Assembly: GCA_002840835.1 (NCBI GenBank)
Contig: PHCQ01000022.1
Coordinates: 1-64,000 of the forward strand
Direction of reading: 5' to 3'
Source: Betaproteobacteria bacterium HGW-Betaproteobacteria-16
GTDB taxonomy: Bacteria; Pseudomonadota; Gammaproteobacteria; Burkholderiales; Burkholderiaceae_C
Length of the DNA stretch: 64,000 bases
Part shown: in pieces, positions 1-64,000 of the stretch
Layout: each line of letters begins with the position of its first letter
How positions within the stretch are numbered: position 1 is the stretch's first letter
Program-made: the position numbers and the translations under genes
Notes under the pieces: model-generated
Database searches by the model: none
Seen by the model: only the letters and a program-made list of their open reading frames with translations
Told to the model about the DNA's origin: nothing

Positions 1-8
1 ACGAGCCT

Positions 9-100
9 TGACCCCGGCACTGGCTACACAGTTAGGGCTGCTTGGTTCCCCACCTGACCCGGTTGGCCGCTTCACCATGCGGGAAGGCCCGTCGGGGTCC
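9..100 (-). ncRNA. ffs: Bacterial small SRP RNA (4.5S RNA)
   Basis: The reverse complement carries the SRP core GGTCAGGTGGGGAACCAAGCAGCCCTAAC. The termini pair (gaccccg 10-16 with cggggtc 93-99). It is divergent to dnaX. Ends are approximate. Confidence 0.88.
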
Positions 101-342
101 ATTGTAGGCGATGGTCGACGCCCTTGTTGCCGTCGGTGCTTCCAAAGGGACGCAGGGCGCCCAGGGCAACGCTGAACAAGTCCCTCGTGGCGCGCTCATC
201 CCTGCTGCGGGCGGTCTGCGGCGCTGCAAATCCTCGTGATACCGCCCGGTATCACTGCGGTTTGAGACTTGCATCCCATCCCGCAGCCGGGCGCGCGCAT
301 CCACGGGGGGGGCTTGTTCAGGGTCGCCTTAGAATCCATCGC

Positions 343-2322
343 ATGTCTTACGTCGTCCTTGCCCGCAAGTACCGCCCGCGCAATTTCTCCGAAATGGTGG
401 GGCAGTCTCACGTGGTGCAAGCCCTGAGCAATGCCCTGACGACCCAGCGGCTGCACCACGCCTACCTTTTCACGGGCACCCGGGGGGTGGGTAAAACAAC
501 GGTGTCGCGCATTTTGGCCAAGTCGCTCAATTGCCTGGGCACGGACGGGCAGGGCGGCATCACCGCAGAGCCTTGCGGCGTGTGCCAGGCCTGCACCGAT
601 ATCGACAGCGGCCGCTTCGTGGACTACACCGAACTCGACGCCGCTTCCAATCGGGGTGTGGATGAGGTTCAAGCGCTGCTGGAGCAGGCGGTCTACAAGC
701 CGGTGCAGGGGCGCTTCAAGGTGTTCATGATCGACGAGGTTCACATGCTGACCAACACGGCGTTCAATGCCATGTTGAAAACGCTGGAGGAACCGCCCGA
801 ATACCTCAAATTCGTGCTGGCGACCACCGACCCGCAGAAGGTGCCCGTGACGGTGCTATCGCGTTGCCTCCAGTTCAACCTCCGTCCCATGGCACCCGAG
901 ACGGTGCTGGAACATCTGCAGCAGGTGCTGCAATCGGAGGCGGTTGAAGCCGACACGCCCTCGCTGCGCCTGCTGTCGCGCGCTGCACGGGGCTCCATGC
1001 GCGACGCTCTCTCGCTGACCGACCAGGCCATCGCCTTCGGTGGTGGCCGCCTTCAGGAAGCCACTGTTCGCCAGATGCTGGGTGCGGTGGATCGTTCCTA
1101 TGTGTTGCGGCTGATCGACGCGCTGGCCAGGGCGGATGGGGCGACGGTGGTGGACACCGTCGACACCATGCGTGTCAATGGTTTGAACGCGGCATCGGCA
1201 CTGGAAGAGATGACGGGCGTGCTCCAGCGCATGGCGGTGATGCAGGCGGTGCCGGGCAAGGGCGCAGAGCAGGATTTCGATGACCCTGATGCCGGAGAAA
1301 TGCTGCGGCTGGCTCAATTGCTGCCTGCGGACGAGACCCAGTTGCTGTACAGCCTCTGCCTGCATGGGCGGGGCGAGCTGGGACTAGCGCCGGATGAGTA
1401 CGCGGCACTGACCATGGTGTTGTTGCGGCTGCTGGCATTCAAGCCCGCATCGAATGTTTCGGCTGTACAACCGAACCTCGCGGAAAAAAAAACACTAAAA
1501 ACTGACGCGGGCGTGCCAGCGCCAAAGTTTGGTGCTGTCAGCCCTCAGCCAGTTGCCCCTGGCCCGGTTGTGGTGGCGGTCTCCCAGCCTGTGGTGCCGG
1601 GTGCTGTGCGGGCGTTCGCCCCCCCAGCTACTGGTGAGGAACCCGCTCCAATTGTTCAAGCCCAGAGCGCTGTATCCGTACCATCCTCCACGGAATCGGC
1701 CCGCTCAACGCCGGCCATCAACAGGCCCAGCGGCTCGCACCATGAAGACATCCGCCCGGATACCGAGGCGGACGACGACCCCCCGCCGTGGGACGAGATT
1801 GCACCTTCTGAACACACTGCGCAGGCCGCCCGGCAGGTGGTCTCGGTTCCTGTGCGCGACCCGGGTTTGTCTGAGCGTCTGGAACAGCGCCACACGCAAG
1901 AGGTGGAGCGACCAACGAACGGCGTTCAGCGCACGGCCGAAGGCGATTTCTGGTTCGACACCGTGATGGCAATGGCGCGAGCGGAGCTCATTTCTGCCTT
2001 GGTCCGTGAATTGGGGCTGCAATCACAGCTGGTGGCGCGAGATGCAGAACAATGGGTGCTGCGCGTGGAGCGGGAATCGCTCAACCAGGGAAACAATCGG
2101 GATCGGCTGGCAGCGGCGCTGAAGGTGCACGGGCATGATGTGCGCTTGGTGGTCGAAATCGGTCGGGTCCAGGACTCACCAGCCTTGCGCGTGGCGGAGG
2201 ATTTGCAACGGCGCCAGCAGGAAGCCGAGCGGGTGATCAGGGACGACCCCTTTGTTCAAATCATGATGCGTGACTTTGGCGGCAGAATCGTGCCTGGCAC
2301 GCTAAAGGCGATTGCGGTCTAG
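343..2322 (+). CDS. dnaX: DNA polymerase III subunit gamma/tau
   Basis: [21 protein letters not shown] start, Walker [10 protein letters not shown], zinc-module cysteines, DEVHMLT. The ORF is open from 124 but the conserved start is at 343. Confidence 0.97.
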
Positions 2323-2383
2323 CAGCCCCTGCGCTGCATGCCCATGCCCTTACTTTTTTTCACTCAAGATTCAGGAAACTCAC

Positions 2384-2716
2384 ATGTTCAACAAAGGACA
2401 ACTCGCCGGCCTCATGAAGCAGGCACAGGCCATGCAGGACAACCTGAAGAAGGCCCAGGACGAACTGGCCTTCATCGAGGTCACGGGTGAGTCCGGCGCT
2501 GGCCTGGTCAAGGTGCTTATGACCTGCAAGCACGACGTCAAGCGCGTGACCATCGACCCCAGCCTGCTGGCGGACGACAAAGACATGCTGGAAGACCTGG
2601 TGGCGGCGGCTTTCAACGCGGCCGTGCGCAAGGCCGAAGAAACCTCACAAGAAAAGATGGGCAAACTCACGGCCGGCATGCCGGGCTTGCCAGGCGGGAT
2701 GAAGTTTCCCTTTTGA
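2384..2716 (+). CDS. ybaB: YbaB/EbfC family nucleoid-associated protein
   Basis: [28 protein letters not shown] with [12 protein letters not shown]-terminus; located between dnaX and recR. Confidence 0.95.
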
Positions 2717-2749
2717 TCCCCAGCCCTGTGAGTTGCCTGCGCCGCATGG

Positions 2750-3364
2750 ATGGTCGCCGTGGCTGAGGCGCACTCGCTCGAGCTGTTGGTGCAGGCTTTG
2801 CGCAAGTTGCCCGGTGTGGGCGTGAAGTCGGCCCAGCGCATGGCTTTTCACCTGCTGCAGCATGACCGACAGGGCGCGCTGCAGCTGGCCACAGCCCTGC
2901 AGCATGCCTGCAAACATGTGGGGCACTGCCTTCTGTGCCACACCTTCACTGAAGAAGAAATCTGCCCGACCTGTCGTGACCCCAGGCGCGACCGCAGTCT
3001 GCTGTGTGTACTGGAAAACCCGGCGGATCAGGCGGCACTTGAGAGAACCGGTGCCTACAAGGGGCTCTACTTTGTTCTCATGGGCAAGCTCAGCCCGCTT
3101 GATGGCGTGGGCCCCAAAGAAATCGGCATGCAGAAGCTGCTGGAGCGGGTTGACACGCTGGTCGACGGCGTGCGGGAGGTGCGAGAAGTCATTCTCGCCA
3201 CCAACTTCACCGCCGAAGGCGAGACCACTTCCCATGTGATTTCTCAGGCACTCAAGGCGCGAGGCGTGCAGGTGACCCGGCTTGCGCGTGGCGTGCCGGT
3301 GGGCAGCGAGCTTGAGTACGTGGACCTGGGCACCATTGCCCATGCCTTGGTCGACAGACGCTGA
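2750..3364 (+). CDS. recR: Recombination mediator RecR
   Basis: [21 protein letters not shown]4 zinc finger [13 protein letters not shown], Toprim domain; dnaX-ybaB-recR synteny. Confidence 0.96.
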
Positions 3365-3527
3365 ATTTTCACCAGCTCACCTCCGCTTTGCCCGTTTGGG
3401 TGGTGTTGCTTACTTTTGCTTGCGGGTCAGGTCGGTGAAAACCCGCTTGGGATAGGTCCCGATGCGCTTGCCTGCGCGCGCCACTAAGCTGACTTCCAGA
3501 TCAAGAAGTGTGTGAAGGGATGCTGGC

Positions 3528-4562
3528 ATGTGGAATCGACGGGGCTTGCTGGGGGCGGGCGTGACGCTGCTGGGCGCCGGCATGCCGGCGGCCTGGTCGC
3601 AGACTGCATCAGCGCCCGCCAAAGTGGTCATTGCTGTCGAGCAGAAAGCCTCTTTTTGCTACCTGCCGCTGACCATTGCCGACCGCAAGGGCTTCTTTGC
3701 GCAGGAAGGCCTCGACGTGACGGTGCGCGAGCTGCCAGACCCCGGTGAGGCCCTGAACGCGGTGCGGTCCGGTGCCGCTCAGGTGCTGTCAGGCCCTTAC
3801 CTCGCTACCATCAGCCAACAGATCAGGGGCCATTCCCAAACGGCATTTGTGCTACAGGGTCGTGCGCCTCAAATGGTGCTGGGTGTATCGCTCAAGGCGA
3901 TGTCGCACTACCGGGAGTTGCGTGACCTGAGAGGTCGCCGCATCGGCGTGATGGCCGAGGGTTCTGCGTCCGACCGCATCGCCCGGTTGATGCTGGCGCG
4001 TGTTGGACTGTTGGTAAGGAACGAGGTGCAGTTCGTCCGGCTCGCCACGTCCACCGAAGCGGTCACCGCTTTCCATTCAGGCGGTATCGATGCCATTTGC
4101 TACAACGACCCGACGATCACGCAGTTGGAGCAAAGCGGTGCGCTTCGTGTGATCGCCGATACGCGCACGGTGCGAGGCTGTGCAGAGGTTTTTGGTGGCC
4201 CCATGCCGGCGGGCTGTCTGAGCGCGCCCTCCGAGTTTGTGGCCGGGCAGGCCAAAATTTGCCAGTCGCTGACCGACGCGGTGGTACATGGTCTGAAATG
4301 GCTGCAGACGGCCGGGCCCTCCGACATCATCAAGACATTGCCCGAACACTTTTTTCTGGGTGATCGGGCACTCTACCTGGCGGCCTTCAGCCGTGCCCGC
4401 GAAGCCTGGACGCCCGATGGCATGATGCCGACCACCGGGCCCCGAACCGCCGCCGACATGCTGACAAGGTTCGACACGACGGGTGCCGTGGAGCGTGTGG
4501 ATCTGGCGCGCACTTTCACCAACGACTTCGCGCGCAAGGCCAAGGCACGTTTCAAGGCCTGA
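3528..4562 (+). CDS. ABC transporter substrate-binding protein (NMT1/SsuA-like)
   Basis: Signal peptide MWNRRGLLGAGVTLLGAGMPAAWS, then KASFCYLPLTIADRKGFFAQEGLDV typical of nitrate/sulfonate/thiamine-precursor binding proteins. Confidence 0.85.
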   Translation: MWNRRGLLGAGVTLLGAGMPAAWSQTASAPAKVVIAVEQKASFCYLPLTIADRKGFFAQEGLDVTVRELPDPGEALNAVRSGAAQVLSGPYLATISQQIRGHSQTAFVLQGRAPQMVLGVSLKAMSHYRELRDLRGRRIGVMAEGSASDRIARLMLARVGLLVRNEVQFVRLATSTEAVTAFHSGGIDAICYNDPTITQLEQSGALRVIADTRTVRGCAEVFGGPMPAGCLSAPSEFVAGQAKICQSLTDAVVHGLKWLQTAGPSDIIKTLPEHFFLGDRALYLAAFSRAREAWTPDGMMPTTGPRTAADMLTRFDTTGAVERVDLARTFTNDFARKAKARFKA

Positions 4563-4615
4563 CTGTACAGGCAGGCTCTGGTGCCACAGCAGCCATGCAG
4601 GCTGCAGCAAAGGCG

Positions 4616-6271
4616 TCAGCCGGGTGGCCGCTTGCTGCTGGACGAGGGCTTGCCGCCCGCTTTGTTCGCTGGCGCTTTTGCTGGAGACTTGGCTGAGCGA
4701 ACCGGCTTTTTGGCCGTGGTCCGGGCTGGCGCCTTTTTGGATGAAGCGGACACCTTGGCCGCGGTCTTCGCGGCGCCACCGCGATGAGGCAGCATCAGGG
4801 TGATTTGCTGTCCCACCTTCAGTCTGGCGTTAACCGCGAGCTTGTTCCACCCTGCCACGCTCACCGGGCTCACGCCGTAGCGTCTGGCCAGCTTTGTCAG
4901 GGTGTCACCCTTGCGGACGCGAACCACCGTGCGCCGCCCCGCTGACTCTGGCTGCAGCGTGAGATGGCCGTTGTCTGCGACGTGGGTCGGCACGTCGCCA
5001 TTGCGTTGCGCCGTGCGAGGCACCAGAAGGCTGGATCCCGCGCGCACCATCATGCGTGGCGGTATCGAATTGACCCGTCGCAGTTCGGCTTCGCTCATGC
5101 CCACCTGGCTCGCTGCCTGCGCGGGTGACATGGTCCTGGGAACGACCCACGCGGTCCAGGTGGCCAGCGGACCCGTGTGGGTCTTCAAGCGACTCTCAAA
5201 GATGGCTGCGTTGTCCCAGGGCAGGAGAATGTTGGGTGTGCCTGCTGCCATCACCACAGGCCGGTTCAGGGAAGGGTTGAGCGCCCTGAAATCATCGATC
5301 TCGACCTCGGCCAGATTGGCAATGACATCCACGTCCATGTCGCGATCGATGGTGACGGTGTCAAAGAAGGGGTGGTTTCCGATGGGTGGCAGTTCGACAC
5401 CAAAGTTCTTCGGGTCCGCCACGATGTTCTTCACCGCCTGCAGTTTGGGTACGTACTCGCGGGTTTCGTACGGCATCGAGAGGTCGGTGTAGCCGGCTGG
5501 CAAGCCTTCTTTCGTATTGCGCGTGATGGCCCGGTTGACGTTGCCCTGGCCCCAGTTGTAGGCGGCGAGCGCCAGGTGCCAGTCACCGAACCGCCGGTGC
5601 AACTGCTCCAGGTAATCGAGCGCGGCACGGGTGGATGCCAGGACGTCACGACGGTCGTCACGGAAGGCGTTTTGCTTGAGGTCGAACGATTGTCCGGTGG
5701 CGGGCATGAACTGCCACATGCCGGCCGCACGTGCGCTGGAAACTGCGCGTGGGTTGAACGCGCTTTCGATGAACGGCAACAAAGCCAGTTCCATCGGCAA
5801 GTCACGCCGCTCAATTTCTTCAACGATGTGAAAGAGGTATTTCCGCGATCGGTCGGTCATGCGGAAGATGTAGTCGGGTCGGCTGGCGTACCACTGCTCG
5901 CGGTCATTCACGAGCGGGTTCTGCAAATCGTCCAGGGCGAAGCCGCGGCGAATGCGGTCCCAGATGTCGGCGGGTGCCGCCAGCGCCAGCACGGGAGGCG
6001 TCTCACCCACAGCCACGCCGATTTCACTGAGTGGGGCGCCATACACGACCGGTGCCAACGGTTGTGGCGGCGTGCCGCTCGTCACGGGTGTCGCCGTCGA
6101 GGCTTCCGTGGTCGTGCTTGATGTGGGAACGGTGCTGCACCCTGCCAACCAGAGCGACAAGACCACGGCCATCGCCACAGGCCAGGTCTTCTGAGGGCGT
6201 GGCGCCACAGGCGATGAAGGAATCGAAGGAGATGGCGAGCCAGTGAAGGGGGCAGGGGAGACAGAGGGCAT
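4616..6271 (-). CDS. mltD: Membrane-bound lytic murein transglycosylase D with LysM domain
   Basis: SLT motifs (ESAFNPRAVSSARAAGMWQFMPATG), lipobox-like LAGCST, LysM (RKGDTLTKLARRYGVSPVSV). Start chosen at the TGATG overlap with the gloB stop; the ORF extends to 6289. Confidence 0.93.
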   Translation of the reverse strand: MPSVSPAPFTGSPSPSIPSSPVAPRPQKTWPVAMAVVLSLWLAGCSTVPTSSTTTEASTATPVTSGTPPQPLAPVVYGAPLSEIGVAVGETPPVLALAAPADIWDRIRRGFALDDLQNPLVNDREQWYASRPDYIFRMTDRSRKYLFHIVEEIERRDLPMELALLPFIESAFNPRAVSSARAAGMWQFMPATGQSFDLKQNAFRDDRRDVLASTRAALDYLEQLHRRFGDWHLALAAYNWGQGNVNRAITRNTKEGLPAGYTDLSMPYETREYVPKLQAVKNIVADPKNFGVELPPIGNHPFFDTVTIDRDMDVDVIANLAEVEIDDFRALNPSLNRPVVMAAGTPNILLPWDNAAIFESRLKTHTGPLATWTAWVVPRTMSPAQAASQVGMSEAELRRVNSIPPRMMVRAGSSLLVPRTAQRNGDVPTHVADNGHLTLQPESAGRRTVVRVRKGDTLTKLARRYGVSPVSVAGWNKLAVNARLKVGQQITLMLPHRGGAAKTAAKVSASSKKAPARTTAKKPVRSAKSPAKAPANKAGGKPSSSSKRPPG

Positions 6272-7041
6272 CAAAATCGGTTTTTCCATTCGCGTAGCGC
6301 TGCAAACACGGCCACCGGATCGTTGCTGGCAGCACCTGCGTGTGCACGTGCTGCCCGGGCCACCGTGTCCTGCGCGGTGCGCAGAAAGGGATTGATCCGT
6401 TTTTCAAGACCGATAGAGCTGGGCAAAGTCACTAAGTTCTGCTCGCGCAGACTTTTACAGTGGGCCGTGTGCTGAGTGAGATCCATGTTGTCGGGCTCAA
6501 CGGCCAACGCGAAGCGCAGGTTCGACAAGGTGTATTCGTGGGTGCAGCAGACACGGGTGGCATCTGGCAGGCGTGAAAGCTGTTCCAGAGACTTCAGCAT
6601 CTGCGCCGGGGTTCCTTCGAACAGGCGGCCGCATCCGCCTGAAAACAACGTGTCACCGCAAAACACCAGTGGCTCGCCATCGATGTCTTCGCAGTAATAG
6701 GCAATGTGCCCTGCTGTGTGGCCGGGCACTTCGAGCACGTGAAATGTCAGACCCAGCACCTCGACGGTGTGCCCGGCACCCAGGCGCTTGAGCGGCTCGG
6801 GCATCTTTTCATTCAGCGGGCCAAAGACCTTGGCTCCAGTGGCGTTCCGAAGGGCGTCAACGCCGCCCGTGTGGTCGGGGTGATGGTGCGTGATCAGGAT
6901 GGTGTCGAGAACAACGCCGTGTTCTTCCAGCCAGGCCAGGACCGCTGTGGGCTCACCCGGATCAACCACCAAGGCACGCTCGTGGTTGTGGAGGAGCCAG
7001 ATGTAGTTGTCGGAAAAGACGGGAAGTGGGATGAGTTCCAT
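6271..7041 (-). CDS. gloB: Hydroxyacylglutathione hydrolase (glyoxalase II)
   Basis: MELIPLPVFSDNYIWLL, metallo-beta-lactamase THHHPDHTGG, GDTLFSGGCGRLFEG. Confidence 0.96.
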   Translation of the reverse strand: MELIPLPVFSDNYIWLLHNHERALVVDPGEPTAVLAWLEEHGVVLDTILITHHHPDHTGGVDALRNATGAKVFGPLNEKMPEPLKRLGAGHTVEVLGLTFHVLEVPGHTAGHIAYYCEDIDGEPLVFCGDTLFSGGCGRLFEGTPAQMLKSLEQLSRLPDATRVCCTHEYTLSNLRFALAVEPDNMDLTQHTAHCKSLREQNLVTLPSSIGLEKRINPFLRTAQDTVARAARAHAGAASNDPVAVFAALREWKNRF

Positions 7042-7143
7042 TCGGCGGGGGGCTGGGACGTGTAGAGTTCGGCACATCAAGCCCGCAGCCGAGCGATTCA
7101 GACGAAGGAGGCGGGATCTTCCATTGCCTGCGCACCACAAGCC

Positions 7144-7980
7144 ATGTCTGCACAAATTATAGGCCTGCCAGAGTGGTTGCAGACCCCTCCAGGCCAGTAT
7201 CTCCTCGAATGGGAGCAAGCCCAGTTCGACCTCGCGGTGGCCGACCTGTTCGGGTACAACGCCTTGCAACTGGGTTTGCCGGAATTGTGGACGTTGAAGA
7301 CGAACCGCATGCCACACCGCTGGCTGGCCCTGCCCGAAGAAGCCGTGGCGTCTGAGGGAACGCTGCAGCAGCGGCCTGCGGACGCGCAGGCATTGAATCA
7401 ATCTGGCGCAGGCGATCCACTTCGACCACGAGTGGCACTGGTCACGGACTCAGCAGCGCTGCCATTTCCTGCGGACAGTCTGGACCTGGTGGTGCTCCCC
7501 CACACCCTGGAAATGAGTGCCGATCCCCACCACGTCTTGCGTGAAGTGGAGCGGGTGCTGGTGCCTGAAGGCCGGGTGGTGATTTCCGGATTGAACCCGG
7601 CCAGTCTCTGGGGGCTGCGACAGGGGCGTGGTCACATGGCCGGTCGCCTGGGGGTGTCCGCACTCGGTGCCTCCCGGCTTTACCTTCCCGAAGTGGGCGA
7701 TTTCATCGGGCCCTGGCGCCTGCGCGACTGGCTTCGCCTGCTGAGTTTTGAAGTAGAGTCTGACCGCTATGGCTGCTACCGGCCTGCGGTGCGTACCGAA
7801 AAATGGTTGCAGAGAAACGCCTGGCTGGATCGGGCCGGGGCGAAATGGTGGCCGGTGTTCGGCGCTGTCTATTTCGTGGTGGCCGTCAAACGTGTGCGCG
7901 GCATGCGCCTGCTCGGCCCCGCCTGGAAGCCGCGTCGGGCGACCTCGTCGGCACCTGTCCCTGCGGTCAATCGGCACTAG
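7144..7980 (+). CDS. Class I SAM-dependent methyltransferase (YafS-like)
   Basis: LDLVVLPHTLEMSADPHHVLREVERVLVPEGRVVISGLNP; position between gloB and rnhA matches E. coli yafS. Confidence 0.85.
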   Translation: MSAQIIGLPEWLQTPPGQYLLEWEQAQFDLAVADLFGYNALQLGLPELWTLKTNRMPHRWLALPEEAVASEGTLQQRPADAQALNQSGAGDPLRPRVALVTDSAALPFPADSLDLVVLPHTLEMSADPHHVLREVERVLVPEGRVVISGLNPASLWGLRQGRGHMAGRLGVSALGASRLYLPEVGDFIGPWRLRDWLRLLSFEVESDRYGCYRPAVRTEKWLQRNAWLDRAGAKWWPVFGAVYFVVAVKRVRGMRLLGPAWKPRRATSSAPVPAVNRH

Positions 7981-8030
7981 ACGCTGCAGCACACTGTCTC
8001 TCTTGGCCGGTTTGTTGACCGGCCTTTTCT

Positions 8031-8486
8031 TTGATGTCTGGAGTTTGCGTTTTGAATCAAGTGGTGATCTACACCGATGGCGCCTGCAAAGGCAATCCCG
8101 GGCCGGGTGGCTGGGGTGTCTACCTCAAGTCTGGGAGCTTCGAAAAAGAGTTGTGGGGAGGCGAGCGAGTGACCACGAACAACCGCATGGAGTTGATGGC
8201 TGTGATCGAAGCGTTGACTGCGCTGAAACGACCCTGCAGGGTAGCTTTGTATCTGGACAGCGAATACGTGCGCAAGGGCATCACCGAATGGATTCATGGA
8301 TGGAAGGTGAAAGGCTGGAAGACCGCTGCGAAGCAACCCGTGAAGAACGCCGATTTGTGGCAGCGCCTGGATGCGCTGGTGCACGGCGGCGTGCACCAGA
8401 TCGAGTGGCATTGGGTCAAGGGGCACGCGGGTGACCCCGGCAACGAGCGGGCGGACGCGCTGGCCAATCGAGGTGTGCCTCTGTAG
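8031..8486 (+). CDS. rnhA: Ribonuclease HI
   Basis: [44 protein letters not shown]; start codon uncertain. Confidence 0.96.
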
Positions 8487-8689
8487 CTTTGCGCGAGGCC
8501 AGCCTGTTTCTTGCTGCCGCCGGTCGCCATCGGGGACATTGAGAGGACGGAGAGGGCACAACCTGCGGTCGTGCGGGGTTGGAAGGAACTTGTCCGGAAG
8601 TTTGCCCTCATCCTTGCTACATTTCGTTGCTTACCCTGGCGGCCCAAGCGTGGCTGCCCGGTCTCCCTCCGTCTTGAGCAGTTGAACCC

Positions 8690-9880
8690 ATGGCAAAAAA
8701 TTCTTCCTTCCTGCTGGTGGCCGTGGCGGGCATTGCACTGGCTTCCATCGGGGCCTGGTGGGTGCAGAACAGGGAAGCGCCGGATGTGGCGTCCGTACAT
8801 GCACCGGCTGGGGTAGGGGGTGGTGTGAACCCACCCGCTGCGCGCGGTGGTGCGGCTGCCGTGCCTGGCGTGGAGGTTTCGCGGGTCGCAACTGTCCGGC
8901 TGCAGGACGACGCTCAGGCAGTGGGGACGCTGCGGTCCCGGCAAAGCGTGGTGCTCCGGCCTGAGGTCAGCGGCCGCGTGGCGCGCATCGCTTTTGCCGA
9001 TGGCGCCAACGTGCGCGAAGGGCAACTGCTGGTGCAACTGGACGACACCCTGCAACGCGCGGAGCTCAGCCAGGCGCAGGCGCAGCTCTCGATCGCCAAG
9101 GCCAACCTGAACCGCAACAAGGAACTGGTGGCTGAAAACTTTGTCGCCCAACGCGTGGTTGAAGAAAGCGAAGCGAACCTGCAGGTGGCGCAGGCCCAGG
9201 TGGCGCTGGCCGAGGCGCGGCTCAAACGCATGCGCATCACGGCCCCTTTCAGCGGAACGGTGGGGCTGAGCGGTATCAACCTGGGCGCGTATGTGAAAGA
9301 TGGCGATGCACTGGTCAACCTGGAGGACACCTCGGCGCTGACCGTGGACTTCAACCTGCCTGAGCGCTACCAGAGCAGGCTGGCCACCGGGCAGTCGGTT
9401 CAGGTGCAGCTGGACGCCTTGCCAGGTGAAACCTTTGAGGCCCAGGTGCTGGCGGTGGATCCTCTCCTGGATGCCAATGGGCGTTCCATCGCTGTGCGCG
9501 CCCAGATGCCGCCGTCACGAAACGGTGCTTTGCGACCTGGCATGTTTGCCCGTGTGTTGACGGTGTTCTCGGTGGATGAAGCGGCGCTGGTGGTTCCCGA
9601 AGAGGCCATCGTGCCCCAGGCCGGCAAACAGTTCGTTTTCCGCATCGAGGAAGAAGGTGAGGGCGACGCAAAGAAAATGGTGTCGCGCCGGACCGAAGTC
9701 GAGATCGGTGTTCGTCGTGGCGCCGAAGTGCAAATTCTCAAAGGGGTTTCCGCCACCGATACCGTGGTGGTTGCCGGCCAGCAGCGCCTGCAGCGAGATG
9801 GCACGGCCGTCCGCGTGGTGGACATGACCCGTGCGGCCACAGGCGCTGCACCTGCGTCGCCAGCGGCCCCCGGCAACTGA
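8690..9880 (+). CDS. RND efflux periplasmic adaptor subunit
   Basis: Membrane-fusion architecture (biotinyl-lipoyl-like VSGRVARIAFADGANVREGQLLVQLDD, coiled coil, beta-barrel); precedes an RND permease. Confidence 0.93.
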   Translation: MAKNSSFLLVAVAGIALASIGAWWVQNREAPDVASVHAPAGVGGGVNPPAARGGAAAVPGVEVSRVATVRLQDDAQAVGTLRSRQSVVLRPEVSGRVARIAFADGANVREGQLLVQLDDTLQRAELSQAQAQLSIAKANLNRNKELVAENFVAQRVVEESEANLQVAQAQVALAEARLKRMRITAPFSGTVGLSGINLGAYVKDGDALVNLEDTSALTVDFNLPERYQSRLATGQSVQVQLDALPGETFEAQVLAVDPLLDANGRSIAVRAQMPPSRNGALRPGMFARVLTVFSVDEAALVVPEEAIVPQAGKQFVFRIEEEGEGDAKKMVSRRTEVEIGVRRGAEVQILKGVSATDTVVVAGQQRLQRDGTAVRVVDMTRAATGAAPASPAAPGN

Positions 9881-9913
9881 CGCGCCCGGCCCACCGACAT
9901 CGGAGCAGCGCAC

Positions 9914-12900
9914 ATGCAATTGCCTGAAATCTCGATTCGCCGCCCGGTGTTTGCCACCGTGCTCTCGCTGCTGGTATTGCTGGTCGGCATGGTGTCCTTC
10001 GACCGGCTCACCGTGCGGGAGTATCCGCAGATTGACGAACCGACCGTGACGGTGAGCACCCGGTTGGGTGGCGCCTCCAGCGAGGTGATCGAATCCCAGG
10101 TGACCAAGGTGCTGGAAGATTCCCTGGCAGGCATCGAGGGCGTGGACATCATCACCTCGATCAGTCGCCAGGAGCAGAGCCAGATCACGGTGCGCTTCAA
10201 GCTGGAGCGCGACCCCGATTCGGCCGCCGCAGACGTGCGCGACAAGGTCAGTCGCGTGCGCCAGCGATTGCCCCAGGACGTGGATGAACCGGTGATCGCC
10301 AAGGTGGAGGCCGATGCCCAGCCGGTGATCTGGCTCGCGCTGAACTCCGACGTGATCACGCCGTTGGAACTCAGCGATCTGGCCAATCGTTTTGTCAAGC
10401 CGCGACTGCAGACGGCACCAGGTGCGGCCGATGTGCGCATCTTCGGCGAGCGTCGCTACTCGATGCGGATCTGGCTCGACCCGGACCGCATGGCAGCCTA
10501 CAACCTGACCGTGCAGGACGTGGAAGATGCCCTGCGTCGCTCCAATCTGGAGGTGCCAGCCGGACGCATCGAAAGTGCGTTGCGGGAATTCAACGTCACC
10601 GCTGCCACCGACCTGCAAACGCCGCAGCAGTTCAACGACGTGATGATTCGCAATGTGAACGGGCAGGCGATCCGGATCGGTGACGTGGCGCGCGTGCTGC
10701 AGGCACCGCAGGACGAACGCACTTCGGTCCGCTACAACGGCCGCGATGCGCTCGCACTGGGCGTCATCCGGCAGGCCACCGCCAACCCACTGGAACTCTC
10801 CGCAGGTGTGCGGGAAATGCTGCCGCGCATTGAGGAAGACCTGCCGGACGGCGTGCGCGTGGAGGTCGCCAACGACAACTCCGCCTTCATCGATCGTTCG
10901 ATCAAGGCCGTCTACACCACGATTGCCGAGGCGGTGGTGCTGGTGGCCCTGGTGATCTTCGTTTTCCTGCGCACGCTTCGCGCCTCCATCATTCCCCTGG
11001 TCACCATTCCTGTCAGTCTGATCGGTTCGTTCGCGCTCATGGCGCTGTTCGGCTTCTCGATCAACACACTCACGCTGCTGGCGCTGGTGCTGGCCATTGG
11101 TCTGGTGGTGGACGACTCGATCGTGGTGCTGGAAAACATCTACCGCCACATTGAAGAAGGCATGAAACCCTTCGAAGCGGCCATCAAGGGCGCGCGCGAG
11201 ATCGGTTTCGCCGTGGTGGCCATGACGCTCACACTGGCAGCGGTGTACGCGCCACTGGCCTTCACACCGGGGCGCACCGGGCGCCTGTTCGCCGAGTTTG
11301 CACTGGCCCTGGCGGGCGCTGTCGTCGTGTCGGGCTTCGTGGCGCTCACGCTCTCGCCCATGCTGTGTTCCAAGCTTCTGCGGCACAACCCCCAGCCTGG
11401 GCGGTTCGATGCGTTCATGGAACGCCAGCTCACCCGGGTCACGAATGGCTACGCCCGTGTTCTGGGTGCTTCACTGCAGGTGCGCTGGATCGTGGTGGGA
11501 GTGATGCTGGCCAGTGCGGTGGGCAGTTGGTGGCTGCTGGGGTCCATACGCCAGGAGCTGGCGCCCATGGAGGACCGGGGAGTGGTGCTGGCCACCATCA
11601 ACGGGCCGGACGGCGCCACGCTGGCCTACACCCGCAAGTACGCTGAGGCCATTGAACATATCGCCAGCCAGTACCCGGAATTCGAACGCGTTTTCACGAT
11701 CGTGGGCAACCCGTCGGTGGCGCAGGGCAGCGTGATTCTGCGCGGCAAGGATTGGGAGGACCGTGACCGGACCACCATGGAAATTGCCCGCGATCTTGCA
11801 CCCAAGATTGCGGCGCTCCCGGGTGTCAGTTCGTTCCCGATCACGCCACCGTCGCTGGGCCAGGGCTTTCGCGAGCGGCCCATCAACTATGTGATCGTGA
11901 CCAGCGACACCTACGAAAACCTCGCCAAGACGGTGAGGCAGTTTCAGGACAGGCTGGCGCAAAATCCCGGGTTCGTTCAGGTGGACACCGACCTTCGACT
12001 GAACAAGCCTGAGATCCGGATGGATGTGGATCGGGAGCGGGCAGCCGACATGGGTGTGGGGGTGGATGTGATTGCCCGCACGGTGGAAACCATGCTGGGG
12101 GGACGCACCGTGACGCGCTTCAAGCGCGAGGGAGAGCAGTACGACGTGGTGGTGCAGACCGTATCTGCCAACCGAAGCACGCCTGAAGACATCGATCGCC
12201 TGTTCGTGCGGGGCAGGGGCGATGCCATGATTCCGCTGGCAGCCCTGGTGACCACACGGGAGGTGGTGGTGCCACGGGAGCTCAACCACTTTGGCCAGCG
12301 CCGCAGCGCCTCCATCACGGCGAACATCTCACCCGACTATTCGCTGGGTGAGGCGCTGCAATTCATGGACCAGGTTGCAGATGAGATCCTGCCCGCAGGC
12401 TACACGACCGATCTCAATGGCCAGAGTCGGGAGTTCCGGAAGTCATCGGGCTCACTGGCCATCGTTTTTGCACTGTCGCTGCTGTTCATCTACCTGGTGC
12501 TGGCGGCCCAGTTCGAGAGCTTCGTGGATCCACTGATCATCATGCTGAGTGTGCCGCTCTCGATGCTGGGCGCCCTGCTGGCCCTCAAGTTCACGGGAGG
12601 TACGCTGAATGTGTTCAGTCAGATCGGACTGATCACCCTGGTTGGACTGATCACCAAGCACGGCATTCTGATCGTGGAGTTCGCCAACCAGATGCAGGAG
12701 CAAGGCATGGACAAGTTGCAGGCCGTGAAGCAGTCGGCTGCGCTGCGTTTGCGCCCCATTCTCATGACGACGGGCGCCATGGTGCTGGGCGCCATTCCCC
12801 TGGCACTGGCCAGCGGCGCAGGCGCAGAGAGCCGGCAGCAGATTGGCTGGGTCATTGTGGGTGGGATGAGCCTGGGAACCCTGCTGACCATTTTTGTTGT

Positions 12901-13009
12901 GCCGACCATGTACTCGTTGCTGGCACGCACCAAAAAACACCTTGATGTCAGCCCGGTGGAAGGCATCTCGCCCGATACTGGAGCCCTGCCGGCCTCAGTC
13001 GTCAAGTAG
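9914..13009 (+). CDS. RND efflux permease (HAE1 family)
   Basis: 1031 aa, N-terminal ISIRRPVFATVLSLLVLLVG, internal ALVLAIGLVVDDSIVVLENIYRH. Confidence 0.96.
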   Translation: MQLPEISIRRPVFATVLSLLVLLVGMVSFDRLTVREYPQIDEPTVTVSTRLGGASSEVIESQVTKVLEDSLAGIEGVDIITSISRQEQSQITVRFKLERDPDSAAADVRDKVSRVRQRLPQDVDEPVIAKVEADAQPVIWLALNSDVITPLELSDLANRFVKPRLQTAPGAADVRIFGERRYSMRIWLDPDRMAAYNLTVQDVEDALRRSNLEVPAGRIESALREFNVTAATDLQTPQQFNDVMIRNVNGQAIRIGDVARVLQAPQDERTSVRYNGRDALALGVIRQATANPLELSAGVREMLPRIEEDLPDGVRVEVANDNSAFIDRSIKAVYTTIAEAVVLVALVIFVFLRTLRASIIPLVTIPVSLIGSFALMALFGFSINTLTLLALVLAIGLVVDDSIVVLENIYRHIEEGMKPFEAAIKGAREIGFAVVAMTLTLAAVYAPLAFTPGRTGRLFAEFALALAGAVVVSGFVALTLSPMLCSKLLRHNPQPGRFDAFMERQLTRVTNGYARVLGASLQVRWIVVGVMLASAVGSWWLLGSIRQELAPMEDRGVVLATINGPDGATLAYTRKYAEAIEHIASQYPEFERVFTIVGNPSVAQGSVILRGKDWEDRDRTTMEIARDLAPKIAALPGVSSFPITPPSLGQGFRERPINYVIVTSDTYENLAKTVRQFQDRLAQNPGFVQVDTDLRLNKPEIRMDVDRERAADMGVGVDVIARTVETMLGGRTVTRFKREGEQYDVVVQTVSANRSTPEDIDRLFVRGRGDAMIPLAALVTTREVVVPRELNHFGQRRSASITANISPDYSLGEALQFMDQVADEILPAGYTTDLNGQSREFRKSSGSLAIVFALSLLFIYLVLAAQFESFVDPLIIMLSVPLSMLGALLALKFTGGTLNVFSQIGLITLVGLITKHGILIVEFANQMQEQGMDKLQAVKQSAALRLRPILMTTGAMVLGAIPLALASGAGAESRQQIGWVIVGGMSLGTLLTIFVVPTMYSLLARTKKHLDVSPVEGISPDTGALPASVVK

Positions 13010-13106
13010 CGCACAAAACTGTTGTCTCTCAACCGCAAAAGCGGCGCTTTCCCGCGCCGCGACACGAAGCTCTGCTATCGTTTGCGATTTTTTTGAGGGA
13101 TATCAA

Positions 13107-14249
13107 ATGCTGGCTTTTGCATCTTTGCGCGTCTGGGCTCGGTGGGTGGTGGCTGCAGGTGCAGTGCTGGCGATCTCCGCAGTTCAGGCACAGGACATTG
13201 TTGTCGGCCAGATTGGTCCCTTCACGGTGTTGCCAGCGCCCGATGCGCATCAGATCAACAAGGGCGCCAAGGCTTACTTTGCCCAAGTCAACGCGCGGGG
13301 TGGCGTGAACGGTCGACGCATTGCATTCTTTGAAGTGGACGACAAATACAGCCCCGATGAATTCGTCCGGCAGTTGGAACTGGCCATGCAGCGCAAACCT
13401 GTTGCACTGCTGTCCCCGGTGGGCTCTGCCACGATGCAGAAGGTGCTGCAGGACAAACTGCTCGACAAGCACGATGTGCTGATACTGAATGCCGTCCCCG
13501 GTGCGGAGGTGTTGCGAGAGCCGGGGCACGCCCGCCTGTTCCACGTGCGCGCGGGGGACCGCCAGCAGCTCGAGAAGATAGTTCAGCACGCACGGACGCT
13601 GGGCGTTTCACGTCTGCATGTGCTGCACCAGAACATACCGATTGGCACTTCGGGGCTTGAAATGGTCCAGTCGGCGGCGCAGGACGCACCGGCAATGGAA
13701 GTGGCGGCCACCGAGTCCGGGCCGGAAGAGGCCGCCATTGCGGCCGCTGCCAAGGCGGTTGCAGCGGGCAATTCGCAGAGCGTGGTCACCATCGGCTCCC
13801 CCAAATTCATGGCAGACGCGATTGCCCAGTTGCGCCGTGCCAACGTCACGCAGCAGATATTTGCCTTGTCGTATGTGCCTCCGGGCTTGATTGCCCGGCT
13901 GGCCGGCGAAGAGGCCGCCCGAGGCGTGGGCATTGCCCAGACCTATCCCAACCCCATGGGGGGCACGCTGCCCTTGCAGCGCGAGTTTGCTGCGGCCATG
14001 AAGGCACTGGACCCCTCGCTCACCCAATTCAGCGGCTTCCATCTGGAGGGTTACATCGTGGCGCGTGTGCTTGTGGAAGGCCTGCGCCGAAGTGGCTCCG
14101 ACATCCGGCCCGAAACCCTGGCGCGCGGGCTTCGTGCTGCCGGAGAGATGGACTTCGGCGGCTACCGGGTGAACTTCTCGAAGGAAAACACCGGCAGCGG
14201 CTTCGTTGATATCGGGGTGGTCACCAGCGGTGGGCGACTGCGCTACTGA
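13107..14249 (+). CDS. Branched-chain amino acid-type ABC transporter substrate-binding protein
   Basis: Signal peptide MLAFASLRVWARWVVAAGAVLAISAVQA; Peripla_BP_6-like IVVGQIGPF...INKGAKAYFAQVNARGGVNGRRI. The ORF opens upstream at 12894. Confidence 0.88.
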   Translation: MLAFASLRVWARWVVAAGAVLAISAVQAQDIVVGQIGPFTVLPAPDAHQINKGAKAYFAQVNARGGVNGRRIAFFEVDDKYSPDEFVRQLELAMQRKPVALLSPVGSATMQKVLQDKLLDKHDVLILNAVPGAEVLREPGHARLFHVRAGDRQQLEKIVQHARTLGVSRLHVLHQNIPIGTSGLEMVQSAAQDAPAMEVAATESGPEEAAIAAAAKAVAAGNSQSVVTIGSPKFMADAIAQLRRANVTQQIFALSYVPPGLIARLAGEEAARGVGIAQTYPNPMGGTLPLQREFAAAMKALDPSLTQFSGFHLEGYIVARVLVEGLRRSGSDIRPETLARGLRAAGEMDFGGYRVNFSKENTGSGFVDIGVVTSGGRLRY

Positions 14250-14297
14250 AAGACGTTCACGCGGCGGTGCGATACGCTGCGTTGGTGTTCAAAGGCC

Positions 14298-15647
14298 CTA
14301 GACGGCCCCCTCGAACATCATCACATCCACAGGGTCGCCCACCGCCACATTGCCCTGATGGTGGTGCAGCACGATCAGCCCATTGGCCTGGACCATCGAA
14401 CTCAAGACGCCCGAGCCCTGGTTGCCTGTCGTACGGACCTGCAGAGCGCCCTCGGCAGAGCGGAACACGATGCCACGCTGGTATTCGGTGCGACCGGGCT
14501 TCTTGCGTAAGGGCTCTACGGAATTGGCCTTCAGCATGACCGGTTCACTGGCGCTGCAACCCATGAGGCGAAGCAAAGCCGGCCGAACGAATGCCAGGAA
14601 AGTCACCATGACCGCGACCGGATTGCCTGGCAGGCCGAACAGCACGGCGGACTTGTCCCCTTCTGCGAGTCTGGTGCCGGGCTGCTGCAAGAGTGATCCA
14701 GCACCCGCCGGGAGCTGAGGCGCATCGGTTGGCATGACGATCCGGCCGACCGCCATAGGCCTGCCCGGTCGCATGGCGATGCGCCAGAAAGCCACATCAC
14801 CAAGCTTCTTCATCATGGCCTTGGTGTGGTCTGCTTCGCCCATGCTGACACCACCGCTGGTGATGATGGCATCGGCTCTGGACGCGGCGTCACGAAAAGC
14901 GGCTTCCAGCAGCACTGGGTCATCGCCGACCACACCCATGTCGATCACTTCTGCACCCATTCGGGTGAGCATGCCGAACACGGTGTAGCGGTTGCTGTCG
15001 AAGACGGCACCTTCACGAGGCTCATCGCCCAGGCTCAGGATCTCGTCGCCGGTGGAGAAATAGGCCACACGGATGCGTCTGTAGACCTTCACCGATGGCA
15101 AACCCAGGCTGGCGATCAGGCCGAGGGCGGCAGGTCCCAGCTTTTGCCCTTTGCCGAGTGCGGGTTGCCCCGCCATGAGGTCTTCTCCCAGAAGGCGCCG
15201 GTTGTCGCCAGGCTGCACCGCGTTGGCGGGCAGGGTGACGGCATCTCCCTGCAATTGAACAAATTCCAGAGGGATCACTGTGTCCAGCGCGGGCGGCATG
15301 ATCGCGCCGGTCATGATCTTCAGGCACTCGCCTGTGCCCACCGTGCCTTGCCAGGCCTTGCCTGCGAAGGCGGTGCCCACGACGCGGAGGGTCAAGTCCT
15401 TGCCTGGCGCAAGTTGGCGGCTGTCGAATGCGAAGCCGTCCATGGCCGAATTGTCATGGGGAGGCACGCTGATCGGAGAGATGACGTCTTCTGCCAGTAC
15501 CCTGTCAAGGGCATCCAGAACGTTCACCGACTCACGCTCCGCCACCGGTTCCACCAGTCTGGCGAGAAAGTCGTTGACGCGGTCGGCACTGAGTGACTGG
15601 GGGTCGTATCCCTGAAGTTCAGCCGCGATTTGATCGATCGTTTTCAT
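14298..15647 (-). CDS. moeA: Molybdopterin molybdenumtransferase MoeA
   Basis: VPPHDNSAMDGFA, TSGGVSMGEADHTK, LPGNPVAVMVTF; start at MKTIDQIAAEL. Confidence 0.96.
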   Translation of the reverse strand: MKTIDQIAAELQGYDPQSLSADRVNDFLARLVEPVAERESVNVLDALDRVLAEDVISPISVPPHDNSAMDGFAFDSRQLAPGKDLTLRVVGTAFAGKAWQGTVGTGECLKIMTGAIMPPALDTVIPLEFVQLQGDAVTLPANAVQPGDNRRLLGEDLMAGQPALGKGQKLGPAALGLIASLGLPSVKVYRRIRVAYFSTGDEILSLGDEPREGAVFDSNRYTVFGMLTRMGAEVIDMGVVGDDPVLLEAAFRDAASRADAIITSGGVSMGEADHTKAMMKKLGDVAFWRIAMRPGRPMAVGRIVMPTDAPQLPAGAGSLLQQPGTRLAEGDKSAVLFGLPGNPVAVMVTFLAFVRPALLRLMGCSASEPVMLKANSVEPLRKKPGRTEYQRGIVFRSAEGALQVRTTGNQGSGVLSSMVQANGLIVLHHHQGNVAVGDPVDVMMFEGAV

Positions 15648-15678
15648 GGGGTGCGAAGCGGGTGGCGGTGAAAGGCGC

Positions 15679-16320
15679 TCAGACGCAGTCAGCCGCTCTG
15701 GGGTTTTCAAGCGCGTGCAACTCGGCCAGCGTATTGGCATTGAAGAATGCCCTGGGATCGTCGGCGGGTCGGTCAAAAGGGACCATCACGGTGCGGTGTT
15801 GCGCGGTCCAGCGATCGATCTTTCGACCGCCACCCTGGGTGAACGCCGTAAGGCTCTCCAGCAACTCGATCTTCAGCAAAGTGAAAACCGGTTGCGCGCG
15901 AAGCTGCCCGTCTTCCTCACGGGCGGCCGCCATGGCGATTTCGGTGTCGTCCTTTTCGAAGGCCTGCGCCAGTCGCACAGCCAGGTCCAGCGGGTACAAC
16001 GGGGTATCGCAGGGCACCGTCAGCAAGAAGGGCGTCTCGCAGCGCTCCAGGCCGGTCATGAATCCGGCCAACGGTCCGGCGTAGTCGTCCAGTGTGTCTG
16101 GCCACACCGGCACCCCGAACGCTTCGTAGGCAGCCAGATTGCGGTTGGCATTGATCATCTGTTCGGCCAGCAGATCGCCTTCCTGCATTTGCAGGCGCAG
16201 CAAGGTGTGCAAGGCCAAGGGGGTACCGTTGAAGTTCTGCAGCCCTTTGTCGGCTCCACCCATGCGGGAGCCGCGACCGCCAGCAAGCACGAGACCGGTG
16301 ATTTGGTGGGAATGGATCAT
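15679..16320 (-). CDS. mobA: Molybdenum cofactor guanylyltransferase MobA
   Basis: [29 protein letters not shown]; between moeA and moaA. Confidence 0.95.
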
Positions 16321-16420
16321 TTCAGGGAAGACAAATGGGAGGAAGGACCACAGGCAAAAACAAGGGAGCACCCAAGGTGGGCCTCATAGCGATTCAAGGG
16401 ACCAGCGCGATGCTGTCCGC

Positions 16421-17560
16421 TCATCCGCCGATGTAGCTCATCTCGATCCGCCTGCCAGAGCCGGCAGCCGCGTCTGGTGGAAGGCTTGCTCTCAGCTCCG
16501 AGTAGCGGTCGCGCCTCGGACGCCAGATCGCTGCGATGGCCGCGGCCAATTGTTCGTCCGTGGCGGTGCCTCGAACGAGAGGTTTGAGATCGTGGCCCTG
16601 CGTGCCGAACAGGCACAGGTAGAGTTTGCCTTCGGTTGACAGGCGTGCGCGGTTGCAGTCGCTGCAGAATGCTTGTGTCACGCTGCTGATGACGCCGATT
16701 TCCCCGGCTTCGGTGGCATGTTTGCCGTGCGCATCGGCATAGCCCCAGCGCTCGGCGGTTTCACCCGGCGCTGCCGGGTCGAGCTGGACCAGCGGGAGCT
16801 CCGAGCGGATTCGGGCAATAACTTCGGCGCTGGGCATGACTTCGTCCATGCGCCAGCCATTGGTGGCTCCCACGTCCATGTATTCGATGAAGCGCAGCAC
16901 CACGCCGGAGTTCATGAAGTGGCGCGCCATGGGCAGTATTTCGTGATCGTTGGTCCCGCGCTTGACCACCATGTTGACTTTGATGGGGCCCAGGCCGGCT
17001 TGGCGTGCCGCTTCGATGCCACGAAGCACGTCTTCCACCGGGAAGTCCACGTCGTTCATGGCGCGGAAGATGGTGTCGTCCAGGCCGTCAAGGCTCACGG
17101 TCACGCGCTGCAGACCCGCTGCCTTGAGCGATGCGGCTTTGCGCTCCAGCAGCGAGCCGTTGGTGGTCAGCGTGATGTCCAGCGGATGCCCATCGACCGT
17201 GCGCAACTCGGCCAGTTGCGCGATCAGGATCTCGATGTTCTTGCGCAGCAAGGGTTCCCCGCCGGTGAGCCGGATCTTCTGCACGCCGTGTGCCACGAAC
17301 TGCCGGGCAACCCGGGTGATTTCTTCAAAGCTCAGCAGTGCGTTGTGGGGCAGGTAGGGATAGTCCTTGTCAAAGACTTCCTTGGGCATGCAGTAGCTGC
17401 AGCGGAAATTGCACCGGTCGGTGACGCTGATGCGCAGGTCCCGCAGAGGGCGCCCCAGTGCATCAATGAGCAGGCCTGTCGCAGGTTCAGATGCCGCAGG
17501 AAGTGGCACGGGAATCGCCGCCAGGCGCTGATCAACAAGAGGAATGACTCGTTCCGACAT
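16421..17560 (-). CDS. moaA: GTP 3',8-cyclase MoaA
   Basis: Radical [23 protein letters not shown]-terminal [22 protein letters not shown], terminal GG. Confidence 0.97.
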
Positions 17561-17675
17561 GTGACCATTATGGTGGACCCGAGACCGCATGGTGGAAGCG
17601 AGCCCAGGCGGCATGGGGTCTATCCGTGGCGGCTGCTCACGCCAAGGGCAGGGCCACGCGGTTTCAAATGGTTCG

Positions 17676-18497
17676 TCAGGCCGCTTCGACCTTTATGTAG
17701 AGCTGGGCGTTTTGTTTCAGCCAGTGGCTCGACAAGTCGCTGTTTTGCTGGTTGGGGTGAAACGCTGGTTTGAAATAGGCAAGCCAGGGTTTGAAGGTGC
17801 AACGCAGCAGCCCGTTCCTGCCGAGGAGGTGCCGACCCGCACTGCGCCAGGTGCGCCACTGCCAGAGGGTGCCATCCCGCTTCAGATTGTTTGCCGTCTG
17901 GCGCAGGGTGTCAGTCAGGAAAATGAGAGTGACCCTGCGCATCCAGCGGGTTCGCCAGTCATGGCTTCCACCCAGCCGCTGGTAGAGGTCAAACGCGGTG
18001 CATTTGTGTTCGGCTTCTTCGGCGCTGTGCCATTGCCAGAGGGCCTTCAGTCGCGGTTCACAGCCGTCAAGCAGGGTGGGGTGGGACAGCAACCACTCGG
18101 CAAACAGTGCGGTGAAATGCTCATTGGCCGCCGTGATGGCCAGGCTGTGCCTGGGATCGGTTCCCTCCAGCAGGTGCAGTCGCTTGCGGGCCCGGGGCTC
18201 CCATTCATTGACGAGGCCATGTTTTTCGATTTGGGCGTTGAACAAGGCATGAATCCGCCGGTGCGTGGCTTCCTGGCCGATGAAGCCCTTGATTTCGGTG
18301 TTGAAAGCAGCTTGTTCTGGCTCGGGCAGTTGCTTGAACCCATTGCGCACGGCATCGATGAAGAACTGTTCGCCGACGGGAAAGCTCATGGACAAGGCGT
18401 TGAACCAGGCGGTCAGGAAGGGGTCGCCATTGCACCAGTGGCGGTCGACCGGTTGTGTGAGGTCGATCAGGAGGCGGCGGACAACGAGTGCGGTCAT
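17676..18497 (-). CDS. Metal-dependent hydrolase, PF10118-like
   Basis: [17 protein letters not shown]...EWLLSHP...[22 protein letters not shown] resembles the PF10118 histidine/glutamate pattern. Confidence 0.8.
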
Positions 18498-18531
18498 GGA
18501 TGTGTTCAGGAGGTCGGTGAAAAACCAGCGC

Positions 18532-18549
18532 TGGTACCAGTTGGTACCA
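18532..18549. promoter_or_regulatory. Tandem palindromic 8-mers, candidate operator: TGGTACCA-GT-TGGTACCA
   Basis: Two perfect TGGTACCA palindromes separated by 2 nt in the divergent hydrolase/TetR intergenic region. Confidence 0.6.
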
Positions 18550-18676
18550 TGGCACCTTCGACTCTGACGGATGTCGCTGCGCATGTCAATCGAAAACCCG
18601 GCCAGCGGCGCATGATTGCGCAAATGTCGGTAACGGTGCTTCGCGACACATGCATGCGCCTCTACCATTTGCATGG

Positions 18677-19318
18677 ATGAACCAGCCTGTACCCCGTGAA
18701 CCACTCAGAACGCCCAACGAACATCGCTTCAGGCTCTTGAAGGCCATGGCCGATGTGGCTGCCCGTAAGGGCTATGCGGAAGCCACCATTGCAGACATCG
18801 TGCGCGAAGCCGGCGTCTCCAAGCGGACCTTCTACGAAAACTTCGAAAGCAAGGACGCGTGCTTTCTTGAGTTGTACCGGTCGGCCAGCCATGCCGCATT
18901 GCAAGCCCTGCGCTCGTCCCTGGCACCTGACAAGCCATGGCAGGCTCAGGTCGAACATGCCTTGAGTACCTACTTCGCCCATCTGGCGGCTGGGCCTGCA
19001 TTGGTGCGCACGCTGTTCGTTGAAATCCATCAGTTGGGTCCGGCCGGCATGCGGGTCAGGCGGGAAGTCATGCAGCACCTGGCGGACTTCATGCTGGAGA
19101 CGGTCAACGCGCCTCTGGCAGCGCCGTCTGGCAGTCGCCCAACGGGAGAGCCACCCATGGCGCTGAGTCGAACCATGGCGCTGGCCGCCGTGGGAGGCAT
19201 CAACGAGTTGGTGCTGGAGTCCATCGAAAAAGGCGAGACTGAACAACTTCAGACACTTTCGTCGGCAGCCGGCGAGGTGGTCCGCGCGTTGACACACGCA
19301 CACTTGAAGGATCAGTAG
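18677..19318 (+). CDS. TetR/AcrR family transcriptional regulator
   Basis: N-terminal HTH KGYAEATIADIVREAGVSKRTFYENFESKDACFLELY. Confidence 0.93.
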   Translation: MNQPVPREPLRTPNEHRFRLLKAMADVAARKGYAEATIADIVREAGVSKRTFYENFESKDACFLELYRSASHAALQALRSSLAPDKPWQAQVEHALSTYFAHLAAGPALVRTLFVEIHQLGPAGMRVRREVMQHLADFMLETVNAPLAAPSGSRPTGEPPMALSRTMALAAVGGINELVLESIEKGETEQLQTLSSAAGEVVRALTHAHLKDQ

Positions 19319-19343
19319 CGCGACTGGCAGGTGCCAGAAAAGA

Positions 19344-19369
19344 GATCGGCCCGCCGAAGCGGGCCGATC
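19344..19369. terminator. Hairpin between convergent TetR gene and hppA
   Basis: GATCGGCCCGC-CGAA-GCGGGCCGATC, perfect 11-bp stem; no strong T-tract. Confidence 0.6.
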
Positions 19370-19388
19370 AGTGAGTGGGTGTGCCGCC

Positions 19389-21449
<2,061 letters not shown>

Positions 21450-21751
21450 TTATTTCTCCTGCTCGTTTCGACTTGGAGGGGGCAACGCCTCCGGGGATGC
21501 CCCCGCTGCGTTGCTTCCTCGTTGCCGTCTCGGTGCGCCGCGAAGCGGTGGAGAAGGTCGATTGGCCAACGCAAGCAATTTAGCGGGAATTGCGCTTTGT
21601 GGGAAGGCCAAGGTGCCTGGTGAGAATCGATCCGAAGCTGGGAGTAAGGCTGGAATCAGTAAAATCAGGGTAAATCCTAGGGCTTACGTCGACACCTTTG
21701 CGACGCTCGGTCCGCCCGCGACAGTTTTTTTACCAACCTCCAGCAATCAAA

Positions 21752-22288
21752 ATGTCCCTCGACAACGTCACCCCTGGCAACAATGTTCCCGAGTCGTTCA
21801 ACGTGATCATCGAAATTCCGATGAACGCCGACCCGATCAAATACGAAGTGGACAAGGAAACCGGGGCCATCTTCGTGGACCGCTTCATGAGCACGGCCAT
21901 GCACTACCCCACCAACTACGGGTATGTGCCCAAGACGCTTTCAGGTGACGGCGACCCGGTCGATGTGCTGGTGATCACGCCGGTGCCGCTGATTCCTGGT
22001 GTGGTGGTGCCTTGCCGCGCCATCGGCATCCTGAAAATGCAGGACGAAGCCGGCGAAGATGGCAAGGTGCTCGCGGTGCCGATCGACAAGATCCTGTCCA
22101 TCTACACCCAATGGCAAAAACCGTCAGACCTCAACCCGATGCGCCTGAACACCATCCAGCATTTCTTTGAGCACTACAAGGACCTGGAGCCAGGCAAGTG
22201 GGTCAAGATTCTGGGCTGGGAAGGCCCGGAAGCCGCGCACAAGGAAATTCTGGACGGCGTGGCCAACTACAACAAACTGCCAGGCTGA
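21752..22288 (+). CDS. ppa: Soluble inorganic pyrophosphatase (family I)
   Basis: [44 protein letters not shown]. Confidence 0.97.
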
Positions 22289-22311
22289 TTTTTCAATTAG
22301 GTGCTCATGAA

Positions 22312-22354
22312 CAAGGGCCTGCCGGATGTACTCCTGGCAGGCCCTTTTCTTTTT
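22312..22354 (+). terminator. Rho-independent terminator downstream of ppa
   Basis: AAGGGCCTGCC ... GGCAGGCCCTTTTCTTTTT. Confidence 0.85.
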
Positions 22355-22367
22355 CAGCCGGCAGGTT

Positions 22368-22772
22368 TCAGCGTTGCTCTGCGTCGATGTCGCCACGGTA
22401 TTCGATCTTGCCGCGCACGCGAGCTCGCGGGTGCATGTCGATCAGGTCGTCGTAGCTTGCGTCACCGATCAGCGTGGCCGAGCCTGTGATTTCCAGCGCC
22501 TTTCGTGCAATCACCGTGCCGACCACCTTGCCCTCGATGAACACATAGTCGGCTTCGAGCCGGGTGTTTTCGATCACGCCGGTGGCCCCGACATGCAGGG
22601 TGCCTCCGGACTCAAATGTGATGTTGCCCAGCAACCGGCCATCGACCTTGATGCCCTGATCGCTGGCCGTGTGGAAGTTGCCTTCGAACACGGCGCCTTC
22701 TGCAATCAGGCTGGTGATGGCCGTGAGGCGGTCGACAGGAACCAGTCGGGTGGCGGTGGGGTTCTCATTCAT
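22368..22772 (-). CDS. Bactofilin (polymer-forming cytoskeletal protein)
   Basis: Bactofilin/DUF583 beta-helix pattern: LIAEGAVFEGNFHTASDQGIKVDGRLLGNITFESGGTLHVGATGVIENTRLEADYVFIEGKVVGTV. Confidence 0.9.
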   Translation of the reverse strand: MNENPTATRLVPVDRLTAITSLIAEGAVFEGNFHTASDQGIKVDGRLLGNITFESGGTLHVGATGVIENTRLEADYVFIEGKVVGTVIARKALEITGSATLIGDASYDDLIDMHPRARVRGKIEYRGDIDAEQR

Positions 22773-22775
22773 GAA

Positions 22776-23342
22776 TCAAGGCTCCTTGCTGTGCAGCCCG
22801 ATGTCGGGCTTGAGTTCGGGGTTGGGGGTATTCGTCGTATCGGTGTCTTCAAGGCTGGCGCTGTCTTCTTCCAGTTTGTTTGAAGAAGGGATGTCGCCTT
22901 CACGGCGCAGCTTGATGGGATCTTCCGAATCATCACCATGTCCAGGGGGTGCCGGCGGCGCCTCGCCTTGCGATGCACCATCCACGGGAGCCTGCGTGGC
23001 AGGAAGAGGGTCTGGTACCAAAGGTATTGCGGGGCTGGAGGCGGCTGGGCCCGTGATGACATTCGTTGAGCCAACAGTTCCAGTCAATGCTGCGAGAGTC
23101 GATCTCAGGTATGGCAATCCCCAGATCCATACCGCCATGGCCGTCGCCAAGACCAGGAGTACCGGCAAACCGTACCGGCAGAGCGCCCAGACAGTCCATC
23201 GCACCCGCAGCCTGCGACGACTCACTTCCTTGTCGCGCTGCCAACTTCTTTGCAAGGCTTCGCGACGGAGTCGCTCGGAATCCGGCAGGGGTGCATTTCC
23301 CGTCGTTGCATCGACGGTCTGGACGGTGCTTGTCCACGGCAT
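22776..23342 (-). CDS. Hypothetical single-TM protein in bactofilin cluster
   Basis: Basic N-terminal region (RLRREALQRSWQRDKEVSRRRLRVRW), TM YGLPVLLVLATAMAVWIWGLPYL, Pro/Ala/acidic C-terminal tail; 3 nt from the bactofilin gene. Confidence 0.75.
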   Translation of the reverse strand: MPWTSTVQTVDATTGNAPLPDSERLRREALQRSWQRDKEVSRRRLRVRWTVWALCRYGLPVLLVLATAMAVWIWGLPYLRSTLAALTGTVGSTNVITGPAASSPAIPLVPDPLPATQAPVDGASQGEAPPAPPGHGDDSEDPIKLRREGDIPSSNKLEEDSASLEDTDTTNTPNPELKPDIGLHSKEP

Positions 23343-23359
23343 GGAGTCTGACAGACCTG

Positions 23360-23977
23360 TCAGTTCTGTGGAGAAGAGGGCGTGGCTCGTTCCAGCGTGG
23401 CATTGAGATCCGCGCCATTGACCTGAATGCGGCCGTAACGCACAAGACCATGCACGCTGGCGGTGTCGTGCAGCGAAACCTCACCCTGGCCCGAATCGAG
23501 GATGCCGTCCGTGTGCCCCATGACCGAGATCTTGTGCGCAGTGATGTCGCCCTTGACCCGCCCGGTCTCTGTCACCACCACGGCCACCTGCACATTCGGC
23601 GCCTGTTTGATATTGCCTTCGATGTGTCCGCCAATGCTGCAGGGACCCCGAAGCTCCGCATTGCCGACAAACCGCATGCCTTCTGCGACCATGCTGCGCG
23701 CTGCCCCGGCTTCCTGTGCATCCAGCACGGGCAAAGCCTGGGTTTCGGGCTTCAGAAGCGGCAGGTGCGCGGGTTGCGAAGGCGGCATGGCATTGCCTAC
23801 GTCGACTTCCATCTGGGTTGCCGGCTGGTCCTGTGGGTCCGGCTGGTATTCCGCATCCGCAGCGTACGGCTCGTTCTGGTCGGTGGGACTGTTTGGCGCA
23901 AATTGGTCGTTCATGTCGGGGTCTTCCTGGTCCTGTTCAAGGTGGCGGTCGGGGTGCAGGTAGCGTTGGGATTTCAT
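23360..23977 (-). CDS. Bactofilin-like protein with long acidic/Pro/Gln N-terminal extension
   Basis: FVGNAELRGPCSIGGHIEGNIKQAPNVQVAVVVTETGRVKGDITAHKISVMGHTDGIL; 4-bp overlap with the upstream ORF. Confidence 0.85.
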   Translation of the reverse strand: MKSQRYLHPDRHLEQDQEDPDMNDQFAPNSPTDQNEPYAADAEYQPDPQDQPATQMEVDVGNAMPPSQPAHLPLLKPETQALPVLDAQEAGAARSMVAEGMRFVGNAELRGPCSIGGHIEGNIKQAPNVQVAVVVTETGRVKGDITAHKISVMGHTDGILDSGQGEVSLHDTASVHGLVRYGRIQVNGADLNATLERATPSSPQN

Positions 23978-24417
23978 CGGGGCTTGCCTGGGTGAACTTC
24001 ATGCAGCACCGGCAGGTTGTCGCCCAGTTTGAGCGTCTTGAACGGTCCTTGCAAGTCGGCACCTTCGTACAGCTGCAGGCGGCGAGCCATCAGCGTGCCT
24101 GTGGAGATACCCGTGTTCGCGACATAGGCCATGCCCTGGCATTCCAGTGTGGTGGAGTTCGGGCCTGCGTCCGGGGAGCCCAGGCGCCCGAACAGGTACA
24201 GATCGCCAGTGACCCGGATTCGGCCTCTGACAACGCCGCCCGTCCAGACGATGAGGTTGCCATTGACGTGAAGGAGCCCGGACAAGTCACCTTGCACCAG
24301 CAGCCCGCCCTCGAAGCGGAGCTCACCGCCGAGCTGGCTGCCCGCTGCCACCCGGTTGACCACATTCATGGCCACCGGATCGAGGGTGAGGGTGTCCTGC
24401 GGGGTCTTCAGAGCCAT
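23974..24417 (-). CDS. Divergent bactofilin-like protein
   Basis: Repeated beta-helix pattern SQLGGELRFEGGLLVQGDLSGLLHVNGNLIVWTGGVVRGRIRVTGDLYLFGRL. Start at MALKTPQ; the ORF opens at 24501. Confidence 0.78.
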   Translation of the reverse strand: MALKTPQDTLTLDPVAMNVVNRVAAGSQLGGELRFEGGLLVQGDLSGLLHVNGNLIVWTGGVVRGRIRVTGDLYLFGRLGSPDAGPNSTTLECQGMAYVANTGISTGTLMARRLQLYEGADLQGPFKTLKLGDNLPVLHEVHPGKPR

Positions 24418-24725
24418 GACTTCAATGTCCAGAAGCCAACGGAAACAAGCAGCGACAACAAGCCGATCCAAGCCAGCCACAGCGCATGCCGTTCCATCCA
24501 CAAACGGCCTTTGCCTGGAAGGCGCCGGGACCGGCCGGGTCTGTCGGTGGTGTGGTCGAGCACCAGCCAGTCCTGCCAGGTTTCGCTGAGCTGGTGGGTG
24601 CCCGTCTTCAGATTGACTTCAAGGCCGGCCGCCGACAGTTCTTTCGGGCCGAGGCGCCGACCAAGCACCACAGAAAATGGTGCGCCCACGATGGTTTGAG
24701 TGAAGAAGGCGTCCGATTCGTTCAT
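24408..24725 (-). CDS. Hypothetical small protein with C-terminal TM, bactofilin cluster
   Basis: 105 aa, C-terminal hydrophobic segment ALWLAWIGLLSLLVSVGFW; stop overlaps the start of the downstream bactofilin-like gene. Confidence 0.7.
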   Translation of the reverse strand: MNESDAFFTQTIVGAPFSVVLGRRLGPKELSAAGLEVNLKTGTHQLSETWQDWLVLDHTTDRPGRSRRLPGKGRLWMERHALWLAWIGLLSLLVSVGFWTLKSWL

Positions 24726-24773
24726 CTGGCGCTAGTGTAGCGAGCCATCAAGGCCCCAGTTGAAACGAGACGC

Positions 24774-25985
24774 TCAGCCCTCTTTCGACTCTGCAACCTG
24801 GACAGGTTGGGGCAGCAAGGACACTCGCTTGACCGGGCTTCGCGCCTCCAGGTGGCGCACATACTGGTCGATACCTTGCCCCTCGCGCACGAGGAATCGC
24901 TCCACCGCATCGGCGAAAGCCGGGTGCGCGAGCCAATGGGCGCTGGTGGTCTTGACCGGTAACAGCGCTCTGGCCATCTTGTGCTCACCCTGGGCGCCCC
25001 CTTCAAACCGGTGGTAGCCATGCTCAATGCACCAGGCAATCGGCTGGTAGTAGCAAGCTTCAAAGTGCAGGCAATCCACCCGCTCCAGCGCGCCCCAGTA
25101 GCGACCATAGGCCACGCCCTGGGCCGGATCTATGGCAATGAGGCTGCAGGCGATGGCTTGCCCCGCCTGCTCGGCCACAAACAGCAGCCAGTTTTCCGGC
25201 ATGGACTGCGCCATGCGAAGAAAAAAATCTCGGTTCAGGTAGGGCGCGTTGCCATGCTCCAGGTAGGTGCGTTCATAGCAGCGGTAGAAAAAATCCCAAT
25301 CTGCTGGGCCAATCTCGCGTCCCCGGCGCCAGCGAAACGTCACACCCGCTTCAGCGACCTTCTTGCGTTCCTGGCGGATCTTCTTGCGCTTTTCCTGCTG
25401 CAGGCTGGCGAGGAAATGTTCAAAGGTGGCGTACGGGCCAGAAATTGATTCGCCGTTCTGCCAGTGAAACTGCACCGTATGGCGGAGCATCAGGCCGTGG
25501 GCTTTGCAAGCGCCCGCATCCTCTGCATTCAGGAAAAGCAGGTGCAGCGAAGAGAGATCTTCCTGGCCCGCGTGCTCCACCAGGGCTTGCACCAAGGCTG
25601 ACCGGGCGTGGGCATTCACCGCCAGCAGCCGCGCCCCTGGCACCGGCGTGAACGGTACAGCCACCAGGGCCTTGGGGTAGTAGTCCAGTCCGTGCTGGCT
25701 GTATGCGTTGGCCCATGCCCAGTCGAAAACGTACTCGCCATAGGAGTGATTCTTCAGGTACATGGGGCAGGCGGCGCAGAGGCGATCGCCCTCCCAGAGC
25801 GTCACGAACCGGGCTTGCCAGCCGGCCTGCGGTCCTGCGCAACCGCTCAGATGCAGCGCAGCCAGGTACTCATGCCGCATGAAAGGGCTGGGGTCGGCCT
25901 CTTGCTTCAGCAGGGCATTCCAGCTCTCTGCCGGCACCTCCATCGGCGAGGAGCAGACCCGGGTGACATAATTCGATCGCGTCAA
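24774..25985 (-). CDS. FemAB-like / GNAT family acyltransferase (PF04339-like)
   Basis: NALLKQEADPSPFMRHEYLAALHLSGC...CPMYLKNHSYGEYVFDWAWANAYSQHGLDYYPK...FEGGAQGEHKMARALLPVKTTSAHWL, typical of the family. Confidence 0.88.
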   Translation of the reverse strand: MTRSNYVTRVCSSPMEVPAESWNALLKQEADPSPFMRHEYLAALHLSGCAGPQAGWQARFVTLWEGDRLCAACPMYLKNHSYGEYVFDWAWANAYSQHGLDYYPKALVAVPFTPVPGARLLAVNAHARSALVQALVEHAGQEDLSSLHLLFLNAEDAGACKAHGLMLRHTVQFHWQNGESISGPYATFEHFLASLQQEKRKKIRQERKKVAEAGVTFRWRRGREIGPADWDFFYRCYERTYLEHGNAPYLNRDFFLRMAQSMPENWLLFVAEQAGQAIACSLIAIDPAQGVAYGRYWGALERVDCLHFEACYYQPIAWCIEHGYHRFEGGAQGEHKMARALLPVKTTSAHWLAHPAFADAVERFLVREGQGIDQYVRHLEARSPVKRVSLLPQPVQVAESKEG

Positions 25986-26090
25986 TTGCAGGCTCCCGGA
26001 AACACTAGGAAGCCATGCATTGGCGCCAGCTGAAATCGCCCCGCCAATCTTCCTGTTTCAGCGGCCGATGCTGTTTCAATTTTTGACTGC

Positions 26091-27788
26091 ATGACACTCT
26101 CAATTTGTGTGGCCCAGCTCAACTTCGTGGTGGGCGACATGGTGGGCAATGCCCAGAAAATCATCGAGGCGGCGCATCAGGCCCACGCCAAGGGTGTGCG
26201 TTTGTTGCTGACCCCTGAGCTGGCCACCTGCGGCTACGCCGCTGAAGACTTGTATTTGCGACCTGCGTTCATCGACGCCTGTGATGATGCCTTGAAAGCC
26301 ATTGCCAGCGCGACCGCAGGTCTTCAGGGGTTGCATCTGGTGGTGGGGCACCCAGCCCGCATCGCTGAGCCGATCAATGAGGCGGTGCGGGACCGCAGCA
26401 GCTCGGTGGCCCAGCTTCACAACGCGGCCAGTGTGGTGCTTGAGGGACAAGTGAAAGCCACGTATGCGAAGCGCAGGCTGCCCAACTACCAGGTGTTCGA
26501 CGAGCGCCGGTACTTCGTCCCTGGTGAAGAAACCTGTGTGTTCGACGTGCCGACCGTTGAGGGGGAGACCGTGCGGGTCGGCCTGCTCATCTGTGAAGAC
26601 GCCTGGTTTGATGAGCCCGCCGCCGACGCCAGGCGTGCCGGCGCCGAGATCCTGGCTGTCATCAATGCATCGCCGTTTCACACAGGCAAAGGAGGCGAGC
26701 GGGAGGCCACCATGCGCCAGCGTGTCTTGGCCACGGGCTTGCCGCTGGTTTATGCGCATCTGGTGGGCGGGCAGGACGAAATCGTGTTCGAAGGGAGAAG
26801 CTTTGTGCTATCGGCAGATGGCACCCTGGCGGGGCGCGCCGTGAGCTTTGAAGAAGCCCTTTTTGACTGCAGTTTCACCCGGCAGCCCCATGGCTGGAAC
26901 ATCGCTTCTTCGACCGACAGGGACCACAGCCAGGAGGCCGATCTGTGGCATGCGCTGGTGCTGGGAGTCCGGGACTACCTGGGAAAGAACGGTTTTCCCG
27001 GTGCCTTGCTGGGCTTGTCGGGCGGCATCGACTCGGCCCTTGTGCTGGCGATCGCCGTGGATGCGCTGGGCAGAGACCGGGTGCGCACGGTGATGATGCC
27101 TTCGCCCTACACGGCCGACATCTCCTGGATGGATGCGCGTGAGATGGCGTCGAGGCTGGGGGTGCGCTACGACGAAATCTCGATTGCGCCCCAGTTCGAG
27201 GCCTTCAAGGCCAGCCTCGCCGACGAATTTGCAGGCCTGCCTGAAGACACCACCGAAGAAAACCTGCAGGCACGCATCCGGGGCACGTTGCTCATGGCGT
27301 TGTCCAACAAATTTGGCAGCATCGTGCTGACCACAGGCAACAAGAGCGAAATGGCCACGGGCTATTGCACCCTGTATGGCGACATGGCTGGCGGCTTTGC
27401 GGTCATCAAGGATGTGGCCAAGACCATGGTGTTCAAGCTCGCCCGGTGGCGTAACGCCCACGATCCCTATGGCACCGGCGCCAACCCGATCCCGGAACGG
27501 ATCATCACGCGCCCGCCCAGCGCCGAATTGCGGCCTGATCAGAAAGATCAGGACAGCCTGCCGGACTATGCCGTGCTCGACGCCATCATCGAGCTCTACA
27601 TGGAGAACGACCGCAGTCCCGCCGATATCGTGGCCAAGGGCTTTGATGCGGCTGACGTGGACAAGGTGGTGCGGCTGATACGCATCAATGAATACAAGCG
27701 TCGGCAGGCACCCGTGGGTATCCGGGTCACGCACCGGAGCTTTGGCAAAGACTGGCGCTACCCGATCACGAGCAAGTACCGGGCATGA
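26091..27788 (+). CDS. nadE: Glutamine-dependent NAD+ synthase
   Basis: N-terminal nitrilase/amidase domain (LICEDAWFDEP) fused to a synthetase domain (LGLSGGIDSALVLAIAVDALG). Confidence 0.96.
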   Translation: MTLSICVAQLNFVVGDMVGNAQKIIEAAHQAHAKGVRLLLTPELATCGYAAEDLYLRPAFIDACDDALKAIASATAGLQGLHLVVGHPARIAEPINEAVRDRSSSVAQLHNAASVVLEGQVKATYAKRRLPNYQVFDERRYFVPGEETCVFDVPTVEGETVRVGLLICEDAWFDEPAADARRAGAEILAVINASPFHTGKGGEREATMRQRVLATGLPLVYAHLVGGQDEIVFEGRSFVLSADGTLAGRAVSFEEALFDCSFTRQPHGWNIASSTDRDHSQEADLWHALVLGVRDYLGKNGFPGALLGLSGGIDSALVLAIAVDALGRDRVRTVMMPSPYTADISWMDAREMASRLGVRYDEISIAPQFEAFKASLADEFAGLPEDTTEENLQARIRGTLLMALSNKFGSIVLTTGNKSEMATGYCTLYGDMAGGFAVIKDVAKTMVFKLARWRNAHDPYGTGANPIPERIITRPPSAELRPDQKDQDSLPDYAVLDAIIELYMENDRSPADIVAKGFDAADVDKVVRLIRINEYKRRQAPVGIRVTHRSFGKDWRYPITSKYRA

Positions 27789-27849
27789 CGTCAATCTGAA
27801 TTGAGGTGGGGGCCTTTGTGGTGTGCAAGAGCGGGCTGCCTGCTTTACC

Positions 27850-28875
27850 TCAGCTGGCGAAACGCAGCGTCACCACCGGACGCATTTCGCCCACCTCGAT
27901 GCCTGCAGAGTTTTTCAGTGGTGGCGGCGTCAGTGACGACAGTGCCGCGCGACGCCCGTCGTCCAGCCAACCCAGTTGCTCCAGTACCGAGACAAACGCA
28001 ACCATCAATGGCGTGAGCATGCCGTCGCTGCACTTTGCGGCGATCGCCACTCCCCGGCTGAAGCTGGCCATCACCTGCACCCCATCGGCGCCGACCTTGC
28101 TCACCCAGTCGCCGCCGCCCGCGGTCATCAGGGTCAGATCGTTGCGCCCCTGACCACTGACCCACTCTGGGTGCTTGCTCATGGCCTTGGCGATGCGATG
28201 TGGCGTGTCGCCATAAATGGGGTCGGGCTCGGTCAACGTCAGCTGGGCAAATGCACGCGCCAGCGCTTCGAGCGGCATGGCGTAGTTCGGTGCGCTGCAG
28301 CCATCCGTGCCCCTGATCAGCTTGTGCGCGGGCAAACCTGAAAAGTGGCTCACGCTTTGCACGATCTGTTGCTGGACCGGGTGGTCCACGTCCAGGTAGC
28401 CTGCCAGCGGCGCACCCAGGGCATGGGCCAACATCAACATGCCGCCGTGTTTGCCTGAGCAGTTGTGATGCAGCGAGGAGTAGCGGGTACCTGGCGCAGG
28501 GGTTTGGCCCGTTGCACCAAAAAAATACGGGGTATGCGTACCGCAGGCGAGGTCGCTTTCACCTGCGCCAAATCGGGACAGCAGTGCTGCGACGCGATCC
28601 GCATGCATCGGCTCGCCGTTGTGGCTCGCGCAGAGCAGCGCCAGATCCGATTCCTCCAGCCCGTACCGCTTCGCCCAGTGCGCAATCAGCGGCAACGCCT
28701 GAAAAGGCTTGAGGCAAGAGCGCGTGAACATGGGCGACGTCACGTCTCCGGCGCTGGCGAGCAATCGCCCCTGATCATCGACAACGGCAACCGACCCATG
28801 GTGAATGTTCTCTGGATGCCTCCCTCGGTATGTCACTGCGATCGGAACGTGGTGGGGAAGCGAAGTGGGGTGCAT
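27850..28875 (-). CDS. Asparaginase (PF06089 L-asparaginase II-like)
   Basis: ENIHHGSVAVVDDQGRLLASAGD, SCLKPFQALPLI, HHNCSGKHGGMLMLAHALGAPLAGYLDVDHPVQQQI. Confidence 0.92.
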   Translation of the reverse strand: MHPTSLPHHVPIAVTYRGRHPENIHHGSVAVVDDQGRLLASAGDVTSPMFTRSCLKPFQALPLIAHWAKRYGLEESDLALLCASHNGEPMHADRVAALLSRFGAGESDLACGTHTPYFFGATGQTPAPGTRYSSLHHNCSGKHGGMLMLAHALGAPLAGYLDVDHPVQQQIVQSVSHFSGLPAHKLIRGTDGCSAPNYAMPLEALARAFAQLTLTEPDPIYGDTPHRIAKAMSKHPEWVSGQGRNDLTLMTAGGGDWVSKVGADGVQVMASFSRGVAIAAKCSDGMLTPLMVAFVSVLEQLGWLDDGRRAALSSLTPPPLKNSAGIEVGEMRPVVTLRFAS

Positions 28876-28923
28876 GGCGCCGATGGAGAGTTGGGGGGTG
28901 ATTTCAGCACAGTTGGGCGCATG

Positions 28924-28942
28924 TTGACCTGGGGCAGGTCAA
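28924..28942. promoter_or_regulatory. Perfect inverted repeat TTGACCTG-GGG-CAGGTCAA, candidate operator
   Basis: 8-bp perfect dyad with 3-nt spacer in the divergent asparaginase/glnB intergenic region. Confidence 0.6.
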
Positions 28943-28990
28943 GACCCGGAGACGTCCCGGTGCGGCGTGAGGATGAGGGATGCGTGTTAA

Positions 28991-29374
<384 letters not shown>

Positions 29375-29416
29375 GTTCGGAGCGGGGAAGCTTCGCTCGC
29401 GTTGCCCGCCCGCGGT

Positions 29417-30001
29417 CTAGATTTCGTCAAGTCGCGGCTCAGGCGAAAACCCTGCCGCCTGTATCAGTTCCTGCATCAGACGGTGCACGTCGGAACCCAC
29501 CCGAATCAGGTCCATCTGCCACCCACCCATGAATTCTTGCTCCACGGTGCTGCGCAGGAAGCTCATCAAACCGTCGTAGTAGCCGCCGGTGTTGAGCAAG
29601 CCAACCGGTTTGTCGTGGTAGCCCAGCTGCCGCCAGGTCCAGGCCTCAAAGAACTCTTCAAAGGTCCCTATGCCGCCGGGCAGAGCCAGAAATGCATCAC
29701 AACGCTCGGCCATCTGGCGCTTGCGTTCGTGCATGGTGTCCACCACATGCAGCTCGGTGCAAGCGTGATTGGCCCATTCTTTCTCCACCAGTGCCTTGGG
29801 AATCACGCCGACCACGCGACCACCCGCATCCAGTGTGGCCTGGGCAATGGTGCCCATGAGTCCATTGCGACCACCGCCGTACACCAGCTGGCCACCATGC
29901 TCACCAATCCAGTGGCCTGCGGCACGAGCCACTTCCGTGAATTCAGGACGGGCACCTGGGCGCGACCCGCAATAGACGCAGAGGGAAAACGATGCTTGCA
30001 T
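29417..30001 (-). CDS. LOG family / TIGR00730 Rossmann-fold protein
   Basis: CVYCGSRPG, VYGGGRNGLMGTIAQ, ALPGGIGTFEEFFEAWTWRQLG. Confidence 0.94.
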   Translation of the reverse strand: MQASFSLCVYCGSRPGARPEFTEVARAAGHWIGEHGGQLVYGGGRNGLMGTIAQATLDAGGRVVGVIPKALVEKEWANHACTELHVVDTMHERKRQMAERCDAFLALPGGIGTFEEFFEAWTWRQLGYHDKPVGLLNTGGYYDGLMSFLRSTVEQEFMGGWQMDLIRVGSDVHRLMQELIQAAGFSPEPRLDEI

Positions 30002-30017
30002 GGGCCGGACCACCATG

Positions 30018-30404
30018 TCAGCTCAGGCGATGCCAGATGGCGGCAGCCCAGACGCCCGCACACAGCAAGAGACTCAACAAGACGGCTGCACTGCCCATGT
30101 CCTTGGCACGCTTGGACAGGTCATGCCATTCCGGGCCGATGCGGTCGATGGCGGTTTCGATGCCCGTGTTGAGCAGCTCCACCACCATCACCCAAACGAC
30201 CACCGCACACAGGACAGCCACTTCCAGCCAACTGGTACCGACAAAGAACGCCAGCGGAACCAGGCACACGGCCAGCATGGCTTCCTGGCGGAACGCGGTT
30301 TCTGACCACCCCGCCCGCAGACCTGCTACCGAATACCCAAAGGCATGCACGACCCGGTTCAGACCCGTTCGTTGCTTTTGTGCGCCAACAGCTTCCTTGT
30401 GCAT
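30018..30404 (-). CDS. dgkA: Diacylglycerol kinase
   Basis: ETAFRQEAMLAVCLVPLAF, VVELLNTGIETAIDRIG, AKDMGSAAVLLSLL. Confidence 0.95.
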   Translation of the reverse strand: MHKEAVGAQKQRTGLNRVVHAFGYSVAGLRAGWSETAFRQEAMLAVCLVPLAFFVGTSWLEVAVLCAVVVWVMVVELLNTGIETAIDRIGPEWHDLSKRAKDMGSAAVLLSLLLCAGVWAAAIWHRLS

Positions 30405-30428
30405 GGTTCAAACTGCAGATGGGTTGAT

Positions 30429-31013
30429 TCAGGCGCGGGCAGGGCGCTTGGGTGAGGGCGGGGGCTGGAAGTGCACCAGGCGTGTCCCGGCCAGAGCGTC
30501 GTGCAAGAACTGCCGTTGTGTGTGAAAGCGGGAGAGGATGGCCCAGATGGCAATCCATCCCAGGGTCAGCACAGACACTTCTGCCCCTGACAAAGCAAAC
30601 ACGTCGCCTGCAGCAAGCGGGGGCAGGAACCACAACCATGACAGCACATAACGCCAAAGAGCGCGTGCCTGAGTCACGGGCAGGCCGGTCCGGTCAACCA
30701 CCCGGATGTGCCATGTCTTCATGGCCAGGGTCTGCCCCTTGGCCCAGAACCAGGTGAAATAGATCCCAAACACCACAAACAGGAACGCCTGTTGCATGTG
30801 CCGGTTGTCAAGCGCGTGGCGGGTCTGCGTGAGGGTGGAAAACAGGTACCCGGCAATGAACACCACCCCGAACATCAACATGCCTTCGTACAGCCAGCAG
30901 GCCATGCGGCGCTTCAGGGAGGGGGCGGTGAGAGCGTCCCCCTTTCCGTGGTCAGAAGCTTGATCAGGAGGGTCTTGGGCGAGTGAGGATGTCATGGGTG
31001 CTGACGCCGTCAT
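30429..31013 (-). CDS. RDD family membrane protein
   Basis: RRMACWLYEGMLMFGVVFIAGYLF, KTWHIRVVDRTG, FLHDALAGTRLV. Confidence 0.92.
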   Translation of the reverse strand: MTASAPMTSSLAQDPPDQASDHGKGDALTAPSLKRRMACWLYEGMLMFGVVFIAGYLFSTLTQTRHALDNRHMQQAFLFVVFGIYFTWFWAKGQTLAMKTWHIRVVDRTGLPVTQARALWRYVLSWLWFLPPLAAGDVFALSGAEVSVLTLGWIAIWAILSRFHTQRQFLHDALAGTRLVHFQPPPSPKRPARA

Positions 31014-31331
31014 GTAGATAGCGCATCAGGGTGGCTTCAGTCGCTGAATCTGGTGACGGTTCGGGTTCGGACGGGCTGTATGGCAGGGTTGGATTGTCGC
31101 ATTGCGGCAAAAAGCAGTGATTTTCCGTCTGGAGAGGCGTTGGGTGAAACAGCCCGGCGCAATGCAGTGCGATAATCGACGGCTGCAATTCAAAACAAGG
31201 CAAACGGGTCAAGGCCCGGCAGAGTATGTGTCTGCCCATGGTCATTGGCCTCAAGTCTCGACACCGCTTCACAAGAGTCGGTCTAGAGGCACCCAAGGTT
31301 TTTCGTTAGAGAAATTCTCGAAAGGTTCATC

Positions 31332-33107
31332 ATGGAAATCAACAAGGCCGAACTGGCCTCCGCTGCCGCTGTGTCCGGCTCCTCTCCCCAAGAACTCCGC
31401 GGCGCCGAGATTCTCGTCAAGGCTCTTCAGGCCGAAGGCGTGAATTACGTATGGGGCTATCCTGGCGGTGCAGTTCTTCACATTTACGACGCGTTCTACA
31501 AGCAGGACACCATTCAGCACGTGCTGGTGCGTCACGAGCAGGCAGCCGTGCATGCGGCGGACGGCTTTGCACGTGCCACCGGCGAGGTGGGTGTGGCGCT
31601 GGTCACTTCAGGCCCAGGTCTGACCAACGCGGTCACCGGCATTGCCACCGCGTACATGGACAGCATTCCCATGGTGATCATCAGCGGGCAGGTCCCGACT
31701 GCCGCCATTGGCCTGGACGCTTTTCAGGAATGCGACACCGTCGGCATCACGCGACCGATCGTCAAACACAACTTCCTGGTGAAGGACGTGCGCGACATGG
31801 CCGTCGTCATGAAGAAGGCCTTTCACATCGCGCGCAGTGGCCGTCCAGGCCCGGTGGTGGTGGATGTGCCCAAAGACGTGTCTTTCAACAAGACCGCCTA
31901 CACCGGTTATCCCGAATCGGTGGAAATGCGTTCTTACAACCCGGTGCGAAAGGGGCACGGCGGTCAGATTCGCAAGGCCCTGCAGCTCCTGCTGTCGGCC
32001 AAGCGACCTTACATCTACACCGGTGGCGGTGTGCTGCTGGGCAATGCGGTCCAGGAGTTGCGCACGCTGGTGGACCTCCTTGGATATCCGGTCACCAACA
32101 CCCTGATGGGGCTGGGCGCCTATCCGGCGTCTGACCGGAAGTTTCTGGGCATGCTGGGCATGCACGGCACCATTGAGGCCAACAACGCCATGCAGAACTG
32201 TGACGTTCTGCTGGCTGTGGGTGCCCGCTTTGATGATCGTGTCATTGGTAACCCCAAACATTTTGCACAGAACGAGCGCAAGATCATCCACATCGACATC
32301 GACCCGTCGAGCATTTCCAAGCGCGTCAAAGTCGATGTGCCCATCGTCGGCGACGTGAAGGATGTGTTGGTCGAGCTGATCAACATGGTTCGCGAAAGCG
32401 CTCAGAGAGCCGACGAAAAGGCGCTGGCATTGTGGTGGGAGACCATCGAGGCTTGGCGTTCGCGCGACTGCCTGAAATACGACCGCGGGAACAAGGACGT
32501 GATCAAGCCGCAGTACGTGGTTGAAACGCTCTGGGACATGACCAGAGACGCTGATGCCTACATCACGTCCGACGTGGGTCAGCATCAAATGTGGGCTGCC
32601 CAGTACTACCGGTTTGACAAACCCCGGCGGTGGATCAACTCGGGTGGCCTGGGCACCATGGGCGTGGGGATTCCTTATGCCATGGGCATCAAGATGGCCA
32701 AGCCGGACAGCGAGGTCTTCTGTGTCACCGGTGAAGGTTCGGTGCAGATGTGCATCCAGGAACTCTCCACCTGCCTCCAGTACAACACCCCGATCAAGAT
32801 CGTCTCGCTCAACAACCGCTACCTTGGCATGGTGCGTCAGTGGCAGGAAATCGACTATGAAGGTCGCTACAGCCACAGCTATATGGATGCGTTGCCGAAT
32901 TTCGTGAAGCTTGCTGAGGCCTACGGACACGTAGGCATGCTGATCGAGCGTCCACAAGACGTCGAGCCGGCATTGCGTGAGGCCCGCAAGCTCAAGGACC
33001 GCACGGTGTTCATGGACTTCCGTACCGATCCGACCGAAAACGTGTTCCCGATGGTGAAAGCCGGCAAGGGCATCACGGAAATGCTGCTGGGGTCTGAAGA
33101 TCTCTGA
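31332..33107 (+). CDS. ilvB: Acetolactate synthase large subunit
   Basis: GGAVLHIYDAFYK, RHEQAAVHAADGFARATGEVG, ThDP-binding GEGSVQMCIQELST. Confidence 0.96.
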   Translation: MEINKAELASAAAVSGSSPQELRGAEILVKALQAEGVNYVWGYPGGAVLHIYDAFYKQDTIQHVLVRHEQAAVHAADGFARATGEVGVALVTSGPGLTNAVTGIATAYMDSIPMVIISGQVPTAAIGLDAFQECDTVGITRPIVKHNFLVKDVRDMAVVMKKAFHIARSGRPGPVVVDVPKDVSFNKTAYTGYPESVEMRSYNPVRKGHGGQIRKALQLLLSAKRPYIYTGGGVLLGNAVQELRTLVDLLGYPVTNTLMGLGAYPASDRKFLGMLGMHGTIEANNAMQNCDVLLAVGARFDDRVIGNPKHFAQNERKIIHIDIDPSSISKRVKVDVPIVGDVKDVLVELINMVRESAQRADEKALALWWETIEAWRSRDCLKYDRGNKDVIKPQYVVETLWDMTRDADAYITSDVGQHQMWAAQYYRFDKPRRWINSGGLGTMGVGIPYAMGIKMAKPDSEVFCVTGEGSVQMCIQELSTCLQYNTPIKIVSLNNRYLGMVRQWQEIDYEGRYSHSYMDALPNFVKLAEAYGHVGMLIERPQDVEPALREARKLKDRTVFMDFRTDPTENVFPMVKAGKGITEMLLGSEDL

Positions 33108-33256
33108 GGCCGTCGTGCTCGGGGGTGGCCAGCGCATTGGGCGCACCACACCCACCACACAAGGCTTCGCTCCCATCCATCACTGAAGAATCTATTTGCA
33201 GCCAAGCCTGCGCATTACCGTGCGCAGGGGAGGGCTCAGAAAAGAGGAATCCATTC

Positions 33257-33748
33257 ATGAAACACATCATTGCCGTGCTGCTCGAAAACGAGCCAGGTGC
33301 GCTCTCTCGCGTGGTGGGGTTGTTCTCCGCCCGCGGATACAACATCGAATCACTGACCGTGGCGCCCACCGAGGACGCTTCGCTGTCGCGAATGACCATC
33401 CAGACCACCGGGTCCGATGACGTGATTGAGCAGATCACCAAACATCTCAACCGACTGATCGAGGTGGTCAAAGTCGTGGACCTGACCGAAGGTGCCTACA
33501 CCGAGCGTGAACTCATGCTCGTCAAGGTGCGCGCTGTTGGCAAGGAACGCGAAGAAATGAAGCGCATGGCCGACATCTTTCGGGGGCGCATCATCGACGT
33601 CACCGAAAAAAGCTACACCATTGAACTCACGGGCGACCAGAGCAAGAACGACGCGTTCCTGGAGGCAATCGACCGGGGTTCGATTCTTGAAACCGTGCGA
33701 TCGGGTGCGAGCGGCATTGGTCGTGGCGAACGGATCTTGCGCGTTTGA
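33257..33748 (+). CDS. ilvH: Acetolactate synthase small (regulatory) subunit
   Basis: ACT domain MKHIIAVLLENEPGALSRVVGLFSARGYNIESLTV. Confidence 0.96.
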   Translation: MKHIIAVLLENEPGALSRVVGLFSARGYNIESLTVAPTEDASLSRMTIQTTGSDDVIEQITKHLNRLIEVVKVVDLTEGAYTERELMLVKVRAVGKEREEMKRMADIFRGRIIDVTEKSYTIELTGDQSKNDAFLEAIDRGSILETVRSGASGIGRGERILRV

Positions 33749-33772
33749 TTTTTTCAGGGCTCGGCCATTTGT

Positions 33773-33860
33773 CCGTTCTGGCCGAGCCTGTCGAAGCCTT
33801 GTTCCGTTTCCCGACGGAACAAGACCCCCGAGAGCCCTTCGACAGGCTCGCGAAGAACGG
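33773..33860. repeat. REP-like nested palindromic element
   Basis: Outer arms CCGTTCT..CGAGCCTGTCGAAG and CTTCGACAGGCTCG..AGAACGG enclose an inner perfect 10-bp hairpin CTTGTTCCGT-TTCCCG-ACGGAACAAG. Confidence 0.75.
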
Positions 33861-33881
33861 CACCACACCTATTTCAACTGA

Positions 33882-34916
<1,035 letters not shown>

Positions 34917-34925
34917 TGCTTTTTT

Positions 34926-34947
34926 GGTGACCCGGTGATGGGTCACC
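34926..34947 (+). terminator. Hairpin downstream of ilvC
   Basis: GGTGACCC-GGTGAT-GGGTCACC. Confidence 0.5.
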
Positions 34948-34962
34948 CAGGTGTCAGTCCGT

Positions 34963-34986
34963 CCAGGGCCACTTCGGTGGCCCTGG
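34963..34986 (+). terminator. UUCG tetraloop hairpin between ilvC and pssA
   Basis: CCAGGGCCAC-TTCG-GTGGCCCTGG, perfect 10-bp stem. Confidence 0.6.
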
Positions 34987-35087
34987 GTGTTTCCGGGAAG
35001 CCCTACTGGCTTACACTGACACTTTGGCGATCCGTGGCCAACAACCGGCGCGTCCTCCAGGTCACATGCGCCGACAACGAGATTTTC

Positions 35088-35897
35088 ATGCACGACGGAA
35101 CCGAACCCCTGAATCCACCCAATCCGGAAACTCCCAGGAGGCGCAAGGGCATCTACATGGTGCCCAACATGATCACGCTGGCTGCACTCTTTGGAGGTTT
35201 CTATGCCGTGGTGATGGCCATGAATGGTCGCTTCGACCTGGCCACCGTTGGCATCTTCGCCGCCATGTTTCTGGACAGCATGGATGGGCGGGTTGCGCGC
35301 ATGACCAACACCCAGAGTGCATTTGGCGAGCAAATGGATTCTCTGTCTGACATGGTGTCTTTCGGCGCGGCTCCGGCTCTGATCGCCTACGAATGGACTT
35401 TGCGCGATCTGGGCCGCTGGGGCTGGATTGCCGCGTTCGTGTATTGCGCCTGTGCCGCTCTCCGATTGGCACGGTTCAATGTGAACACCGGCGTGGTGGA
35501 CAAGCGGTACTTCCAGGGCCTTCCGTCGCCCGCCGCTGCCGCGCTGGTCGCAGGGTTCATCTGGTTGATGACCGAACACGAGGTGCCCCCTGCCGATCTC
35601 ACCTGGGCCATGTTCGCGCTGACGCTCTATTCGGGGCTGACCATGGTGACCAACGTGCCGTTCTACAGCTTCAAGGATCTGAGCCTGAAACGCAGCGTGC
35701 CCTTTGCTGCCATTGTGCTGGTGGCACTCGGTATTGCCGTGATCAACATCCATCCGCCGACGGTGCTGTTTGGCCTTTTCGTGTTGTATGGCCTTTCGGG
35801 CTACGCCGTGTATGTCTGGCGCAAGGCCAAGGGTCGCCCCACCAGCGTCATCAGCACCTCCACCGATGAGCCAGACGAGCGTGGACTGCATGATTGA
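35088..35897 (+). CDS. pssA: CDP-diacylglycerol--serine O-phosphatidyltransferase
   Basis: [24 protein letters not shown]-alcohol phosphatidyltransferase motif [26 protein letters not shown]. Confidence 0.95.
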
Positions 35898-35931
35898 TAC
35901 ACGCGGTCGATATCTGTGCTACATTCGCCCC

Positions 35932-35985
35932 ATGTCTTTGCGCGCCCTGTCCCTACTACTGGATGTCCTTCACGGGCAGAGTTGA
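35932..35985 (+). CDS. Leucine-rich leader peptide [17 protein letters not shown] (leuA attenuator)
   Basis: 17 aa with 6 Leu, including tandem CTA-CTA-CTG codons; followed by a terminator and a leuA-type gene. Confidence 0.82.
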
Positions 35986-36008
35986 CAGCGCGAAAGCACT
36001 ACCAATCC

Positions 36009-36042
36009 AAACGGCCCGTTTGCACCCGCAGCGGGCCGTTTT
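36009..36042 (+). terminator. Leader terminator (attenuator) upstream of leuA
   Basis: AAACGGCCCG ... CGGGCCGTTTT; the 5' arm can alternatively pair with ACGGGC at 35972-35977. Confidence 0.8.
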
Positions 36043-36082
36043 GCATTGGGGGCTGCGGGAGTTTTACCATCGAGATCCAATC

Positions 36083-37786
36083 ATGTTGAACCAACCTGCC
36101 AGCAAATACCGAGCCTTCCCTCCGATTCGCCTGACAGACCGCACCTGGCCTGATGCGGTCCTCACGAAGGCGCCCATCTGGTTGAGTACCGACCTGCGTG
36201 ATGGCAATCAGGCTCTGATTGAGCCCATGGACGTTGCGCGCAAGCTGCGCATGTTCGAACTGCTGGTGAGCATTGGTTTCAAGGAGATTGAGGTAGGGTT
36301 TCCGTCCGCCTCGCAGGCCGAGTTCGATTTCCTCAGGCTGCTCATCGAAGAAAAGCGAATTCCGGAAGACGTCACCATTCAGGTGTTGACCCAGGCGCGC
36401 GAACCCCTGATACGTCGAACCTTCGAGTCCCTTGAGGGTGTGCCGCGCGCCATCGTGCATCTCTACAACGCCACAGCGCCTGTGATGCGGTCGGTGGTGC
36501 TGGGCATGGGGGAAGATGCCATCGTGGCCCTCGCCACTGAGCACGCACAGATGTTTGCCGATATGGCGGCCGCGAGGCCCCAGACCCGGTGGACGTTCCA
36601 GTATTCGCCAGAGATGTTCTCCGGCACCGAACTGGCGTTTTCCAAGCGGGTGGTCGACGCCGTGACCGCTGTCTGGAAGCCCACGCCGGATCGCAAGTAC
36701 ATCGTCAATCTTCCGTCCACAGTCGAGCACAGCACACCGAACATCTTTGCCGACATGATCGAATGGATGCATCGCCACTTGGAACGGCGCGATGCGATTG
36801 TGCTGTCCGTGCACCCCCACAATGACAGAGGAACTGGCACTGCGGCGGGCGAGCTGGCCCTGATGGCAGGCGCGGACCGCATCGAAGGCTGTCTGTTTGG
36901 CAATGGCGAGCGCACGGGCAATCTTGACCTGGTCAACGTGGCGCTCAATCTGTACACCCAGGGTGTTTCACCGGGACTGGATTTTTCCCGGATCGACGAC
37001 ATTCGGCGCACGGTGGAGCATTGCAACCAGTTGCCCGTGCATCCTCGCCACCCCTATGTGGGCGAGCTGGTCTACACATCGTTTTCAGGTTCGCACCAGG
37101 ACGCCATCAAAAAAGCATTTGCTGCGCGGCAAAACGGTGATGTCTGGGATATTCCCTACCTGCCGATCGACCCCAAGGATCTGGGCCGAAGCTACGAAGC
37201 CGTGATTCGAGTCAACAGCCAGTCCGGCAAAGGCGGCATGGCCTACCTGCTGGAGTCCGAGCATGGGCTTGAGATGCCGCGGCGGCTGCAAATCGAGTTC
37301 AGCCAGGTGGTTCAAACGCAGATGGATGCACAGGGAGGCGAGTTCACGGCCGATGACCTCTGGCGCATCTTCGTGAAGGAATACGGACTGGAGCGTGTGG
37401 TCGCGCCAGGACATTGCTTCTTGCAGGAAGACAATGATGGCCGCATGCACGTGAGCGCAGACGTGCTGCTGAGCGACCGGTCCCTGAAGTTGCAAGCGAG
37501 CGGGCACGGCCCCATCGACGCGTTCGTCAACGGACTCAACGCGGCTGGTGAGTGCGTAAGAGTCCTCGATTACCACGAACATGCGGTCGGTGAAGGAGCG
37601 GACGCCAAGGCGGTGACCTATATCGAGCTTCGTGTCGGTGAGGCGGTGACCGTGTTTGGCGTGGGCATGGACACCAGCATCGTCGCGGCATCATTCAAGG
37701 CTGTGCTGTCGGGTCTCCTGAGAGCCAAGGCCCGTACCGCCAGTGCCGACCTTGCAGCAGCGCCTTCCGAAACAACCATCAGCTGA
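36083..37786 (+). CDS. leuA: 2-isopropylmalate synthase, long (LeuA2/TIGR00970-like) form
   Basis: [89 protein letters not shown]-terminal LeuA dimer domain. Confidence 0.95.
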
Positions 37787-37810
37787 ATCAAATCAAAACA
37801 GGAGAAGACG

Positions 37811-39352
37811 ATGACCGACAAACTGATCATTTTTGACACCACTTTGCGAGACGGCGAACAATCGCCCGGCGCTTCGATGACGAAGGATGAAAAGCTGCGC
37901 ATTGCACGCCAGCTGGAGCGGCTGAAAGTGGACGTGATCGAGGCGGGGTTTGCCGCCAGCTCGAATGGCGACTTTGACTGTGTGCAATCCATCGCCAACA
38001 CAATCAAGGACTCTACGGTCTGCTCGCTTGCCCGCGCCAATGATCGAGACATTTCGCGCGCAGCCGAAGCACTGCAAGGGGCCGCCAGCGCGCGTATCCA
38101 TACCTTTATCGCCACCAGTGCCTTGCACATGGAAAAGAAGCTGCGCATGACACCAGAGCAGGTTCTGGAGCAGGCGCTCCAGTCCGTGCGGTTTGCGCGG
38201 AACCTTTGTGCAGACATCGAGTTCAGCCCCGAAGATGGCTACCGCAGTGATCCGGATTTTCTGTGCCGCGTGCTGGAGGCGGTCATCAAGGAAGGCGCCA
38301 CCACCCTCAATATTCCCGACACTGTGGGTTATGCAATACCTGAGCTGTACGGTGACTTCATCCGCACACTTCGCGAGCGGGTACCCAACTCCGACAAGGC
38401 GATCTGGTCGGTGCATTGCCACAACGATCTGGGCATGGCGGTCGCCAATTCGCTCGCCGGGGTGAAGATCGGCGGGGCGCGCCAGGTGGAGTGCACCATC
38501 AATGGCCTTGGGGAGCGTGCCGGGAATTGTTCGCTTGAAGAGGTCGTGATGGCGGTGCGCACGCGGCGCGACTACTTCGGACTGGATGTGGGTGTGGATG
38601 CGACACAGATCGTGCCTGCCAGCCGCATGGTGAGCCAGACCACTGGCTTCGTGGTGCAGCCCAACAAGGCCGTGGTGGGTGCGAATGCATTTGCCCATGC
38701 CAGTGGCATTCATCAGGACGGCGTGCTCAAGGCGCGGGACACCTACGAGATCATGCGGGCAGAAGACGTGGGTTGGAGTGCCAACAAGATCGTTCTGGGC
38801 AAGCTCAGTGGGCGCAATGCGTTCAAGCAGAGGCTTCAGGATCTGGGCATCGAGATGGCGTCCGAGAGCGAAATCAACACGGCATTTGCCGCCTTCAAGG
38901 AACTCGCAGATCGCAAGAGCGAGATCTTTGACGAAGACATCCTCGCGCTTTGCAGCGACGAAAGTGTGACGGCGGAGAAGGAGCAGTACGGACTGGTTTC
39001 CCTGTCCCAATCGAGCGAGACGGGTGAACGTCCGCATGCGCAAGTCGTGTTCACCATCGACGGCAAGGAGTTCCAGGGTGCTTCTGATGGCAATGGACCG
39101 GTGGACGCGTCCCTCAAGGCCATCGAAACCCACGTCAAGAGCGGAGCGGAGCTGTTGTTGTACTCGGTCAATGCCATCACCAGCGGCTCGACGGAAAGCC
39201 AGGGAGAGGTCACCGTGCGCCTTCAGCACGGAGGGCGCGTGGTCAACGGAGTGGGTGCAGATCCGGATATCGTCGTTGCTTCCGCCAAGGCCTATCTGAG
39301 TGCGCTGAACAAGTTGCACAGCAAAGCCGACAGGGTTGCAGCACAAGGATGA
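37811..39352 (+). CDS. leuA: 2-isopropylmalate synthase, E. coli-like (LeuA1) form
   Basis: [61 protein letters not shown]-terminal regulatory domain. Confidence 0.95.
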
Positions 39353-39531
39353 AAAAGATGTGAGAAATCAAAGACTTGTAGGTACTTCCGTGTTAATGCT
39401 ACGAAAAGCTACGGAAAGTAGCACCAGTTCTTCCGAACACTGAAGATCAATACACAAGTTTTTGATATTGCTAGTTTTTTTCGATGTCTCTATACTTCAC
39501 ACCAGCCTGATTGTCTGGTTGGAGTAAAGAG

Positions 39532-40686
39532 ATGAAACTTTGTGCAAACCGTGCTCGCAAACCCCTGCTGGGCTTTGCGGCACTGATCATTTCTTTCGCA
39601 CTGGCAGTGCCGGTTTCCGCGCTGGCCAGTGCCAGCTCCAGCAAACGCCCTGTTGCAGCCAAATCGACCCCCACAAAAGCCAAGTCCGTGAAACGACCAG
39701 TCGCCAAGAAGCCAGTGGCTTCGAAAGCGAAACGAGTTCAGGCCAAAGTGCCCCAGAGGCGGGTAGTCGCCAAGATTCGCAATGCACCGGTCAGGGTGGT
39801 CGCCAGCAAGAGCAAGGTGCCCCATTCGAGCAGCGTGCGCTCTGCCGGGGTGGTGCGTGTCGCGACCCAGCCCAGGCTGTCTAACGGAGAGCGCATGGGG
39901 TTGCGCCACGGCTCCGACCCACTCGATCTCAATTCCAGCGTGGCACTGGTGATCGATCAGGAAACCAACGAAGTCCTCTTCAGCAAGAATGACGAAGCGG
40001 TGCTGCCGATAGCATCGCTGACCAAGCTCATGACCGGGTTGGTCATTGCCGAAGCTGGTCTTTCCATGGAGACGCCCATCACCATCACACGGGATGATGT
40101 GGACACCTACAAGGGCAGCCGTTCGCGGCTTGCCATTGGTACCACGCTCAGCCGCGGTGAATTGATGCATCTCTCACTGATGTCCAGCGAAAATCGGGCT
40201 GCCCATGCACTCGGGCGCACTTACCCAGGCGGAATGACGCAGTTCGTGCACGACATGAATGCAAAGGCCCGGGAGCTGGGCATGAACGACACGCGCTATG
40301 TCGAGCCCACAGGTCTGTCCAGTGACAACAAATCCAGTGCACGCGACCTCGCAACTTTGGTCTCGGCAGCCTACGAAAGGCCCATGCTGCGCGATTTGTC
40401 AACGTCGCCGGGACACCAGCTCGACCTTGGCCGCCGCACGCTGCAGTACAACAATTCCAACCGACTGATCCACAACCCGGCTTGGGACATCGGTCTGCAG
40501 AAGACCGGCTACATCTCGGAGGCGGGTCGCTGCCTTGTCATGCAAGCCCGTGTGGCAGGCCGGCAAGTGATCATGGTGTTTCTGGATGCTGCGGGCACCC
40601 TCAGCAGGAACCAGGATGCAGAGCGCGTGCGTCGATGGGTTGAGAGTCAGACAAACGTTCAGGCGGCCATCAGACCCCAGGGCTGA
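39532..40686 (+). CDS. pbpG: Serine D-Ala-D-Ala endopeptidase (peptidase S11, PBP7-like)
   Basis: SxxK motif ASLTKLMTG, SSEN motif, KTGYI; signal peptide followed by a Lys/Ala/Val-rich segment. Confidence 0.92.
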   Translation: MKLCANRARKPLLGFAALIISFALAVPVSALASASSSKRPVAAKSTPTKAKSVKRPVAKKPVASKAKRVQAKVPQRRVVAKIRNAPVRVVASKSKVPHSSSVRSAGVVRVATQPRLSNGERMGLRHGSDPLDLNSSVALVIDQETNEVLFSKNDEAVLPIASLTKLMTGLVIAEAGLSMETPITITRDDVDTYKGSRSRLAIGTTLSRGELMHLSLMSSENRAAHALGRTYPGGMTQFVHDMNAKARELGMNDTRYVEPTGLSSDNKSSARDLATLVSAAYERPMLRDLSTSPGHQLDLGRRTLQYNNSNRLIHNPAWDIGLQKTGYISEAGRCLVMQARVAGRQVIMVFLDAAGTLSRNQDAERVRRWVESQTNVQAAIRPQG

Positions 40687-40800
40687 CAGTCGGCCACCCT
40701 TAGCGCCGCCGTGTGCGACGCACGGTCACCGCCACTTCGACGCATTTTTGAGGTCTGGGAAACCAGAGTACACCCACGCGCAAGCGCCCTGCGATTCACC

Positions 40801-41580
40801 TCAAGCGTTGGGGCAGCCCAGCGCAGCTGAAATTTCAGTTGCCGTTGCCCGCAATTTGGACACCCAGTTTTCGTCGATGCGATCGGCAGGTGCGGAAATG
40901 GACAACCCCGCAACCAGTTTGCACTGATCGTCGTAGATGCCGGCTGCCATGCAACGCACCCCCATCTCCAGTTCCTCGTTGTCGCGCGCAATGCCCGCCT
41001 GGCGGCATTGATTGAGCTCACGCTCGAGGCTTGCCAACTGGGTGAGGCTGTTGCGGGTGTTGCCCGCCAGTCCAGTTCGGGTGGCATAGGCTCGCACGCG
41101 CAGGGGGTCGTCAGCGGCCAGGAACAGTTTGCCCACCGACGTGAGATGCAAGGGCGCCCGACCGCCTATGGCGCGAACCACTTGCATGCCGGACCGTTCG
41201 CTATAGGCCCGTTCCACATACACAATTTCATCGCCCTGTCGAACGCTGAGATTGACGGGTTGCTGTATGAGTTTGTGCAGTTCGCGCATCGGTGTCAGCG
41301 CAGCGTCACGCACATTCAGCCGGGCCTTGACCAGATTGCCTAGCTCCAGAAGGCGCATGCCGAGGCGGTAGCTGCCGGCTTCAGGTCGATCAACGAACCG
41401 ACCTATCGTCAGGTCGTTCAGGATGCGGTGCGCGGTTGAGGGATGGAGTCCGGTCTTTTCGCTGACTTCCTTCAAGGAAACCGGTTCTTCACGTGACGCC
41501 AGGACTTCCAGCAGATTGAACATCCGTTCAATGACCTGAACGGTCGGGGTGGTGGGTAGCTGATCGGAGCGTTTTGTCAT
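40801..41580 (-). CDS. IclR family transcriptional regulator
   Basis: N-terminal HTH PVSLKEVSEKTGLHPSTAHRILNDLTIGRFV, IclR effector domain. Confidence 0.94.
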   Translation of the reverse strand: MTKRSDQLPTTPTVQVIERMFNLLEVLASREEPVSLKEVSEKTGLHPSTAHRILNDLTIGRFVDRPEAGSYRLGMRLLELGNLVKARLNVRDAALTPMRELHKLIQQPVNLSVRQGDEIVYVERAYSERSGMQVVRAIGGRAPLHLTSVGKLFLAADDPLRVRAYATRTGLAGNTRNSLTQLASLERELNQCRQAGIARDNEELEMGVRCMAAGIYDDQCKLVAGLSISAPADRIDENWVSKLRATATEISAALGCPNA

Positions 41581-41673
41581 GGTTTCACAAGGGTTGCCAT
41601 GATTTTACAAGATGAAATCACCACCCTGGCAAGCCCGCTTGGACCTGCCACACAGCAGAGCAGCAGCCCGTCT

Positions 41674-42435
41674 TCAGGGCAAAGTTGTTTTTGCCAGTGT
41701 CTGAGTGCCGCTCCATTGACCGTCTACCAGGAGCTCGTAGGGGCGAAAGCTCGATTTGTAGTTCATCTTCGCGCTCTCAGCGATCCAGTAACCCAGGTAC
41801 ACATGCGGCAGGTCCAGCGCTTTCGCCTGTTCGATCTGCCACAACACGTTGTAAGTGCCATAGCTGGCCTGGTCTGCGGGTTCATAGAAGGTGTAGACCG
41901 CAGACAGCCCGTCATTGAGCACATCGACGATGGAGACCATCACCAATCGGGCTGGACGCCCATCAGTGGCCGGTTCGTAAAACTCGACCAGCCGCGAATT
42001 TACCCGGCTTTGCAGCAGGAACTGGGTGAATTGATCGATGCTGTCGTGATCCATGCCGCCACCTGCGTGGCGATGGTTTTGGTATCGCAGGTACAGCTGG
42101 TAGTGTTCAGGCACAAAGCAGAGCTTGAGCACCCGGGTCTGCAAGCGACCGAATCGCGCCATGCACCGGCGCTGCGTCCGGTTGGGTGTGAAGCGCGCTA
42201 CCGGTAGCCGCAACGGAACACAGGCGTTGCAGCCATCGCAGTACGGCCTGTAAGTGAACATGCCGCTGCGTCGAAAGCCATGCACCACGAGATCGGAGTA
42301 GGCATCGTTGTGGATCAAGTGGCTGGGTGTGGCCACTTGGGATCGGGCCTGGCGCCCCGGCAGGTAGCTGCATGGGTAGGGAGCCGTCGCATAAAACTGC
42401 AGCGCCTGAAGCGGAAGTTCTTTGAGATGTGTCAC
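41674..42435 (-). CDS. bpt: Aspartate/glutamate leucyltransferase (arginyltransferase-like)
   Basis: [77 protein letters not shown]. Confidence 0.95.
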
Positions 42436-42450
42436 TCTCGTGCGCCGTCT

Positions 42451-43203
42451 TCAATAAATGACTTGTTTCCAGTATACGGGCTGAAATTCCCACTTGGGCG
42501 AGGGCAGGGCAATGGCAGATTCAAGGAAACAGCAGAAGTCACCTCGCGCAATGGGTTGGGCGCCAAGTGAGGCCAGATGCGGCGTGTCCTGCTGGCAGTC
42601 GATCATGGTGATGCCTGACGCCCGACAAAATGCGACCAATGCAGCGAGCGCATATTTGGAGGCGTTCGACTGGTGGCTGAACATCGACTCGCCAAACACC
42701 ATGCCCCCCAGGCCGACGCAATAGAGGCCCCCGACCAAGTCTCCGTCAATCCAGGTTTCAACGCTGTGAGCCAGCCCGGCACGGTTCAAACGCGCGTAGG
42801 CCTGCACCATGGGGGGAAGTATCCAGGTGCCGCTCTGACCGCCCCGGGGCGTGTGCGCACAAGCCTGGATGACCCGATCAAAATCATGATCAATCCGTAT
42901 CGTCAGGCGCTGTTCGTTGAGCAGCTTTGCAAGGGATTTGCGCAGCGATCGGTGCATGCGGAAAGCGTCCGTTTGCAGGACCATGCGAGGATGCGTGCTC
43001 CACCAGAGAATGGGTTGTCCCGCGCTGTACCAGGGGAAAATGCCTTGACTGTATGCCGCCACCAGCGTGGGTACGTCCAGGACGCCGCCGGCAGCCAACA
43101 GACCCGGGGCCGGATCGGCTTCTCCCCATGCCTGATCCACCGGAGGAAAGCTCTGGTGGGGTTCAAGCCAAGGCAGCGGCCGGACATGGGGCGTCTTCGT
43201 CAT
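42451..43203 (-). CDS. aat: Leucyl/phenylalanyl-tRNA--protein transferase
   Basis: PGLLAAGGVLDVPTLVAAYSQGIFPWYSAGQPILWWSTHPRMVL, FGESMFSHQSNASKYALAAL. Confidence 0.96.
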   Translation of the reverse strand: MTKTPHVRPLPWLEPHQSFPPVDQAWGEADPAPGLLAAGGVLDVPTLVAAYSQGIFPWYSAGQPILWWSTHPRMVLQTDAFRMHRSLRKSLAKLLNEQRLTIRIDHDFDRVIQACAHTPRGGQSGTWILPPMVQAYARLNRAGLAHSVETWIDGDLVGGLYCVGLGGMVFGESMFSHQSNASKYALAALVAFCRASGITMIDCQQDTPHLASLGAQPIARGDFCCFLESAIALPSPKWEFQPVYWKQVIY

Positions 43204-43283
43204 TCGCGCTATTGTGATGTGTCCATGCAACCCATTGGTGCCGGCTGGCAGATAGCAGGCTGGGCCAATGCCGTGACATCTGG

Positions 43284-43640
43284 CTATCGTTTGAGGCGCT
43301 TGACACCCATCCAGAGCCCGGTACCCACCACGATACCGACGAAATCAGCGAACAGATCCACCAAGTCGCCGTGCCGCCAGCCGGTGGCATGCTGCGCCAG
43401 TTCAATGACTGCTCCGGTCAGAAGCAGGCCAATGAAAACCCGCTTGTAGCTTCCTGGGTATCCCATCAGCCCCAGCACGGCAAGTCCGGCAAAACCAGCG
43501 GCATGTTGTGCCTTGTCCCAGACCAGGGACACCTGAGGCGGCAATTGTTCGGTGGGAAGCAGCGAGAGCACGACCACGCTGAACAAGCTGACCCAAAACG
43601 CGACTCTGATCAATGCGGTGGCTGGAGGGGTCATTGGCAT
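43284..43640 (-). CDS. VanZ family protein
   Basis: WDKAQHAAGFAGLAVLGLMGYP...GAVIELAQHATGWRHGDLVDLFADFVGIVVGTGL. Confidence 0.85.
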   Translation of the reverse strand: MPMTPPATALIRVAFWVSLFSVVVLSLLPTEQLPPQVSLVWDKAQHAAGFAGLAVLGLMGYPGSYKRVFIGLLLTGAVIELAQHATGWRHGDLVDLFADFVGIVVGTGLWMGVKRLKR

Positions 43641-43658
43641 TTCAGGCGCTGGAAACAG

Positions 43659-43682
43659 AAAAGCCTTCCGAAGAAGGCTTTT
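43659..43682 (-). terminator. Terminator downstream of tRNA-Asn
   Basis: Minus strand AAAAGCCTTC-TTCG-GAAGGCTTTT, perfect stem with UUCG loop. Confidence 0.82.
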
Positions 43683-43697
43683 GCATGTTGAGTATTT

Positions 43698-43773
43698 TGG
43701 CTCCCCGACCTGGACTCGAACCAGGGACCTGCGGATTAACAGTCCGTCGCTCTACCGACTGAGCTATCAGGGA
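43698..43773 (-). tRNA. tRNA-Asn (anticodon GTT)
   Basis: Reverse complement TCCCTGATAGCTCAGTCGGTAGAGCGACGGACTGTTAATCCGCAGGTCCCTGGTTCGAGTCCAGGTCGGGGAGCCA folds as a cloverleaf with encoded CCA. Confidence 0.96.
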
Positions 43774-43870
43774 ACAGCCTCAAATTATAGCGCCGTTTTT
43801 TTGCGATTTTTGAGAAGGGCGCAATTTGTCAAAATTTTGTGGCGCGGCACTGGTGGCAAGGAGCCCTTGA

Positions 43871-44971
43871 TCAATCAAACACCGGCGACTCCACACCCAG
43901 CACCTTGTGCAGCTTGGGGCTCGTGGTGGTGTACTGGAGAAACACCTTTTTGTCCGGAAAGACGATGGGCATGGCGCCGAAGGCGGCCAGTGCACATTCG
44001 TGGAATCCTGAGAGGATGAGCTTCTTCTTGCCCGGGTAAGTGTTGATGTCTCCCACGGCAAAGATGCCGGGCACGCTGGTCGAGAACTTCTCGGTGTCCA
44101 CCACCAGTTGCTTGCGCTCGATCTGCAGGCCCCAGTCGGCGATAGGGCCCAGTTTTGGGGAGAGACCAAAAAACACCAGCAGGACATCCAGCGGCACGAC
44201 ACGCGTAACCGCATCGGCGCCCGTGACCTTGAGGCCGGTCAGCTTGCTGTCTTTCTCTTCATAGCCGGTGACCTGACCCACGATGAACTGCATCTCATAC
44301 TGATCGCAGAGCTCACGCATGCGCGCCACGCTGGCCGGGGCGGCCTTGAATCCGTCACGGCGATGGATCAGGATCACGCTTTCGGCCTTGTTCGGCCCTT
44401 CGTTGACGAAGTTCAAGGACCAGTCGAGGGCAGAGTCTCCACCACCGACGATCACGAGATTTTTCCCAGCGAAAGTGGCCGGGTTCTTCACGCGGTAGAA
44501 CAGCTGAGAGCCCTCGAACCGCTCCAGCCCGTCGACCTTGAGCGTGCGCGGCTGGAATGCGCCCACGCCGGCCGCAATGAAGATGGTCTTGGTCAGAAAG
44601 CGTGTGCCCTTGGACGTTTCCACATGAAAACGACCATCATCCTGGCGTTCCACCTTGCAGACTTCCTGGCCGAGGTGAAAAGTGGCACCAAAAGGTTCGA
44701 TCTGTTTGAGCAGGGCGTCGGTCAGTTCCTGCCCGGTGCACACAGGAATGGCCGGAATGTCGTAGATTGGCTTGTCGGGGTACAGCTCCACCGGCTGCCC
44801 GCCTGGGTATGCCAGCGAGTCGATCACATGCGCCTTGATCTCGAGCAGGCCGAGCTCGAAGACCTGGAACAGCCCCACTGGTCCGGCACCCACGATCACC
44901 GCGTCGGTTTCGATCGGACCGTCGTGGGCGACAGCGGTGTCCACCACTTCCTGGTTCAGTTGGGGCTCCAT
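43871..44971 (-). CDS. Ferredoxin--NADP+ reductase (thioredoxin reductase-like FAD/NAD(P) oxidoreductase)
   Basis: [78 protein letters not shown]. Confidence 0.92.
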
Positions 44972-44973
44972 GT

Positions 44974-45303
44974 TCAGCGCAGCAGTTCAGGCAGCTTGCC
45001 TGTCTTGTCTTTCCAGTCGTCCGCGTCGGGCAAAGGCTCTTTGCGCTTGGTGATGCTTTTCCAACCCGGCAATCTGGCGAGTTCGGCGTTCAGATCCGTC
45101 ATGTGGAGCTGGTCCTTGGGCAAATCTTCTTCCGCGTAAATGGCGCTCACAGGGCACTCGGGAATGCAGACTGCACAGTCGATGCACTCGTCGGGATCGA
45201 TGGTGAGGAAGTTGGGACCTTCACGGAAGCAGTCCACAGGACAGACATCAACGCAATCGGTGTATTTGCAGCGGATGCAGGATTCGGTGACAACATGGGT
45301 CAT
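44974..45303 (-). CDS. fdxA: 7Fe/8Fe ferredoxin FdxA
   Basis: [62 protein letters not shown]. Confidence 0.95.
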
Positions 45304-45409
45304 GGTGATGGCGCGGATTCGGTAAAACGCTCGATTTTAGGGTTTCCCCAGAGGCTAGGGCATGGCCATGCCCTTTGCATTGACATAAGTTAAGGCGAGA
45401 GTGCGGAGG

Positions 45410-46732
45410 TCAGTTCACGAGCACTGCTCCTGATGTCTTGTGGGAGGCGGTGTCGACCAGCACCAATGAGCCCAGTGCCCGTGACCTTTGAAAAGGCAAT
45501 GTCGCCAGGGGTTCCTGAAGTGTCAGTTCAACGTGTCCGATGGCGTTCGGCTCCAGCGAGTTGGCGTCTTCCTCGGCCAGGGTGTGGATGTCCAGCCGGT
45601 GAACGATGCGCTTGACCTTGGCCTTGACCCAGCGATGACCATGCAAGGCCCAATACACACGGCCGGGCACCAGCGGCTCGTCGTCGAGCCAGGCCACGGT
45701 GACCTGCAGATCCCGCGAAGAGCTGATTTCCGGTGTGCCGTCGCCGGCGGCGAGCAGCCAGTCACCACGGGATACGTCGACCTCGCGGTCCAGCACCACG
45801 CCGGCACTGTGCCCAGCAGCCACCGCCCGCGGGTCGCGAACATGGTTGAGTACCTGTGAAACGATGGCCGACTGGCCATTGGGCATGATGCGCACCTGCT
45901 GGCCGGGCGCCACCCGACCGGTGGCCACACGGCCCCAGAAAACGCGGCGCCCCTGGGTGGTATCCGAAGAGGAAGCGAACTTTTCAACCCATTGCACGGC
46001 AAATGCAAAGGGCAGCGAAGTGTCAGCGGGCGTGACGGGGAGGTGTTCGAGGAGGTCAAGCAGGGTGGGACCCTCGTAGCCGCACCAGCCGGCTTCTGCA
46101 GGTGCGTCGACCACATTCCAACCCTTGAGCGCCGAAATGGGCACGATGGCTGTGACGGGAATGCCGGCTTCGGCAGCAAAGCCTTGCAGGGCAGCGCTCA
46201 CATGGGCAAACGCCTGGGCGCTGTCGTCGACCGCATCGAGCTTGTTGATGGCGAACAGGACCGAAGGCACGCGCAGGAGCTTGAGCAGCAGGCTGTGGCG
46301 ACGGGTTTGGGGCAGCAGTTTCAGCGCTGCGTTTTTCCAGTCGAGCTTGGTGGCGTCGACCAACACCACCGCAGCGTCGGCACTGGATGCAGCGGTGACC
46401 ATGTTGCGGGTGTACTGCTCGTGGCCAGGCGCGTCGCCGATGATGAACTTGCGGGTTTCGGTGCTGAAGTAGCGGTAGGCCACGTCGATGGTGATGCCCT
46501 GTTCGCGCTCGGCCGACAGGCCATCGGTCAACAGCGCGAGATCGGTTTCGCCCTTGCGCTGCACACCCGCCAGGTGGTCTTGCAGAACGGCCTTGCTGTC
46601 GACCAGCAGGCGACCGATCAGGGTGCTTTTGCCATCGTCCACGCTGCCGCAGGTGATCAGGCGCAGGGCGGCGCGGGTGTCTGGCAGGAGGGCTTCAACG
46701 GGATCAGCCCGAACGGGTGAAAGGGTTGTCAT
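45410..46732 (-). CDS. cysN: Sulfate adenylyltransferase subunit 1 (GTPase)
   Basis: LRLITCGSVDDGKSTLIGRLL, GDAPGHEQYTRNM; no fused APS kinase domain. Start at MTTLSPVRADP. Confidence 0.95.
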   Translation of the reverse strand: MTTLSPVRADPVEALLPDTRAALRLITCGSVDDGKSTLIGRLLVDSKAVLQDHLAGVQRKGETDLALLTDGLSAEREQGITIDVAYRYFSTETRKFIIGDAPGHEQYTRNMVTAASSADAAVVLVDATKLDWKNAALKLLPQTRRHSLLLKLLRVPSVLFAINKLDAVDDSAQAFAHVSAALQGFAAEAGIPVTAIVPISALKGWNVVDAPAEAGWCGYEGPTLLDLLEHLPVTPADTSLPFAFAVQWVEKFASSSDTTQGRRVFWGRVATGRVAPGQQVRIMPNGQSAIVSQVLNHVRDPRAVAAGHSAGVVLDREVDVSRGDWLLAAGDGTPEISSSRDLQVTVAWLDDEPLVPGRVYWALHGHRWVKAKVKRIVHRLDIHTLAEEDANSLEPNAIGHVELTLQEPLATLPFQRSRALGSLVLVDTASHKTSGAVLVN

Positions 46733-46772
46733 TTGGTTTCCAGTGGCAGTGGTGTGTGGCTTGGTCACGAAG

Positions 46773-46850
46773 CACCGCGGAACCGGCTTTGCCGGGCCGC
46801 TGGTGCTGCCCCCTTGAGGGGGTGACGCGCCGCAGGAGCGGCGCGGGGGT
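46773..46850. repeat. Dispersed intergenic palindromic repeat, copy 1
   Basis: CACCGCGGAACCGGCTTTGCCGGGCCGCTGGTGCTGCCCCCTTGAGGGGGTGACGCGCCGCAGGAGCGGCGCGGGGGTG, similar to 62185-62259. Confidence 0.8.
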
Positions 46851-46852
46851 GA

Positions 46853-47813
46853 TTAAAAATACCCGTCTTTCTTGCGCTTCTCCATCGAAGCATCCGACGT
46901 CTTGTCGTCCATGCGCGTGGCGCCGCGTTCGCTCACTTCGGCGGCCAACGTCTCGATCACGATGTCATCGGCCGTCGCAGCATCGCTCTCGACAGGGCAG
47001 GTGCAGGTGATGTCACCGACGGTGCGAAAGCGCACGTCGCGCACCTGCACGGTTTCACCGTCGAGTGGCGGCGTGAGCTCGGTCACGGGCACCAGCAGGC
47101 CGCGGCGGTCCACCACCTGGCGGGGGTGTGTGTAGTAGATGGACGGCAGGGCAATGTTCTCGCGGGCGATGTATTGCCACACATCCAGCTCTGTCCAGTT
47201 GCTGATCGGGAAGACGCGGAAGTGCTCACCAGGTTGCAGGCGCGTGTTGAACAGGGTCCAGAGTTCGGGGCGCTGAGCTTTGGGCTGCCATTGGCCAAAA
47301 CTGTCTCGATGGCTGAAGATGCGTTCTTTGGCGCGGGCCTTTTCTTCGTCGCGCCGCGCACCACCAATGAGGGCGTCGAACCGAAACTCATCGATGGCTT
47401 CCAGCAGCGTGACCGACTGGTGCACGTTGCGGCTCTCGCCGGGGTGCGACAGGCGCACGGTGCCCCGGGCCATCGAGTCTTCCACGCTGCGCACGATCAG
47501 TTCGGCGCCCAGTTCCCTGGCGCGCAGGTCACGGAAATCGGTCACTTCAGGGAAGTTGTGCCCGGTATCGATCATCAGCAGCGGGTAGGGAATACGACCC
47601 ACGCCAAAGGCCTTCTCGGCGCAGCGCAACATCACCAGCGAATCCTTGCCACCCGAAAAAAGCAGGGCAGGGCGTTCAAAGGCCGCAGCCACTTCGCGCA
47701 GGATGAAGATGGTTTCCTCTTCCAGCGCGTCGAGGTGGGCGTTGCTCAGGTGGTGTTCGCTGTCATGCGCCAGGGCAGACTGGATGACGGCGGGTTCGGT
47801 GCGGGCGTTCATG
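46853..47813 (-). CDS. cysD: Sulfate adenylyltransferase subunit 2
   Basis: HLDALEEETIFILREVAAAFERPALLFSGGKDSLVMLRCAEKAF; start at MNARTEPAV. Confidence 0.95.
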
Positions 47814-48558
47814 AAGGGGTCCGTTCGAGAGTCGATACTTTGAGTCCGGAAACAGGCTGCACATGCAGGCCGCATTCCTTGGCGCTTTCCTGCTCCCACC
47901 ACCAGCGCCCGGCGCGGAAGTCCTCGCCGACGCTGATGGCGCGCGTGCAGGGTGCGCAACCGATGCTGGGATAGAACTGGTCGTGCAGGGCGTTGTAGTC
48001 AAGCTGGTGCTCACCGATGAAGTGCCACACGTCGCCCCAGGTCCATTCGACCAGGGGGCTGATCTTGATGCGGTCGGGCTCTTGAACAATCTCGCCCACT
48101 TCTGCTCGCGCATTGGATTGTTCGCGGCGCAGGCCGGTGATCCAGCCGTCATGCCCGGCCAGCGCGCGGGACAGCGGCTCCATCTTGCGGATATCGCAGC
48201 ACTGTTTGCGCAGGTCGATGCTCTGGTACATGGCTTCTTCACCGTGGTTCCGCACGAACTTGACCACGGCCTCGTTCTTTGGCCGGTAGAGGGCCACGCT
48301 GCGTGCGTAGCGCTGTTCAATCTTGCCGACCAGTGCCAGGGTTTCAGGATGCAGCTTGCCGGTTTCCAGCACAAAAATATCGGACTTGATGCCAGCCAGG
48401 TGAATCAGGTGCGTCACCACCATGTCTTCTGCGCCAAGGCTCGATGCCTGTGTCAGCGCGGGGTGGCTGCTGGCAACTTCGCGCAGCAACGCCAGGCTGC
48501 GCTCCACCTTGGCAGCGAAATCAGGCGAGGGCTTGTTGTAGAGGTCCAGGGCATTCAT
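47809..48558 (-). CDS. cysH: Adenylyl-sulfate (APS-type) reductase, CysH family
   Basis: PAPS reductase fold; QCCDIRK and GCAPCTRAI cysteine pairs typical of [4Fe-4S] APS reductases. Confidence 0.93.
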   Translation of the reverse strand: MNALDLYNKPSPDFAAKVERSLALLREVASSHPALTQASSLGAEDMVVTHLIHLAGIKSDIFVLETGKLHPETLALVGKIEQRYARSVALYRPKNEAVVKFVRNHGEEAMYQSIDLRKQCCDIRKMEPLSRALAGHDGWITGLRREQSNARAEVGEIVQEPDRIKISPLVEWTWGDVWHFIGEHQLDYNALHDQFYPSIGCAPCTRAISVGEDFRAGRWWWEQESAKECGLHVQPVSGLKVSTLERTPS

Positions 48559-48959
48559 GCAAGCGCTCCTGATACTGGGGCGAAGTGGGGCGAGGTCTGC
48601 ACCGCGTCGCCTTGATAGAACGCGGGATAGTGGGCCAGCAGCGCCTTACCGTGGGCCAGGTTCTGGTCTTCGCGCAGCACCGCCTGGGTAAAGCCGCTGC
48701 GTTGCATCTGCAGCAACTGGTCAATCAGCACGTCGCCGGTGGCGCGGATGTGGCCAGCGAAGCCGAGACGACGGCTCAGCAGGAATGCCTGGCTGAAGGC
48801 CCGACCATCGCTGAACTTGGGAAACTGCAGTTCCACCACGTCAATACCGTTCAGAACAGCGTCTCGCGGGTCGGTGTCGTTGACCAGGGTGAGTGTGCGG
48901 TCTTCCGCCTCAGTGGCGGAAAAGCTGCTGGCGATAAAAAGCTGAAGGGCTTGGGTCAT
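48555..48959 (-). CDS. DUF934 family protein of the cys cluster
   Basis: VVELQFPKFSDGRAFSQAFLLSRRLGFAGHIRATGDVLIDQLLQMQRSGF; sits between cysH and cysI. Confidence 0.9.
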   Translation of the reverse strand: MTQALQLFIASSFSATEAEDRTLTLVNDTDPRDAVLNGIDVVELQFPKFSDGRAFSQAFLLSRRLGFAGHIRATGDVLIDQLLQMQRSGFTQAVLREDQNLAHGKALLAHYPAFYQGDAVQTSPHFAPVSGALA

Positions 48960-48970
48960 TCGGTCTCTCC

Positions 48971-50746
48971 TCAAGCGGTAGCGCGTGCGGTGTGGGTGCG
49001 CACCGCGTTGGCTGCGCTCTTGAATGCGTCAGGGCCGGCGCGGCGAAGTGTGCCGATGAAGGTCTCGCCGTCGGTGCGGGTGGCGCGGTAGGTGTCGAGC
49101 AATGCTTCGATCACGTCGGGCACTTCACTGGCCGCGAACGACGGGCCCACCACCTTGCCTGGAACAGATTCGCCCGACAGTCGCGTGCCGTCCGAGCCGC
49201 CCAGCGTGATCTGGTACCACTCCTGGCCGTCCTTGTCGACGCCCAGGATGCCGATGTGGCCGCTGTGATGGTGGCCGCAGGAATTGATGCAGCCACTGAT
49301 GTGCAGGTCGATTTCGCCCAGGTCGTGCAATTCGTCGAGGTCCTTGTATCGGCCCAGGATGGCTTGTGCGAGCGGCAGCGAACGCGCGTTGGCGAGGTCG
49401 CAGAAGTCGCCGCCGGGGCAGGCGATCATGTCGGTCAGCAGGCCGATGTTGGGCTTGGCCAGGCCGAGTCGGCGTGCCTCACGCCACAGTTCGGGCAACT
49501 GGTCGCAGCGCACCCAGGGCAGCAGCAGGTTTTGTTCGTGCGTGACGCGGGCTTCACCAGCGGAGAAGCGGTCGACCAGCTCAGCGGCCCGATCCAGTTG
49601 ATCAGCCGTGGCGTCGCCAGGGGCCTGGCCCAGCCGCTTGAACGACAGCGTCACGGCACGCAGATCAGGGTTCTGGTGCGGCTTGACGTTCTGGGTGAGC
49701 CAGCGGCTGAATTCCACGTCGTCCTCGGCAGCCGCTTTCAGGATGTGGGCGATCTTGGCGTCGGCGCTCTTGCGATCGCACTGCAGCGCCGGTGGCACGA
49801 AGAAGGCGCTCACGCGCTCCAGCTCTGCCTGCGTGATGGTGTGTGGCGCGCCATCCTTTTCCAAGATGTCGGCGTATTCGGTTTCCACCTGGTCCACAAA
49901 CGCCTGGCCCTCGGCCTTGACCAGGATCTTGATGCGGGCCTTGTAGATGTTGTCGCGCCGACCGAAGCGGTTGTAGGCCCGCACCACGGCTTCGAGGTAG
50001 TTCAGGATCTGGTTCCATGGCAGGAACTCGCGAATGATCACGCCGACGATGGGCGTGCGACCCATGCCGCCACCCACGCGCACCTGGAAGCCCAGGTCGC
50101 CGTCCACGTTGCGCAGCAGGCGAAGCCCCACGTCGTGCCACGCGGTGGCCGCCCGGTCTTCGCGCGCGCCGGTGATGGCGATCTTGAACTTGCGCGGGAG
50201 AAAGGCGAATTCCGGGTGCAGGGTGCTCCATTGGCGCATGATTTCCGCAAACGGGCGCGGGTCGGCGACCTCGTCCACCGCAATGCCGGCCAGCGCATCC
50301 GTGGTGATGTTGCGGATGCAGTTGCCGCTGGTCTGGATGCCGTGCATGTTCACGCTCGCCAGCAGGTCCATCACATCGGCCGATCGGGCCAGCGGGATCC
50401 AGTTGTATTGAACGTTCTGGCGTGTCGTGAAGTGGGCGCAACGGTCTGGCAAGGTGGGCACTTCTGACAGGCCTGCGTTGGCGTTTGAGGTGTCGTGCGC
50501 TTCCTTGTGGTCAAAATCTCGGGCGATCTTGGCCAGCACGCGCAGTTGAGCGCTGGAGAGTTCGCCATAAGGCACAGCCACGCGCAGCATGGGCGCGAAG
50601 CGCTGCACATACCAACCGTTTTGAAGGCGCAATGGCTTGAACTCGAGTTCAGGCAGCGTGCCGGCCTGCCAGCGCTGGAGCTGATCGCGATACTGGTTGG
50701 CGCGCAGTTGAACGAACTGGCGGTCAAATTCGGAATACTGGTACAT
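48971..50746 (-). CDS. cysI: Nitrite/sulfite reductase hemoprotein
   Basis: Siroheme/[4Fe-4S] ligands CPGGDFC and CINSCGHHHSGHIG; start at MYQYSEFDRQF. Confidence 0.94.
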   Translation of the reverse strand: MYQYSEFDRQFVQLRANQYRDQLQRWQAGTLPELEFKPLRLQNGWYVQRFAPMLRVAVPYGELSSAQLRVLAKIARDFDHKEAHDTSNANAGLSEVPTLPDRCAHFTTRQNVQYNWIPLARSADVMDLLASVNMHGIQTSGNCIRNITTDALAGIAVDEVADPRPFAEIMRQWSTLHPEFAFLPRKFKIAITGAREDRAATAWHDVGLRLLRNVDGDLGFQVRVGGGMGRTPIVGVIIREFLPWNQILNYLEAVVRAYNRFGRRDNIYKARIKILVKAEGQAFVDQVETEYADILEKDGAPHTITQAELERVSAFFVPPALQCDRKSADAKIAHILKAAAEDDVEFSRWLTQNVKPHQNPDLRAVTLSFKRLGQAPGDATADQLDRAAELVDRFSAGEARVTHEQNLLLPWVRCDQLPELWREARRLGLAKPNIGLLTDMIACPGGDFCDLANARSLPLAQAILGRYKDLDELHDLGEIDLHISGCINSCGHHHSGHIGILGVDKDGQEWYQITLGGSDGTRLSGESVPGKVVGPSFAASEVPDVIEALLDTYRATRTDGETFIGTLRRAGPDAFKSAANAVRTHTARATA

Positions 50747-50781
50747 CGTGGTCGTGGGAGTTGAAATCGGCAAGCAGCGTG

Positions 50782-51573
50782 TCAGAGCGTGATCAGTTTC
50801 AGCCCGGCATAGGCCAGCAACACGGAAAGGGCGGAGCGCACCAGCCGCTCGGGGGTGTGGCGCATCAGGCGCGTGCCCAGCCAGATGCCAGGCAGCGAAC
50901 CGACCAGCAGCTGACCCAGCAACGGCCAGTCCACCGAGCCAAGGCTGGCGTGCCCCAGGCCAGCCACCAGGGTCAGTGGGACGGCATAGGCGATGTCGGC
51001 TGCCACGATGCGCGGCAGGGGAAGCAACGGAAACAGCAGCAGCAACACCGATACGCCGATGGCACCGGCGCCCACAGAGGTGAGCGTCACCAGGCTGCCA
51101 ATGACGGCACCGAAGATCACGGGCAGGCTCCAGTGGCGAGCATGAGACGCCTTGGCCAGCTCGTCATCGGGAAGGATCCGGCGCAGTTGCTTGCCGCGCG
51201 CCGCCTTGTACAGCATGGCTGCGGCTGTCAGCAGCAAGGCCACGCCCAGCGTGTTGGTCATGAGGCTTTGCACCGTCGGGCTCGCGGGACCCAGTGCGTG
51301 CAGCACGCCAAGGGTGGCAACGGCGGCAGGAATGCTGCCCGCGCAGAGTTGGCCGACTACCCGCCAGGGCACCAGCCGCTGACGGGCCAGGCTGACGGTG
51401 CCCCCCAGTTTGGTGAATGCGGCAAACAACAGGTCGGTACCCACCGCCAGGTACGGTTTGACGCCAAAGAAAAAGATCAGGATGGGCGTCATGAGGGAGC
51501 CGCCACCGACCCCCGTCAGGCCCACAATGAGGCCGACGGCAAAACCTGCAAATATGATCGCAACATCGGGCAT
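50782..51573 (-). CDS. Sulfite exporter TauE/SafE family protein
   Basis: VGLTGVGGGSLMTPILIFFFGVKPYLAVGTDLLFAAFTKLGG; multi-TM. Confidence 0.92.
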   Translation of the reverse strand: MPDVAIIFAGFAVGLIVGLTGVGGGSLMTPILIFFFGVKPYLAVGTDLLFAAFTKLGGTVSLARQRLVPWRVVGQLCAGSIPAAVATLGVLHALGPASPTVQSLMTNTLGVALLLTAAAMLYKAARGKQLRRILPDDELAKASHARHWSLPVIFGAVIGSLVTLTSVGAGAIGVSVLLLLFPLLPLPRIVAADIAYAVPLTLVAGLGHASLGSVDWPLLGQLLVGSLPGIWLGTRLMRHTPERLVRSALSVLLAYAGLKLITL

Positions 51574-51597
51574 GGCGGTGACTGTACGCAGCGCCCC

Positions 51598-51650
51598 ATA
51601 GATGACCAACGACTTTTTGCTTATTGCAATATAACTTTTGGAAATGAAAG
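51598..51650 (-). promoter_or_regulatory. AT-rich promoter region of the cys operon (possible CysB site)
   Basis: Minus strand TTTCCAAAAGTTATATTGCAATAAGCAAAAAGTCGTTGG, markedly AT-rich against the background, just upstream of tauE-cysI. Confidence 0.4.
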
Positions 51651-51725
51651 GTTTGCGCACTCAGCCTGTTGTGGCGCAGACGCTCGTCTGGCCCGGACAG
51701 CACAGGGCAGCGTAATATTCGGCGC

Positions 51726-52526
51726 ATGCAAAAACAAAGGGTATTGGTGGGCGTGGTGGGGTTCAGCGATGTGGAGCGCCACGCACTCAACACAGTTTTC
51801 CGGCTTTCGGAAGAGCGGGATCTCTCTTATGGACCATGGACGCCACCTACGGCGGCCGACCCCAAACCCTCCCTGGCCCCTCCCCAGGTCATGCTCGTGG
51901 ATGGCAGCTCGGCCGAGGCCGTGCTTTCCCACGCCAGGCAGTTGCCTCGCGGTCAATGGCTCATCTGGGTCGGGCCAGACGCGCCGGAGCACGCCTGGCG
52001 GGTGCTGGAGAGGCCCATCCAGTGGGTGAACATCCTGCATGATCTGGACGCGGTGTTCGCTGTGCACCAGGCCGATTCGGGCCTGCTGGATCTGGACATC
52101 ACGTCGCCCGCAAACTTGCACGAAGACCCGTCTGCAGCCGGAACACCTCCCAAGCGTGCCATTCTGGTGGGCGTCAGCGAAGATGAGGCAGCACTGCTGC
52201 GCAACAGCCTGAGCCTGGCTGGCGTGGAGGAGGTGGACACGGCGACCACCACCAACGACACGATCGATCTCCTGGGGCGCAACCTGTACCGCTGCGGCGT
52301 GTTCAATCTCGACGATCAGCACATCGACCCCTGGACACTGATGGCGCTGTTTCGGCGGCGCAACAGAGACGCCTTGCCGGTCGCGATCAGCGAGTTGGCA
52401 GGGCCATTGGCCGGGTGGTGGAGCCGCCGGCGCACCCGACGCAACGCCGAACGTCTGGGTATTGCCGCTCTGCTCGCGCGCCCGCTCCAGCCAGAAGAAC
52501 TGTCGAAGTGGATGGAACGTCTCTGA
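51726..52526 (+). CDS. Hypothetical protein with two degenerate receiver-like domains
   Basis: N-terminal RVLVGVVGFSDVERHALNTVF...VMLVDGSS and C-terminal RAILVGVSEDEAALLRNSLSLAGVEEVDTATTTNDTIDLL...CGVFNLDDQ...ALLARPLQPEELSKWMERL resemble REC folds; no output domain. Confidence 0.6.
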   Translation: MQKQRVLVGVVGFSDVERHALNTVFRLSEERDLSYGPWTPPTAADPKPSLAPPQVMLVDGSSAEAVLSHARQLPRGQWLIWVGPDAPEHAWRVLERPIQWVNILHDLDAVFAVHQADSGLLDLDITSPANLHEDPSAAGTPPKRAILVGVSEDEAALLRNSLSLAGVEEVDTATTTNDTIDLLGRNLYRCGVFNLDDQHIDPWTLMALFRRRNRDALPVAISELAGPLAGWWSRRRTRRNAERLGIAALLARPLQPEELSKWMERL

Positions 52527-52540
52527 ACAGGCCCTAATCG

Positions 52541-53737
52541 TCAGGACGATGATCTTCGCGCCTGCCTCCAGGCGAAACGGGCCGGGTCGATGGCTGCGAC
52601 CAGATCCTGGTCCGCATCGAAGGACTCACCCTGTATCTGCGACGCCAGAAGCCTGGCGCACCAGTGAGCAAGCGTGATTCCGCGAGACCCCAAAGCGCTC
52701 AGCATGTACAGACCCGGTTCGCGTGGTGTGTCCGCCAGACTGGGCAGGCGGCGTTTCCGGACCTCCTTCAGCCGAAGAAGGGCGTTGTTGGCCGGCAAGG
52801 CACCTGCCAGGGGCAGCCGGTCCAGGGAAGCACAGCGAACCCCTGCCCAGCCCAGGAGTTTGTTGGCGGCTGCGGCCTCGTGCAGGCGTGAGGCAGCCTG
52901 TGGGTTCATGGCCTGCAGACTCTGCGCGTTGCGCTCGTGACCATCGCTCGTGATGTCCGTGCTGGCGTCTCCCCGCACGTAAGTGGAACCCATCGCCCAG
53001 ATCCGCGAGGGCCACGCGGGTGCCAGGCCATGGTCTTCATAACAGGGCACATACACGCCGTTGTCTCGCTGTGGTCGTTCGGCCAGCGGTTCTCCCGTCA
53101 GTTCGGCCAGCGACATTTGTCCTTTGACCGGTCGCAGCGGCAGGGCGCCCATGGGCAACTCGACGTCAGGGCCCATCAGCAGTGCGAGGCTGCCGAAGGC
53201 CGCGCACACCACCACCACGGGGGCTTCCGCAAGCATCGAACCGTCTGACGCCACCGCCTGCCAGGTGGCGGTCGTTTTTGCTGCGCCTTCCCCGGCGTCG
53301 GTGTCTGAACGAGCCCGCCTCAGATATGCCACGGGTTGATTCCAGTGCGCAGTCAAGCGGCCCAGCCGGTTGGCTTCGTCGAGCCAGGCATGAACCAATG
53401 CCGCAGGCCGCACTAGTGAAGCTGGCCACCGACCCGCGTCGTGGCTCAGGTTGTCCACTTCGCAAGCTTGCCAGCCCTGTCCCTGAGGCAGCAGGCGTTC
53501 CAGTTCGGCACGCGTGGCTGCCACGCCCAGCGCAGACAACCGCGAGAGTGGCGTGGGTGCCCTCGTGACATGCGGGCTGAGCATGCCGACCGGTAACGCA
53601 GAGGCGGCCATGGCTGGCTCTTTGGCCGCGTCCAGCAGGGTCAGCCGCCAGCCCTTGGCTGCCAGTGCTGAACAGACGGCGGCGCCTGCCAGACCAGCAC
53701 CGATCACCAGCGCATGGCGCGACCGGTCAGCCTGCAC
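52541..53737 (-). CDS. FAD-dependent oxidoreductase (MnmC C-terminal/DadA-like)
   Basis: HALVIGAGLAGAAVCSALAAKGWRLTLLDAAKEPAMAASALPVGMLSPHV...ALGSRGITLAHWCARLLASQI. Confidence 0.82.
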   Translation of the reverse strand: MQADRSRHALVIGAGLAGAAVCSALAAKGWRLTLLDAAKEPAMAASALPVGMLSPHVTRAPTPLSRLSALGVAATRAELERLLPQGQGWQACEVDNLSHDAGRWPASLVRPAALVHAWLDEANRLGRLTAHWNQPVAYLRRARSDTDAGEGAAKTTATWQAVASDGSMLAEAPVVVVCAAFGSLALLMGPDVELPMGALPLRPVKGQMSLAELTGEPLAERPQRDNGVYVPCYEDHGLAPAWPSRIWAMGSTYVRGDASTDITSDGHERNAQSLQAMNPQAASRLHEAAAANKLLGWAGVRCASLDRLPLAGALPANNALLRLKEVRKRRLPSLADTPREPGLYMLSALGSRGITLAHWCARLLASQIQGESFDADQDLVAAIDPARFAWRQARRSSS

Positions 53738-53790
53738 GAACGAGCCTTGCGCTCCGGGTCGATGTTCGGATGCTGATCACACTCGGGTGA

Positions 53791-54069
53791 TCAGGCCGGG
53801 TCAGAGGGAGGTACGTAGCCGGCGGCTGCGTCGGCGCCTTCGCCAAAGAAGTGTTTTTCCATCTGGCGGGCCAGGTACTGACGCGCGCGGGCGTCGGCCA
53901 GGTTCAGGCGGTTTTCGTTCAGCAGCATGGTCTGGTGTTTGAGCCACGCTGCCCATGCTTCTTTGCTCACGTTTTCATAGATGCGCTTGCCCAATTCACC
54001 AGGGTAGGGGGGGAAGTCCAGGCCTTCGGCCTCTTTGCCGAGCTTGATGCAGTTGACGGTACGGGCCAT
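53791..54069 (-). CDS. yggX: Fe(2+)-trafficking protein (YggX family)
   Basis: [57 protein letters not shown]. Confidence 0.96.
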
Positions 54070-54203
54070 GTCGAAATCCTTGCTGTGTCTGATTGGGAAA
54101 GGTGAAATTGTGCCCGCTTTGGGAAACTTGCCTGGCGAATGGTGTTCCAATTGCCGCGCGGGCATCCAGTGAATGCCTTCTTCAAGGCCCAACCCTTCCT
54201 CTC

Positions 54204-54698
54204 ATGTTGAACTTCTCGAACACCAGACTCTGGCTGACCCTGATTTCCGTTGGCAGCATTGCCATGCTCGCCTTTGGCCTGTACCTGCAGCATTCGGTGG
54301 GGCTGGAGCCTTGCCCGATGTGCATTGTTCAGCGGTATGCCCTGATTCTGGTGGCCGTGGTGGCCGGTCTGGCGGCGATCTTCGGCCAGCGCGCGGCCCA
54401 GACGACCGGTCTGGTGACCATGGGTGCATTCGCAGCATTCGGTGCGTTTGTGGCGGCGCGCCAAAGCTGGTTGCAATGGAATCCGCCTGAGATTCTGAGC
54501 TGCGGCCGGGACTTTTTTGGAATGATCGAGTCGTTCCCGCTCAAGCGGGCGATTCCGATGATCTTCAAGGGCAGTGGCGACTGCTCGGCCATCGACTGGA
54601 CCTTTCTGGGTCTGTCGATTGCCAACTGGACGTTTCTGACCTTTTCCGGCATCACCGTCATGTCGATCATCCTGCTGATGAGTCGCCGCAGCAGGTGA
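54204..54698 (+). CDS. dsbB: Disulfide bond formation protein B
   Basis: YLQHSVGLEPCPMCIVQRYALI (CxxC), periplasmic CGRD and GSGDCSAIDW cysteines, 4 TM. Confidence 0.93.
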   Translation: MLNFSNTRLWLTLISVGSIAMLAFGLYLQHSVGLEPCPMCIVQRYALILVAVVAGLAAIFGQRAAQTTGLVTMGAFAAFGAFVAARQSWLQWNPPEILSCGRDFFGMIESFPLKRAIPMIFKGSGDCSAIDWTFLGLSIANWTFLTFSGITVMSIILLMSRRSR

Positions 54699-54730
54699 GC
54701 GATTTTCTGTGTGGCTGAACGCCCGCAGCG

Positions 54731-56071
54731 TCAACCCAGCTTCTTCACCAGAACCTGGCTTTTACGGTCCCAGTTGTACTTGCGCTTGCGCGCTTCGGGC
54801 AGCCAGTCGGCGTTGACCTGGATAAAGCCCCGCTTGAGGAACCAGTGCATGGTTCGGGTGGTGAGCACGAAGATGCTTTGAAGGCCCTGTGCGCGAGCCC
54901 GGCTCTCTATGCGCTTGAGCAGACGCTCACCATCGCCTTGGCTTTGCGTGTCAGGTGACACGGTCAGCGCTGCCATTTCGCCTGTGCGCTCTTCAGGATA
55001 AGGGTAGAGCGCGGCGCAGCCGAAGATCACGCCATCGTGTTCGATGATGGTGTAGTAGCCGGCGTCGCGTTCGATCTCTGTCCGGTCACGTTTGACCAGC
55101 GTGCCGTCTTTCTCAAACGGTTCGATCAGCGCCACGATGCCGCTGACGTCGTCCATGGTCGCTTCGCGAACGCTTTCGAGCTTTTCGTCGACCACCATGG
55201 TGCCGATGCCATCGTGGGTATAGATCTCCAGCAGCAGCGCGCCATCCACCGAGAAAGGCAGGATGTGGCTGCGTTCCACGCCGCCCTCGCAGGCTCGAAT
55301 GCAGTGCTGGAGGTAGAAGGCCGGGTCGGTGGGCTGAGAGGGCGCCGGCAGGGCGCCAATCATTTTTTTTGCCTCGGCCAGGGGCAGCTCGGTGTCGATT
55401 TCGCTCTCCGGATCGGCGGCGTCGACCCGGATGCCCGGCACTTCCGTCAGGAACATCAGCTTGTCCACCTGCAGCGCGACAGCCACCGAGGTGGCCACAT
55501 CCTCCATGGTCAGGTTGAACGCCTCGCCGGTGGGCGAAAATCCGAAGGGTGAGAGCAGCACCATGGCGCCCATGTCCAGCGTGCGCTGGATGCCTTCGGT
55601 GTCCACCTTGCGCACCAGTCCGGAGTGAAGAAAGTCAACGCCATCGATCAGGCCGACGGGGCGGGCCGAGATGAAGTTGCCTGAAATCACCCGAACGGTG
55701 GCCCCCGCCATGGGTGTGTTGGGCAGCCCCTGGCTGAATGCGGCTTCGATTTCATAGCGCAACTGACCCGCAGCCTCCTGGGCGCAATCCAGCGCCACGG
55801 AGTCGGTGATGCGCATGCCGTGGGAATAGCGGGGCTGGTGGCCCTTGGCCAGCAGCTGTTCGTTCACCTGCGGCCTGAAGCCGTGCACCAGCACGATCTT
55901 CACGCCCATGCTCTGGATCAGTGCCAGGTCCTGCGCCACGTTTTGCAGCTTGCCAGCTGCGATCGCTTCACCTGCAATACCCACCACCAGCGTATTGCTT
56001 CGGTGCTTGTGGATGTAGGGCGCAACCGACCGGAACCAGGGCACGAAGGTGAAGTTGAAGACGTTGGACAT
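54731..56071 (-). CDS. argA: Amino-acid N-acetyltransferase (N-acetylglutamate synthase)
   Basis: N-terminal amino acid kinase-like domain (IVLVHGFRPQVNEQL) plus C-terminal GNAT domain. Confidence 0.95.
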   Translation of the reverse strand: MSNVFNFTFVPWFRSVAPYIHKHRSNTLVVGIAGEAIAAGKLQNVAQDLALIQSMGVKIVLVHGFRPQVNEQLLAKGHQPRYSHGMRITDSVALDCAQEAAGQLRYEIEAAFSQGLPNTPMAGATVRVISGNFISARPVGLIDGVDFLHSGLVRKVDTEGIQRTLDMGAMVLLSPFGFSPTGEAFNLTMEDVATSVAVALQVDKLMFLTEVPGIRVDAADPESEIDTELPLAEAKKMIGALPAPSQPTDPAFYLQHCIRACEGGVERSHILPFSVDGALLLEIYTHDGIGTMVVDEKLESVREATMDDVSGIVALIEPFEKDGTLVKRDRTEIERDAGYYTIIEHDGVIFGCAALYPYPEERTGEMAALTVSPDTQSQGDGERLLKRIESRARAQGLQSIFVLTTRTMHWFLKRGFIQVNADWLPEARKRKYNWDRKSQVLVKKLG

Positions 56072-56133
56072 GGCGGTGGTGGGCGGGCGGGCAGCGTCGG
56101 ATCTGTGCGGGGATAATTGCGGGTTGCCCGATT

Positions 56134-59100
56134 TTGACCGAAGTCAGACCCTTGTCCTCCACACCGCTGAACATCGACTTTCCCGAATCCCTGCCAGTCT
56201 CCGGGCGCCGCGAGGAAATCGAGGCCGCCATGCGCGACCACCAGGTGGTCATCGTCTGCGGCGAAACCGGCTCGGGCAAGACCACGCAGTTGCCCAAGAT
56301 CGCCCTGCAGATGGGGCGTGGCAAGCTCAACGCGAAACCCGGCCAGCGCCCGCAGTTGATCGGCCACACTCAGCCGCGCCGCATCGCGGCATCCAGCGTG
56401 GCCAAGCGCATCGCCGAAGAACTGAAGACGCCGCTGGGTGAGGTAGTGGGCTTCAAGGTGCGGTTCCAGGACCGGCTGAGCAAGGACGCTTCGGTCAAGC
56501 TGATGACCGACGGCATCCTGCTCGCAGAAACGCAGACCGACCCTGACCTGCGCGCCTACGACACGATCATCATTGACGAGGCGCACGAACGCAGCCTCAA
56601 CATCGACTTCCTGCTGGGCTATCTGCGCCAGTTGCTGCCGCGCCGGCCCGATCTGAAGGTGGTGGTGACTTCCGCCACCATCGATGCCCAGCGTTTTGCT
56701 GACTACTTCGCATCGAAAAAGGGCCCAGCACCGGTCATTCAGGTGTCGGGCCGTACTTTCCCGGTCGAAGTGCGCTGGCGCCCATTCGAGGAAAGCCGCG
56801 ACTACGACCTGAACAGCGCCATCACCGACGCAGTGGATGAGCTCTGGCGGGGTCCACAGGGAGGTGACATCCTGGTGTTCCTGCCTGGGGAGCGCGAAAT
56901 CCGCGAAGCCACCGACCACCTGCGCAAACACCTCAGCCACATTCCCACACTTCGCAACGCCGAGGTGCTGCCGCTGTTTGCGCGCCTGAGCCAGGCTGAG
57001 CAGGACCGCATTTTCCAGGACCACAGCGGTCGGCGCATCGTGCTCTCGACCAACGTGGCCGAGACCTCGCTCACCGTGCCCGGCATCCGCTACGTGATCG
57101 ATGCCGGCACGGCGCGTGTGAAGCGCTACAGCTTCCGTCAGAAGGTGGAGCAGCTGATGGTGGAGCCGATCAGCCAGGCGGCGGCCAACCAGCGAGCCGG
57201 GCGTTGCGGGCGCGTGGCCGACGGCATCTGCATCCGCCTGTACGACGAGGCCGGCTTCAACGGCCGACCGAAGTTCACCGACCCCGAGATCTTGCGAAGT
57301 TCCCTTGCGGGCGTGATCCTGCGCATGAAGGCGCTGCGCCTGGGTGCGGTGGAAGACTTCGCTTTCATCGAAGCGCCCCAGAAGCGCGCCATCGTGGATG
57401 GCTACCAGTTGCTGTCCGAACTGGGTGCGGTGGACGAGGCCAACGAGCTCACGCGTATCGGCCAGACACTTTCACGCCTGCCGCTGGACCCGAGGGTTGG
57501 CCGCATGATCCTGGAGGCGCAGCAGCGCGGCGCGCTCGACGAGGTGATGGTGATTGCGTCTGCACTGAGTCTGCAGGACGTGCGCGACCGGCCCATGGAC
57601 AAACAAGCCCAGGCCGACCAGGCACATGCCAAGTTCGACGACGAAAAGAGCGAGTTCAGCGGCACGCTCAAGCTCTGGAAGTGGCTGGAGGACACCAAGG
57701 GCGGGCATGGCAAAGACCACAAGCTCAGCCACAGGCAGTATGAGAACCTGTTGCGCGAGAACTTCATCAATGTGCGGCGCGTGCGCGAATGGCGCGACAT
57801 CCACACGCAGTTGCACACAGTGGTGGCCGAGCACAAATGGCAGATCAACATCGTGCCGGCCAGCTACGAGCAGCTGCACCTTTCCATGCTCGCCGGGCTG
57901 CTGGGCAATATCGGCCAGAAGAGCGAATCGGAGGATTGGTACCTGGGTGCACGTGGCATCAAGTTCTACCGTCACCCCGGTGCGAACCTGAGCAAGAAGC
58001 CCGGGCGCTGGATCGTTTGCGCCGAGCTGGTGGAAACCACACGCCTGTTCGGTCGCGGCATTGCTGCGATCGAACCGACCTGGCTGGAACAGGTGGGCGG
58101 CCATCTGATCAAAAAGCAGCTGCTCGACCCGCACTGGGAGAAGAAAGCCGCACGTGTGTCGGCCCTGGAACGCGCCACGCTCTACGGCATCGTGGTCTAC
58201 CACAACCGCCGCACCGACTACGGCCGGGTGGACCCGGCGGGGGCGCGCGAAATCTTCATCCGCGAGGCCCTGGTGGCTGGCGAATGGGACACGCGCCTTC
58301 CGTTCCTGGCGGCGAACCAGAAGCTGGTGAAACAGGTGGCCGAACTGGAGCACAAGTCGCGCCGGCAGGACGTGCTGGTGGACGACGAACTCATATATGC
58401 CTTCTACGATCAGCAACTGCCGGCCGACGTGTGCAATGGCGCGGGATTCGAACGCTGGTACCAGGGTGCGGTCAAGCTCAATCCCAAGCTCCTGCTGCTG
58501 ACCAAAGAAGAGCTGATGCGGCACGAGGCGGCCGGCATCACCACGCAGGCTTTTCCCAAGACACTGCGGCTGGGCGGTGTGGACTGCGCCTGCACGTACC
58601 TGCACGAGCCCGGCGACCCGCGCGATGGCCTGTCGGTCACGGTGCCCATCTTTGCGCTCAACCAGGTGAGCGACGACCGCTGCGACTGGCTGGTGCCAGG
58701 CATGCTCAAGGACAAGGTGCTGGCGCTGCTCAAGACGCTGCACCAGCGCCCTAGGTCGCGCCTGGTCCCGTTGCCGGCCACGGCTGAGCGCTTTGCAACT
58801 GCGCTGAATGAGCCGGCGGTGTTTGGTGCTGGCAACCTGATGGACGCCCTGCTGAAACTGGTGCGCGAAGCCACGCAGCTCGACATCGTGCGCAACGACA
58901 TCAAGGTGGACATGCTGAACGCCCACCACTTCATGCACCTGAGGGTGGTGGACGAACACGGCCGACAACTCGGACAGGGCCGCAACCTGGCCGCACTCAA
59001 GGCGGAACTGGGCAGTCAGGCACGCGGCGCGTTTCAGGCGCTGGCGTCGCTCAAGCTGGATCGCCTGCGCCCGGCCGCGCCCGAGCCCAAGACCGGGCCG

Positions 59101-60045
59101 ACACCCGCCAATGCCGGCAGTGCGCGCCGCGTCGTGGCCGATGCGCCCGCCGCGCCGACCGCCAGCGCCACGCAGCGTCACACCGGCTGGGACTTCGGCG
59201 AACTGCCCGAGTTGATGGAAATCCGCAAGGGCAGTCAGACCCTGATCGGCTTTCCTGCCCTGATGGACCTGGGTGATGCGGTCGGCATCGAGGTGTTTGA
59301 CGAACCCGAAGTGGCCCAGGCCCGCCACCGTGAAGGCCTGCGTCGCCTGTTTGCATTGCAGATCCGCGACGCGCTGAAGTACCTGGAGAAAAACCTGCCC
59401 GGCCTCATGACCATGGCCACGGCCTACATGCAGGTCGGCAAGACGGACAACGGATCGGGCGGCGGTACGCTGGAAGAGCTGCGCAGCCAGATCATTGAAC
59501 TCGCGCTGGACCGCGCCTTTCTGGCCGATCCGCTGCCCACTGACGAGGCTTCCTTCAAAAAGCGGGTGGAAGAGGGCCGGGGTCGCCTCACACTGATTTC
59601 GTCCGAGATCGCCCGCAACGCCGGCCTGATCCTGACCGAGTACGCGGCCGCAGCACGCAAGCTCAAAGACAGCAGGCCGCCTGCCGATGTGGCGACGGAC
59701 ATCGCCCAGCAACTGCAGCGCCTGGTGCCCAAGCGCTTTCTGCTAAGTACGCCGTATGCGCAGTTGCAGCATTTTCCGCGCTACCTCAAGGCCGTTCAGC
59801 TCAGGCTGGACAAGCTTCGTACCGACCCGGCTCGAGACGCCGCCCGCTACGCCGAGCTTCGACCCCAGGAGCAGCGCTTCTGGCGGTTGGTGGCCGAGCG
59901 AAAAGGCGTGCAGGACGCCCGCCTTCAAGAACTCAGGTGGCTGCTGGAAGAACTGCGCGTGAGCTTTTTTGCCCAGGAACTGCGCACACCGCAGCCGGTG
60001 AGCGTGAAGCGCCTGGACAAATGCTGGGCACAACTCGCTTTGTGA
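56134..60045 (+). CDS. hrpA: ATP-dependent RNA helicase HrpA
   Basis: VIVCGETGSGKTTQLPKIAL, DEAH box, SATIDAQRF, QRAGRCGRV; 1303 aa. Confidence 0.97.
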   Translation: MTEVRPLSSTPLNIDFPESLPVSGRREEIEAAMRDHQVVIVCGETGSGKTTQLPKIALQMGRGKLNAKPGQRPQLIGHTQPRRIAASSVAKRIAEELKTPLGEVVGFKVRFQDRLSKDASVKLMTDGILLAETQTDPDLRAYDTIIIDEAHERSLNIDFLLGYLRQLLPRRPDLKVVVTSATIDAQRFADYFASKKGPAPVIQVSGRTFPVEVRWRPFEESRDYDLNSAITDAVDELWRGPQGGDILVFLPGEREIREATDHLRKHLSHIPTLRNAEVLPLFARLSQAEQDRIFQDHSGRRIVLSTNVAETSLTVPGIRYVIDAGTARVKRYSFRQKVEQLMVEPISQAAANQRAGRCGRVADGICIRLYDEAGFNGRPKFTDPEILRSSLAGVILRMKALRLGAVEDFAFIEAPQKRAIVDGYQLLSELGAVDEANELTRIGQTLSRLPLDPRVGRMILEAQQRGALDEVMVIASALSLQDVRDRPMDKQAQADQAHAKFDDEKSEFSGTLKLWKWLEDTKGGHGKDHKLSHRQYENLLRENFINVRRVREWRDIHTQLHTVVAEHKWQINIVPASYEQLHLSMLAGLLGNIGQKSESEDWYLGARGIKFYRHPGANLSKKPGRWIVCAELVETTRLFGRGIAAIEPTWLEQVGGHLIKKQLLDPHWEKKAARVSALERATLYGIVVYHNRRTDYGRVDPAGAREIFIREALVAGEWDTRLPFLAANQKLVKQVAELEHKSRRQDVLVDDELIYAFYDQQLPADVCNGAGFERWYQGAVKLNPKLLLLTKEELMRHEAAGITTQAFPKTLRLGGVDCACTYLHEPGDPRDGLSVTVPIFALNQVSDDRCDWLVPGMLKDKVLALLKTLHQRPRSRLVPLPATAERFATALNEPAVFGAGNLMDALLKLVREATQLDIVRNDIKVDMLNAHHFMHLRVVDEHGRQLGQGRNLAALKAELGSQARGAFQALASLKLDRLRPAAPEPKTGPTPANAGSARRVVADAPAAPTASATQRHTGWDFGELPELMEIRKGSQTLIGFPALMDLGDAVGIEVFDEPEVAQARHREGLRRLFALQIRDALKYLEKNLPGLMTMATAYMQVGKTDNGSGGGTLEELRSQIIELALDRAFLADPLPTDEASFKKRVEEGRGRLTLISSEIARNAGLILTEYAAAARKLKDSRPPADVATDIAQQLQRLVPKRFLLSTPYAQLQHFPRYLKAVQLRLDKLRTDPARDAARYAELRPQEQRFWRLVAERKGVQDARLQELRWLLEELRVSFFAQELRTPQPVSVKRLDKCWAQLAL

Positions 60046-60215
60046 ACGCGGCGCGCCTTCACCCACGCCAGCAACACCGGTAACGTCCAGGCATGCGCCT
60101 TGCTCCCGCCGTTCGTCGGCGGATTGCCTGAGCGGTTGACAGGGCTTTCGCTGTTGCAGTTCACTGTCCGGGAAACTTCCTTGTGGCGGCAACGCCAAAC
60201 CGGTAGGGGCAACAA

Positions 60216-60932
60216 ATGGACAGACGGGAATTTGTTGAGGTTTGCGCTTTGAGCGCATCACCACTGGCTGCTGCGCTCTCGGGCGGCGCATGGGCGAATG
60301 ACGCCATTGCCCAGAGCTACGGACGGGTGCTGCTGGTGGATGAAACCGGCAAACCTCTCAAGACGGCCAGCCTGAAACCCCAGACCAACTACGTCTTTCA
60401 CTACCCCTTCGAAGCGACACCGGTGTTTTTGCTGGACCTGGGCAAGCCGGCAGCGCCGACGGCATTGCAGACAAAAGACAGGACGAGCTACCAATGGCCG
60501 GGAGGCGTTGGCCCGCAGCGCAGCGTGGTGGCCTTTTCCGCCATCTGTGCCCACAAACTGGTGTATCCGACCAAGGAGCTGAGCTTCATCAGTTTCCGCA
60601 AAGGCGCAGCCGTCAACCCGCAAACGCCGAGCAAGGGCAACGATCTCATTCATTGCTGTGCCGACCATAGCCAGTACGATCCGGCGCGTGGGGCCCGTGT
60701 CCTGTCGGGGCCAGCAGAACAACCACTTTGCGCCATCTTGCTGGACCACGATGCCGCTACAGACACCTTGACAGCCACCGGAACGCTGGGCGGTGAGCTG
60801 TTTGACGACTTCTTCAAGAAGTACGACATCAAGCTGAGTCTGGAAGTGGGGCCGAACGCCCGGAAAACCGTGGCCAGTCGCAGCACCGTCAAGGCGCTTG
60901 ATCGCTATTGTCGCAATCCGGTCCGTTGCTGA
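60216..60932 (+). CDS. Rieske [2Fe-2S] domain protein with probable Tat signal
   Basis: N-terminal MDRREFVEVCALSASPLAAAL; Rieske ligand pairs CAH and CADH (AICAHKLVYP ... HCCADHSQYD). Confidence 0.78.
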   Translation: MDRREFVEVCALSASPLAAALSGGAWANDAIAQSYGRVLLVDETGKPLKTASLKPQTNYVFHYPFEATPVFLLDLGKPAAPTALQTKDRTSYQWPGGVGPQRSVVAFSAICAHKLVYPTKELSFISFRKGAAVNPQTPSKGNDLIHCCADHSQYDPARGARVLSGPAEQPLCAILLDHDAATDTLTATGTLGGELFDDFFKKYDIKLSLEVGPNARKTVASRSTVKALDRYCRNPVRC

Positions 60933-60959
60933 CAGTCAGCAGCGTCTTCGGGCACTTGA

Positions 60960-62138
60960 CTACAGTCGACCCAGGCGCTGCAGCGCCTCCAGCAGGGTGT
61001 CGTCCCGTTTGGCAAAACAGAAGCGGACGACCTTCTGGTCAAAACCACTGCCGTAAAAGGCCGACAGCGGTATCGCCGCCACGCCGATTTCCCGTGTCAA
61101 CCACTGGCAGAACTCGCCCTCGGGCAGGTCGCGTTCCGGTACCGCAAGGTTGGCGATGCTCACACACTGGAAGTAGGTGCCTTCACTGGGCAGCAACTTG
61201 AACCGGGTCCTGGCCAGACCCTCACGAAACAGATCGCGCTTGCGCTGGTAAAAGTCTGAGAGACCCAGGTAGGGTGCCGGATTGGCCATGTAGGCTGCCA
61301 GTGCGTGCTGCATGGGCGTGTTGACCGTGAACACATTGAACTGGTGCACTTTGCGGAATTCGGCCATCAAGGGGGCGGGCGCCACCACGGTACCCACCTT
61401 CCACCCGGTCACATGGTAGGTCTTGCCGAAGCTGCTGATCACGAAGGTTCGTGCCGCCAGACCGGGGTAACGGGCTGCACTCTGGTGCTGCAGGCCGTCA
61501 AACACCATGTGCTCGTAGACCTCGTCACTGATGAGCAGCACGTCGGTCGGCGCCAGCAGGCTTTGCAGGCTCTGCATCTCGGCATCCGTCCAGGCGGTTC
61601 CGCTGGGGTTGTGCGGGCTGTTGATGATCAGCGCCCTTGTTCGCGGCGTGATGGCCGCAGCCAGCAGGTCGAAGTCGGGGCGGAACGTGCCGGGTGTCAA
61701 GGGCACCCGCACCACCACGCCACCGGCCAATTCGATGTTGGGCACATAGCTGTCGTAGCAGGGCTCGAGCACGATGACCTCGTCGCCCGGATGCACCACG
61801 GCCAATATGGCCGTGAGAATGGCTTGCGTGGCGCCGGCCGTGACGGTGATTTCGGTGTTCGGGTTCACTGAGAGCCCGTAGAGCGCCTGCATCTTGGCCG
61901 CCATGGCCTCGCGCAGCGCAGGCACCCCTGGCATGGGTGGGTACTGGTTGTGCCCGGCCTGCATGGCCAGGGTCACGGCATCGACCAGCGACGGGTCACA
62001 TTCAAAGTCCGGAAAGCCCTGACCCAGGTTCACCGCCTGGGTTTCGCTGGCCAGGGCCGACATGACGGTGAAGATGGTCGTGCCCACATTGGGCAGGCGG
62101 GAGGTGAGGGCGGGGGTGTGAGGTGAGATCGAGGTCAT
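60960..62138 (-). CDS. PLP-dependent class I/II aminotransferase (YbdL-like)
   Basis: LGQGFPDFECDPSLVDAV, NSPHNPSGTAW, SSFGKTYHVTGWKVG. Confidence 0.93.
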   Translation of the reverse strand: MTSISPHTPALTSRLPNVGTTIFTVMSALASETQAVNLGQGFPDFECDPSLVDAVTLAMQAGHNQYPPMPGVPALREAMAAKMQALYGLSVNPNTEITVTAGATQAILTAILAVVHPGDEVIVLEPCYDSYVPNIELAGGVVVRVPLTPGTFRPDFDLLAAAITPRTRALIINSPHNPSGTAWTDAEMQSLQSLLAPTDVLLISDEVYEHMVFDGLQHQSAARYPGLAARTFVISSFGKTYHVTGWKVGTVVAPAPLMAEFRKVHQFNVFTVNTPMQHALAAYMANPAPYLGLSDFYQRKRDLFREGLARTRFKLLPSEGTYFQCVSIANLAVPERDLPEGEFCQWLTREIGVAAIPLSAFYGSGFDQKVVRFCFAKRDDTLLEALQRLGRL

Positions 62139-62184
62139 GTCGTGCTCGGCATGGACGGTGAGGGAGAGGGGGTTTGATCCAGAA

Positions 62185-62259
62185 CACCGCGGAACTGGCT
62201 TTGCCAAGCCGCAGGTGTTGCCCCCTGGGGGGTGACGGCCGTCAGGCCGGCGCGGGGGG
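62185..62259. repeat. Dispersed intergenic palindromic repeat, copy 2
   Basis: CACCGCGGAACTGGCTTTGCCAAGCCGCAGGTGTTGCCCCCTGGGGGGTGACGGCCGTCAGGCCGGCGCGGGGGGA, similar to 46773-46850. Confidence 0.8.
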
Positions 62260-62261
62260 AG

Positions 62262-63206
62262 TCACAACTCATAATCGTCTGGCTTGCCACTCATGGCGCG
62301 AAGGATCTGGTCTCGTGAGAGCCGGTCGCTGAGCAATTCCGCAAATCGCAGGACGAAGTGCCGCAGGTAGGTGCCGCGTTTGAAGGCCACGCGCGCCAGG
62401 TTGTGTCCGAACAACTGGGCGGCGGGCCTGGCCACCAGGTCAGGGGTTTTGTTCTCACCCTGCATGGCCATTTCCGCGACGATACCCACGCCCATGCCCA
62501 GCTTCACATAGGTCTTGATCACATCTGAGTCAATCGCCTCGAGCACGATGTTGGGCTGCAGGTGCCGCAGCGCAAACGCCTGGTCAATGCGGCTGCGACC
62601 GGTGAAGCTGGGGTGGTAGGTGATCAGCGGCACGGTGACCAGATCGTCCAGCGTGATGCGCTCGCGCTCCAGCAGCAGATGGTCGAAGGGCAGCACCAGC
62701 ACGTGCTGCCATTCGTAGCAGGGCAGCGTGATGAGGTCCGGGTAGTTGACCAGCGATTCGGTGGCAACCCCGATTTCGGCCACTTCTTCCATCAGCATCT
62801 TGGCCACCTGGTCAGGCGACCCCTGATGCAGGCTGACGTTCACTTTGGGGTAGGTTTGCCGCAGTTGGGCCACCGGACCTGGCAGCACATAACGCGCCTG
62901 TGTGTGTGTGGTCGCAATCGACAGCGTGCCGCTGTCCTGTGCCGAGTATTGCTCCCCGATGCGCTTGAGGTTGTTGACCTCGCGCAAGATGATGTCAATG
63001 CTCTTGAGCACCTGCACCCCAGGCTCGGTGACCCGTTTGATGCGTTTGCCATGGCGCGCAAAGATGTCGATGCCCAGCTCGTCTTCCAGTTCAATGATGG
63101 CTTTCGAAACACCGGGCTGCGATGTGTGCAGCGCCTTGGCCGCTTCGGTGAGGTTCAGGTTGCGGCGCACTGCCTCCTGCACGAACCGGAACTGATGCAG
63201 GTTCAT
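62262..63206 (-). CDS. cysB: CysB-type LysR family transcriptional regulator
   Basis: MNLHQFRFVQEAVRRNLNLTEAAKALHTSQPGVSKAIIELEDELGIDIFARHGKR, TTHTQARYVLP. Confidence 0.94.
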   Translation of the reverse strand: MNLHQFRFVQEAVRRNLNLTEAAKALHTSQPGVSKAIIELEDELGIDIFARHGKRIKRVTEPGVQVLKSIDIILREVNNLKRIGEQYSAQDSGTLSIATTHTQARYVLPGPVAQLRQTYPKVNVSLHQGSPDQVAKMLMEEVAEIGVATESLVNYPDLITLPCYEWQHVLVLPFDHLLLERERITLDDLVTVPLITYHPSFTGRSRIDQAFALRHLQPNIVLEAIDSDVIKTYVKLGMGVGIVAEMAMQGENKTPDLVARPAAQLFGHNLARVAFKRGTYLRHFVLRFAELLSDRLSRDQILRAMSGKPDDYEL

Positions 63207-63568
63207 GGGATTTGCTCCAGCGCGATGCGGGCCAGAAGCTCGGTGAGTCGGGGGTCTTCACCGGCGGTGGCCAGCTGTTCGAAGTGCACGGAAGGGTACT
63301 TCTGGCCCATGGCGCGCATCAGTTCTGGCAGGTCTTCGCGGGCATGTTTGCCCATGCCGAAAAACAGCGGCAGCACGTGTACGCGGCTCGCCCCCTTGCT
63401 CACCAGCGCGTCGCAGGCGGCGGGAAGGTCAGGTTCGCACAGTTCCAGGTACGCGCAACTCACCGCAACAGAAGGATCACGCTGCGCGATCTGCCGGGCC
63501 ACGGCTTCCACAGGCAGTCGCCATTGCGGGTCTCTGGACCCATGGGCAAAAACAATCACACCAAGCAT
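63203..63568 (-). CDS. cbiX: CbiX/sirohydrochlorin chelatase-like protein
   Basis: GVIVFAHGSRDPQWRLPVEAVA, VHVLPLFFGMGKHAREDLPELM; 4-bp overlap with cysB. Confidence 0.9.
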   Translation of the reverse strand: MLGVIVFAHGSRDPQWRLPVEAVARQIAQRDPSVAVSCAYLELCEPDLPAACDALVSKGASRVHVLPLFFGMGKHAREDLPELMRAMGQKYPSVHFEQLATAGEDPRLTELLARIALEQIP

Positions 63569-63576
63569 GTCAACGC

Positions 63577-64000
63577 CTACCTTCGAAGGACCAGCCAGCC
63601 AAAAGCACCCAAGGAAAAGAAGCTGTAGATCAGTGCGGGCGAAGCCGCAGCCAACCATGGTCGCCACTGGTTGAGGTTGCCGATGTAGCCAAACACGTTG
63701 TTGAGCAGGAAGAAGCTGATGCCGATCATCACGCCGCCAAACACGTAGCCGGTGAGGGCGCCTGAGCGGAAATGCAGGTAGGCGAAGGGCAGGGCGAGCA
63801 CCACCATCACCAGACAGCTCAGGGGATAAAAGACCTTGCGCCAGAACTCGATCTCGTAGCGCTGCGCCGTCTGGTTGTTGGCGTCCAGATGCTGGATGTA
63901 GGCAAACAGATCGGCCGTGCGCATGCGATCCGGTCTGAGCAGGGCGACCGACACCATCTCGGTGCTCAGGCCGCTGGGCCATCGAAAGCGCTCTTGCTCG
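63577..64000 (-). CDS. lptG: LPS export ABC transporter permease LptG (partial, runs off the window)
   Basis: Frame stays open to the window edge (EQERFRWPSGLSTEMVSVALLRPDRMRTADLFAYIQHLDANNQTAQRYEIEFWRKVFYPLSCLVMVVLALPFAY). Confidence 0.93.
   Translation of the reverse strand, partial: EQERFRWPSGLSTEMVSVALLRPDRMRTADLFAYIQHLDANNQTAQRYEIEFWRKVFYPLSCLVMVVLALPFAYLHFRSGALTGYVFGGVMIGISFFLLNNVFGYIGNLNQWRPWLAAASPALIYSFFSLGAFGWLVLRR

Follow-up and report, generated by a model that had tools for sequence, protein, structure and literature searches.

A conserved run of nine adenines in dnaX of Comamonadaceae-type bacteria as a probable slip site for a gamma-like product

Introduction

The dnaX gene at the start of the window (the whole 64 kb stretch of DNA analysed here) carries a run of nine adenines, A9, at positions 1484–1492 of the forward strand, and the question raised by this locus is whether the run is a programmed slippage site through which the gene would yield a short, gamma-like protein beside full-length tau. 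In E. coli, gamma substitutes for tau in clamp loading but is unable to hold the polymerase (PMC3290774), and the need for gamma has long been debated (PMC5009743). Thermus dnaX is described as making gamma by transcriptional slippage (Larsen et al., 2000, as cited in PMC5009743, PMC1088944 and PMC3711429), and high-efficiency slippage in vivo occurs at runs of A9 or T9 (PMC5009743; PMC1088944); in Thermus, slippage has been ascribed to the presence of a second tRNA-Lys (PMC5009743). According to one review, most bacteria beyond the enterobacteria and Thermus keep no dnaX frameshift signature (PMC3290774). A 2005 genome scan deliberately excluded cases in which the product is shortened (PMC1088944), which may explain why the dnaX A9 site was missed. 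No description of dnaX frameshifting in Comamonadaceae was found in the literature searched, and other papers could already have one; the type of mechanism is known from Thermus, while its family-wide presence in Comamonadaceae-type bacteria is new within that literature.

The dnaX gene and its A9 run

The open reading frame of dnaX, encoding the tau/gamma subunit of DNA polymerase III (TIGR02397, 404 bits, and Pfam domains), occupies positions 343–2322 of the forward strand, from an ATG at 343 to a stop codon at 2320–2322, and its zero-frame product of 659 amino acids is tau. The clamp-loader core (343–1446), made up of the AAA+ module, the lid and domain III or collar, is delimited by Pfam matches at residues 20–183, 189–235 and 238–368, and would be common to tau and the predicted gamma. 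Tau domain V, which binds Pol III alpha, lies at 1879–2283 (PF12170, residues 513–647) and would be missing from gamma. E. coli gamma (1jr3) was aligned to the dnaX product over residues 1–369; since the E. coli gamma and tau structures align to these residues, the A9 run, 12 codons 3' of the core, falls just after the clamp-loader core. Downstream of dnaX are a YbaB/EbfC-like gene and then a recR-like gene, in the same order as in E. coli. Directly upstream, at 1–93 on the minus strand, is a bacterial small SRP RNA gene (RF00169, 57.5 bits), and this RNA is also present around dnaX in four of the relatives (L213, L224, L335 and L178).

At the run, the zero frame reads GAA AAA AAA ACA CTA AAA ACT GAC, the GAA at 1483 being codon 381, so that A_AAA_AAA stands in slippery register inside the A9 run at 1485–1491. 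Both alternative frames close soon afterward: the +1 frame ends at TAA (1496–1498), giving a predicted product of 384 amino acids, and the -1 frame ends at TGA (1503–1505), giving one of 387. An earlier note on this DNA had placed the run in dnaX at about codon 381, after the clamp-loader core, had read the heptamer as slippery and had located the two stops; all of these coordinates and the reading from codon 381 hold. The run is the only A9 or T9 in the window, where shuffles lead one to expect 0.14, but at least one such run appeared in 12 of 100 shuffles, and a single A9 in 64 kb is by itself weak evidence against chance. The organism's own genome (5.79 Mb) has only 14 separate A9 or T9 places.

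Conservation among relatives

The comparison covered dnaX loci of the genus, of 80 named or metagenomic relatives, and of sampled members of the family, the order and the class. At the same spot, 141 of 141 loci from the genus and Comamonadaceae have 9 or 10 A's in a row, and the number is exactly nine in 129 of the 130 unique sequences; another locus (L138) has a frame break 5' of the run. Of the 32 genera sampled at a core identity of 79% or more, 30 have A9 or A10, including Hydrogenophaga, Rhodoferax, Acidovorax, Variovorax, Delftia, Comamonas, Polaromonas, Ramlibacter, Curvibacter and Caenimonas. Of the two others, one has A_AAA_AAG and one, represented by a single genome (G636, locus L304), has A8. 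The A8 ends the zero frame at about 375 amino acids and tau domain V is again out of frame further 3', a second frame break which points to errors of assembly and not to an inverted gene. Within the same GTDB family but below about 77% core identity, most sampled genera are without any signal, so gamma may be dispensable or made otherwise there. The linker flanking the run varies among loci in both sequence and length. The earlier note had proposed looking for loss of the run in close relatives; what is found instead is that the run and the off-frame stops are kept while the linker varies. On the evidence of this conservation, the A9 run is not a chance occurrence.

Other runs of A8 to A10 turn up in dnaX linkers here and there across the order and class, and some of them differ in register or position: L165 and L171 (family f14), L246 (f28), L252 (f36), L196 and L199 (f102), L187 (f164) and L263 (f47). 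Two loci of family f7 (L147 and L149) have A9 far later in the linker, at codons 518 and 490 respectively, with a -1 stop one codon on; a slip site may have arisen there independently.

Selection on nucleotides and on off-frame stops

The A9 run is kept in 178 unique loci, which were picked for having it, the unbiased figure being the genus count given above; the codons used within these loci are nonetheless informative when set against the rest of the same genes. Both lysine codons are AAA in 178 of 178, while AAA serves for only 36% of lysines elsewhere. The preceding codon is GAA in 171 and CAA in 7, although GAA accounts for 39.5% of glutamates and CAA for 22% of glutamines elsewhere. The tree implies at least 39 changes in the codon holding the last A, which appears as ACT, ACA, ACG, ACC, AGC, AGT or AAG, and throughout the A9 set that A is always kept. 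By this pattern, selection acts on the DNA letters and not on the peptide.

The stops in the two other frames are likewise far closer than the linkers would otherwise provide, the control being every other codon boundary in those linkers. In 91% of the 178 A9 loci the +1 frame closes within 3 codons (5.8% in the control), leaving about 9% in which its stop is farther away, and a -1 stop lies within 11 codons in 95.5% (25.5% in the control). The median +1 stop is at codon 1 as opposed to 47, and the median -1 stop at codon 5 as opposed to 30. When one locus per genus is taken, the figures are 26 of 29 against 6.7% for the +1 stop and 27 of 29 against 23.7% for the -1 stop. The clearest sign of selection on the +1 stop is the choice of leucine codon at its position. 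The codon there is CTG, CTA or TTA in 148 of 148 cases, and these three make up 62% of leucine codons elsewhere; CTG is followed by A in 122 of 125, and CTA, used in 21 of 148 as compared with 1% elsewhere, has an A or a G after it every time, creating TAA or TAG. On the tree, the +1 stop has changed in its codon or its nearness at least 27 times, and the position of the -1 stop at least 46 times. Taken as a pattern of sequence, these data show selection on the stop in each of the two alternative frames.

Downstream folding

The earlier note had also drawn a hairpin downstream of the run. The region does fold, and the proposed inner pairing of AGCGCC with GGTGCT is found in the best stem, formed by CAGCGCCAA (1517–1525) and UUGGUGCUG (1529–1537), while the outer CTGAC/GTCAG stem is not in the best fold. 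This local hairpin (1517–1537, forward strand) begins 24 nt 3' of the A-run and has z scores of -2.7 to -3.75. Sliding folds across the relatives gave only a slight excess of downstream structure, with a mean z of about -0.7 compared with 0 in controls. Conserved downstream RNA structure was dropped as a part of the signal, family-wide folding being barely above control, and the hairpin, a local feature of one sequence, probably does not belong to it.

Relatives with A_AAA_AAG

Two genera in the same family, g337 (loci L213, L218, L224, L307–L334 and L377–L380) and g282 (loci L299, L300 and L335–L339), compared through 31 and 5 unique loci respectively, have no A9 and carry an in-register A_AAA_AAG instead. 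About 20 nt 5' of the heptamer, their dnaX genes conserve an element, GG(G/A)(G/A)GYGCCGYCGAGCC. Some 17 bases are identical between g337 and g282 despite the difference in their dnaX cores, which may reflect common descent, transfer or convergence; the spacer from GGGAG to A_AAA_AAG is 15 nt, compared with 10 in E. coli. A Shine-Dalgarno-like element is found in 33 of the 36 g337 and g282 loci but in 6 of the 178 A9 loci, which is the background rate. The -1 stop follows after 1–5 codons in 36 of 36, while a +1 stop within 3 codons occurs in 2 of 36 and is not enriched. The E. coli gene, used as a control, has GGGAG upstream of A_AAA_AAG; its -1 frame closes after one codon, its +1 frame only after 11. 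With GGGAG, A_AAA_AAG and only the -1 stop kept, g337 looks like E. coli-type ribosomal frameshifting. The g337 and g282 loci tested gave no match to RF00382, and their element is likely an undescribed ribosomal frameshift element.

Trees place g337 inside the A9 clade, but neither an A9 clade of its own (p 0.36 and 0.80) nor one common origin of g337 and g282 (p 0.585) could be rejected by AU tests. The content of tRNA-Lys genes was rejected as a sorter of signal types, both UUU and CUU being present in the window's genome and in g337 genomes G568 and G484 (L397, L398 and L399) alike; in g282 genomes G429 and G529, no CUU tRNA-Lys gene was listed with the pattern used. Three loci of another genus, g333 (L284, L290 and L291), have A10 followed by G, and there the long run and the A_AAA_AAG signal occur together.

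Comparison with known systems

The dnaX of Thermus thermophilus, as far as it is described in the sources cited above, resembles that of the window in having A9 in the sense strand with nearby stops in both non-zero frames, and in encoding tau as a single zero-frame open reading frame; in Thermus, gamma comes from mRNAs with other numbers of A's. The present site, whose slippage is a prediction, differs in belonging to a host of an unrelated phylum and in being kept across a whole group of genera. With E. coli dnaX it has in common the gene itself, a shortened product, here predicted, that stops past domain III, and slippery A's in register. It differs in having A_AAA_AAA followed by A rather than A_AAA_AAG, in having no upstream Shine-Dalgarno-like element and no conserved stem-loop, and in that the +1 stop too is selected in A9 loci. 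RF00382 had no match at E ≤ 5 in window positions 1300–1800, while the E. coli control scored 96.8 bits. A second Rfam frameshift element, that of Neisseria (RF01843), had no match in the window and a sub-threshold match in one order-level relative (L259). The GeneTack dnaX cluster, with 17 two-ORF genes, several of them with A10 (PMC3711429), also uses a poly-A slip site, but in those genes the shift is needed for the longer tau, whereas in the window tau is the zero-frame product.

Proposed mechanism and alternatives

Taken together, it is highly probable that the A9 run is a programmed transcriptional slip site of the Thermus type, giving a gamma-like protein of 384–387 residues beside tau. 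RNA polymerase copying nine template T's would allow the 3' end of the RNA to realign, producing transcripts with more or fewer A's. Those with 9 or 9+3n A's would give the 659 amino acid tau. Loss of one A or gain of two would lead to the +1 stop after 384 residues, and gain of one A, or -1 frameshifting itself, to the -1 stop after 387. The 384-residue product would end in EKKH and the 387-residue product in EKKNTKN. Either short product would contain the ATPase and collar domains for clamp loading, without the linker or the polymerase-binding domain. We infer that slippage is frequent enough to be useful, that its stage is transcription and not translation, and that the cell makes and uses gamma. 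Two observations count against this reading: the farther +1 stop in about 9% of A9 loci, and the lack of any signal in most genera of the family below about 77% core identity. The truncated product suggested by the earlier note is supported in that its predicted end just after the core fits the domain layout, and its proposal of a frameshift or slippage site may be refined, the slip site being supported and the pattern favouring transcriptional slippage over -1 ribosomal frameshifting.

A reading in which the locus acts chiefly through E. coli-like -1 programmed ribosomal frameshifting on A_AAA_AAA, the extra A's being incidental, is unlikely but has several features in its favour: the heptamer is in register, a nearby -1 stop is present in 96% of A9 loci, and the window's own locus has a hairpin downstream. 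A_AAA_AAA is itself slippery, so polymerase slippage may be supplemented or even supplanted by a ribosomal -1 shift; in E. coli constructs, 40% frameshifting was obtained with an A9 cassette taken from a different gene (PMC3711429). However, seven A's suffice for such a shift, yet nine are kept, and in the A_AAA_AAG relatives the position before the heptamer is free (CCA, GGA, GCA, TCA and GTA). A selected +1 stop would serve no purpose in -1 shifting, and the Shine-Dalgarno-like element, the conserved structure and the RF00382 match are all wanting in the A9 loci or the window. The keeping of nine A's and of the +1 stop, together with the lack of the Shine-Dalgarno-like element and of conserved structure, favours transcriptional slippage, and the comparison with g337 and g282 within the same family supports it further for the A9 loci.

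Slippage could be an unavoidable error, with a functionless gamma and off-frame stops as fail-safes, since hidden stops could conceivably be selected wherever slippage occurs; this is very unlikely, as one synonymous change would remove the run, and among the sampled close genera this has happened only where another frameshift signal took its place. Slightly less probable again is that the run is kept for the protein motif Glu-Lys-Lys-Thr-Leu with no recoding role. The peptide E/Q-K-K-T/S-L is indeed conserved across A9 loci, but the synonymous codons are fixed in a way that runs counter to codon usage in the rest of these genes, g337 retains the two lysines while swapping A9 for A_AAA_AAG, and a protein motif would not select off-frame stops. 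A mutational on/off tract, of the kind used in phase variation, is scarcely credible. Homopolymers do mutate fast, and A8 is seen in G636 (L304), but nine A's or an in-frame ten are present in every other A-run locus within 79% core identity, and the second frame break of G636 is what an assembly error predicts; moreover, dnaX is essential in known bacteria, which counts against such a tract.

Significance

In a large clade that includes culturable bacteria, a dnaX signature has been kept by nearly all members, and in one genus the output is retained through a different signal. It is rather likely that the same second dnaX product is specified at two levels in one family, by polymerase slippage at A9 in most genera close to that of the window and by ribosomal frameshifting in g337 and g282. 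Pairs of related strains would allow direct tests of the need for gamma and of polymerase slippage versus ribosomal frameshifting. If the two-level reading is true, the mechanism has been swapped while the gamma output was kept, which would argue for gamma itself being under selection.
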